Translations under genes and position numbers: made by a program
Source: Arabidopsis thaliana
Taxonomy: Eukaryota; Streptophyta; Magnoliopsida; Brassicales; Brassicaceae
Assembly: GCF_000001735.4 (NCBI RefSeq)
Contig: NC_003071.7
Span: forward strand, 18,699,443-18,763,442
Length of the DNA stretch: 64,000 nucleotides
Reading direction: 5' to 3'
Notes under the pieces: model-generated
The model's input: only the letters and a program-made list of their open reading frames with translations
The model's database searches: none
Told to the model about the DNA's origin: nothing
Shown: positions 1 through 64,000 of the stretch, one piece after another
How the letters are laid out: each line of letters starts with the position of its first letter
Numbering within the stretch: position 1 is the first letter of the stretch

Positions 1-145
1 CTTTTCCCATAATCAAAAGTCTAATACTGTATGTATGTTGTGTTTTTACACGAATGTAAAATATTGCCAATTACTACAACTTCAAAACAACTACAAAATT
101 ATTTGATTTACACGCACATAGATTGATATATGGTTTTCTGATGAT

Positions 146-1425
146 TCATTCAATGTTGATTCGAACAACCTTCTTAGCTCCAGTTGCAGATCGGCTCGAA
201 CCAGTCTGACTTTGGTCTGTTTGGCGACGAATTTGGTCAAGAGATGGAAGTACCCACCCTCCAAAACTATTATCAGAGCCTGTAACATTGTACAGTAACA
301 AAAACAATACAGTATAATGGACTGAAACTCTTGAGATCAAAGATTAGTTTTGAGATGAAGAGTTTACTAACCAGTGAATTCATGCTTGCCAAGAGATGAA
401 TTGCCTTTCCATGCTTCTTCAAAGCCACTTAATTCATCTAAAACAAAAAAATTAAAGAAACGATCTTTTAGAATCCTGCCAGTTTTCTTTCAAAGAACTT
501 TAAGTTATGATAAGGCTGTGTAGATTCTGCAGGACCTTCATCGAGGTTGTGAAGAGTCTGTGTCGACTCTACACCACCACTTGAGTTGAGCTTCCTAGTA
601 ACTGAATGACCCTGAATACACCAAACCAACAGTCTCAGACTCGAGAGCCAAGACTCATCTAAAACTGAACCTTGGTGGAACCAAGAAGTGATGGAGCAAA
701 ACATCAACAGTGTAATCAATCACCTTATCATTGATTCCTCTTGAGATCCTATGAGTGGCTTCACCGGTAGTCTTATCAGCTTCTTTGCTTTCCTCAACCA
801 CCATCTAGAAACAGAATCTGATCAGTATGTGTAAAACTTCTACTAATAGAAAGGATCGGAAAATAGAAACAAACTTACTCCATCACCGTCTTTTCTTCTG
901 GTTCTAGTAGATGTATAGTACGCACCATGTATGCCACCATATGTAACCTTAGAGATGTGATGTCTGAATGTGTTAGCTCGAGACTGTGTACCCTCTCTTC
1001 GGTTAAAATCACTCCTTTGATTCACATTCTGAATCTTCCTCTCAGCTACAACAACAACCAAGCAAGTCTCACACATACACATAACCGTAAACAAAGTTAT
1101 CTAATCACTAGTGGTAGTTACCATCAGAATCATCTTCAGGGTGCTCAACAGATGGTTTATTCACTGAACTAGCATGTTCTTGATCATCAATACCAATATC
1201 TTTCCTTTCTTCAACTTCTTCATCAGACGGTAATTCTTCAATTGTTAAACCTCTTCCACCATTGTTCTTATGTGCATTACTAAAGGAAGCACCTGAACTA
1301 AAGGTGTTGGATGGTTCGAGCAAATCCTCAAATGGTCGAGAGAAGAAAGGATCATCAAAAGGATCTCTTCCTCCAAACAAGCTACCTCTAAATCCTCCAA
1401 ATCTACCACCAAATGGATCACCCAT
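146..1425 (-). CDS. Myeloid leukemia factor (MLF)-like protein
   Basis: Six exons are placed by eye: 1425-1122, 1045-879, 804-724, 611-536, 437-372 and 279-146. They sum to 828 nt, an open frame of 275 aa with a stop at 146-148. The N-terminus is Gly/Phe/Arg-rich (MGDPFGG, repeated DPF and RPFEDLL). The middle holds the block typical of MLF proteins, VTYGGIHGAYYTSTRTRR followed by DGDGV, and then a conserved stretch around THRISRGINDKGHSV. The C-terminus is basic and low complexity. MLF proteins are small cytosolic or nuclear adaptors. The plant members are poorly characterised, so no reaction is assigned. The 5' UTR probably runs to about 1700. The family call is from recognised blocks, not a search. 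Confidence 0.85.
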
Positions 1426-2030
1426 TTTCCTAATTCCTCTTTTTACCTCTGCAATCTTTTTGCATAAACTATAGTATCATGATCTCAGAAACTCTTCTCT
1501 ATACTCATCAAGCAAAAATCTCTATGAAGAACCTAAATTGAATACAAACTTCACCAAATCTCTATCTCTAATAGATGATTTTCAAATAGAGTATATAACC
1601 TATCGTTCTATAAGATAATCGAAGAGTTCGAACAAGAGCTAAGAAAAGAGAGTACCTTTGAGAGAATCCGAGAAGAACCCAGAAATTCCAGAGGCAGAGT
1701 ACTCTTAATTCAAAAGACAAAATAACATCACTCTGATTTTATATAACCTCAATTATAACAAAAAAGGACGTCTGAGATTGATACACGTGTCATGTTACCA
1801 TAACCTAGAAGCTTCTTCATCATTCTTCATCCTTGCGAATTTTCTTTATTTTACCACAAAAATTCCAATGGCAAGCATTGAAACCAGGGTTTTAACAAAA
1901 AGGAATAGACTTTTCAGAAAAATCAGTGACTTAACCTGAGGAAGGATTCTATTCAACGTGAGACTGGTTCTACATTTATAACTACAATCACTTTTCATAT
2001 GGAGATTACAAAATTGAACTCTGCATTTTA
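1426..2030. other. Intergenic: MLF-like promoter and pseudogene tail
   Basis: This holds the upstream region of the MLF-like gene, with probable 5' UTR to about 1700 and an ACACGTGT G-box-like motif near 1784, plus AT-rich sequence downstream of the decayed gene at 2.1-2.57 kb. A minus-strand open stretch at 1846-2061 has no recognisable domain, and I do not call it a gene. Confidence 0.5.
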
Positions 2031-2095
2031 AGATCTTCAAAAGCTCAGAAGAAGAAACCAATGATTAAGAGGATGAAAAGACTTAAGTGTGTACC

Positions 2096-2155
2096 TTAGC
2101 AATAACAAGATCTTCAAAAGTCATTTTAGCAATAACAAGATCTTCAAAAGTCATT
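2096..2155. repeat. Two perfect 30-bp tandem copies
   Basis: Copies at 2096-2125 and 2126-2155 are identical and in frame with the decayed coding sequence, so they duplicate ten codons. A third partial match (AAGATCTTCAAAAG) lies at about 2031-2044. Confidence 0.9.
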
Positions 2156-2570
2156 TTATCATCTTTCCTGTGTTGAGTAACCATATCAAAGATCCTTTCT
2201 CCTAAAGAACCACTCAGACCAAAATACTCCTGTGAAAATCGAAATCCGACACATCGTGTAAGGCTTAATTCAAAATTATCAACCACAAAAACCAGATGAG
2301 AACAGAACACAATTTTTTTTTTTGGTCAAAACCTGGAAAACAGGGTACGAGACGTATTGGTCATTGCTGTGAGACTTGGAAGCGAGGGAAACAAAGAGAG
2401 ATTTGAGATCATCGAGCTTCTTCTGAGTAAAAGCTCTGCAACAAAACACAAACACACAATTGATAAGATCGATTTTCAATTTAGAAATTAGAGAGTGAAA
2501 GTGAGATTGGTTCCGATGAAGACCTGGAAGCAGAAGTGAAGCGATGATCAACAGAAGACGAATTCGAATT
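2096..2570 (-). pseudogene. Decayed fragment of a TLD/EF-hand-type protein
   Basis: On the minus strand a first exon near 2570-2525 reads GNSNSSSVDHRFTSASR and is followed by exons reading AFTQKKLDDLKSLFVSLAS and EYFGLSGSLGERIFDMV. This resembles the N-terminus of plant calcium-binding/TLD-domain proteins that begin with a myristoylatable MGNS. Here the codon before GNS is AAG where ATG is expected, so the start is lost. The last recognisable segment, MTFEDLVIAK, is present twice because of a perfect 30-bp tandem duplication at 2096-2155. No TLD domain follows. The splice sites still look usable, so it may be transcribed. The parent-family call is from memory and is moderate. Confidence 0.6.
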
Positions 2571-2759
2571 TCCCTTTTTCGCCGGGGTTTTTTCTCTCCT
2601 CAGTTCCCCGGCAGGTTTCGTCGTCTCTGTTCTTCTATTATTTTCTATTGATCTTCCACTTCTTCAAAATTACAACTTCAACCCCTTAAAATCTAAATAT
2701 TCTTAATGTACCCCATTACTTTTAGTTGTGAGTTGAAATCACACAAAGTTGAGAAAATA

Positions 2760-3704
2760 AGAAAGATAATAAAGGGAGGCAAACACGAAGAGCTAGCTCT
2801 TCATGCTTTTAGATTTCAACCGGTGAGTCTAATATGTATAAACCTTAATTATTGCAAATAGTCTTTGTTCTTATCGAATATGCAGTTCTGTTTTAGTTTT
2901 TTTTTTATGTGTTCATCTCTGTTTTGATTTTGTTGCCGAGAAATTTTACTAAAACTAGTAAAACTAAGCTTTTTCTAATGTTTTTCATGTTTAATTGAAG
3001 CAGTAGATTGTTATTCAAGATTCTTCTTGGCTTTGATTCTGAGATTTTTGCAATTTGAAAGTTTAATCAAAGGTTACTGTGATTTTTTTTGGATATTTTT
3101 CTATGATTTGTGATTTTGAGTTGTGGTGTTTTCTCTTTTTCCCGTTGTTGAGATGTTGATAAAATTTCTGTCCAGAATTGTTGCTTTACACTATTTGCTG
3201 ATTCGGTTTGGTTTGCATTGGTTTTGAAATTAAAACTGATTTCGGTTCGGTTTCATTTAGTTTTGTGGAAAAAAACTAAAAGAGTCACGCGATGGAGAAT
3301 TTGGAGAGATGTGCGTCGATAAAAAAAGTCATGAATTGGAAAGGGGTTTACCCACAGAATCGCTCTCACTCGCTCAACGCGCTCTTTCTGCGAGTGGGTA
3401 CGAAATAGAGCCTTCTGATTGGCTTAGAAACTCTAAAAAAACTCAAATAGTATACATGTTGCTAGCTATGTTATTATTTGATAAAGTTTTGTACTTGCAT
3501 CTTTTTTTCAGTCACCGGAAGTTGGAAGTTCGTTTGTGATAGGATCTAAACAAGTATCAAAGTCTACAAATTCTGGATTAAGCAAGTTAAAGACTTGTGA
3601 TTCCCCTGTATCTTCAACAACCTCGTCTTCCAAAACTTTATCCAAAGACATCTGTGGATAACCATAGCAAGCCGCAGTTACATTATACAGGAAAGGTACC
3701 ACTT
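2760..3704 (+). pseudogene. Unrecognised two-exon gene with frameshifts
   Basis: A 5' leader ends in a clean donor (CCG|GTGAGT near 2823), and coding-like sequence starts at ATG 3293 (MENLERCASIKKVMNWKG). The frame breaks at the GGGG run 3343-3346. One base further on, another frame continues GLPTESLSLAQRALSASGYE and EIEPSDWLRNSKKTQ to a GT-AG intron (about 3449-3510). Exon 2 begins SPEVGSSFVIGSK, changes frame again near 3641-3648, and ends at a donor near 3693. The two frame changes with coding-like sequence on both sides argue for a decayed gene. I do not recognise the family. Downstream exons to about 3.9 kb are not clear. Confidence 0.45.
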
Positions 3705-4235
3705 AAGGCTTTGCATTCCAAAGAAAATGTCACAGTCACTTTGTTTGATATGTTTGTTCTGTGGATTGTTAACATTCCATAAAGTCGATATGGATCTTGC
3801 ATAGGCTTGCTTACTCTTTTGATCCAGTTAATTATGCTGCTGATAGAAGTAAGCAAGCGTTCTTTTTCAATACGTTAAAATTGTCATGTCATGACGGACA
3901 AGCTTACTGGGCCTAGTTAAGGATTTTGGACTTGAAGACCAAAAAGTAAGAGAGTAGCAGCTAGTTGTTTTGATTTGAATACTATTTGAATCTTATGTTC
4001 AGAAAACAGAACCATGCTATATTATTTTCCAATGTATGATATTCGTTCGAGGTGGAAATTTATTTAGTTTTTATCATAAGGGCCTGATGTAGCACATGAT
4101 TAATTGTTTTGCATAAACCCACTTTTCTAAACATTTCACTTCAAATCTTGTTTTGATTCGCGAATTTTAAAATACTGAAAGTACATGTAAAATATATGTG
4201 GAGAATATCTAGTAGATTGAAAGTTAAATCAAAAA

Positions 4236-4308
4236 GCCCGTCTAGCTCAGTTGGTAGAGCGCAAGGCTCTTAACCTTGTGGTCGTGGGTTCGAGCCCCAC
4301 GGTGGGCG
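4236..4308 (+). tRNA. tRNA-Lys (anticodon CTT)
   Basis: A 73-nt cloverleaf without intron. The acceptor stem GCCCGTC pairs with GGTGGGC, including wobble pairs. The D-arm is AGCTCAGTTGGTAGAGC, the anticodon loop CTCTTAA gives anticodon CTT for Lys codon AAG, and the T-arm contains GGTTCGAGCC. The discriminator is G. A T-rich run follows (TTATTCTTTTCATTTTT), as expected for RNA polymerase III termination. Boxes A and B are intact, so it looks functional. It lies in the gap downstream of BEN1. Confidence 0.97.
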
Positions 4309-4517
4309 TTATTCTTTTCATTTTTCTAAAACCTTCTCTTCCTTTTTTGGCAAACCTTTTTTTTTAAGCAAACCTTCTTTGTAAATCTGAATCAAAACAC
4401 TTTCTTTTTTTTTCGTCAACAAGTAACTAGAACATGTTACAAAACGGAAATGGCCAATAAAGAAAAAACATATTTTCAATTCATATACAAATTTTAACAC
4501 AAAAATCCCATAAGAAT

Positions 4518-6793
4518 TTAAAGAAATCCCCTTGCTTGACAGCTCCTTATAGCTCCACTGAATATTTCCTCGGCTCCATACTTGAATTCGAACCCGGCAC
4601 TTTTCAGCTTCTTCGATGAAAGACCCATCCTCTTCTCTACTTTATATTTATTCAAACTTTACGTACCCACACAAAAAAAGAACATAATAAAAACTCTTGG
4701 AAAAAAACAATAGAATATTTACACGTGAAATTAATTATACTAGTAAAAAATGACATACTCTATTGAAGGTAGCTGAAACTGAGGAAATTTCGTAGACAAA
4801 AACTCAAAGACCTCATCGATCTTCATCTCCACCGACGAACAAATATATCTACCTTTTGCAACTGGCTTTTCTAATAGAAATATCATCGCCCTTGCCACAT
4901 CATCAATATGCACCATATTGTAAGTATCAAACAAATACTTCTCCTTGTAATTTCCTTCATAAAAAAACGTAATATTACTATAGTGAATAGTGATTATTAC
5001 TCAAAACACTATTTGTGAATATTATTAGCACATGTTTACACGAGTTTAACACACACAAAATTCGTTCTAAATAACTCAAAAATTCCACGCACGTAGGTTA
5101 TAAGCAAAAGAAAAGAGTTTTATTAGTTACGTATAGTAATTAGGATTTTAGTTCTGTTTTTTCGTATAAAATATACATATTTTGGTTCGAATTCTAACAT
5201 TTTCAATAGCCACTATGTCCAAACATAAATCTACTAAGCCTGAGCAGAATATTTTTTTCATTTAAAACAAAAGTATAAATGAGAAAATTCGAGCATTTGT
5301 TCAAAAATTTTTTTTTTGAGAAAATTCGAGCTATGATCTCCCAAGATACTTGGTGAACCAACCATAAACCATTTAACTACTACTAGAGTACAAGCTAGCT
5401 AGTAGGCTAGTACTATGAATTTACTTTACTTTATTTGAGAAATAAAAGGTTTGGTTAGTTTTAAAAATTAATACCTATATATAACGTATACGTAATCAAA
5501 GTGGTTAAGTTTTTAAAATTATTAATTTTCAGCTTTAGTTTAATCATGGAGAAAAATAAAATAAAAAACTTATTAGATATGAGAATTAAGTACCAAAGAG
5601 CATGGCGAGAGATATGAAGACGGAGGAAGGCAACGACGAAGATATAAAAGGTCCGACGACGAGAGGAATAACGAGCGTCACAACCTCTAACCCATTCTTC
5701 CCACCGAACTCAAGCGCCGCCGTCTCCGCCGCCATTTTCGACACGACGTAAGAGCTACTCACCCTCTTCTCCTTTTGATTCCTAAACACCTCGACGTCGC
5801 TCCAAACGCTCTCGTCTACTTCGCCTCCTCCACCGCCGTTTCCACCGCTATAGAAAACAGTCACGGCGCTTGACGTGTAGAAAAAACGTTTCACGGTTTT
5901 AGCGTCCAAACACGACTTTAGTATCCCCATGAGACCTTGCACAGTACGTTTCGTAACGGTCTCTTCTGTTTCGTTGCTGTTTGGGTCCATAGGATGTGCC
6001 ACGTGGAATACGGCTTTGCATCCTTCGATTGCCGGTTTGAAGCTCTCCGGTTCGTTGAGATCGGCGGTGAATATTTGAAGCCTCTCCGATGCAAATGGTA
6101 GCTCGGTTAGGTAGCTTATATCTTTCTTATTCCCTTCTGTAATATGCATAAAATAAACAAACTTATGAATTATTAACTTCATTTATATCTTATGGTCCGT
6201 GATTACTTATTAGTTATTGATCATAAAATATATGGTTGACTTTCTATAGAAGATGCATGGAAACATGACATATTTACATAGCTATGAAGCTTCAAGATCC
6301 TACAAACTGACAGATAATTCCAGCCAAGTACAATAAATTTTTCACATCCATAAAAATATATATATTTTTAATTGTCGATCCAAAAATCAACTTTAAATGT
6401 TATCTCTCTCTATATATAAAAAAAAAACTATAATCTATCTTTCTATTTATGTACTTTATGTTAAAACGGACCAATCAGCCATATATGACAACAATAATTT
6501 TATTGGCATTTGCTTAATCAGTGATGATGATTCAAAGTGTATAAGTAAAGAGAAAGTGAAGTTAATTAACTCGAACCTGAGTTGGTTCGAACCGTGGCCC
6601 GAACGGAGTAGCCACGTTGAAGGAGACGCATGATGAGCCAAGAAGCAACGAAACCAGAACCTCCCGTTACACAAACCAACCCCGTTTCGTCCAACAAAGA
6701 CGGCACCGTTTCATCAGCCACAAGCAGCTTTCTCTCTCCTCCTCCGTTGTTGTTGTTGTTGTTGTCATCTTCTTCTTGTTCTTCTCTCACCAT
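4518..6793 (-). CDS. BEN1: BEN1, dihydroflavonol-reductase-like protein
   Basis: Four exons (6793-6577, 6136-5594, 4954-4759, 4656-4518) give 1095 nt and 364 aa. The N-terminus carries an acidic, poly-Asn extension. A Rossmann dinucleotide motif [12 protein letters not shown] follows, and the SDR catalytic signature is [10 protein letters not shown] (Tyr-x3-Lys). The C-terminal part includes [15 protein letters not shown], typical of DFR/anthocyanidin-reductase-like enzymes. BEN1 was identified as a gene whose activation suppresses or modifies bri1-5 phenotypes and lowers brassinosteroids; the exact substrate is not visible here. The last acceptor is inferred: 4656 is the AG that keeps the frame. 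The long introns (440 and 639 bp) are AT-rich. Confidence 0.93.
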
Positions 6794-9160
6794 TTTCTCT
6801 CTGTCTCTTTCTCTCTCTTCTGGTGTGTGGGAACCTCTCTAGAAGGGTTCTTAAATAACGGAACCTACGTCATTTACTCTCTCACACCTATCCGCGTGAC
6901 ATGTTCCCCGTTTTGCCCTCTTCTCTCTTTATTACAATTTTTGTTTTATTATATCCGTTATAATCAAATGCTCACATTTTACAGATCATTTATGTGAATA
7001 ATTCACATTCTTTGTCCGTTTATTACAAACATTGTTATTGGATTCCGTTATTTTCATTCTTACGTACAAACCAGCTTCTTCTTCTTTTTTTTACTACTAT
7101 ACTTTTGGCTTCTAGTGGTGTCGAATGTATTAATTATAATACCATGCATGTTCTAGGCATAGATTAAGGGATATTATTAGGATTGTGTGATTAATATATA
7201 ATTAATATGAATGAGAGAAAATAAAACGCGTGAATGAGATGGAATGGAATAGAAAGCGTAGGCGTGGCACATGATCATGCAACTATCTTAATTTTGTGTC
7301 TCCACAAAGCTACCGTTTTTCTCGGGACTTTGCTTTGTTGATGTTGCGAACTCTCTTCCTTTTTCTTTTCTTTTTTTATATAATTGATTTAACTTTTTGG
7401 ATCGGCCATTCACTGATAAATTTTATCATTATAATTAATTTGCTAATGCAAGGAAATTCCGTTATCGATTGATGTTTATTGTTCGCAGTTCAAGATTGCT
7501 TTTCAATCACCAGTATGAATTTGTCATCTGAGCGATGTAGCAAACAAACATTAGGTGAGTTTGATCTTATAGACGTATTTACCATTTGAAAATGATACTA
7601 TATAAGTGTTCTAATTATTAATGTTAAATACTTATTTCCATTTCTTCCATAGAGATATATGTGTGTATTGTTAATTTTGTATGATTAATTAGTTAAGAGT
7701 TCAACTTCCAACAACCACAAAAAAAACAAAAATAAACAAAAAGTAACAAATGAAGAAAAAACAAAAAAAAAACTCTAATCAATTATGTGATTTGATAGTT
7801 TTCGTTTTCCCCCCTGTATAGCAAAAAAAGAAGCAGAGAGGGAAAGAATTTGTTTTTTGTTGTAATCCGTTAAATACTTATCCGAAACAGTATTTGAATA
7901 TTCCATCAATTTTGTAAGAATCTGGATCAAAATGTGGTATTACGTTTAGTTTTTTTTAAAACATATTTAACGTTTGTGTAATTGATATCGTGACTTCACC
8001 AACTTTTAGAGAAGCATGAGAGAGATCCAAAATTCCACGTTTAAAAATAAAAGCAAAAATAATTAATTTGTTTTAGAGTATAGTATATTTCTTATGGACA
8101 TTGGTGATTTGAGACTTCGATATTTATATATTCTATTAATTATAGAAAACACATCTCGATGACTATACAACAGTAACAATACAATAGTGTTAGGGGGGGA
8201 TCAATGATCCCTACGTTCCTAAGTCTAGATCGTAGATGGCTATTCTAAAACTCACAATTTTTATATCGATTACAGCTACCCCCAAAAAAAAAAAAAAAAA
8301 CGACTACAGCTATAATATATTACAAACATTACTACTTTATTAGTGAATGCGCGTGATGCATGACATTTAAATGAATTCTAAATAATTTTCTTTTGGGTTT
8401 GGTTCACAATTCACATCACGCTTCTATGGTCCATATATTTTTTTCCTAAAATGCCATTTAAAAGAAACAAAACAGTATTAATTAAAAGAAATTAATACAA
8501 GATTGTTAATGGCTTATTTGCCAAAAAATAATATAAGGATTATTAATGACCTCATAATACAGACAAATTAAGTTCCGAGTAGCCTTTGTTTTACGGATGA
8601 TGATTATTTTACAAAATGAATACTTATTGTTTTATGTTTTCTACATGTACAATTAAAAAGAGTTTAATGTTGTACTGATATAATATTGTTTTCCAGTTGA
8701 AATTCAGTAACTATTCTAGTTGATAAATTTTATGATGAACACAAAATTTGAATTCATATATAAAAAAATACTTATACATTGTAGAACGTAACCAACTAAG
8801 TTGGACGTTAGGTGTTTGGTATTCGTCACATAATATATTAAAATTTGAAACTCTCAGCAAAGCTACAAGTCTCTTATAAAAATGTCATTTTTTGGATAAA
8901 GTAGTAAATGTAGTTTTACAAAAGGGATGGTGTCCTACTGGTAATATATACAGTATAAGGGGAGAAAACAAACTGTTATCAAAGATGGATGCAGTCAAAC
9001 TTCCAGCTTATATTTTCGGTTAACTGAAAGTTCTAAGTCCGATTCATCTAGTTCTGTCTCTAAAAGTGTGTTGCCAGTAGTGCTTTCGTGTCTTTTCTCA
9101 ACTTTACATGATTGTAACACTTCATAGCTTCCTCCTCCTTACCTTGCTCGAACCAATACT
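6794..9160. other. Intergenic, BEN1 upstream region
   Basis: About 2.4 kb of AT-rich sequence between the BEN1 start and the 3' end of the F-box/kelch pseudogene. It starts with pyrimidine-rich 5' UTR/promoter sequence of BEN1 and contains poly-A/T runs (for example near 8284-8300). I see no coding region, RNA gene or repeat family. The plus-strand open frame at 6617-6997 is the antisense of BEN1 exon 1. Confidence 0.6.
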
Positions 9161-9638
9161 CTACGAATGCGCTACTAATTCATAATGCAAAAGGAAGGAA
9201 TTGGAATCGGAATCGGATTCAGATCCATGGAAGGTAAACACGTTCTCAGACCATTCCACGACTCCCTAAACCAGCTTGCCCATCATGCGGATCTCAAATG
9301 AAATCTGTGCACACCAAATCTCCGTTTTTCCTTAGTATACGTCTTCCACCAAACTGTCACTCTCCTTTCTCCGCCAGGGTTTGCCACCGAAACAAGATAA
9401 TTACAAGACAGTCCTTCAAGTCCCCCAACCTTGGTACTCCACGCCCACGGCCTAGAATCATCACTGCAAAGTAGTTTGAGTTTCCCATTGGAAACCGTTG
9501 CTTGGAAGTCTTTGCAATCTATGAGTACCATGCAAACATTCGGACACAAGTTAAGCTTGTCCATCAGAAGATTGTCATAAACTTTTCCACTAATTAGGAT
9601 GCCACAATCATGAAAAACTAATTCACCAACTATAAAAT

Positions 9639-9907
9639 TGTTGGTCGGTAATTGAGTTTTCAGTTAAAGGTTGTAAGTTTGTGTTGTTTCACTCAAGAGG
9701 CACAAGTAGAAAGAGACACAAGTATGAAGTGACAGAACTAATTGAGTTGTTGTGTCTATTTGTTTTCTATATAAACACCTTGTATCGTCATGTAAAGATT
9801 AACAAGTTTCAGTTTCAATAAAACAAAGTTTTGTTCTTGTCTTCTTCACAAGAGAAGAGATATGTCTCTCTTACTCTGTTTTTCTTCTTTCTCTCAATAA
9901 ACCAACA
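9639..9907 (+). repeat. 5' LTR (269 bp)
   Basis: Begins TGTTGG and ends CCAACA. It contains a TATA-like CTATATAAAC near 9768 and an AATAAA-type signal near 9818. Apart from position 9901 it is identical by eye to 11343-11611. Confidence 0.95.
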
Positions 9908-9919
9908 TGGTATCAGAGC
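9908..9919 (+). other. Primer-binding site (initiator tRNA-Met)
   Basis: TGGTATCAGAGC lies immediately after the 5' LTR. This is the standard initiator-methionine tRNA complement used by plant Copia elements for minus-strand DNA priming. Confidence 0.9.
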
Positions 9920-10609
9920 CGATGGTTGTCCTTGGTTGTCTCTACAAAAATAAGATGTGTTCTGCTGCGAAAAGAAAAAGAGAGATGGAGACAACAAATC
10001 TATGGTGAGATGAAGAGGAAGAAGAAGAGGGAAGAAGAAGAAATAAGAGGTGGTAACTACAGAGAGTACCATCAGTTTTCACAAACACATTCACATGAAG
10101 TACCTTCAAGAGGAAGGCTCCAAAAGCGATGAAGAAGATAGGAAATCTTCTCTAGAGGCAATGGAGAAAACGAATGTGGATTTGGAGTTGTGGAAGGAGA
10201 GTTTTGAAAATTTGTTCAACAACGTCTTGGTGAAGCGCAAGACGGCAAAGCCGCTGTTGTAACAAACAGAGCAAGGCTTATTATCAAAACGTTGTGTTGA
10301 GTTGTGAAGATGACTACAACACGAAAACGTGGAGAAAAGTTTGCTTCAAAAGGAAGAAACAAACGGGGCGACAAAAGTCAAAAGAAGGCCAAGAAATGGT
10401 GTGACATTTGTACGTGTGACGATCACATTGAGGTGATTGTTGGAGAAAGCAACACAGGGATGTTAGCTTGCTTACGTGTGTGAAGCTGCTTACCTAAGAG
10501 AGAGGGAGCAGAGTTCAGTTCGGTTGCAAAGGTAGCCGACGAAGACGTGAAGAGATTTTCACGCACAAGACGTCGAAAAGACGTGGTGGTGATCAAAAGA
10601 GGACACCAT

Positions 10610-10677
10610 AAGAGGATGCTTACCTCGGAGAAAAATGGAGCACAAGAGGATGCTTACCTCGGAGAAAAATGGAGCAT
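10610..10677 (+). repeat. 34-bp tandem repeat inside the LTR element
   Basis: Copies at 10610-10643 and 10644-10677 differ only in the last base. Around them (about 10535-10820) are three looser repeats that share a GACGTG...TTCACGCACA...GTGATCAA...GACACC pattern, so the interior has expanded by local duplication. Confidence 0.85.
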
Positions 10678-11333
10678 AAGTCGGTTGAAGAGTAAACCAA
10701 AGACGACGTGAAGAAGATTCACGCACAAGACGTCATGGAGACGTTATGGTGATCAAAAGAAGACACCGAAGAAGACGTGGAGGAGTTCACGCACAGATTT
10801 GGTGATCAAGAGGACACCAAAAGGAAATCAGAAGTAATCTCATTTAAAAGAAAGTGAGTGGAAAAAAAGGTTGTGAGAACAACCGGAGATGACGTGACAA
10901 AGCTCACGTGAAAAAAAAAAAAATTTGAAGGTGACAAACGAGAAGCGTTGTGGGAAAGAGAAATCTCAAAAGTGTGCAACGTCAAATACGAGTTGCAACA
11001 AGAAGGTGCTTTGTGTGTAACAAGCCAAGGCACGTGGTGAAGAACCTCAAGTTGAAGAAATATCATCATCATGAATGATGAGACATGGAAAAGGGAAATA
11101 TCCAAGTGATGACAAGCCAAGGAGAGAAGATCATCAAAGAGGTGTTTCTAGTGTCAGATGTCTCATCAATTATCCTCAAGGAAGAAGTATACAGGATATT
11201 AAGATCAAGCATAAGAGTTTTTCCATTGAGATGGAGAAAACACAAATGATTTACTTGCAAGGGAAGAAGAAGTAAACAAGGTCAACTTGTGACAAACTGA
11301 GAAGGAAGCTAAGTGCAAGACCGAAACTCAATT

Positions 11334-11342
11334 AAGGGGGAG
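11334..11342 (+). other. Polypurine tract
   Basis: AAGGGGGAG directly precedes the 3' LTR, as needed for plus-strand priming. Confidence 0.85.
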
Positions 11343-11611
11343 TGTTGGTCGGTAATTGAGTTTTCAGTTAAAGGTTGTAAGTTTGTGTTGTTTCACTCAA
11401 GAGGCACAAGTAGAAAGAGACACAAGTATGAAGTGACAGAACTAATTGAGTTGTTGTGTCTATTTGTTTTCTATATAAACACCTTGTATCGTCATGTAAA
11501 GATTAACAAGTTTCAGTTTCAATAAAACAAAGTTTTGTTCTTGTCTTCTTCACAAGAGAAGAGATATGTCTCTCTTACTCTGTTTTTCTTCTTTCTCTCA
11601 ATAATCCAACA
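11343..11611 (+). repeat. 3' LTR (269 bp)
   Basis: Same length as the 5' LTR, with one difference seen by eye (T at 11605). The kelch reading frame on the minus strand runs straight into this LTR and stops inside it at 11519. Confidence 0.95.
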
Positions 11612-12258
11612 AAAAGCACATCGAGTCACACCCTCTTTATTGGAGAAATCTTCTTCTCCTTGCGGAAATGGCTCCCAAGTTTGAGTCTTTGGGTCGTAAA
11701 TCTCTCCCCCGTTTACGCCGTTATTGTAAACGCTGCTGAATCCTACGTACACATAGATCTTACCGTCAATTACATTAGCGGCTGCACCTTTTCGAGCTAT
11801 AAGCATTTTAGGGAGTCGACGCCATTGATGAAATTTACAATCGAGAACATAAGCTCTCCTGCTACTCTTTCCCTTTGCGTCGAATCCGCCAAGCATGTAA
11901 ATCTCTGAACCAGTAGAGACAAGACAACAGTTGAGCAATTGGGATGTGGGTAAGGAAACGAAGGAAGTGGTATCAGTTTATGTTTGGGAGTTTCGGAAAG
12001 TATGAACCAGCTAGGGTTATGGTTGTTATTAAGTTTTAAGCAGACATAGAGGCACCTCTCCGTATTTAGGAAGCGGAATCGTGCGGCTTCGAGATCCGGC
12101 GAAGCGACGAGTGATCGGAAACTCTTGGATACGAGAGATAGAATTGGATCATGAGTTCTCGAGACACGAGACAGACAGTTAAGAACAACGTCGTTGGGTA
12201 AAGACAAAAACGACTTCGGAGACTTCGATGATGACCTCATATCTTCTTCGGTCGTCAT

Positions 12259-13006
12259 TGTGTTCGTGCCTTGGGATGGGAGGTTTAATTTAGGGTTTAT
12301 GAGGGCTTTTACCGTAAAATTAATCAAAGAGTTATATTGTAAATGTTTTTATTTTTTTTACAAGTAATTATGAAAACCTTCTTTATCAACGTTTTGGAAA
12401 ACTTTACGAAATATTTTTATATCCTCTAGATGAATCCAAAAAATATGTGAGTATGTGACGATGGAGACTACTGATACCTTTAATCTAGGATTGAAGTTGT
12501 TATCATAGTGAGCTTATGGCGTTTGCTGTTATTTCATAAGAAAGATTGACATGTTACTTTCAATCTCTTCGTTTTTAGTGAACTTTCTCTCTTCTGAGAC
12601 TCTGTTTCTAATCTCTTGGCGAATTCCCCTAAAACAAGTTGTGTTTCTGCATTACCTTTTTATGATTCTTCCTTAGTTTCATTATACCGTGCACGGGAAG
12701 AAACATAGTACATATTCCCTACTCGATAAGCATTTCATTGTCCATCTTGCATACCTATCTGGTGGATCTGCAGTAACTGAATTCTTAAAACGAGTTTGCT
12801 CTGTTACAATGATCTGTTGTTTTGTCAAAGAAACACTTCATGCAAGAACCAATTTTAACTCTTAACATGCATACATTGATACATAATTAGCTATATATCT
12901 CTTAAGATGATCTTAAGCGGAATGGTCAACTATTGGGAACAGAGACACCTCCCTCGCTTCTACTCTCCATTGCTATAATACATAAATTCTTGACTTGTAG
13001 TTTGAC
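12259..13006. other. Intergenic, no gene seen
   Basis: This is the former promoter side of the F-box/kelch pseudogene and the 3' flank of LBD19. AT-rich single-copy-looking sequence; I see no open frame or repeat I can support. Confidence 0.5.
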
Positions 13007-13672
13007 CTAAGTGCAAGCCGGAAGTTTGACCGCCGGTAAATACCTTGAGACGAACTGCGACGCCAGTTCTTGGAAATCCCCATCTCCAGTTCCATCTTGA
13101 AGTAAATGTTCTTCCCCCCACACACTATCCAAGTTACTCGGTTCCATCGCATATTCATTGTTATGCGCAGGATCAAAAGACGGTGGCTGCATTTGTTGTG
13201 GCGACTGTAGAGGAAACCGCTGAATTGTTGAAAGACGAGCTTGAACATGAGCAAGCTCTGCTTGTAGATTCATCACCTAAGGTATACACAGTCTTGCTTG
13301 TTAATTAGTTGCTCTGTATATATAATCAGTTGTGTTATAAAAGATGTTTTGATGAAGAACCTGGTGTTGAAGAGAGAAGAGATGGCCAACAGAGCCATAG
13401 ACAGGATCACGAATCCTTGCCATGGCCTCGTAACAGAGCGTGACGACTGCATCAAGTCTCTTGTGCAGAGGCAATCTCAGTAACATCTTAGAGGCATTGC
13501 TGGCCCCAAATACTTTGTGAACTGCTGCAAATCTCGCAGTTCCTTGCTCTGCATCGAAATAAGGAGCGAAAACGCACCCTTTCACACACTTTCTTCTCAA
13601 GAACTTGCAAGCCCCGCATGGTCCTTCTCCTCCTCTTCCACCGCCGTTCAAGTTTCCGGTCATCATCTTCAA
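13007..13672 (-). CDS. LBD19: LOB-domain transcription factor LBD19
   Basis: Two exons (13672-13361 and 13276-13007) total 582 nt, 193 aa. The LOB domain holds the zinc-finger-like block [21 protein letters not shown] (CX2CX6CX3C), the GAS region [17 protein letters not shown], and a leucine-zipper-like coiled coil continuing into exon 2 ([14 protein letters not shown]). The intron falls right after the LFSLQHQ codons, as in LBD18. LBD proteins are plant-specific nuclear DNA-binding factors for organ boundaries and auxin-linked development. Two in-frame upstream Met codons (residues 1 and 3) and Met4 make the start uncertain by a few residues. The class I assignment is by motif; the LBD19 name is from gene order and memory. 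It is divergent from LBD18. Confidence 0.9.
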
Positions 13673-16600
13673 GTAAAGAGAGAGAGCAAGAGAGGGAGAG
13701 ATGTATTGAGAGAAGGAGGAGGTTTGTTTATTTACATCAGGCTAACTCAGTGAACTAATTTCAACACTTATAATAAATGAAAAGTGTTTGGGTTTTGACT
13801 GTCAATGTAAGTTTCTGTATGCTATTGACTGATCGGCCGCTTATTTATTAATTTCATACTATCTTTTTTATGTATTGGGCTTTACGTGAATACTACTCAT
13901 GTATATAATTCGTATGAACAATTAATATGGGTTCCAAAATTCGATGTTATAAATGATCTTCTGCTAACATGTTCTATATATTTAGTGTGGAAATTAAACC
14001 GATACAAAGCCTAGGAAAGACAATTATTCACAAGATTGTATATTAGCTGAAATATATATGTTATAAAGATATATTCGCAATGATCAAGATCGATATCAAA
14101 ATGCACATACCATGTGTGATCGATTTAAATAACTCAAAATGCACATAACCCTGAACCCCTTTGCATTTTTTTCAAAGATCACGTACATGTATTCTAGCCC
14201 TAGCGGCCCCTCCCCATGCACATTTCTTTTCATGCTATCACATCTCTTGTCACACTCACTCTCTTTCTTTACGTTTATATAAGTGCATATCAGCATATGA
14301 ATTAAGTCATATGTGTATAGATATCCCCACATGAACTCATAGACATTTAAAATGTAGGAAGGAGAGATCATGAAATGTCTGATTCAGACCATAACCCTAT
14401 ATATAACAGCATATCATCACGAGGGTTTGGTTTAAACCGGACTGCGACAAACGTACGTAGCGGGTGCATAATTGACACTGAAACACACACAAACACAAAA
14501 ACCATGTAAGTATCAATAAGTTATAGCATTTGTAAGTAAGTGACACAAGACAGCTTAATAATATCTATCTTCTCCGTTCTCCACTATCACAATCACGGTC
14601 ACAATCACGGTCAAAGTGATTAGTATACGTGCAGAGAGATTTGAAAATCCAATCTATTGACCTTCTTTATTGCCTCTTCTTCCTTTTTGTTTCTGTTCCA
14701 CCCGACATAAATCACTCTCGATCCAGTCTTCTCTTTTTAGTGTTTCTATTTATTTATACTATGTAAATTAGTTTTAGTTTCGGATTATAACAAAAAAAGT
14801 AAAATAAAAAATCTTTTCAAAGAATAATTTAAAATTGCAGTAAGGTTTTGTTAAAATTATTGTAATAATGTTTTAGTATGTAACAAATAGCTCAATAAAT
14901 CAGCAAAACCTAGCTATAAACCGGTTCTACATACACGTATATGAGGGTTTTAAATCCTAGGAAAACAAATTTTGAAATAAACCAAAGTCACCTAACAAAA
15001 AACAATCAAGAAATACTGTTCAATTATAATCCATTTCTGTCAACCATTTTAAAAAAATGTACAAGAAAATACTGAAACCACGCGCTTGAATTCCGAGAGT
15101 GAGGAATATCTTTGTTCTCAAAGAATTTCAGTCAAAGAAGCCAACAGAATCGACGGTTGAGATCGATGGAGCAACCGCTAGTACGTTGATCAATACACAA
15201 AACAAGCCACGTCGTAAGATCTAGACACGTGGTATGACTTACATCCTCTATGACTTCACTGTCCCATGGAGTCATGGACCTAAGCATTCCAGTCACTTAC
15301 CTCACCATCCCTTCTCTAATAGTGAACCTATAACAAGCCCTTTTATTGCATCTATGGTCTAACATTTGTATTGCACTGAATATATATTTATACATGTTTC
15401 GTAGATTACTAGAATCTGATTGGTTTGGTTACTCGTAATATGATCAGTAGTCTAATTATCTACGAATTTTTACCAACCAGACAAAAAAAAAATACATCAT
15501 TCCAAAGTTCTTTTAGTTAAAATTTATATGTATTAATTTATTGTGAAAGATACATTGTGACAGGTTTAAAACAGAAATCCAAAATAATTATCGTTAACCG
15601 AATGATTTTAGAAAATGTTCAAGGATGGACTATAAGTTAACCGGATATATGTATACATAGAGAGAGAATTATGATAGTCGAACTTGTGGCCCCAAACTAA
15701 ACATAGAACTACCTTATATTGATCTAAAATATACCTTACTAATGTGGTTTGAGGTTTTCTATGTATAGTTAAGTGATCCGATGCTCAACTATTCTTCTTC
15801 TGCTTGGATTTAAGACATTGTTTTTATCTAATTAGGTTTGAGGATTCTCAGATATTAAATTCAATGTAAAAAATATTTTTAAAATATTCAGCATCCATAA
15901 TATATTCATAAACTTAATTGAGAGTAAGTAGGAAATGAGAGCGTTGGAGAAGAGAATCGCGCCGTTCGGTTCCTTGTCTACTAATCCGTGAATCTCCCCT
16001 TACTCTATTAGCCTTAAGCCCCTTAACTCTCAAATGTTTTAGTTTAACGCCCCAAAGTTTCTTATTTTGAACTTGCAGAAATTTCCTTCTTTCTTAAAAC
16101 AATTATATTACACACTATATACATTTTATATTGATCATTAGTACAATTTACTTAAATGATCTCTTCAAATCTTTCTGTTGTACATCGTCATACTTCTATT
16201 TTTCTACATTATCATTATAAAGGCCCATACATTCTGATGATGTACGTCGAAATAAATAATGAGGAATTTTGTGATTTGACCAAAATATTGTCGAATTTGA
16301 ACTTGCGACCAGAACTATAGATCGAAACTGCCTTACGCCTGAAATGCAACCACTGTCTGAAAATTATCCGACAAGGGGCCAATTATTATATCAAACAACA
16401 TAAGTTTTCTTTTATAATTTTAAGAAAATAAGTAATGAATTCCATATGCTTGATTTCTTGCTAGTGTTTGACAAAAAAAATTGAAAAAAAAAGATTTCTT
16501 GCCAGTTAGCCATTTTCCATCAATTGGACTTAAAATGAACTCATATGTGTGCGTGTGCGTGTGTTTTTGTGTTTGTGGTTACATAAACAAGCTACAAGAA

Positions 16601-19158
16601 TTTTGGGATTGTGTTTATATAATTTATAGTTTAGTTAAACATATACTTACAAAATTTCAAATAGCTATTTAATTCAAGGCAACATTTCTACTTTTAAGGA
16701 ATCATTTGTCAGTTTATGCAATAGGGAGACAAACCACTTATCGATTAAGTCGTTGGGCCTTAATTACTTAACGTGTAACCATGGAAACTTTAACAATTTA
16801 TTCCGAATAGATATTCAACTTAGCTATAGGTTTTCAGTTCCTGATGACTTATTCTAAAACGCTACATGTTTTGATCAAAAGTTTCATTGTAACCCATATT
16901 GTCCGATACATATGATTTTTTTCGATAAATCCTACAGATGATATATTACCAAGAAAAAGAAAAAACAGGTTGTAGTTGCTATGAATAAATGACCAACCAG
17001 GTGAAGTTACCCTAACTAGATTGTATTGCTACGTACATTTGTGAAAACATTAAGCATATTTAATAAAAGATTAGTAGTATAGTTGTATCATCAGCTTCCA
17101 CTTGAACTCTTAAATCAATCGCTGTGCCTTGTTTTTAGGCGACACCGTATAATTTTCTAATAATATTTTTTAGTAGATATTGACCAGTGGATTTTAGAGT
17201 TCAAAGGAATAATAGGGTCGTAGGATGATAGGATCAACCCCCAATTTGAATATATGGTTAAACAACGCATGTGTGTATATATAATTTTTAAATTACGTCT
17301 ATTAATTTGTAAGACAGATCAATTTATACAATCCTTATATATATTCCTTACCAAATTCGACGAGAATGTTAGATTTAGGGTTTGACTGCACGAGTGGAAT
17401 AAAAAGTTTCATCAACAAAAGCGAAGTGATTAATTATATTTTATTTTTTTAATTAACTATATAATGAGCTATATATCATATATATCAAGAAACAATCTAA
17501 GAGAAAATATAGTGAACTAAAATAGTTTATGTTTGATCGAAAATGGTCGACCCTTTCTGTACATATATCCCCAAGATTTGAGGTACCATGTCACTTCCAC
17601 CTCCTACACTATCTCATCTCTAATTTATTACGCTATTATATAATTCGACGATGTTTATGACTAATCAATAAACTAAAAAAATAAAAATAAATATGATAGC
17701 AAGAATTGTCTTTTGACTCATGCTGTTATGCATTCATGCCCAACACAATTTTTTTGGTCAACCATATTTTTACCTAAATCTAAAACTCGAATACGAAACT
17801 CAAGTTCAAGAGCTTAACATTTTTTTTTTCATTCATTTATTTAACAGTATTTATTTTATAAAAAAAATTACAACAAACTTCAATTTTTTTTACTAATAAA
17901 ATGAAGGATTATTACACATTTAAGAAAAACATACGCGTGGAGGAGACATTGAGGAAGCACAGAGGCGTTACTAACTTTCTAAGGGAACGGCGCGTGGGAC
18001 CCACGTGAAAAATGACGTCATTCGTTTCTTCGATCTTTCACTCGCTAGGCAGTTACAATCATTATTGACATGTGTACTTTTGTTGTTGGTACACGTAACT
18101 ACGTTTTATTTCCATTTCAAACCGAGAAATTTAGACATTTTGACTCCCGGTTCACTCTGATCTCGTTTCTAAACCGGAATCGAATCCATTACACTTGATT
18201 TTGGAAAACGTGAATGCTCATTTTAACTTAGAATGAATGATTTAACATAGTTAATGCTCTTTTTATAAATTTGGAAAGATAAGTTGGCGAACGAGTCATT
18301 TTCTAGTAAGCGTAACTAACTATTTCATCAATTAATTATGAATTTTCTTCTTCTTATCAAAAAGGTCTTTCTTCAATTACATAAGCTTTTGCGTTTTTAT
18401 TCCGATAATATAAAATTTTGAAAAATCGAATCATTAAAGAAAATAACTAAGAACTGGCATTTTGTATACACGCCATGTATATATATATATATAACTATTT
18501 TATCAATAGTTACAAATTGTAAAATTTTAGTGTTTGATGGCTAATTTAAGTTGGACCTCAAGTCAATAGTTTAAAAACTATGCCAAAAAAAAACTTAATT
18601 AAGGGTATAATATTTTATTTCATTTATCCATCTTGTTCGTAATTAAATTCATGAGATATCTCCAACAATTACAGTTCACATGTATATTCACAGTAAATAA
18701 AGAGAAAGCAAGAAGTTTATTTTTCTTGGAAAATAGTTTTTTTTATCACGAGATGTTCCAAGGGATATTAGGTAATCAAACGATTTTCCCCCTTTTTTCC
18801 TCTTTTGATTCATAAATAATATAATTATGTAGTTAAAGATTGTGAAAAAGAATAATAGAAGAGGCTTATCGCATGTTTGCTTCACGCAAACAACTAAATG
18901 TGAGAGAAAAAGAGAAAATAGAGAGAGATCGTTTTTTTTTTGTTAGCTTTGTCGTCGCTTGGCTTTAAAGACTTTCTTCTCTATACTCTCCTCTTACCAA
19001 ACCCTAATTCTCCTCTCTTGATTCCCGTTTCTCAAATCTTCCTCTCATCTTCAAACAATACCAAACATAATCTCCATATTTTTACTCAACAAGTTTAAAA
19101 CCCTAACGCAAGAGTGGGGAGATAGAGTAACAACTCGTTAATTGGGGGGTGGCCGGTC
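13673..19158. other. 5.5-kb divergent intergenic region, LBD19/LBD18
   Basis: Gene-free, mostly AT-rich spacer shared as upstream region by two divergent LOB-domain genes. Better-structured islands include a tandem ACAATCACGGTC pair near 14589-14612, a more GC-rich stretch with ACACGTGG at about 15070-15330, and the motif cluster at 17993-18020. A TATATA microsatellite lies near 18478-18492. No open frame here has recognisable coding features. Near the LBD18 start there is a CT-rich leader with AAACCCTAA elements at about 18999-19105. Confidence 0.6.
17993..18020. promoter_or_regulatory. TCP palindrome, G-box and TGACGTCA cluster
   Basis: A 13-bp perfect palindrome around GTGGGACCCAC (17993-18005, a TCP-type site) overlaps a CACGTG G-box (18002-18007) and is followed by the 8-bp bZIP palindrome TGACGTCA (18013-18020). 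GAGACA, the inverted auxin response core, lies at 17943-17948. The cluster is about 1.1 kb upstream of the LBD18 start. Function is inferred from motif identity only. Confidence 0.5.
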
Positions 19159-21003
19159 ATGAGCGGTGGTGGGAACACAATCACTGCCGTGGGAGGCGGA
19201 GGTGGTGGTTGTGGTGGAGGAGGCAGCAGTGGGGGAGGAGGAAGTAGTGGCGGTGGTGGTGGTGGGCCATGTGGTGCTTGTAAGTTTCTAAGGAGGAAGT
19301 GTGTGCCGGGATGTATATTTGCACCGTACTTTGACTCCGAGCAAGGATCGGCTTATTTTGCGGCGGTGCATAAAGTGTTCGGAGCCAGTAACGTCTCGAA
19401 GCTTCTATTACACATACCGGTTCATCGAAGGTCCGATGCTGTCGTAACAATTTGCTATGAAGCTCAGGCTAGGATAAGGGATCCTATCTACGGTTGCGTC
19501 GCTCACATCTTTGCTCTTCAGCAACAGGTAATTAATAATTTATTAAACTTTTTCTCAATAGTAAAATGCGTTGGAAATCAATATATGTGAAACATACTAA
19601 TTGACTTAAACTAACCACAATTTATTTTGGTGACAGTTACAATTTTCTTTTTCTTTTCCAAAGTAGCAAACTTCGGTTTCGTTTGGGAATAATCTATAAT
19701 TTTAAACTCATGCAAATTCGTTTTAGTATGAACAATTTTTTGGTGTGCATGAAATGAAATCGTCGAGTTTTTCGAGAGTTTGCACTTTCTTGAGTTTTCT
19801 TGGTTTTGCAATCTTCTACTTTGAGTATAAAGGAAAAAAAAAGCATGGTTGTCTGTTTAATTACTTATGAAATCTTTTAATATAATCTATTATGCAATTA
19901 TATAAAAATGATACGGTCGTGACAAGTCCCATTGCAAAGTTACGAAGTTTTGTTTTGCTGGTTTTCGGGAATTGGTCGGGTACAATTTTCTGTGTTGATA
20001 CGTATATACACCATTATATTTTTTCCACTAAAAACCGTTTTCTTTCTTGTGAAAACTGAAGATAAATCATTTTGTTTCTTCGCAATTTTTGTTAACCGTG
20101 TAATAAGGGGATGATCTTATATGATGCGTGTCATTTTATTTTTTTACTATTTATGTTAATAGTTTACATAATTTGTGGCCTAACAACCTTAGCAAATCGA
20201 ACATGCATTAATTCCATTCCTGAATGCTATAGTTAAAGGTGAATAACAGGTAATTGCTTAAACTGTTAGAAATGTGATAATTACATGAAATCATAAATTT
20301 TAAAATAACACGTACTAACTAGCTATTTATAGGATATCTTCTTAAAAAAACAAAAAACAAAAAAAACTATTTTAGGATAATTAAGCTATCACGTTAAGCG
20401 TATAAAAAACTACTGTAAGAGATAGAGATTTCACTGATCAAACTAAGTGCATAATATTTGCAATAAATTGTAAGCCATTAATCGCATTCTTACGTAAATT
20501 CCAGAAAAGTACAGGTTTAGCCTTAAACCTATATGTTTACATATCATGCAAAACAAATTCTAACTCGTAAAGTGTATACATAGGTGGTGAATCTACAGGC
20601 AGAAGTTTCTTACTTACAAGCCCATTTGGCATCACTAGAGCTACCTCAACCGCAAACGCGGCCACAGCCTATGCCGCAACCGCAACCGCTCTTTTTCACT
20701 CCTCCTCCCCCTCTTGCCATAACCGATTTACCTGCATCAGTCTCACCCTTGCCCTCAACCTATGACCTAGCATCCATCTTCGATCAAACGACGTCTTCTT
20801 CGGCATGGGCCACGCAACAACGAAGATTCATTGATCCACGTCACCAATACGGTGTATCATCGTCTTCCTCTTCTGTCGCCGTGGGGCTCGGTGGTGAAAA
20901 CAGTCATGACCTCCAAGCATTAGCACATGAACTCCTCCATAGACAAGGATCTCCTCCCCCGGCAGCTACCGACCACTCGCCGTCTCGAACTATGTCTAGA
21001 TGA
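19159..21003 (+). CDS. LBD18: LOB-domain transcription factor LBD18
   Basis: Two exons (19159-19527, 20584-21003) give 789 nt, 262 aa. A Gly-rich N-terminus (residues about 10-35) precedes the LOB domain: [21 protein letters not shown], then [19 protein letters not shown], then the coiled coil [17 protein letters not shown] that starts exon 2. The C-terminal half is Pro/Gln- and Ser-rich, a likely activation region. LBD18 acts in lateral root formation and tracheary-element differentiation downstream of auxin signalling (literature knowledge). The start is the first ATG after an AAACCCTAA-containing leader. The single 1,056-bp intron is AT-rich and contains no other feature I can support. Confidence 0.96.
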
Positions 21004-24000
21004 GTTGGTTTTGATCGATACATCTCCGCATTGTTATTAGGAAAATTAAATTACAACTCAATAAGATTTAATTTTCTTTGAAAGTACTGATTATAAATTT
21101 TCTAACATTTATATTGTATTACTACTGTATTTTCACTTCTTTTGACTGACGAGTATTTTCTTTCTTCTTTGCCTTTACTTTTTTTCTCCTATTACGTAAG
21201 TTTTTGAATATATCCCGAGTCATACATACGTTTCCTAATCAGTTGTATATACTCCATCTTCTTATTTCTGCCTCGGGCATTTTCTCGCAAGGCCCATTCA
21301 TATTGTGGGCTTTGACCTTCAACTTTTTTACTTTTGTCAAGCCTTTTTTAATCCCTTACATTTCAACAAAAAAGAATAAAAGAGGAAGTAAATTACAGAG
21401 TTATGGTCTTATGGCTGAATTAAACAGACATCAACATCTGCAAAGAGCACGAAGTGAATTTACACTATGCTTCTCGAGAAATATCCTTACTCACTAATAG
21501 AGTTGGGTTTCTCTTGTATTCTTTCTTTATAGAAGATATTTCCACGGGACTGGATTTACAATATCAATTGGAGTTGTGTAGTTTCTTAAGATATTTCCTA
21601 CGAAATTGTCATTTGGTAATTGGTAATATATATAAGATTGTATCGCATGATGATCTTTACGGGCCTGATGTTATCTAAAACAATTTGGTAGTGGATATTT
21701 TTCAAGTTCTAAATTCCTTGGTGAGGATGTTTTTACTTGTATAAGTGTTTGAAAGAAAAATTGGTCTTGACGATTTTAGTGTAATCGATCAAAATTAAGT
21801 TTTACTAAAGAGACATATGTAAATTGTTTTTGAAGCCCAACACCCTAAAATAAAACATAAACGAAACTAAGAAACGAAAAAAAATCGTCGAATAGATTGC
21901 ATTTGCTTTGGGAATGGAATGTCATTTGGTAAATATATATAAGTTAAAATTTCAACTTAAATTAACAGATCAATGGTATTTTAGTGCTTAAAATCAATGT
22001 TTAGTACATAATTAATATAAAGGAGCTCGTGTACGTGAGATTCGTTAATAAATTTATATGAATAAGCCGAAGAAAAGGCGAAGTGTTTTTTATTTATTCA
22101 TATAAATATAGTTATAAAGAAAGCTAGTTATTAGTTAACTTCGTCTATATATACATATTATTGTTAATTTCGTTATCGAACTCCCTTTTTATTTTCTTAT
22201 TTCTTCTCATGCACGATATTTAATATTAAGCGATATCAAACGCAATCATTTTGTTGCATACTATCAAAAATTCTTACAGATTAGAATAACAAAGCTTGCA
22301 CTTCCTTACATGTCGGAGCTCCCTCCTGTAAAATATTTGCATCTATAAATCGGGACAGAATATAAAATGTACTTTTATCTCCATATTTACATATATAGAT
22401 TGATTTTTTTGAATATTTTTTTCTAATTTTGGGTGTTGACACTCTGTAAGACTGTATCTCTGTTTGTTATTGTGATAGTTTACTTGATAACAATATTTTG
22501 AACTTTCGATGTTTATTACAAATTTCTTTTTCATAATCTCTACAAAACTATGACAAACTTAAGTTTTTTTTTTTAAGACTTTAATACTTTAGCCACTGCA
22601 ATAAAAGTTTACAAAATATTACAACTATTTGATTTACATTCTCTATTTCTTTTCTGAATAAAAGAATCATCAGTTTTTGTAAGCCAATAAAATAATTTAT
22701 TTGTACTAGTGGAGTAGTATTCGCCCTATTAATCATTTAACCAAAATAATTTGTTTTCTTTCGAAACTTACAGTTTTAGTTTTTGGTCAACGACGAAACT
22801 TACAGTTATAGTTGTAATCCTAATACTCTCATGTCTGTATTCAATTTTGTCATTATGTAAATTTCAGAATCGATAATTGTAAACGGTTGCATTTAGGAAA
22901 AGACTATCGTGATAATTACTTTTTTTTTTTAAATGACTTATCAAACAAAATTTCAACAAATCTAACTACATTTTTTTTTGGTAGGATAAATCTAACTACA
23001 TATATAATAGATACATTTTCATTTTCGTTCATCCGTTTTTATAGTATCTATTTTATAGTTGAAAATTAGTTTTCTTATATTAAAAAATAGAAAATGTTGT
23101 AGGAGAACAGAGTATTGTTTCTGCTAGTAATTAATCATTAAAGTAAGTAAGTAATTAAGAAGAAGATTATGATTGTAATTTACATTTAATTAAATAGTCC
23201 AAATGCGTTGTGCTTTGATGCTTAAGTTGATGTTAAGAGAATCGTTGACATTTTGGCACCGAGTTCTCGAGGCATTTGTTCGTTTCAAAAGATGATCAAA
23301 GATATTTAATAATTCTAATTTCTAAGTTAATCGCTGTCCATCACATGACAACCTCGGCTGTACGTGGTCCATTCTTTTAACCCTTTTTTTTTTCTTTTCA
23401 ATTTTCTCTGTTTTCAATACATAAAAATAATCGGGATGGTCCGCATAATTACAGAGATAGTGGATCAATTATCTTGATTACAGTGGTTAAATTGTTTCGT
23501 AGATAGAAATAAAAAGGAACTTTCTAATAGAGTTCAGTCTGCGGAGAGAATATGGAAATGTATGCAAGATTTAAACGGACGATGTGAAGGTGATGAATGG
23601 TAAACACCAACTTGATTGATTAGGTTAGAAAATGACATTTAGTAATATCTTGTTATAAATAATTCAATAGATGACTATATTTTGTCTTTGTTTTAGCGAT
23701 AAAGAAATTGTCTATTGCGACTTTAATATTCAAATAATTCGATAGTTATACATATGTCCTTACGCTAGAGTGCCTTTTCATACGAATTATATTTATATTT
23801 CATGACATAAGGTCACATATCCAAAAAAGCAAAGCATATATGACAAATTCCGATGTGGATGTGCTAATAGATTAAAAAGTTATTGGGTGCCAAAAGATAC
23901 ATCGAGCTATGTTTGGATTTTGTCTTAATTACACGTCCGTCCTTATCTCTCACTTTAATCAACCATTAACTTTTTCATTTCCACTTGGCTGAAACCGAAT

Positions 24001-24839
24001 TTTTTATATATTCTATATTTTGAGAATTTGGTTGAGAAAAACAAAACGGTACAAAGTTTCTATAAAATACCTTACAAAGTTTCTAAACGGTATATCTATT
24101 TATAAAAAATAAAAAAAAAACTATGTAAAATGCTTATGTTTGTTTTTTCGTTTTCTTACGTAATTATTTCATATTTGTGGAGACAAAATACGTAATTATA
24201 GACTAATTAAGAGCCGTACAATTTAGACAACATATATGTCTATAATGACAAATTACTTAGGCCTAGAAAAACAAATGCCTCTTAAAAATTTTAAATTTTT
24301 TCTTATAGATGGATATATATGTGATATAGCAATCTGTTAAAATTATTGTCCGCTTTTTTATATTATTACATACAATTATGCTGTCTCGGTTTAGCGAAAC
24401 GCTGAGCTTCGAGATAATACTACACACAACAGTCCATAGCTTTTTAAAAGATATTGGTTATGTCTTATATGCACAATTACATCCCAAATGAATTACTACA
24501 TGAATTAAAATTCGATTTTATAGTGGAAATAGTTTGATTTTTAACGTCATTTAAAGCTATCTCAATTTGATTTAAATAATCTCTATATAGAGAATAGGAA
24601 AATGTAAGATATGAACATTAATGAGCATATGCAATTCACTGAGCTAAGAGATTATACACACAACAGTCCAAATGTCTAGTTATTCTCAAATTTCTTGATA
24701 TCTACAAAGAAAAGGGTTACATAACATGTTAATTAGGCTTTAGTGAGTAATGATCCAAGTGAATTAATGGTTGCAGATTTTGTTTTTCCAAAGAGTAATT
24801 AGTGTAGAATATCTTAACATGGGATTCAGAGCCACATGG

Positions 24840-25060
24840 CCCATCCTGATTGGATTTCAAGCGAAGACAAAAAGACGTGAGATGCGAGTGGTTAGTCCGA
24901 TGTAAACCCACCCGGATCGGGTCGGGTCGGGTGTCAGCGGGATCCGCGGGGGATGGGTGGGAAAGGGAAGAATCACGCCCACACGTCCTGGTTTCAGATT
25001 CAACCTACATCTCTCTCTTCTTCCCATGCGGTCAACACACACATTACTCTCCTCTCTCTC
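24840..25060. promoter_or_regulatory. GC-rich island 1 in AT-rich spacer
   Basis: It contains a short GGGTC-type run (GGATCGGGTCGGGTCGGGT, about 24914-24931) and then GGGATCCGCGGGGGATGGG, followed by CT-rich sequence that resembles a plant 5' leader. No convincing coding frame. It could be a distal promoter, enhancer or unannotated transcript start. Confidence 0.3.
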
Positions 25061-25310
25061 TCTTCGTGATTACTAAACTACACGATTAATATACGAATTC
25101 GTATTCTATATTAATTCAGTGTAGTATGATTTAAGAAGACACCTTATACAGAACTCTTTTTTTTTTGTATATAGTATGGCAAAAGAAAATCAAAAATGAA
25201 AATAAATTTTGTTTGGATTTACTAGCGGGTGATCGCCGAAACGTCCCTATGTGACATATGTTCATGAATGTTATAATAAAAAATGTGATTTGGTATAGAT
25301 GTATATATAT

Positions 25311-25333
25311 ACACTGAGGAAAATCCTCAGTGT
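25311..25333. repeat. Perfect 10-bp-arm hairpin
   Basis: ACACTGAGGA, AAA, TCCTCAGTGT: both arms pair fully around a 3-nt loop. No known factor site is claimed. Confidence 0.8.
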
Positions 25334-26249
25334 TGTTCCCCAATCATCATATCTATATAGTACCTTGTTTTTAATCATTCTGATTGAATATTTTTTTTAT
25401 ATACCATGTATATAATATGAAATCAAGAAAAAACAAAAGCAAAAGACCTTTTGGTAGACATTATGAAACTTTTTTTTTTAGTTGAAAAAGGCTTAAACAT
25501 TATGAAACTTGTAAGTGATGTGTATAATATTATGTGTGTACATAATTTTATATGTGGACGCTGTATTATTAATATATGATCCGACATAATTAATGAATCA
25601 CATAAAAATAGTAAGCTAGATACATTAAAAATGAATAAAACTCATTTACAGATCGTAAATTTTAATGCTGGCCTAACTGCCAAGCGTTTAACAAGCTTCA
25701 TAATCCAGTATCCAACATTAGTTTAGACTATCCGGTAATGAAATTAAAATTGATTAAATCTTTATCCACTTTATTAAGCATGGTAGAATCATAATCGAAT
25801 CCAGAGCTGTTTTTATACGTATGTAACAGCGATTATATATACTTTTTTTTTGGAAAAAAGAATTGAGATTCTCTCTTATCAAAACCTCAATTATTTATTT
25901 AGTTATATATACATATTTGTACCAAAAAAAACATTTAAATAAGACAAATAAAGTCGAAAACAAGAAAGTAATGAGAAGTACTGGCAGTGTCAAACACTTT
26001 TTGAGATGTCTTGTCCGGAGAATGTTACATTGGTGGGGTGAGAACAAGAACTGAAGAAGCTTACATATTTTGGGAAATTTGACAATTTTGACATATTTTA
26101 AGGTAATCATTTTGAGTGGTGAACTTTTGTGAAAAATCACTCGTTGGTGACCAAAAATATTCCCCATCGTGACGTGAAAGCCACCCTTCTGAACTTCAGG
26201 CATATCTCTGAACTGAGTCAATGTTTTAAGTAATTTAATTTACCATTAA

Positions 26250-26430
26250 ATGAATCCTTCACGCGTGTCAGCGGCTGCACGTGCGAGTGTGAGCTGGTCC
26301 TCGCTGGATTGTCTTGTTACGTGAAGGCATCGCAACCGACGGGGACAAACATCCAACGGCGTCTGACGCGCCTGTTATCTTCTCTTTCCTCCACTTCCTG
26401 TCTCTTTAGTTTTCCCCCAAGCTTACGCGA
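26250..26430. promoter_or_regulatory. GC-rich island 2 in AT-rich spacer
   Basis: A sharp rise in GC with ACGCGTGTCAGCGG, GCACGTGCGAGTG, CCGACGGGGAC and CCAACGGCG motifs, followed by a CT-rich tract. It lies about 2 kb upstream of AHL22. No domain-bearing frame. A distal regulatory element is inferred. Confidence 0.3.
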
Positions 26431-28405
26431 TTTACGAGCTTGAATCTGCCTTATCGACCCAACATACACAATTAATCTCCGAATATTATACTATGCTCCT
26501 AGAGTCCTAGTAGTAGAAACTTACTTTATGCTAAAAAGCCACAAGCAAAATAAAGGAATCGGCTGAAAATAAAGGAATTTAAGCCAGTTCTTCTTGAAAT
26601 GTTTAATTGGTAACTTTCAAACTGGTGCAACAGCTTTCATAATAATTTTAAGGAGTTGAAAATTTAACGTTTCCACATTCTTTTAGTTGAGTTAGACAAT
26701 GAATAAAAATTCAATCTGATGTTGATGGTGTATTTTATAATTAACGACCAATTGATGTTGTGTAAACACAATCATTAATATACTACTTCGTATACACAAT
26801 TTTCACTTTGATGACTAAAACCATGTGATAGTAGAATCGTTAAAATAAAAGAAATTTGTGATTTTTAAATAAATTTAAGTACACAGAGACTATATACATT
26901 AAAATTTGATTTAGTAAAACAACAGTATCCATATTCCACAATATATAATAGGCACAGTACTATGTGTATAATTTTTTTTCTAAAAAAAGCACAGTATGTG
27001 TATATATAATATATATATATATATACATATACAATTAAGTGGTTCTGATAGATTTTAAGTGAAATATTTAAAACAAGTTCTGTCATTATCCAACCACAAT
27101 AACGTCTCTTCTTCATAATTTCAGCTTCTTTTCTCCAATTCAACTCTTTATTATTTGTCACTAACTTTTATGCACTTTAATTAATCTTAACGTACACATG
27201 TAGTATATTATTAAAAGTATTTTTGTTCATAAAAACAATTGTATGATGTGAGAACAAGAAAATAATTAAATTTGTTCTGCAAACAACCCCCAACGAATCC
27301 TCTAAAGTCTAATGTATGCATCATGCAATCGGGATTCATAATGGTCGTAAAAAATTTCTTCTTTCAACGCAAATCGAAGTTTATGATACGTAAACGCAAA
27401 ATTAATACTGATACTCCTCAACACAGTATACTTTTATTTTATCACTAAGTGACGTTTAAAAGTTTAAACGAACTATAGATAAGCTGTAAGGTTTATCCTA
27501 CCCACTTTATTTGTACTGTAGAGTTTAACTTTTTCTGTTGCTCTATAAGTTTTTGAATGTGTAAATTGTTTTTTTTTTTTTTTTTTATGTTCTACCGTTA
27601 CATCGAGAAACATAATATAATGAAAAGACTCGTGACTGTTTGCTAAAAAAATAAGACTCGTGAATTGATAAAATGTAATTAAAAGACCGTACATTAAGGC
27701 ATGTACCACCTACAAAATCATGCATATATGCATCAGTTTCATCATGAGCTTCATTTTTTTTTAATTAGTATCCTTTGATCAGATTTAATATAAGACTCGT
27801 GCGCTTCAATTTGTGTGTCCATTATAATGTTTGATATAATCTCACGCATCCATGGACTATCTAGTAAACCTCATCCAATATTTTCATAGACTAAAAAAGA
27901 AAAAAACCTTATACTTCAAATTTTCAATTAAAGGGAGACGAAACACAACTGAAAATTATTACACAACTAACAAAGAGAAATATTTTTAAAGAAAAAAATT
28001 GTAGAGCCCACAAAGTGATGCAGTAGGTAGGACCCACACACCGCCCATGCGGCACGCTGTCTATCTAAACCAAAACTAACCCATTCATCATTCATCTTAA
28101 CCTTAACCTCCTCCTCCTCTCTGACCTAACCCTAAACCCATCTCTCTCTCCTTCTTCTTACAAGCTTCATCTACATGTATTACTAGTGCAGCTCCAGTTT
28201 CGTCTTACATGTATATGACTTTTGTATTACCCTTCTCTTAATTTCTCTACTTCAGATTTTTTTCTCCTTAGATTAATTTAATTGAGTTATTGTACATCCC
28301 TCAAGCTAAGATTCTGGTTTTGTGAGTTGAGTGGATGAGAAGAGGAGAGATTAACTAAATTAGGGTTTCAATTGTTTACTTTTTGTTTGCTTTTTATATC
28401 AAGTA

Positions 28406-29359
28406 ATGGATCAGGTCTCTCGCTCTCTTCCTCCACCTTTTCTCTCAAGAGATCTCCATCTTCACCCACACCATCAATTCCAGCATCAGCAGCAGCAGCA
28501 GCAACAGAATCACGGCCACGATATAGACCAGCACCGAATCGGTGGGCTAAAACGTGACCGAGATGCTGATATCGATCCCAACGAGCACTCTTCAGCCGGA
28601 AAAGATCAAAGTACTCCTGGCTCCGGTGGAGAAAGCGGCGGCGGAGGAGGAGGAGATAATCACATCACGAGAAGGCCACGTGGCAGACCAGCGGGATCTA
28701 AGAACAAACCAAAACCGCCAATCATCATCACTCGAGACAGCGCAAACGCTCTCAAATCTCATGTCATGGAAGTAGCAAACGGATGTGACGTCATGGAAAG
28801 TGTCACCGTCTTCGCTCGCCGTCGCCAACGTGGCATCTGCGTTTTGAGCGGAAACGGCGCCGTTACCAACGTTACCATAAGACAACCAGCTTCAGTACCT
28901 GGTGGTGGCTCATCTGTCGTTAACTTACACGGACGTTTCGAGATTCTTTCTCTCTCGGGATCATTCCTTCCTCCTCCGGCTCCACCAGCTGCGTCAGGTC
29001 TAACGATTTACTTAGCCGGTGGTCAGGGACAGGTTGTTGGAGGAAGCGTGGTTGGTCCACTCATGGCTTCAGGACCTGTAGTGATTATGGCAGCTTCGTT
29101 TGGAAACGCTGCGTATGAGAGACTGCCGTTGGAGGAAGACGATCAAGAAGAGCAAACAGCTGGAGCGGTTGCTAATAATATCGATGGAAACGCAACAATG
29201 GGTGGTGGAACGCAAACGCAAACTCAGACGCAGCAGCAACAGCAACAACAGTTGATGCAAGATCCGACGTCGTTTATACAAGGGTTGCCTCCGAATCTTA
29301 TGAATTCTGTTCAATTGCCAGCTGAAGCTTATTGGGGAACTCCGAGACCATCTTTCTAA
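28406..29359 (+). CDS. AHL22: AT-hook nuclear-localized protein AHL22
   Basis: Single-exon gene, 317 aa. The N-terminus is His/Gln-rich (about residues 20-45). A single AT-hook [18 protein letters not shown] (about residues 88-105) is followed by a PPC/DUF296 domain that starts [15 protein letters not shown] and runs to about [18 protein letters not shown]. The arrangement (one type I AT-hook plus PPC, no intron) fits clade A AHL proteins. These bind AT-rich minor grooves, form trimers through the PPC domain and act as nuclear repressors. AHL22 is linked to flowering time and hypocotyl growth (literature). The C-terminus is Gln-rich (QTQTQQQ). The PPC core [14 protein letters not shown] is intact. 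Confidence 0.95.
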
Positions 29360-31851
29360 ATCGCGAAGAAAAAACAAGTTAGATACGTTCGTTGTTTTTA
29401 ATTTATAATCTCTCTTCTGTCAAGTTTTAATTTTCTTTTTCTTCTTCTTTGTTTTCTAAAGATAATTGTAGTCTTTGACGAAGATTCGTGGTACGTATGA
29501 ATCGAAGAGAATCGTTTTGGTCATGGGATTGATCGATCTATTAGGTTTGAGAGGGGGTTTGTGTTTTGCGTTGACTAGCAGATTATAAAATTGTTGATTT
29601 TCGAGTTTTTATTTTCATGTGTTGGTGATAATTAGCTTTGTGTCTATCTATGTATGTTGAATTCTAGTGCATAGTTATTATATCGTTGAAAGGTTGTGAT
29701 TAAGGTTAAACAGGTCACTAACAATGTCAAATTGTTATGTTCTTCCGTTAGATTTTGGGTAATAGGTCAAATGAATTTCTTCAAGTCCGTTACTGCTGAT
29801 TAATCAAACTCTAAACTCATTTTCCAAAATCACGTTGTTTGTACTTTTTTCTGTTCAAAGAGTTAACAACGGTTATTTTTATTTTAAAGTTTAAACGGCT
29901 GTAGATATTTATAATTTAACTTAAGTTGGAAGACATAAGAAAAAAAAAGATGATTGTTCCGAGGTTGGTTAGAAGATGGTGAGGCAAGAGGCATAATGAC
30001 AAGAACAAGACTTGGGAACAAGGTGATTGCATTTGGCAGATACTTTACATTTACACGAAAATCTTTGTATAAACATCCAAATATTAAAATCTAAACTAAT
30101 TTTCATAATCACTTTTTGGTTATTGAAAAAGGTATTGACTAGGAATTAGATTCTAGAACTTGGAACAAGAGAATGATATATGATTGTATAATTGACTAAC
30201 TCACTTGATCAAGTTGCATATATAGACATGGATTTGATGGAAGTATGTATACATATAGAAATTGTGTGAGCAGGGTTTTGTAAGTGAGAGATGAGAAAGC
30301 AATTAAGGTTGGGGAAGAGAAGAGCATTGGATGATGCACCGACGCACGTGCATGTCTCTGAGAGAGAAAGAAGAAAAGTTCCTTTACGAGGCGATGAGTG
30401 AAAGTGAGAAGAAAGAGAGAGTTCCTTACTTCCAAAGCCACCTCCCTCCCACTTTGCCCATCATTCATTTCCTCTCACTCTCTCTTTTTTTTCTTTCTTT
30501 TTTTGCATTTATAACCTCACTCCACCAATTATATTTTTAGTATAACCTATGATTATGAATCTATGATCGATCGGTCATTTCTGTTGTCCTAATTTATCAA
30601 AAGGATATTGATCCAAACAGACGATCAAGATTTTGAAAAATGAGAATATTAGACGCTTGATCAACAATTTTTGTTCGTCAAAGTTTTGGTCATTACAACT
30701 AAACGATCCAATTCATCAAGGGGCTATTGCGCTTAGAGAAGAAAGACGTAGTAAGAATTAGTTAACTTTTTTATATTGGAAATGCATCGGAGAAAATGTA
30801 GTGTTCGAGACCTAACACCAAAGTCTCAAAAGTTTTGGGTCCGATAAGACGATCCTAAATTAAATTCCATGATGACAGCTAAACTATACAACCACAATTA
30901 GCCAATATATACGTTATTATATATGTCTATCTTCTACCATTTTACTTTTTGTTGTACCTTACTTTTGTTTTATCTGAATTTTGATATTTTTCGGCATTAT
31001 GAGTGATTAGACATCTATAGATATTCTTTTGACTTTCCAATTCAATGATTACACTATACTGACCGCACAACAAATCCAATAACGCACAACAAATCCAATA
31101 CTATAATTGTAGATAGACCAACATCAACTATAGTATTGGATTTCATTAACTATTAATGATTCGGGTTTCCAGTTTACAATATTGGGCTTATAATGATCGG
31201 AATGTTTTTGTTAAATTTGGGCCTATAATGGGCTTTACTTTAAAGACAATTAAACACAATTCTGACGCGTTGACAAAAACAAATCAGATACAACCTTTTT
31301 TTTTTTGACCGCAAAGAAAAAAACAATTATACAAATTACAAAGCAGTCACGATGGACCGTTTATAAATACGAACGTGCCTTGCATAATCTCTTACTTACG
31401 AGAAGATTAATATCCAATGGAGCCCTCCTTAATCATATGATTAAATTATCCATTGTTTTGTGCTATAAATTCTTCCAAAAGATGCTATAAAAACCCCAAA
31501 TTGACCATAAAAAAATTATGCGTATCAATCAGTATCCACGTGGCAATATCTGAGGAGATACAGAGAGAGACAAAAACCCTAAGACGCTTTTTAGTTTCGT
31601 CCTCCGTCAATCTCTCTCGCCGCTTTATCCTTGTTACAAATCCCATCGATCTTTTCGGAATCTTCCCTCATTATGCTCAGCCACCATTACCAGAGCTCCA
31701 TTGTTTCAGTTCTCCGTTCAACGATTATCGGAATTATTCACAACACTATTAGTATCACCGTCGCCAACCGATTTTGATTACCAGCTTTGGTGACGACAGT
31801 CGTGATTAAGGAGGTTTTGGTAAATTTCTTCGTTCCTGTTTGTTTTCAAAG
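29360..31851. other. Intergenic, AHL22 3' flank and DHDPS2 promoter
   Basis: No gene recognised. The DHDPS2-proximal part has TTGGGCC and ATGGGC site II-like motifs (31183-31236), a telo-box AAACCCTAA at 31574-31582 and an apparent 5' UTR from about 31560. A 15-bp inverted repeat lies at 31091-31143. A more complex CT/GA-rich stretch at 30190-30500 is not explained. Confidence 0.6.
31091..31143. repeat. 15-bp perfect inverted repeat with 23-nt loop
   Basis: AAATCCAATACTATA (31091-31105) pairs with TATAGTATTGGATTT (31129-31143). Just upstream, CGCACAACAAATCCAATA is present twice in tandem (about 31064-31100). Confidence 0.8.
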
Positions 31852-33425
31852 ATGGCTGCTTTGAAAGGTTATGGCTTGTGTTCTATGGACTCTGCTCTTC
31901 AATTCCCCTGTCCTAAGCTATTCAATAGCTACAAGAGGTTATTTCTCTTCTCCCTCATATTTTGCAGACATATAACGTTTTGCTCAAGCTTTTGTGTGTT
32001 TTGCTTATTCCAAGCTAGGCATAATAATCTCTGGAATTGGCTTGAATAGTCAGTCACTGTCTAGTTGAAATTGAATGCTAGTGTTCTAGGATTGAAAGCT
32101 ATTAGTTCAATGGTGATTCTGTCGTAAACCTGTCTAATTGAAATTTGCAATTGAATGTTTCTGGTTTGGATTTGAAAAACTATTACTTCCTTTGTCTAAT
32201 CATATAGAAAGACTTCAGTTTTATAAATAAAGTTGCTTTTTTTTTCTTACATTGAGACGTATGGACTCAAGCTCATGTGTGTTGTTAACACAGAAGGAGC
32301 TCGAAATGGGTCTCTCCCAAAGCAGCTGTTGTACCCAATTTCCATCTCCCAATGCGCAGCTTGGAGGTTAAAAACAGGTCTGTCAGATAGAGTTTAGCTG
32401 GACCAACGTTATATGATTGTACAATCTCATAGTATATACTCTCTGTTCTGGAAGTTTATGCCATACCTGGAACTTGTTTTGTTTTTGTGCTTGTCAGGAC
32501 AAACACAGACGACATTAAAGCTCTACGTGTGATCACAGCTATCAAAACACCGTATCTACCTGATGGAAGATTCGACCTTGAAGCCTACGATGACTTGGTC
32601 AACATTCAGATACAAAACGGTGCTGAAGGTGTCATTGTTGGTGGTACAACTGGTGAAGGACAACTGATGAGCTGGGACGAACACATTATGCTTATAGGCC
32701 ATACCGTTAACTGTTTTGGCGGAAGCATCAAAGTCATTGGAAACACTGGAAGCAATTCGACTAGAGAAGCAATCCACGCGACTGAACAAGGATTCGCGGT
32801 TGGAATGCATGCTGCTCTTCATATAAACCCTTACTATGGCAAGACTTCTATTGAGGGACTGATTGCACATTTCCAGTCTGTTCTTCATATGGGACCGACG
32901 ATTATATACAATGTGCCTGGTCGAACAGGGCAAGATATACCGCCTCGTGCCATCTTCAAACTTTCTCAGAATCCGAATTTAGCTGGTGTGAAGGAATGTG
33001 TTGGGAACAAGCGAGTCGAAGAGTACACTGAGAATGGGGTTGTTGTGTGGAGTGGGAATGATGATGAGTGTCATGATTCCAGATGGGATTATGGAGCAAC
33101 AGGAGTTATATCAGTTACTAGTAATTTAGTTCCGGGTTTGATGAGGAAGTTGATGTTTGAAGGTAGGAATTCATCTTTGAACTCAAAGCTTCTACCTTTG
33201 ATGGCTTGGCTGTTCCACGAGCCAAACCCGATTGGAATCAACACTGCTTTGGCTCAGCTTGGAGTTTCGAGGCCGGTTTTTAGGTTACCATATGTACCAT
33301 TGCCACTGTCTAAGAGGCTTGAGTTTGTGAAACTGGTGAAGGAGATTGGACGAGAGCATTTTGTGGGTGAGAAAGATGTTCAGGCTCTTGATGATGATGA
33401 TTTTATCCTTATCGGTCGATATTAG
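31852..33425 (+). CDS. DHDPS2: 4-hydroxy-tetrahydrodipicolinate synthase 2
   Basis: Three exons (31852-31937, 32294-32377, 32498-33425) give 365 aa. The first about 55 residues are basic and Ser-rich and look like a chloroplast transit peptide. The mature TIM-barrel enzyme starts near [20 protein letters not shown]. Visible catalytic elements are GGTTGEG (pyruvate carboxylate site), YNVPGRTG (catalytic Tyr) and GVKECVG (Schiff-base Lys). The enzyme condenses pyruvate with aspartate semialdehyde, the first step specific to Lys synthesis in plastids, and plant forms are Lys-inhibited. Site II motifs and a telo-box upstream fit expression in growing tissue. The DHDPS2 name is from locus context. 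Confidence 0.96.
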
Positions 33426-34105
33426 CATACTTTTTTTTTTTTAATTTTTGGTTCCTTTTTGTTTGGTGTTAATGAAGAAGAGATGGTTCTATCATTTGGT
33501 TTTATGTAGCTGATGAATGAATGAAAACTCAAGGAATGATTTCATCATATTTCTTAGCTTGTTTTGGTCTCTGATCGTTATGTTCTGCTTTTATACTCTG
33601 TTTTACGGTTGCCTCAAAGGAGGGAGATAGAAACGGCACGCATGTTTGATAATATTGTTTGAAACAGCATGGCTTTGCCATCTTGGAACGGTCACGGCAT
33701 CGCCATGTGAAAATCATTAATTTTGTTGGATACTCGGAATCCAAAAATTTAATATTAAGGTGATTTTCTACGTTGTTTGGGGTGCCCACGTCACGTGAGA
33801 TGTTCGTGCCAGCTGTGTAAATTTCTCCTCCATTGAGATTAAAAAGATTAATATCCAAAACTTTGAATAAGAAAGTAGATTAACCATTATTTAACAAAAG
33901 AACTCAGATACAAAGATTACAAAGAGATGACACACTAAAAAGAAGATAAAAATTAGATGTATACCCACTAATAATAACTAAACCCTTGCTTGTAAAACCC
34001 AAATTTTTCTGTTTTTTTTTTTCTTGGAGCCTTGAGATCTTATTATTATTTCAGTAAAGAAAGAAGAATATGATGATCTTAGTGATTGGTGATGATGGTA
34101 AGATT
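33426..34105. other. Convergent 3' region of DHDPS2 and ZPR1
   Basis: Holds the 3' UTRs of two convergent genes. A 109-codon minus-strand open frame (33529-33858) has no recognisable feature. Confidence 0.6.
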
Positions 34106-34487
34106 TTATTTATGGACAGAGGAGAGTTTTTTGGTCTGAAGCAGAGAGAAGAGAGTTTTGTTTTCTTGGTGAAGAAGAAGAGCTTTCTTCTTAAGTTTCT
34201 CGTTCTCTCTTATGATGTTTTGATTCTCCACGTAAAGCTTTAGATTGATCATCTCCATCTTTTTCTCTTCCCGCCACATCCGTCTCCTCCTGAAAAAAAG
34301 GAAAAATAATAGTGATTCAGAACGTAATTACATAGTCGATGAGAATCTCCTAGAGGGGGTGTATATATGATGATGGAGATTGAACTAACCTGGAGAGACG
34401 AGGGATACGAACGTGACTTTGTGTTTTGAGGTATAAAACTAATCTCGTGGGTGTGTCTGAAAATGTTTCTGAAGAACTTAAACACAT
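34106..34487 (-). CDS. ZPR1: LITTLE ZIPPER 1 small leucine-zipper protein
   Basis: Two exons (34487-34390, 34289-34106) give 282 nt, 93 aa. The N-terminus is MCLSSSETFSDTPTRLVLYL. Exon 2 encodes a basic stretch RRRRMWREEKKMEMINLKLY and a zipper with Leu/Ile heptads (NLKLYVENQNIIRENEKLK). There is no DNA-binding homeodomain. ZPR proteins heterodimerise with class III HD-ZIP factors through the zipper and block their DNA binding, while HD-ZIP III factors activate ZPR transcription, a negative feedback loop in leaf polarity and meristem control (literature). The start is the ATG closest to the conserved N-terminus; a longer upstream frame is unsupported. Confidence 0.92.
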
Positions 34488-37400
34488 CTTGGAGCTTGAA
34501 GAGAGAAGAAATGAAGAAGAGAGATAAGTGAGACGTGTTTGATTAATGGGTGAGATATAGAGAGGCGTTATATAGATGAAAGAAAGTTTGTTGTGAGTTT
34601 TGTGTTCCCTTTGCATTATTCGTTTAAAGAGAGGAGAGAGAAGGCTCCTTTAGAAGGTAATGATGGCAAAAGAAGAATCATGATTACAAAGGGACAGGGA
34701 AAAATGTGATGAGGGAGAAGATGAAGTTGAAATTTTGAGAGGATGAAGAAGAAGAACATGTATCACAAAAACTGTCCTTTTCTTTCTCTCTCTCTATGTA
34801 TATCTTATTTGTTTTTGACTGATTGATTAGTTAAATGTGTACTATTTGGAAGAATTTAGGAGGTTTCCCTAAAAAGCTCAATTCACCGTTAAAAGGTACG
34901 TACACACGACATAAGAAACTATTCAATTTTGGTTTATAACTTATAATAAGTTTTGTTTGTTTGTCAACTTAATTACATTGGTGACGGTGGCATGAAGGCT
35001 TAAATCAAGGTGACAGTTTGTCAATTCTGCGTAACATTTGGCTATATTGATACCTCAACAATTATACTTTACAAATAAATTCGTTCATATCTACAAAATG
35101 CTTGTAGTAGTAATTTATTCGGTCGGAATGCGCTCATACAAATATTCGGTCAGAATGCGTTTACGGTTAGACTTAGACATACGTATCCCTTTTTGTGTGT
35201 TCTTAACTTCAATACCGTTACACAATAACAATAAATGGTTCTTTTTTTGTTGACAAAGTAAATAAATAAGAAAGTGGTTTTATACCGTCTATGTGACAAG
35301 ATTAATCCAAAATTACTACAATAAAAAGGATAGGATTCATATATATGCTATTCGACAATTATCTGAGTTTATGAAGTGATTTGGCAGATTTCTTTGACTG
35401 CCAAAAGGTCAAATCATGATTATTTAGGAGCCAAAGAAGTCAAAAAAGGTTTAGAGTACGTCAAAACCTCGATCTTCCTTACAAGTACAAGTGTTTCTCT
35501 TAACTTTTTAAATCACAAGTCTTTGTCTTTTTATTTCTTTTTCTTTCATTTGTGTTTTCGGTTTACTATTTGCTTTTATGAATCCTAATCCCAACAATAC
35601 CCTTATTTTTCAAAAGGGGAAAAAGATTACGTACCCGAGCATCCAAGGTAGAGAGTATAAATCAAGAATTTTCAAACCGTTGAAGTCATATCTAATGATG
35701 GTTAATCATTCCGTTAAATACACAACAAGACTTAAGTTCTAAAGTTGATTTATAATTTACTTACACCCATGTGTTGTCGTTGTTCCCTGTCCAATAGTTT
35801 CTTCTACATGTTGGATGAGTAATCTTAAGATTTTTAACTAATGAACACTCACTTTTTCTTTTCTTTGGGCAGTAGACTAAATTTTTAACGATAACACAGA
35901 TAACTTTTGTTTTGGTCATTAGAGTTTATGGTTACGTGTTAGAATAATATGTTTATTTCAAATGAAATCATACTAGTTAAACACTTTTTTTTGGTAAAAT
36001 CTATAAATTATATACAAAAACATGCAACGCAAAGCAACGGTAAGAAGAGGGAATCATGGCTCGTGATGGGTCACGTGAGATAGCGAGGTTTTAGGGAATG
36101 GTTTCTGAAACATCGAAGGAAGAGGAAAAAGTGTAAAATGGATACTACCGAATCGGGTGCAGTGACTTTACCAATATACGCAAATCTATATTTAATTTGT
36201 ATATACATACATACATGTAGTAGTAGTAGTATTGGAAAAAGTCATGGAGTACTCGAGTAGGAGAAGAAGCAAAAGCCAAAGCACATTTAATTTGGAAAAC
36301 GAAACCACCGATTTGGCTTCTTCTTCCCACAATCATCATACCCATTTGCCATAATAACCCCCATTCCCCACTCGACGACGATGGATTCATTCATCATCAT
36401 CATCATCATCAACCATCATCATCATCATTTGCATTATGAATTTTGTGGGCTATTTTTTCCACTCTTCAATGCTCAAACCCAAATTCCACATGCACATGCC
36501 CAATCCCCTTCCTCTTCTTATAGCCCAATCAATAATACTCTCCATATTCTCCAAACTACAAATTTATTTTTTACCAAAACTATATTTACCATCTTGTATT
36601 TCTTTAAAATCCAGGAAGAAAAAACACACTTTGAAAATAGTTTCATGTGGTACATGTATAATATAAAGCTAAAAAACTCATAACCATTCAATAGAAATAA
36701 CAAGCTACTCATTGACAAAAAAAATAAAAATAAAAAATCTACTCATTACATGTATTGATGATATATATGGAGAAAAAAAGAGAGAATAAATTGATGAGGG
36801 CAAGGACTAGGACCACTACAAATTCTACTCATTTCTTGTATTGATATATTTTCATAGAAACCATAATGCATAGACAAACTAGTAATAAGAGTCATCAATG
36901 GAATTGGAGGTGATAGTCAACACCGAAATGAAACCCCATCCACGCTTCGTTCTAAAAAAGTGTTCAAAACTTGTTATAATGTTGTTATAACTCTATTATT
37001 ATATCAACTATTATTTATAGCCATCCTTTTGAGTATCCCATAGACAACAATGGATCTTCTCAATCAAAGCTAAGAATTTTTACCACTAAAGAGATCATAA
37101 AAATGACAAGATATTGATTAGAGTTTGAAGGGTAAGTTTTGGAGTTGCTACTGTTTCCAAAATGATGAAATGGTTGTAAAAGGAGCTTCTCTTCCTCCTT
37201 TCACCATCAAAGCCTCTCTTTTAATTTCAGATTAACCATTGATGATTCCTCTGACTTACTCTTTCCGCTGTCTATTTTTAGCCCCATCTCATCTCTAGCT
37301 TAGCCCTCTCCATTCCTCTTTCATTCAATTTTGATATCATTGCATCACATTATGGAAATACTTTGTTATGAAATAGACACATCTTAATCTTTCAAAAATT

Positions 37401-37611
37401 TTAATCACTTCGTTTAGCTCTGCATTCCACGCCAATTACAACTCGTTTTGTTACAAACCTTACCATTTGACCTGCGTTATCTACACCCTACTTCTAATGT
37501 AAACGACAAAATGAGCCCGGTGTGTGCGAATACAAAACAAAGAGGGATTTGGAAAAGACTGTAAAATCATGAACATGTTACTCATAATAAGATCTTGAAA
37601 CGGGAATCATG
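34488..37611. other. Intergenic, ZPR1 upstream region
   Basis: 3.1 kb without a gene I can support. It includes the ZPR1 leader and promoter and AT-rich spacer. A CAT/ATC microsatellite lies at about 36387-36428. Short open frames at 36145-36718 are driven by the microsatellite and AT bias. Confidence 0.6.
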
Positions 37612-40600
37612 CTAAGTAGCTTTATCGTCTTCGTCCATGGTGTCCACTTGTTTCTTCTGATCCCCATCAACTTCATGGCTTCTTTCTGTATCAGGATCCG
37701 ACGAGAGTGATCCCTTGTCATCATTCATATCAGAACCCTCTGTATCAGAATCTGAGACAGGATTGTGTTTTTCCTTCTCATGATCATCATCAGAGTCAGA
37801 ACAACTCTCTGTCTCTGAGTCCGAACGAGTACCATGTTTTATCTTCCCTTGATCAGTGATCCCCACTGGCTCGTTAATAACTCCACGCTCTGCATCATCC
37901 TTGTTAGTGACCAGGACCCCTGGACTTGTCGGTTTAGTTTGACTTTCCCCTATCTGACCAGCAGAATCCTGTACTATGGTCACTTCCTTGATTTTTTGAG
38001 TCTGACTCTCTTCATCTTCTCTACTTCTTTCAGTTTCGTTTTCTCCATGTACAGAAGGATTCGTGCTATTAGCCCAACTCCCCGCAACTTCAGAAGCTAG
38101 AAGATCCGACGTCCCTATAGTACCTACTCCCTCTATGTCTTGAGTATCCCTTCGATCGTTCGGGTTCCTTAACAAGAGAACAGCTCCTTCAATCTGAACA
38201 CTTTCATGTACCTGAGTTTCACAATCTATTTGCATTGTATCACCAGCTAAAATAATAGACTTCCTCAGATGATCATTTCTCTCATAATCATTTCCTGGAC
38301 TTTGAGTTTCATTGACTTGCTCTGTTCCTACAGGGTCTGTTCCCGAAGTGGGTGCTGTACCAATACCTTCTATATCTGAGCCAAAGCCACCCTTTGCAAC
38401 TTTATCAGAGCTTGGATACTCTGCTTCTTGGGTGTTTTGGCCTTCCTGACTCATGATTTCACAATCATGCTTTTGGGTAGCATCTGCATCCTCACATGAC
38501 GTATCCACAACTTCATTTCTGGTAGACCTTTGCCCTGAAGTGGACGAGCTTGCCCTGGCAGCAAAATTCAAATGGGAAGTTGCTCTTTTATCTCCCTGCG
38601 TATTAGCTCTGTTGGGACTTCTGTTTATTGGATTAAGATCAATATCTAGTGAAGTATTGTCACAATTATCCTCATCTTCTAGAGTTCTCTGCATAGTCTT
38701 GAGCTGTTCCTGCTGCTTTGCAAACAAAGCCGAGATCTCCTCAGTCGTAGAATAAAATGCCCGCATCTGAGTTTCACTGCATGAAGATTCCGTGTGTCAA
38801 TAGTTAGACCAATCAAATTTGCGTGAAATGAATCTTAATAGTTTAAGGCAACATTTTACTTGACGGTTGAAGGTGTTAAACAGAAAGTAGGTTACCCAAC
38901 CAATCATACACACTAGAAATAGCAGCCTAACGTTATTATACCATGCATGCAAATGTTCTTACCGGAGCATGATTCTTTCCCTTGCACCACGGTGTCTCTG
39001 TCTTTCGACGTCAAGGTCTCGAACAGCAGCACTTATCTCTAGTTCTAAGGCAGACACTTTCGCCCATGCTTCTTCTCGAGCTGCCTGCTAACATAACAAA
39101 GACAGTCTCAGCTTAAAAATACAATGGAGACTACGCAAAAAAAGATTTTAGCTACATGTCCACAATCGTTAAATTAAAAGCATGGCATCATATTTTCGTA
39201 GCAGAAATCAGAGGCGGGAACCAGAAGCATGTCATTAATGGAAAACTGGGAAAAAAGTTTAAGGCGCACAAATTTGTTTCCATTCTTACCTTTTCACTGT
39301 CCAGATCCTTTTGCAGTCTTTTTACTTGAAGGTCAAGTTCTTCCAGTTTCTGCTCCAAAAGATTTTTTGTGCACCCGTTAGAACAGAAATAAAAGAGAGA
39401 AACCATGCAGAATAAGAGGGAAATTGCATTCAGGTCACGTACTTTTTGTGCATCAGCAAAAGCAAGCTGCTCCTCAGAAACTTGAGCTTCTAGCAGACGG
39501 TTTCTATTCTCAGAACACACCAACCTCTGCCTTGTATCTTCCTATAAAACACCACAAAAATTCTCAAATGACAAATGGTAAATAATTTGAGTACAAGTTT
39601 TTGTGATCAAGAGGCTAATTGTGAAATAAATTAGAATAACATACCAATTTTGACATCAATGTTTCGACTTGCATTGACTTTTCTTTCTCTGACTCCTAAA
39701 ATATTTGCCAAGTAAACTTGTCTTATTCGAAGGACATAATAATGGGAAAAATTAATTCATACACAACTAAGTCTTTACATACCTTCATTTTGTTGATTAC
39801 TTCTTGTTGTTCCCTCTCGTGTCTCATAGCAGCATCAGAAAATCTTTTCAATTCTTCCTGAGCTTCAATTTGGCATCTATGTATCGCAGCTTTGAGTTCA
39901 GCAATGGCAGTTTCTCTTTCCTCTCTTCTTTGGTTTCTCTCTTCATCCAACCCCGTCTTCAGTTCAGCTATAGATGCCTTTTGACTGAAAGCAATATGTA
40001 ATTTTTCCTTATGGTTACATTTGCAATGCTCAGGCTATGAAAACATAGTCACATCAGATATTCTAAAAAGGTACACAACTCAATATGAAGAAAAACATTT
40101 GAACATGAAACAGTTCATACTCACAGACCAATTGACCACCAAAAAAAGCAGTGCATGTAAATGTATGTTGTTGCACAAAAAAAAAAAAAAAAAATTATAT
40201 GTTATTGCCAAAAAAGACAAAAATGAAACAGTTCGAAGTGCCAATTGACTACCAAAAGAAGCAGTGTATATAAATGTTTAAGCTATATGTTGTTGCCAAA
40301 AAATGACCGAATTGAAACAGTTCAAAGTGTCTTCTGCTTCACAGCTTAAATAATCGATTTAAAGATGGCTTTAATCAGATCATTATTGGGACATATAAAT
40401 TAAACTTGTCACAATACTTGCATAAAATATGATCACACTCAACAAGGGAAAAGCATTCCATTTACCTTTGAATTACTTCATTTGCTTCACTGAGAGTTTG
40501 CAAAGAAGCGCTTACTCTCTCACCAAGTTCATCTATGGAATTCTTCTGTTCAGCTGATAATTTGTTGACCTGCGCCAGTTCCTTCTGCTTCGTATCTAAT

Positions 40601-42248
40601 TGATCACGTAGCTCAATCAGTTCATTATGAAATGATTTTGCAGTGGATTCTTTTATCTGTTTTATTTCCTGCAAATGCAAAGATATTTCAGTAGAGATAC
40701 TCAAATAATCCTTCAATCACTCAATCGTTTGAAACAACATTTAACATAACAAAACCACCACTGGCCACGACAAGGATTCAAAGAAAAACTCAACTTACAC
40801 TTTCATGGTGCTCAACAATTGAGCGGGACTCATTACGCAGAGTGTCAATGGTAAGCACCTGGGCTTCTAATTGCTTCCTCAGTTCCTGCATACAACAGTG
40901 ATTCGTTGACACATAAGTTGAGAATGACATCAAGATTGATACAATCACTTACATCTAACAATGAAAACTAATATCAATGATGAACATACTGTGTTTGAAC
41001 GCTGGAGGCTCTTAAAATCATCCAAAGATATTGGACCATTGGGACCACTGATGCCTATGCCCTTCTGCCTCTTAATTTCACAAGTAGTATCCTCTTCACA
41101 TGAGCAAAAACACTAATCAGAACTCAGAAGTCAAAAAACATATGCTTTATAATGGTGAAAAAGAGCCCTGAGACGTGCCATTCTTTAGTTATATATAAAC
41201 ATGGAAAGTTAGGACAGAAAGAAAAAAATGTGTGACCTTCGTGACTCGTACCTGCTTTTCTTTTTCTGTTCATGCAGGACAGCGCAGGATTATTACCAAG
41301 TACTTCGCGGTATACAAATGCAAATGCCTTCTCTGAAAAAATGCAGATATCTAGTGTTAACATGTTAAGTGATCTAGAAAAATGGGCATAAAACTGGAAA
41401 CAGTATAGTAACCCACACAAAACAAATCAGTTTAACTTAAACAAGTGATAAAAGGTGAGATATGAATTCACAATGCTAATGCACAGAAAACTTATGTTAC
41501 CATGCTCTGGAGGAACAGCAAGCGATATGATGTCACCGTGTTGAACCCTGACTTCAGGGCCATTCTTTGTTAACCTTTCCCAATTGAGAAACGTACCATT
41601 TGTGCTGAATCAAAGAGAGCCGAAGACATTAACAACTGCAAAAAAAAGATGAACCACACAATTGAAACAGGAGAGAGTTCACTAACCTTGTGTCTACCAT
41701 AAAGACAGTTACATCATCCCCATCACCGCCTGTTACCGGCTTACGGAATACCTTACAGTGATTCCCGCTAATTGCATTTGATTCTACCTGATAACTAGCG
41801 TGACATGGCAGCCGTCCTAAGCAATGCTCATCAGAAGTCAAAAGTATATTTATGCCCTATTGATCACGAATCCAAATCAAAATTTGAACGAGAATCGCAT
41901 AACAGACCTAAAGTTCCAAAATACCAAAACACTGAGCATAATTAAAGTTGGAATTCGAAAGAATATGGGTTTTGTAAGAGAGAAACAAACCTGCCGGCGT
42001 TTGCGAGCATTGCTTGAAATTGCGGTGAGGACTCCCCAAACGTTCGAATCGTAGTTCTGTAACGGCTGAGAAGCGATGTTAGCTGCTGCTGAGACGATGA
42101 AGTCCTTGGAGTTGAGCGACGGAGATGGAGAAGCGCCGTTTTGGCTACTGATCCGCGATGCAGCAGCAGCCGTTTTGATGTCCTGGCTAGCGTTCGATGC
42201 TACCGATACAATTTTTCTCTCGTCTTGTTCAGCCGCTGTAGACGCCAT
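37612..42248 (-). CDS. FHA-domain coiled-coil protein
   Basis: About 13 exons from ATG 42248 to TAG at 37612. Exons 2-4 encode an FHA domain: INILLTSDEHCLGRLPCH with the Gly-Arg loop, ISGNHCKVFRK (Ser-x2-His) and TNGTFLNW (Asn-Gly). Then come a short basic segment NRKRKAED and about 400 residues of heptad-rich coiled coil spread over exons 6-12 (ELRKQLEAQVLTIDTLR, SEANEVIQR, EEQLAFADAQK, LEELDLQVKRLQKDLDSEK). The last large exon (about 38776-37612) is a low-complexity acidic tail rich in Ser, Asp and Glu. FHA domains read phosphothreonine. A nuclear scaffold role is plausible but inferred. I do not recognise a gene symbol. Confidence 0.88.
40104..40331. repeat. Degenerate tandem repeat in an intron
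   Basis: TGAAACAGTTC-led units start near 40105, 40222 and 40311. The two fuller ones continue CAATTGACYACCAAAA and GCAGTGYATRTAAATG. A 19-A run lies between them. Intronic to the FHA gene. Confidence 0.55.
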
Positions 42249-43354
42249 TAACACTCCGATTATAGAAGAAATATGGCGGGGATTTTGAAACCCTAACTGT
42301 CAAATACGCCAGTGAGTGAAGGGGTTTTGTGCTGTGTGAACCTCTCTGTTGGTAAAGCTTCTCGAGGAAGACTGATGTTTAAACGCTCCGTCGTTCGTTG
42401 AATGGAGATAAGAACTGAGTGTTGTTTTCTAGAGTTAAGAACGATAGGGTTTGTGTTCTCGGGATAAAAAAAAACGTTTCCATTGTTTAAAGAAGTGTCG
42501 GTGTCAAGAGATGAAAGAGATCGGGCTTTTCGCTCTCTTAATAAATATAAATGGGCCACCTCTCCCAACCCTCGACAATGTAGACCCATTCATTTGTTTA
42601 ATTTGTTTTGCACATGTGAGAAAACGGCATCGTTTAATATAATCTACAAATTTAAATTATTCTCATCGTTTTAATAATAATAAATAAAGCAAGTTAAAGG
42701 CTAAAAGTGGGAATGTTGCTTTGTTCGTTGCTTCGCGGGAAAACTTAGCATTTAGCCGGCGAAGATAAATAAGGAATCAATTTGCTTTCAAAACAAAGTT
42801 TGAGTTCAAATAATAAGAAATTGGGCCCAGGAATTACCAGCTAAAATTTCTTCAAAAAAATATTAAAGCATCTTTGAATCAAATTCACTACACGAGAGAA
42901 AACATGAAATTCTAAGCCTTAATATTTGATGTTATAATCATAAAGTAGTTCTTGGACAAAAGAAAGTTATAAAGTAGTTCCAAGTAGCGATAATAATTTA
43001 AAATTTTAAGGAGTTTTTAAGAATTTTAATTACCATCAACTGATAAAGGTAAACAGTAAACTTCTAGTTTGATGCATTATTTGTCGGTACCAAAATTATT
43101 AGAAGAAAAAGCACTTTATCCAAAAATGGAAAAGAAGTTAAATAAGTGAAAGCCAAAGATCTCAACAAGATACTATCAGATCAACACTGAAAGCAATAAT
43201 GAAAATGTGATTAACAAACGATTTAAATAAAACCTCACTCACTAATCCCATGTTTTCAAACTCAACAACACATAACCACAAAAATAAAAATTGAAAAGAT
43301 AATTAAATTAAAAATAAACAAAGGGAGTGGCAGCCTGCGTAATTACGAAAGGTT
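42249..43354. other. Intergenic, FHA promoter and FLA8 3' flank
   Basis: About 1.1 kb. The FHA gene leader is at 42249-42530 with ATGGGCCACC near 42552; the rest is AT-rich. No open frame with coding features. Confidence 0.6.
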
Positions 43355-44617
43355 TTAAGAGCAGAGAGACACGGAGACGGCTATGGCGGCGATCGTGACC
43401 AATGCGGTGAACAACGACGGTGTGCTCACGCCAACCGCTGCGTTAGCTGACTTACTGTTCGCTGAACCTGTTGGCGAGTCTGAAGGAGCACTTTCCGGTG
43501 ACTCGTCCGTCGGAGGTGCCGGTGGTGAAGCTGCGGTGGGTGAAGGTGCATCCGCTGGAGATGGTGTCGGTGCGGTAACTGGCTCAGGCGCCGGTGCCGG
43601 AGATGGAGATTTAGATTTTCCGAATAGCTCAGCAGGGAGAAGGACATTATCCACAGTGAATATCACAACCGGAGTCGCGTCGAGCACAGTGTCCGCGAGT
43701 CTCGACGGAGCAACGCCGGTGTGGAGAATAACTTCGTCGCCGGAGGTAGAGGTCGTTAGATCGAATTTTCCGGCGCCGTTAGTGGCTAACGTGGAGATAT
43801 TGTTCTTGTTAGTCTTCAATGAGCCTTTAGGTTTATACTCAGCGAGGGCGTGATACTCTAAGAGCGAGACTACCTCAGCTTGTGTGAGCTTCGTCAGATC
43901 TGGTACACCTTCAGCTTTAAAAGCTTCATCGGACGGTGCAAAAACCGTCAAGCCTTTTTCAACGGCGGATTCGTAAGTCTTGAGTACTCCACTTGAGACA
44001 AGCAAATTAGCAAAGGTTTTGCAACCGGCTTTTTCGAGTAATCCGGTGATGTTTGACAAGGAGGCGGAAGGAGCAGGAGCGGTTAAAACTCCGGGAGCGA
44101 TGATCGGAGCATCAATCTCGAGGATTGAGATGTTGTAAGGGATTTGTTTAACGGATTTGGTGTAAGATGAATCGAGTTTGGAACCTGAAGCGGCGGAGCC
44201 AAATCCGACTTTGCCTCCTTTAAGATCGGTGATGTTGACGAATCCTAGGTTTCCGGGAGCGTTTCCGGTGGTTTGGTAAAGTGTGGTGGAGAGAGTTGTG
44301 CCTTTGGAGATCTTGTGGAGTTTTTGTGGATCGTAGTAATCGAGGAGGACGAGGAGGCTTAAAGCGCTTTTAATAACGGAGAGTGGATGTTTTCCGGCGA
44401 GAGCAGACATTGCGCCATTGTTAAGGACGAGAACTGTAATCGTCGTGCGGCTGTTGATCTCGTCGGCGAGCTTCGTCTGAGAAAGGTAGCTGTTGAAGGA
44501 AGAGTAATCTGGAGAATCAGCGAGGATTTGAGTGATGTTGTGGCTACTCACGGTGGAAGCAAAGGCGAGGAGGGAGAAAGTGAAGGCGAGGAGTGAGAAT
44601 GTCTGTGACGCCGCCAT
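43355..44617 (-). CDS. FLA8: Fasciclin-like arabinogalactan protein 8
   Basis: Intronless, 420 aa. A signal peptide ([20 protein letters not shown]) is followed by two fasciclin domains (about residues 25-165 and 190-330). The first has [15 protein letters not shown]-type H1 sequence, and the second has [13 protein letters not shown] and [12 protein letters not shown] Pro/Ala/Ser-rich arabinogalactan region ([17 protein letters not shown]) follows. The hydrophobic C-terminus ([18 protein letters not shown]) after a small-residue site is a GPI-anchor signal. It is a cell-surface adhesion-type glycoprotein. The longer open frame to 44725 adds 36 residues; Met at 44617 is chosen because the signal peptide begins there. 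FLA8 is also called AGP8. Confidence 0.95.
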
Positions 44618-46134
44618 GATGAGACGGTTTTGAGTTTTTTCAAGTGTCAGTGTGGAGCAGAGGAAGTGGAGAAGACTGAGTGAGAAGAGAGATGAAGTTA
44701 AAAGAGAAGGATGATTGTTAACCACGGTTAAATTTTGATCATGGTTAGGTTAGAGTATTTGACTAGAGTTAATTTTGCCTTTATATTTTTGAAATGTGTG
44801 TTGTTTATAAGAAGTGAGTTGGGTTGGATTGGGGCCATGTGTTCTTTTTCGGACATAGCTGGAAGAAGAAAAGAGGCCATTCCATTTAATTGTCTTGTTG
44901 TTTATATTACACCAAAAAATTAGAGATTTGGGCTTCTTTTTACTCTTAGATATTTGTTTGGCCTAAATAAAACACTGGAGATTGTTTCTCGTTTTCTTCA
45001 TCTAAATTGATCAATAGTGTCGAGTTTTATATGTGGTGGTCAGTGTATTCAGTAATGCTATCTATTTTGTTATCGAAAATGTTTTATATACCATAAATTG
45101 TTTGTGGATTGGTGTAGTGACCAATACAATATGTATCTTACTCAACAATGATTCAAACCTGACATTTCGTATAGTAGAAAACAATATATAAAGACCAATA
45201 CATATAAATATAAAAGTATTGATATTATGTAATCATCTACAGTATAATATGTATGATTCAAATTCTATATATTTATTTCGGTTGCCGACGTTCATGTTCT
45301 ACATATAAATAGAATTATCCACAATTCGGTGAGGACCAATATTGAATCACTGCTTCCCATTATAGGAATTTTTAGAGCTGTTAAAGCATTACTTTACACG
45401 TGTGGACAATATTTAAAAAACCACTAGTGAGTGAGTATATGATACAAGCATTACATGATCAAACTTTCCTTATATACTATAAATAAAAATAAAGTATTTT
45501 GCTCTGTTTTTATTTTCCTGCCTACTGAAAAATATAGATTTTAGAAATACAAAAATGTGACCAAGATGAAAAGGCATCAGGTGAAAGAGAAATGTTATAA
45601 GTAAAGGCCAATGAGAAGCAACAAATTTTGAATCATTAAAGCAAAAAAAAAAAAAAAAAGAAGAAGAGTAGAGCCCAACTTAATGGAGTAGTAGTAATGG
45701 GCCTTTTATGATAAGATGGGCCCATATAGAGGAATAAGAACGTGGAGATGTAATGATGTATAGTGGAGCAGCTGGACAGAGGAGTTAACAGTCTCTCTGT
45801 GGCATTGTTTAAAGAGGGAAACTCAACTTTTTTTATTGTCCGAAAAGTATTCAAATAAGGCTGAAAAACGCTGACGCATTTGTCAGAAACCTGACAACTG
45901 CCTTTAAATCTCTTCACACTCGCCTCTTCGTCTTTCCTCTGTTTTTCTTTTACTCTTTCTCTCTCTATTGAACAGTAGCGAGCAGAGCAAGAGATTTTAG
46001 TATCTGTTTGGTTTTGTTGTTAAAGCTTTTTCTTCTTGGGAGGTGGGTTTTTGCTTCTCTGTGTCGCTAGTTTCAAAAGCTGTCTCCTTTTTCTTGGAAT
46101 TGAATAAAGCTTCCCCAAAAATCCAATTTTTGTT
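44618..46134. promoter_or_regulatory. Divergent promoter region FLA8/GRF9
   Basis: 1.5 kb between two head-to-head genes. ATGGGCCTTTT and ATGGGCCCATA (about 45698-45727) are site II/TCP-type motifs on the GRF9 side. The GRF9 leader near 45900-46130 is CT-rich. No other gene seen. Confidence 0.5.
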
Positions 46135-47961
46135 ATGAAGATGCAGAGCCCTAAAATGGAGCAGGAGGAGGTTGAGGAGGAGAGGATGAGGAATAAGTGG
46201 CCGTGGATGAAGGCGGCGCAGTTAATGGAGTTTCGGATGCAAGCTTTGGTGTATAGATACATAGAGGCTGGTCTCCGTGTGCCTCATCATCTCGTGGTGC
46301 CTATTTGGAACAGTCTTGCTCTCTCTTCTTCCTCCAATTACAACTATCACTCTTCTTCTCGTAAGTAATTTGACATTCGAGTTTTCTTTTCAAGAAATTC
46401 TTAGGAGTATATGCGTGATAGTTGAGCTAGGGTAAGAAAAAGACACAATTTAGAAGATTTTAGACAACATAACGACAAGTCTTGGACCTCAGAATCTAGA
46501 GAAGTTTATGTTCTGATTCAACAGTTGTAAAGTTTGGGGTATTGTTGTGGAAATGCTTGATGGGTTTTATTGTGCTTATTTAACTTCCTGAACATGTTTT
46601 TGGCTTTTGGGTTCTGAGTTGGAGAAGTTAAAAGATTTACATACACAACAAACTTCTGTTGACTGAATTTGATTTTGTGCCTATTGGGGATTGAGTTGCA
46701 GTGTTGAGTAACAAGGGAGTAACCCATATCGACACGTTGGAAACTGAACCAACTAGGTGCAGGAGAACAGATGGGAAGAAATGGCGCTGTAGCAACACGG
46801 TCCTTCTATTCGAGAAGTACTGTGAACGGCACATGCATAGAGGTCGTAAACGTTCAAGAAAGCTTGTGGAATCTTCTTCTGAGGTTGCTTCATCATCAAC
46901 CAAATACGACAACACTTATGGTTTGGATAGGTATAACGAGAGTCAGAGTCATCTTCATGGGACAATCTCGGGTTCTAGTAATGCGCAGGTAGTTACCATT
47001 GCTTCACTGCCTAGTGCCAGATCCTGTGAAAATGTCATTCGTCCGTCTTTAGTGATCTCTGAATTCACAAACAAAAGTGTGAGTCACGGCAGAAAGAACA
47101 TGGAGATGAGTTATGATGACTTTATTAATGAAAAAGAGGCGAGTATGTGTGTTGGAGTTGTTCCTCTTCAAGGTATCATGATACCATCATACTCACAACA
47201 GAAAAATATCTATAGAATTCATTTCTTCATTGCTCCATGGATTGACCAGGTTCCATTATTTCATTACTAGGTGATGAGAGCAAACCTTCGGTTCAAAAGT
47301 TCTTCCCTGAGGTATCTGATAAATGCTTAGAAGCTGCAAAATTCTCAAGCAACAGGAAGAATGATATAATTGCAAGAAGCAGAGAATGGAAGAATATGAA
47401 TGTTAATGGTGGTTTGTTTCATGGTATCCACTTTTCTCCAGACACTGTTCTTCAAGGTATTTTACCTTTGCAACCTTGGCTTATCGTCATTTCATAGGGA
47501 TTTTCAGACATGACCTTCTGGGTCTTATATCTTGCTTCTTCGTTGTAGAACGTGGTTGTTTTCGTTTACAAGGAGTTGAAACAGACAATGAACCAGGAAG
47601 GTGCCGAAGAACAGATGGGAAGAAGTGGAGATGCAGCAAAGATGTTTTGTCTGGTCAGAAGTACTGCGATAAGCACATGCATAGAGGTATGAAGAAGAAG
47701 CATCCAGTTGATACTACTAACTCACATGAGAATGCCGGGTTTAGCCCGTTAACCGTGGAAACAGCTGTTAGATCGGTTGTGCCTTGCAAAGATGGAGATG
47801 ACCAGAAGCATTCTGTTTCAGTCATGGGAATTACACTGCCCCGAGTTTCTGATGAGAAGAGCACTAGCAGTTGCAGTACCGACACTACCATTACTGACAC
47901 AGCTTTAAGGGGTGAAGACGACGATGAGGAGTACTTGTCTTTGTTTTCACCAGGTGTTTAG
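46135..47961 (+). CDS. GRF9: Growth-regulating factor 9 (QLQ + two WRC)
   Basis: Four exons (46135-46360, 46702-47172, 47271-47456, 47549-47961). From the first ATG this gives 431 aa; an ATG two codons later (46141) would give 429. The QLQ domain ([19 protein letters not shown] through [10 protein letters not shown]) mediates binding to GIF coactivators. Exon 2 has a WRC domain ([20 protein letters not shown]9CX10CX2H with [14 protein letters not shown]). Exon 4 has a second, separate WRC ([30 protein letters not shown]). WRC is a nuclear DNA-binding and localisation module. GRFs promote cell proliferation in leaves, though GRF9 has been reported to restrict leaf size. A miR396 site lies just after the first WRC. 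Confidence 0.95.
46850..46871 (+). promoter_or_regulatory. miR396 target site in GRF9 exon 2
   Basis: ACGTTCAAGAAAGC followed by TTGTGGAA (46850-46871) matches the conserved miR396 site that GRF mRNAs carry at the end of the WRC coding sequence, with the usual one-nt bulge. The sequence after the second WRC in exon 4 does not match. Confidence 0.88.
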
Positions 47962-48215
47962 AAACATAGAAATGTTGTCGAGGTTCAAATGATGTTTTTA
48001 GTTTCAATCTAAGGATCTTTCTGTGTTAGATGTTAGAAGAAGTCAAATCACAAAAAAATATCGAGACACGAATTTTAGCTAAGATTATATTGTGCTGAAA
48101 TGAGATAATATATCACATGGAAAGTGCTTTTGCTAAACTTCTAAGACATTAGTCTCATAACATTAAATTACATATAAGCTACTTGTCCTGACTCCTGAGA
48201 TTGGGAGAGAATACA

Positions 48216-49602
48216 TCAAATATCAATTGAGGCACACACACCTTTCGGATCTGCGTTCTTGACAATCCATGGATGTTGCATGATCTTCTCAATAGAGAGT
48301 CGTTTGGAGGGATCCTTAACAAGAAGCTGCAAAAGATTTAAAACAACTATATGTTAATGCTTAATAACTAGTCAAGCAAGAGAGTCGTTGTGGGTATGCT
48401 TTAGCTTGGTTGGGTGTGTACCTGACTGATAAGATTTTTGGCTTCTTCTGAAACATTCGGTGTAAGAGGAAAACTCAGATCAATCTTAAGAATTCTGCAT
48501 GACAGTGAATACAAAACGTCATCAGGAGCTGAGCTTCTGTAATTTTCTACAAAAGATAAAAAGTCTAGTCTTTTCTTACCTCTTGAATGTATCTTTTTGA
48601 CTCTCGGCTTCGAATGGAGGGTTACCGTAGAGAAACTCGTAACACAGTATGCCTAAGGTCCAGTTATCAACTGCATAATCATGATCTCTATTTTCTACCA
48701 TCTCAGGTGCTAAGTAATCCAAGGTTCCACACATTGTTTTCCTCTTGTTACTTGACTGAACTGACCATCCAAAGTCAGCAATTTTCAATCTCCCCTGCAA
48801 GTATATGACAATACCAATGATGCATATCCTGAGTTCTCAATGCAAAAACTATAACCATACACACATACCTCATGATCGAGCAACAAATTTTCAGGTTTGA
48901 TGTCTCTATGAATCACACATTTGCCATGACAATAGGCCAGTGCCTGACTGAGACTTGCAATGTACTGAAATAAAGGAAAAGCCATCAGTTTCATCACAAG
49001 AATCAATTGAGAAGCATTGCACAACCAACATTGCAACAAAGTGAACATTTCAGGCAAAATTGGGATTAAAAGGGGAGAGGGAGCGAGAGAGAGACTCACA
49101 GTGGCGGCTTGTTGTTCAGTAAGATGACCATTCTGTTTGAGCACACCATAGAGCTCACCACCATGAGCATACTCGAGAATCAAGAAAATCCTCTCATTGT
49201 CATGGAACCAACCAAAAAGACGCAAGATATTTGGGTGCCTTAAACTCGTTTGGATCTCCATTTCTCTCCTAAGCTGATGATGAATTTTATACTTCTCTAT
49301 CTGTTCCTTGAATATGACTTTCAGCGCCACTATGTACTTGCTCTATATCCCAAATTCAACCAAAACAGCAATTGATTCATAAAATTAGGGTTTCGATGAC
49401 AGTAAAAGCTCAAACTGAACGAAATTTCTACCCCAATCTAACAATTACAACATAATCGAAAGGAAACGAGTACCTTGGCTTCTCGGGCGAGATAGACTCT
49501 GCCAAATTTGCCTTTTCCAAGTGGTCTCCCGATCTCGAAATCTGCCAGGGACCATTGCTTCTCAGTATTGCCAGCGTCAGATTCTGTCGATTTCTTACTC
49601 AT
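48216..49602 (-). CDS. AUR3: Aurora kinase 3
   Basis: Six exons (49602-49474, 49342-49100, 48964-48869, 48794-48580, 48494-48422, 48326-48216) total 867 nt, 288 aa. A short N-terminus ([12 protein letters not shown]) precedes a full Ser/Thr kinase domain: glycine loop [14 protein letters not shown], catalytic Lys in [28 protein letters not shown] (the Trp after DFG is typical of Aurora), activation loop [15 protein letters not shown] and C-lobe HPWIVKN. The short N-terminus and this activation loop fit plant beta-type Aurora. AUR3 acts at centromeres in mitosis and phosphorylates histone H3 Ser10 (literature). It is convergent with GRF9. Confidence 0.96.
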
Positions 49603-49938
49603 TTTTCCGATCACCGTACTGCTAACGACTCAGACGACGGCGAGAAAGCAAGAGCAAGAGCCTTAGTTTTCAGAGGAAGTTCGAGAGAGAAAGAGAGCGG
49701 AGATAAACTAAATTTGAAATTCTAAGTCCCTGCAGAAGTAACAGACCCATTCAATACGCAGCGTTTCGTAGTTTTTAATTCCGAGTTTCACTTTTATACT
49801 AACATGACGATTGTACCCTCTACGCTCTCTCTAAATTTCGAAACTGCTACTCGACAATCACATTACCCATCTCTTCTTTTTTGAAGAGTATATAACATTT
49901 TAATTGTTTTGTTCTGTTTTTTGAACTCTACATCATAT

Positions 49939-50493
49939 AAGTACAACTACCTTCAGCATCTTTCGTTTATTTCCTTTTAATAAGTTTTAGGATGTGTTGG
50001 TTAAATTAGTTTAAGCGATTTGTCGCTTTGATGCTTATGAGCCGGCGTGTTTCCTTTAAACTGATGATTACAGATTTTGATTTAGAGAATTGCAATTTGT
50101 GTTGAAGAAATGAAGTGGTTTCCGACGTTTATTACCATAGCTTTGAGCTGTTATCTCTTTGTGGAGCTTCAATTAGTTTATCCCGATAAATTCCCAAAAA
50201 AATCCATGACTGATTTCATTATCTGTGGTGATTCTTTACCGGAATTGATGCTCGGACGACGAAAGATGTTATCAGAATACTTTGGTTACTCGTCTAACAC
50301 GTGTTATGTTGTTGACACGTTGTAATCGATGGAGTCAAAATGAAGTTTTCTTCTTGCGTCGACAATTCTCTTTTGGGTCTGTTAGATCTTGTTAACATCT
50401 GTAATCGGGCTTTTGTAGTCCAGTTTGTATGTCTCGTTTCTTTAATACAATATTTCACTTATGAGAAAAAAAAAAAAAAAAGTACAACTACCT
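49939..50493 (+). mobile_element. Poly(A)-tailed retrocopy with 14-bp target duplication
   Basis: AAGTACAACTACCT occurs at 49939-49952 and again at 50480-50493. Between them are about 527 bp that end in a run of about 16 A on the plus strand. Flanking direct repeats plus a 3' poly(A) are the hallmarks of LINE-mediated reverse transcription of an mRNA. No RNA polymerase III A/B boxes were seen, so a SINE is unlikely. The insert contains an intact 71-codon ORF (50110-50325). The two As next to the tail make the duplication 12-14 bp. The parent gene is not recognised. Confidence 0.8.
50110..50325 (+). CDS. 71-aa ORF in the retrocopy, possible secreted peptide
   Basis: The ORF begins MKWFPTFITIALSCYLFVEL, which looks like a signal peptide or single membrane anchor. 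The rest (PKKSMTDFIICGDSLPELML, then RRKMLSEYFGY and SSNTCYVVDTL) contains two Cys after the leader and a dibasic RRK that could be a processing site. I do not recognise the family. The ORF is uninterrupted and sits centrally in the retrocopy with 5' and 3' UTR-like flanks. It may be a retrogene or just an undecayed processed pseudogene. Confidence 0.4.
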   Translation: MKWFPTFITIALSCYLFVELQLVYPDKFPKKSMTDFIICGDSLPELMLGRRKMLSEYFGYSSNTCYVVDTL

Positions 50494-50530
50494 AAGATTT
50501 ACAACAGAAACAAACAATCCAAGAAGAAAT

Positions 50531-53194
<2,664 letters not shown>

Positions 53195-53642
53195 ATCTAA
53201 GCAATAAACAATAAAATCGATCATCACTTCCGAGTTTAATCAAACAAAAAACAAAAAAACATCAAGAAGGCAAAATTGGTTTCACGCACCATGTTGTGCT
53301 CGTATATATAACTCATGTCGAGAAGATTCGAATCAAAATCGAAATCAAATCCAGCGAATTGAAGAAATTTGATGAAATCTTATGAACTGGGAAATACGCA
53401 AACGATGAACAAACCAAACAACACACGGTCAAGTCTTTAACCCTCTACGTAGAAAGAAGGTTCTAATGGGCTTTACAAGGCCTATACATATATAATCTTA
53501 GGCCCAATGATATTTTATCGGTGGCCCAGTTTTGTTTTGTTTTCGATCATCTTCTTCGCCGTTAAATATTTTATTCTCTACGGTACCTTTTGTCTCTTTG
53601 TACTTTCAGATACTATCGTTGACTTCGAAGTAAGAAAAGAAA
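53195..53642. promoter_or_regulatory. Bidirectional promoter with site II cluster
   Basis: 450 bp between head-to-head genes. ATGGGCTTT, AAGGCCTA, TTAGGCCCAATG and GTGGCCCAG lie in 53465-53530. These are TCP-bound site II-type motifs common in growth-linked plant genes. Confidence 0.55.
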
Positions 53643-55502
53643 ATGGAGATTTTGACGAGCATAGCTATTACAGTAGCAACAACGATCTTCATCGTTTTGT
53701 GTTTCACTATCTATCTTATGATCAGAATCTTTACCGGGAAATCAAGAAACGACAAGAGATATGCTCCAGTGCATGCCACGGTCTTTGATCTTCTCTTCCA
53801 CAGCGACGAGTTATACGATTACGAGACAGAGATCGCGAGAGAGAAGCCGACTTACAGGTTTTTGAGTCCAGGACAGAGCGAGATATTAACTGCAGATCCT
53901 CGTAACGTGGAGCATATTCTCAAGACAAGATTCGATAACTATAGTAAAGGACACAGTAGTAGAGAGAATATGGCGGATCTTCTAGGACATGGGATCTTTG
54001 CTGTTGATGGAGAGAAATGGAGACAACAGAGGAAGCTTTCGAGCTTTGAGTTCTCTACTAGAGTTTTAAGAGATTTTAGCTGCTCTGTTTTTAGGAGAAA
54101 TGCATCTAAGCTTGTTGGTTTTGTCTCGGAGTTTGCTCTCTCTGGAAAAGCTTTTGATGCTCAAGTAAGTTTCGAAACAAAACAAGACTCATTATTTCCA
54201 AATTTGGAAACTCAAGGATGCCGTTTTGTATTGATGTAGGATTTGTTGATGAGATGTACACTGGACTCCATCTTTAAAGTTGGGTTTGGTGTGGAGTTAA
54301 AATGTTTGGATGGGTTTAGCAAAGAAGGGCAAGAGTTTATGGAAGCTTTTGATGAAGGTAACGTTGCAACTAGTTCCAGATTCATCGATCCTCTTTGGAA
54401 GCTGAAATGGTTTTTCAACATTGGATCACAATCTAAGCTCAAGAAGAGCATTGCTACTATAGATAAATTTGTCTATAGTCTCATTACCACTAAAAGGAAA
54501 GAGCTTGCTAAGGAACAGAACACTGTGAGTAGTTCTATTAAGCTTTATCTTGTTAAAGATTGCATTTACTGTTGGTTAAACCTTTTGAAAAATGTTTAGG
54601 TTGTTAGAGAGGACATACTATCGAGATTCCTAGTGGAGAGTGAGAAAGATCCGGAGAACATGAATGATAAGTACCTGAGGGATATAATTCTGAACTTCAT
54701 GATTGCTGGTAAGGACACAACCGCTGCACTACTCTCTTGGTTCTTGTACATGCTCTGCAAAAACCCACTTGTTCAGGAGAAAATCGTACAAGAAATCAGA
54801 GATGTGACATTTAGTCACGAGAAAACGACCGATGTAAATGGTTTCGTTGAAAGTATTAACGAAGAGGCTCTTGATGAGATGCACTACCTCCATGCAGCCT
54901 TGTCTGAGACCTTGAGGCTCTACCCTCCTGTGCCTGTGGTAAAATAACCAGTCTTTAAGAGACTCTTCTGTGAGTGAACATTTTAAGATTTTTCTTAATC
55001 TTTCTTGGTCCTCCCAAAGGACATGAGGTGTGCAGAAAATGATGACGTTCTTCCAGATGGACATAGAGTGAGCAAAGGGGATAATATCTACTACATAGCC
55101 TATGCAATGGGTAGGATGACTTACATTTGGGGTCAAGATGCTGAAGAATTCAAGCCAGAGAGATGGCTCAAGGACGGCTTATTCCAACCCGAATCACCAT
55201 TCAAATTCATAAGCTTTCATGTTTGTACACTCTTGCTGACAAACTAAGGGATCAAGAGTAAGGTATTATTTTCTAATACCTGAGATGTTTTATTTCTTTG
55301 GCTATGTATGTAGGCTGGTCCAAGAATCTGTCTTGGCAAGGATTTCGCATACCGGCAGATGAAGATAGTATCAATGGCACTTCTTCACTTCTTTCGCTTC
55401 AAAATGGCTGATGAGAACAGCAAGGTGTATTACAAGAGAATGCTTACTCTTCATGTCGATGGAGGACTCCATCTCTGTGCAATCCCGAGGACAAGCACTT
55501 GA
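53643..55502 (+). CDS. CYP704A2: Cytochrome P450 CYP704A2
   Basis: Five exons (53643-54164, 54240-54524, 54600-54938, 55020-55220, 55314-55502) give 511 aa, all junctions in phase 0. An N-terminal membrane anchor (ITVATTIFIVLCFTIYLMI) targets the ER. P450 motifs present: I-helix AGKDTTAALLSW, K-helix ETLRLYPPVP, PERW region FKPERWLKDG and heme loop FHAGPRICLG (the intron lies inside this motif between FH and AG). CYP704 belongs to the CYP86 clan. Its relatives hydroxylate long-chain fatty acids at the omega end (CYP704B1 for sporopollenin). The substrate of CYP704A2 is inferred to be fatty acids but is not shown by the sequence. Confidence 0.95.
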
Positions 55503-55766
55503 GTACTTAACCAGAATACTTTCCATACTTTTATAGTGCCTCCATGAGTTTTGGTAACATTCTCAATAAAGGTGGAACAAGACACCAATAACGTTCCATG
55601 TAATAAATAATCTGCCTTTATAGATCTTGGGATGACTCAACTATCACATATATTAGAATCCGATGAACACGACACGATATTGTATAATTTTACAGTCACC
55701 TAGTACAATAAAGCAGATAAGTCGCACTGTAAACAAAAAAAAAAAAGAGTACATTCATGGCATATC

Positions 55767-56826
55767 TTATTGCATCATCACGGCAGGAATCGGAACACCT
55801 GGTCTAGCGGTCCATCCCTTGCGTGATCTGTAAGCATCGATGGCTTGTAATCGCAGCCTCTCCTGGGAAGCACTTAGAGTAGACTTTCTTGCCTGCCAAA
55901 TTAACATACATATAATCATTTGAACCAATAGCACAATCTCTTTCCTGAGTTTTCCTAACAAACAATAGCAAGACTATATACCTTCGGAACAACAGCCAAC
56001 TTAAGTGGAGCTTGCACAACATCACCAAATCTTATCTGTTCATGCTTGGGGAAGTTTTCACGGAGGGTATCTTCAGTCTTTCCTTTATTCTTCTTTTGCT
56101 TCTTGGCCTCCCAATACCTGCATCAAAGTAGAACAGTCATTAAACACAAACACATGACCAACAAAGATTTAGCCATTTAAGAGAAATGAATAAGGCTTAC
56201 TTCTTCTTGCGTTCTTTCCTTTTAGACCGACCATCAATCTCTGCAAGTTCGTTTTCAAAACGAAGATCCGTCATTTGATTTCTCTTCCTCTTTTTCTTCT
56301 TCTTCTCCACCACACTATCATCTCCATCACTCTCCTGATCACACAAGGTTGTGTACCCTCAGCTTTTTAATCCAACACATTTCTAATTCTAATTGAAACT
56401 TCCCTCAACATTAATCAATTCATATCATTTTAAAGTTGTTCTATAGCACAAGAGTCAAATTAATATCTCTAAATTACAAAACCCCAAGTTAGAAAACTAT
56501 ACCGTTGCAGGAACAACTACTTCAGCTTTCTTAAGCTTTTCCTTCTTCTCTACGACTTGTTTAGTAGAATCTGAAGGAAGAACATTACAAAACAAACAGT
56601 CACAGAGAAGAAATCACAACAACACACACACACACACACACCAAAATCGATTCTATTCGTTCTAATTTTTACCATGGGGAGAAGGAGAAGTGTAGTTCAT
56701 GAGGATACGGAGCGTAGAAGGAACATCATCTTGCTTCGAACGATCAGGCGGCGGCGGAAGTCTCGCCGGTCCGCCGTGAGCAGCTAGGTAATTTTTCTCT
56801 CTCCTCTTTTTTCCTTTCCCTCCCAT
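55767..56826 (-). CDS. Small Lys-rich, probably nuclear protein
   Basis: Five exons (56826-56673, 56570-56503, 56334-56201, 56117-55982, 55892-55767) give 618 nt, 205 aa. Highly basic with NLS-like clusters (MGGKGKKRREK, EKKKKKRKRNQM, GRSKRKERKKKYWEAKKQKK). The C-terminus is SQERLRLQAIDAYRSRKGW. No enzymatic motif. The C-terminal block resembles a conserved eukaryotic nuclear/nucleolar basic protein of CCDC137-like type, but I am not certain. An AC dinucleotide microsatellite (about 56624-56641) sits in its first intron. It shares a bidirectional promoter with the downstream RING-CH gene. Confidence 0.88.
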
Positions 56827-57161
56827 CTCTCGCTCTTTCTCTCTCTAAACAATTAATTCTAGAGGTCCAGACCTAAACTTGTTTTCTTAAGCTTCCAGAA
56901 AGAGACGGAACTCGGCCCAGGTCCATTTACTTAGGCCCAATATTATTATGTAGGCCCATTTATTTATGGCCCAATTACATTAAATACTAACTAACTTGTG
57001 TCGAAACAAAACAGAAATCAGAGAACTAATAAAACATATAGATTTACAAAGTAAAGTAAAAAAAAGTTGAATCTCTGTTTTTCGTCTGGTCCCATAGTGA
57101 ATCGTGGCTCAGATGGCTTCCTAGGGTTTGTGGAAATCGGAGAGGGGAATACAGATTTGAG
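56827..57161. promoter_or_regulatory. Bidirectional promoter, four site II motifs
   Basis: CGGCCCAGG, TTAGGCCCAAT, TAGGCCCATT and ATGGCCCAAT lie within 56911-56975, between two divergent genes only 335 bp apart. Closely spaced GGCCCA elements are typical TCP-type site II promoters. Confidence 0.65.
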
Positions 57162-57884
57162 ATGCAAAGTAGCTCCAGCTCCGGTGGTGACGACCTTGAA
57201 AAGCAGCAGCAGCAGCAGCAGAAGGACAAGTCTCCCCAGAAGCAGAGCGAGTCAGCCAATGAATCGAACCACCTCACAATCGTTGTCTGCAATGGAGATT
57301 CTAGTCGGGAAGAATTGGTGGGTCAGATCCCACCGGAAAAGGAGGTTAGCTTATCCAGAAACGGAAGCTCGCACGAGCAGTGCAGGGTTTGTCTACAAGA
57401 CAAAGAAGAGGTTTTGATTGAACTAGGTTGTCAATGTCGTGGTGGTCTTGCTAAAGCTCACAGGTCTTGTATAGATGCTTGGTTTCGTACTAAAGGCTCT
57501 AACCAGTGTGAGATCTGTCAAGTTGTTGCTGTTAATGTCACACCTCCTGAGACTCAACCAACTACAAACTATTGGGTTTGGAGGATTGATCCTAGCTATA
57601 GACAAGAAGAGCGTGAGAGAGGATGCTTTAGTCCGCTTTGGGTTGCATTTTCGATTCTGATCGGTGGTTTAATGCTTGATGTGTTGATATCTATCACACT
57701 TGGGGTCTCTGCGCTTCCGGTGAACATCATTATTGGAGTCATAGTTGTGCTTGGGCTAGGAACAGCTCTAAGGCTGACTTTGGAGTTCTGTTATGAGTGG
57801 AGCTTGAGAAGAGCGGTTCACAGGGCGGTGCAGAGGGCGGAAGCGAACAACTTCAGTAATATTGCGTACCCACCTGCCTTGTAG
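57162..57884 (+). CDS. RING-CH (RINGv) membrane E3 ligase
   Basis: Single exon, 240 aa. The N-terminus is Ser/Gln-rich and polar. A RING-variant domain spans about residues 74-120: CRVCLQDKEEVLIELGCQC, CRGG, HRSCIDAWF and CEICQ, giving a C4HC3 pattern with His in the fifth ligand position and Trp after it. Two membrane segments follow (FSILIGGLMLDVLISITLG and VNIIIGVIVVLGLGTALRL). This is the MARCH-type arrangement: a cytosolic E3 face anchored in an internal membrane. The C-terminus RRAVHRAVQRAEANNF is amphipathic. Plant members are ubiquitin ligases of ER or endosomal membranes; the target is unknown. Confidence 0.92.
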   Translation: MQSSSSSGGDDLEKQQQQQQKDKSPQKQSESANESNHLTIVVCNGDSSREELVGQIPPEKEVSLSRNGSSHEQCRVCLQDKEEVLIELGCQCRGGLAKAHRSCIDAWFRTKGSNQCEICQVVAVNVTPPETQPTTNYWVWRIDPSYRQEERERGCFSPLWVAFSILIGGLMLDVLISITLGVSALPVNIIIGVIVVLGLGTALRLTLEFCYEWSLRRAVHRAVQRAEANNFSNIAYPPAL

Positions 57885-58438
57885 GGGGGAAACTATGTCA
57901 AGTTAAAAACTCGTGTGTGTGTAAAAGTTGTGTGAGACGTGTAGAACTACAATGCTGGATTTGTTGGGAAAGAACCAAAAAAGAGCAAAAAAGATTATTA
58001 CGAGTTTTTTCAATGCATAGTTAAAAGAAGTAACTTCGAAACAAAATTGCTATGAATAAATGAATTTATATTAAAATCATCAGTGAGACACCATTTATCA
58101 CACACGTATAACCCAACAAACAAACTCAATGGGGGAGAGAAAAAGGAAGCTTCGGTGTGTGTATACCTCAACAAACTCAACAAGCCTTTGATATCTGTAA
58201 ACCATCTTCACAAAAACTATGGACCGACGAAATCAGAACAAACAAAAATATGAAACGGGTTCACTTTACTGGGACTAACCAAACTTACATATGTTACAGA
58301 CGAACAAACATGTCCACAATCTGATTTTAAGATTTCCACGGCTTGCTACACCTTTGACTTCCCCGAGTATTCAAACATGAGATTTTCCTTGCCGTGAGTT
58401 TCCGCCATTCTGTATCAGTGAGGTTTGATTCTTTTCTC
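57885..58438. other. Convergent 3' flanks
   Basis: 550 bp between the RING-CH gene and the BEACH gene stop. Holds the two 3' UTRs; no other feature seen. Confidence 0.6.

Positions 58439-64000
<5,562 letters not shown>

Follow-up and report, generated by a model that had tools for sequence, protein, structure and literature searches.

Between two genes in the window (the whole stretch of 64,000 nucleotides of Arabidopsis thaliana DNA that was analysed) lies a short insertion that ends in poly(A); the window covers C2:18699443-18763442, on chromosome 2. The question raised by this locus is whether the insertion is a retrogene encoding a small secreted peptide, as an earlier note proposed, or a copy of a mobile element.

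The insertion and its neighbourhood

The features that define the insertion and its surroundings are:

49600-49602, minus strand: start codon of a kinase gene (open reading frame there; Pkinase domain in the following exons, Pfam)
49939-49952, plus strand: 5' copy of the direct repeat AAGTACAACTACCT, a perfect 14-bp match to the 3' copy
50466-50479, plus strand: poly(A) tail of 14 A's, or 16 when the duplication's two leading A's are counted
50480-50493, plus strand: 3' copy of the direct repeat AAGTACAACTACCT, a perfect 14-bp match to the 5' copy
50531-50533, minus strand: stop codon of an AAA ATPase gene (reading frame ending in WNSEFGSN; AAA and AAA_lid_3 domains in the upstream exons, Pfam)

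The claimed position between a kinase gene and an AAA ATPase gene was borne out by the Pfam domains, both genes being on the minus strand. The kinase gene is presumably AUR3 (encoding an Aurora kinase), and the insert starts about 350 bp upstream of its start codon. The two genes are 928 bp apart, and the 541-bp insertion accounts for over half of this gap.

The direct repeat of 12-14 bp that had been described around about 527 bp with a poly(A) end proved to be a perfect one, with exactly 527 bp (49953-50479) between the two copies and a terminal run of 14 A's; its length is given as 12-14 bp because the first two A's could be those of the tail. Two copies of the 12-mer GTACAACTACCT are present in the 64-kb window, both forward and none reverse; 2000 dinucleotide shuffles, each made from 1 kb of upstream sequence, contained none. 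The sense strand of the insert is the plus strand. The 5' duplication is preceded by TACATCATAT and the target is T/AA (CATAT/AAGT), as in a LINE-type insertion. These observations support a retroposition event at 49953-50479, with a target-site duplication and a poly(A) tail.

Relatives in the genome

The searches for relatives and for a parent gene were confined to the window's own genome, that of A. thaliana (119.66 Mb). A search with 49900-50520 returned four other places, namely C5:5114770-5115285 (the closest copy, 89% identical to the insert), C2:9721523-9721938 (68%), C4:16471261-16471720 (67%) and a 38-bp match to the 3' end, and searching with three other copies yielded further ones. 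Nearly all matches are single stretches; the two pieces at C4:1373131 and C4:1373871 were read as one element. In a tree of 12 copies the insert forms a pair with the copy on chromosome 5; the pair has a support of 100/100, and the path between the two amounts to 0.15 changes per site. At blastn E<=1e-4, 40 loci fall in one component, which includes fragments, near duplicates and one duplicated segment and in which many links consist of the 5' motif or hairpin (see below) alone.

The full element of the family is 0.7-1.2 kb long and the window copy corresponds to about the 3' two-thirds:

49953-50465, plus strand: 5'-truncated retroposon body, about positions 261-800 of the family profile

A profile of the family, in which the window copy was included, matched 49961-50473 with E=2.1e-126 (nhmmer), and because the insert starts at about position 261 of the 800 positions it lacks approximately the first third. 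The same profile matched all of the 24 further loci examined (E<=1e-4); these loci were fetched via their 5' end, which makes matches confined to that end circular, and in L075, L076, L077 and L081 the match extends far into the body. The duplications, tails and ACACGT boxes described below are independent of how these loci were chosen.

Two observations on single members may be added. L016 (C4:4657000-4663000) and L017 (C4:4689500-4695500) are 97% identical; both are on chromosome 4, separated by about 32 kb, and they may represent a segmental duplication. In addition, a stretch ending in TTGCAG or TTACAG, which resembles a 3' splice site, was seen by eye to recur in the family body (in L015, L016, L036, L040, L041 and at 50066-50073 of the window).

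Duplications and tails

Of 33 oriented loci that were scanned, 31 have a candidate tail, and 17 of these have a direct repeat scoring at least 11, a score reached by 13 of 620 mispaired controls; the duplication of L049 is a match inside a polypyrimidine tract and is not counted, which gives 16/31 rather than 17/31. In 14 of the 31 loci, about half, no repeat is above the threshold. Duplications are listed for 20 loci, the window included, 15 of them exact by string search (those of L003, L043 and L046 were spotted by eye and confirmed in this way) and five with mismatches (L015, L036, L050, L051 and L074, the last being among the 20 yet scoring only 8 in the scan). In 14 of the 20 loci a T precedes the duplication, and in 18 the duplication starts with A. 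At the nearest copy (C5:5114770) no duplication could be recognised by eye. A poly(A) tail flanked by target-site duplications is thus a property of the window copy and of relatives.

The 5' end of the longer relatives

At the start of the longer relatives stands a motif resembling TCTCTCTTnTCTCTCTnnnATCTTTTAGAGAGAGA. When up to 3 mismatches are allowed, the genome contains 29 matches to this pattern (18 forward and 11 reverse) and none to its backward control; 24 of the 29 were read, and 14 of these are among the loci with credible duplications. Relatives bounded by their own duplications measure 0.8-0.9 kb, and the longest stop-free frames in six full-length elements reach 61-115 aa, from which the family appears to be without a reverse transcriptase of its own.

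These properties bear on the possibility that the insert is the 5'-truncated 3' end of an autonomous LINE and not of a non-autonomous element. Target-site duplication, poly(A) tail, 5' truncation and target site are all as expected of a LINE insertion, but the length of the longer relatives and their limited frames speak against it, and none of the 29 matches to the 5' motif is followed on its strand by an ORF1 (DUF4283) in the next 4 kb (150 of 209 candidate places compared), on which ground the motif was rejected as a LINE 5' end. We regard this origin as very improbable. We put at about 0.92 the probability that the insert is a copy, truncated at its 5' end, of a non-LTR retroposon that is non-coding and non-autonomous: it has a target-site duplication, a tail and the corresponding target site, it is truncated with respect to longer relatives, and it belongs to a multi-copy non-coding family.

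The longer relatives also have in common a 5' polypyrimidine hairpin, which the window copy has lost; in L046 no hairpin was found. From 32 hairpin stretches, near duplicates and poorly placed ones were left out, six for the alignment and seven for the folding. The 26 aligned regions gave a consensus stem of 11 pairs with a small covariation term (-0.12). For a 17-pair stem, 44 cells show changes on both sides that preserve the pairing (25.5 in shuffles; 0/500 reach 44) and the covariation score is 0.241 versus 0.150 in shuffles (again reached by 0/500). Counted more strictly, 9 pairs are changed on both sides (reached by 258/500 shuffles) and 31 further pair types are seen (reached by 55/500), so that neither measure exceeds the shuffles clearly, and with the partner slid by one the covariation score is 0.221. 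Folding with a locus's own right flank beats folding with swapped flanks in the sum over 25 loci (0/20000 permutations reach it); the own flank is in the best four for 12 of the 25, the rest being ordinary and two near the bottom. We read the hairpin as a real stem with partial covariation, although the signs in the outer stem are not all consistent. A match of the hairpin covariance model at 31918-31992 of the window (E 0.0037) was put down to chance, as it has no profile match and lies inside an apparent gene.

The 71-codon reading frame

The uninterrupted frame on which the peptide proposal was built is present:

50110-50325, plus strand: 71-codon open reading frame; stop in the sister copy, ATG absent in 11 other aligned copies

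Among the ATG-initiated sense frames of the insert this one is the longest. A sense frame of this length was found in 4.1% of 2000 dinucleotide shuffles, and one on either strand in 8.8%. Pfam gave no match for it. In the sister copy at C5:5114770-5115285 codon 49 of the frame is TGA, and when 13 copies are aligned, the remaining 11, one of which is a fragment, are without the ATG and have indels relative to the window frame. Between the two closest copies the divergence is 25/216 in the frame and 28/280 in the flanks (p=0.66), and the differences are distributed over the three codon positions as 7, 7 and 9 (over 210 bases). The dN/dS of the frame is about 0.35 in this comparison, a value as low being reached by 3 of 82 overlapping pseudo-frames. 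Together, this value and the length of the frame weakly favour coding; selection on the frame is compatible with the dN/dS, though not demonstrated.

A processed retrogene, i.e. a host mRNA that was reverse-transcribed and has kept its coding capacity for a small secreted peptide, would have the duplication, the tail and the absence of introns that are typical of processed pseudogenes and retrogenes, and the intact frame with its hydrophobic N-terminus and the dN/dS relative to the sister copy would agree with it. The insert differs from these in being one of a multi-copy family sharing a 5' structure. The BLAST search for an intron-bearing parent, which had been suggested as a check, found no parent locus in the one genome searched, which, within that genome, is one of the outcomes named beforehand as refuting the proposal: DNA searches with the insert and three related copies returned only other copies and no gene split into exons, so the view of the insert as a processed copy of a host gene was not upheld. 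When the genome was searched with the peptide, seven places were returned at E<=1, and all but two contain stops. The two exceptions are the window copy and C3:15233394; the latter, a weak match (E 0.14), was rejected as a protein relative because it looked unrelated by eye. The broken frames in the other copies, and a divergence in the frame that is not below that of the flanks, make a retrogene for a secreted peptide unlikely, and taking all evidence into account we give it the lowest probability of the readings considered here, a very small one. As judged from the comparison of copies, the 71-codon frame is most likely a chance frame.

ACACGT boxes and the 3' end

Towards the 3' end, further elements are shared within the family:

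50297-50302 and 50315-50320, plus strand: two ACACGT boxes, common to many members
50441-50465, plus strand: family 3' end TTTAATACAATATTTCACTTATGAG, which from known plant signals we take to be a polyadenylation region of plant type

ACACGT or ACGTGT is found in 18 of 23 trimmed non-redundant elements (mean of 3.5 and maximum of 9 in shuffles), at 0.63-0.90 of the element length and in many members near 80% of it. This count leaves out 17 of the 40 loci, which are near duplicates, fragments or without a defined end; when every locus is counted the figure is 27 of 40. The boxes are 27-32 bases apart in 12 loci, including two pairs of near duplicates, and 18 apart in the window. They could be a transcription-factor site or part of a stem, both of which are possible. 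Since the boxes that recur in the family overlap the last part of the 71-codon frame, they could conserve bases in its 3' part without any coding.

A search with TTTAATACAATATTTCACTTATGAG (up to 3 mismatches) gave nine places in the genome, the window included, and none for the backward control. Further matches of the 3'-end pattern at C4:4201204 and C3:1765587, places not otherwise found, are perhaps more copies. At L005 (C4:12569858-12569895, minus strand) 38 bp match the family 3' end, with AATATTACACTTATGAG followed by poly(A), in a sequence that is otherwise different, possibly a chimeric retroposon or a shared 3' tail.

Comparison with known retroposons

The SINEs of plants (e.g. RAthE1/RAthE2 and AtSB) are likewise non-autonomous, have a poly(A) tail and target-site duplications and are moved by LINE proteins, and they are shorter and derived from tRNA. 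The present family differs from them in that no head derived from tRNA, 5S or 7SL was found: Rfam gave no family in the insert region or in five loci, and ARAGORN no tRNA in five loci.

TSCL is labelled 'LINE?' in the TAIR annotation (PMC13390833, PMC6297998) and is, like the present family, an ambiguous LINE-like repeat of A. thaliana. A comparison of the group with one TSCL locus (chr3:10284167-10284467) yielded no match below E 0.18; TSCL was not adopted as the name of the family, and a single locus does not settle identity. Searches of the open literature, including passages of PMC13390833, PMC6297998 and PMC4031123 and leaving aside the Repbase and TAIR tables, brought up no description of the group, and one possibility is that the family is uncatalogued.

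The closest resemblance is to Sadhu. In the paper by Rangwala and Richards, Sadhu elements are described as non-coding, about 900 bp long and without tRNA or 5S origin, with a 5' polypyrimidine tract, a poly(A) tail and target-site duplications of 7-16 bp that are preceded by T and start with A's, and as falling into deeply diverged subfamilies of dispersed low copy number with many 5'-truncated copies (PMC2848041). The present family agrees with this description in its length near 900 bp, lack of coding capacity, polypyrimidine tract, poly(A), target-site duplications, absence of a tRNA or 5S origin, dispersed low copy number, deep divergence and 5'-truncated copies.

Whether the insert is itself a member of Sadhu as defined by these authors (PMC2848041) was judged from the architecture, which is the same, and from comparisons with 10 of the 39 listed loci (L021, Sadhu1-1, was dropped because the element is not at its published coordinates on the assembly). 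Under the same blastn criterion 5 of the 10 known loci link to no other Sadhu locus, so the missing link between Sadhu and the present family is weak evidence, and for the same reason a deep common ancestry is possible. When low-complexity sequence was left unfiltered, one match of 34 bp (85%) to the Sadhu2-1 stretch was also seen, which is absent with the filter on and the sense strand. None of the 40 loci, however, is closer than 46 kb to any of the 39 listed positions, and the family profile matches none of the 10 Sadhu loci below E 0.3. The motif CAATCGTTSC (up to one mismatch, first 200 bases) was found in 6 of 10 Sadhu loci and in 0 of our 40, a result that rests on the longer relatives, as the window copy and some others are truncated, and in 16 the sequence had been trimmed to 30 bases ahead of the 5' motif. 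In place of CAATCGTTSC the family has a 5' hairpin, and the covariance model of this hairpin gave nothing better than E 0.78 on 11 Sadhu stretches. Finally, ACACGT or ACGTGT is present in many family members and in 1 of 10 Sadhu loci. Membership of Sadhu is in our opinion unlikely, though less remote than an origin from a host gene or an autonomous LINE.

Proposed origin and implications

The copy in the window probably arose as follows. A polyadenylated RNA of about 0.7-1.2 kb would start near the 5' polypyrimidine hairpin and receive its tail at the TTTAATACAA end; its transcription would probably be by RNA polymerase II, because the poly(A) region is of plant type and similarity to tRNA, 5S or 7SL is lacking. 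The tail would prime target-primed reverse transcription at a T/AA site by LINE proteins, probably supplied in trans, as the length of the target-site duplications, the target bias and the tail suggest. Reverse transcription that halts early would leave a copy without approximately the first third, the hairpin included. We infer that the truncated window copy has no function and has lost its mobility.

More tentatively, and with rather less than even confidence, the 40 or more loci could be uncatalogued non-coding retroposons that form a superfamily in A. thaliana distinct from Sadhu and the SINEs, with ACACGT boxes and a covarying 5' hairpin. In such a superfamily the hairpin would be the part under selection, kept by compensatory changes while the bodies diverge past easy recognition, and it would serve as a promoter-proximal handle for making or protecting the RNA or for loading it onto LINE protein; the ACACGT boxes would precede the tail in the RNA. 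Our confidence in this reading was lowered slightly because two of the covariation measures are not above those of shuffles.

For annotation, the consequence is that a supposed peptide gene becomes a copy of a mobile element, which averts a false gene annotation beside an Aurora kinase gene. The locus also suggests that a plant genome as well studied as this one contains a second group of Sadhu-like retroposons, one that can be recognised by its structured 5' end where the overall sequence fails. The 2010 Sadhu paper predicted, for other plants, divergent relatives that keep little beyond the length, the 5' motif, the poly(A) tail and the target-site duplications (PMC2848041); the present family would be such a divergent relative within A. 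thaliana itself. The possibly covarying 5' hairpin provides a testable hypothesis on what is required for the copying of such RNAs.

Because the stop codon of the neighbouring AAA ATPase gene is only 37 bp from the 3' duplication, its 3' UTR and poly(A) site may fall in the antisense strand of the retroposon (50300-50533), and, speculatively, the poly(A) site of the gene may now be inside the element.
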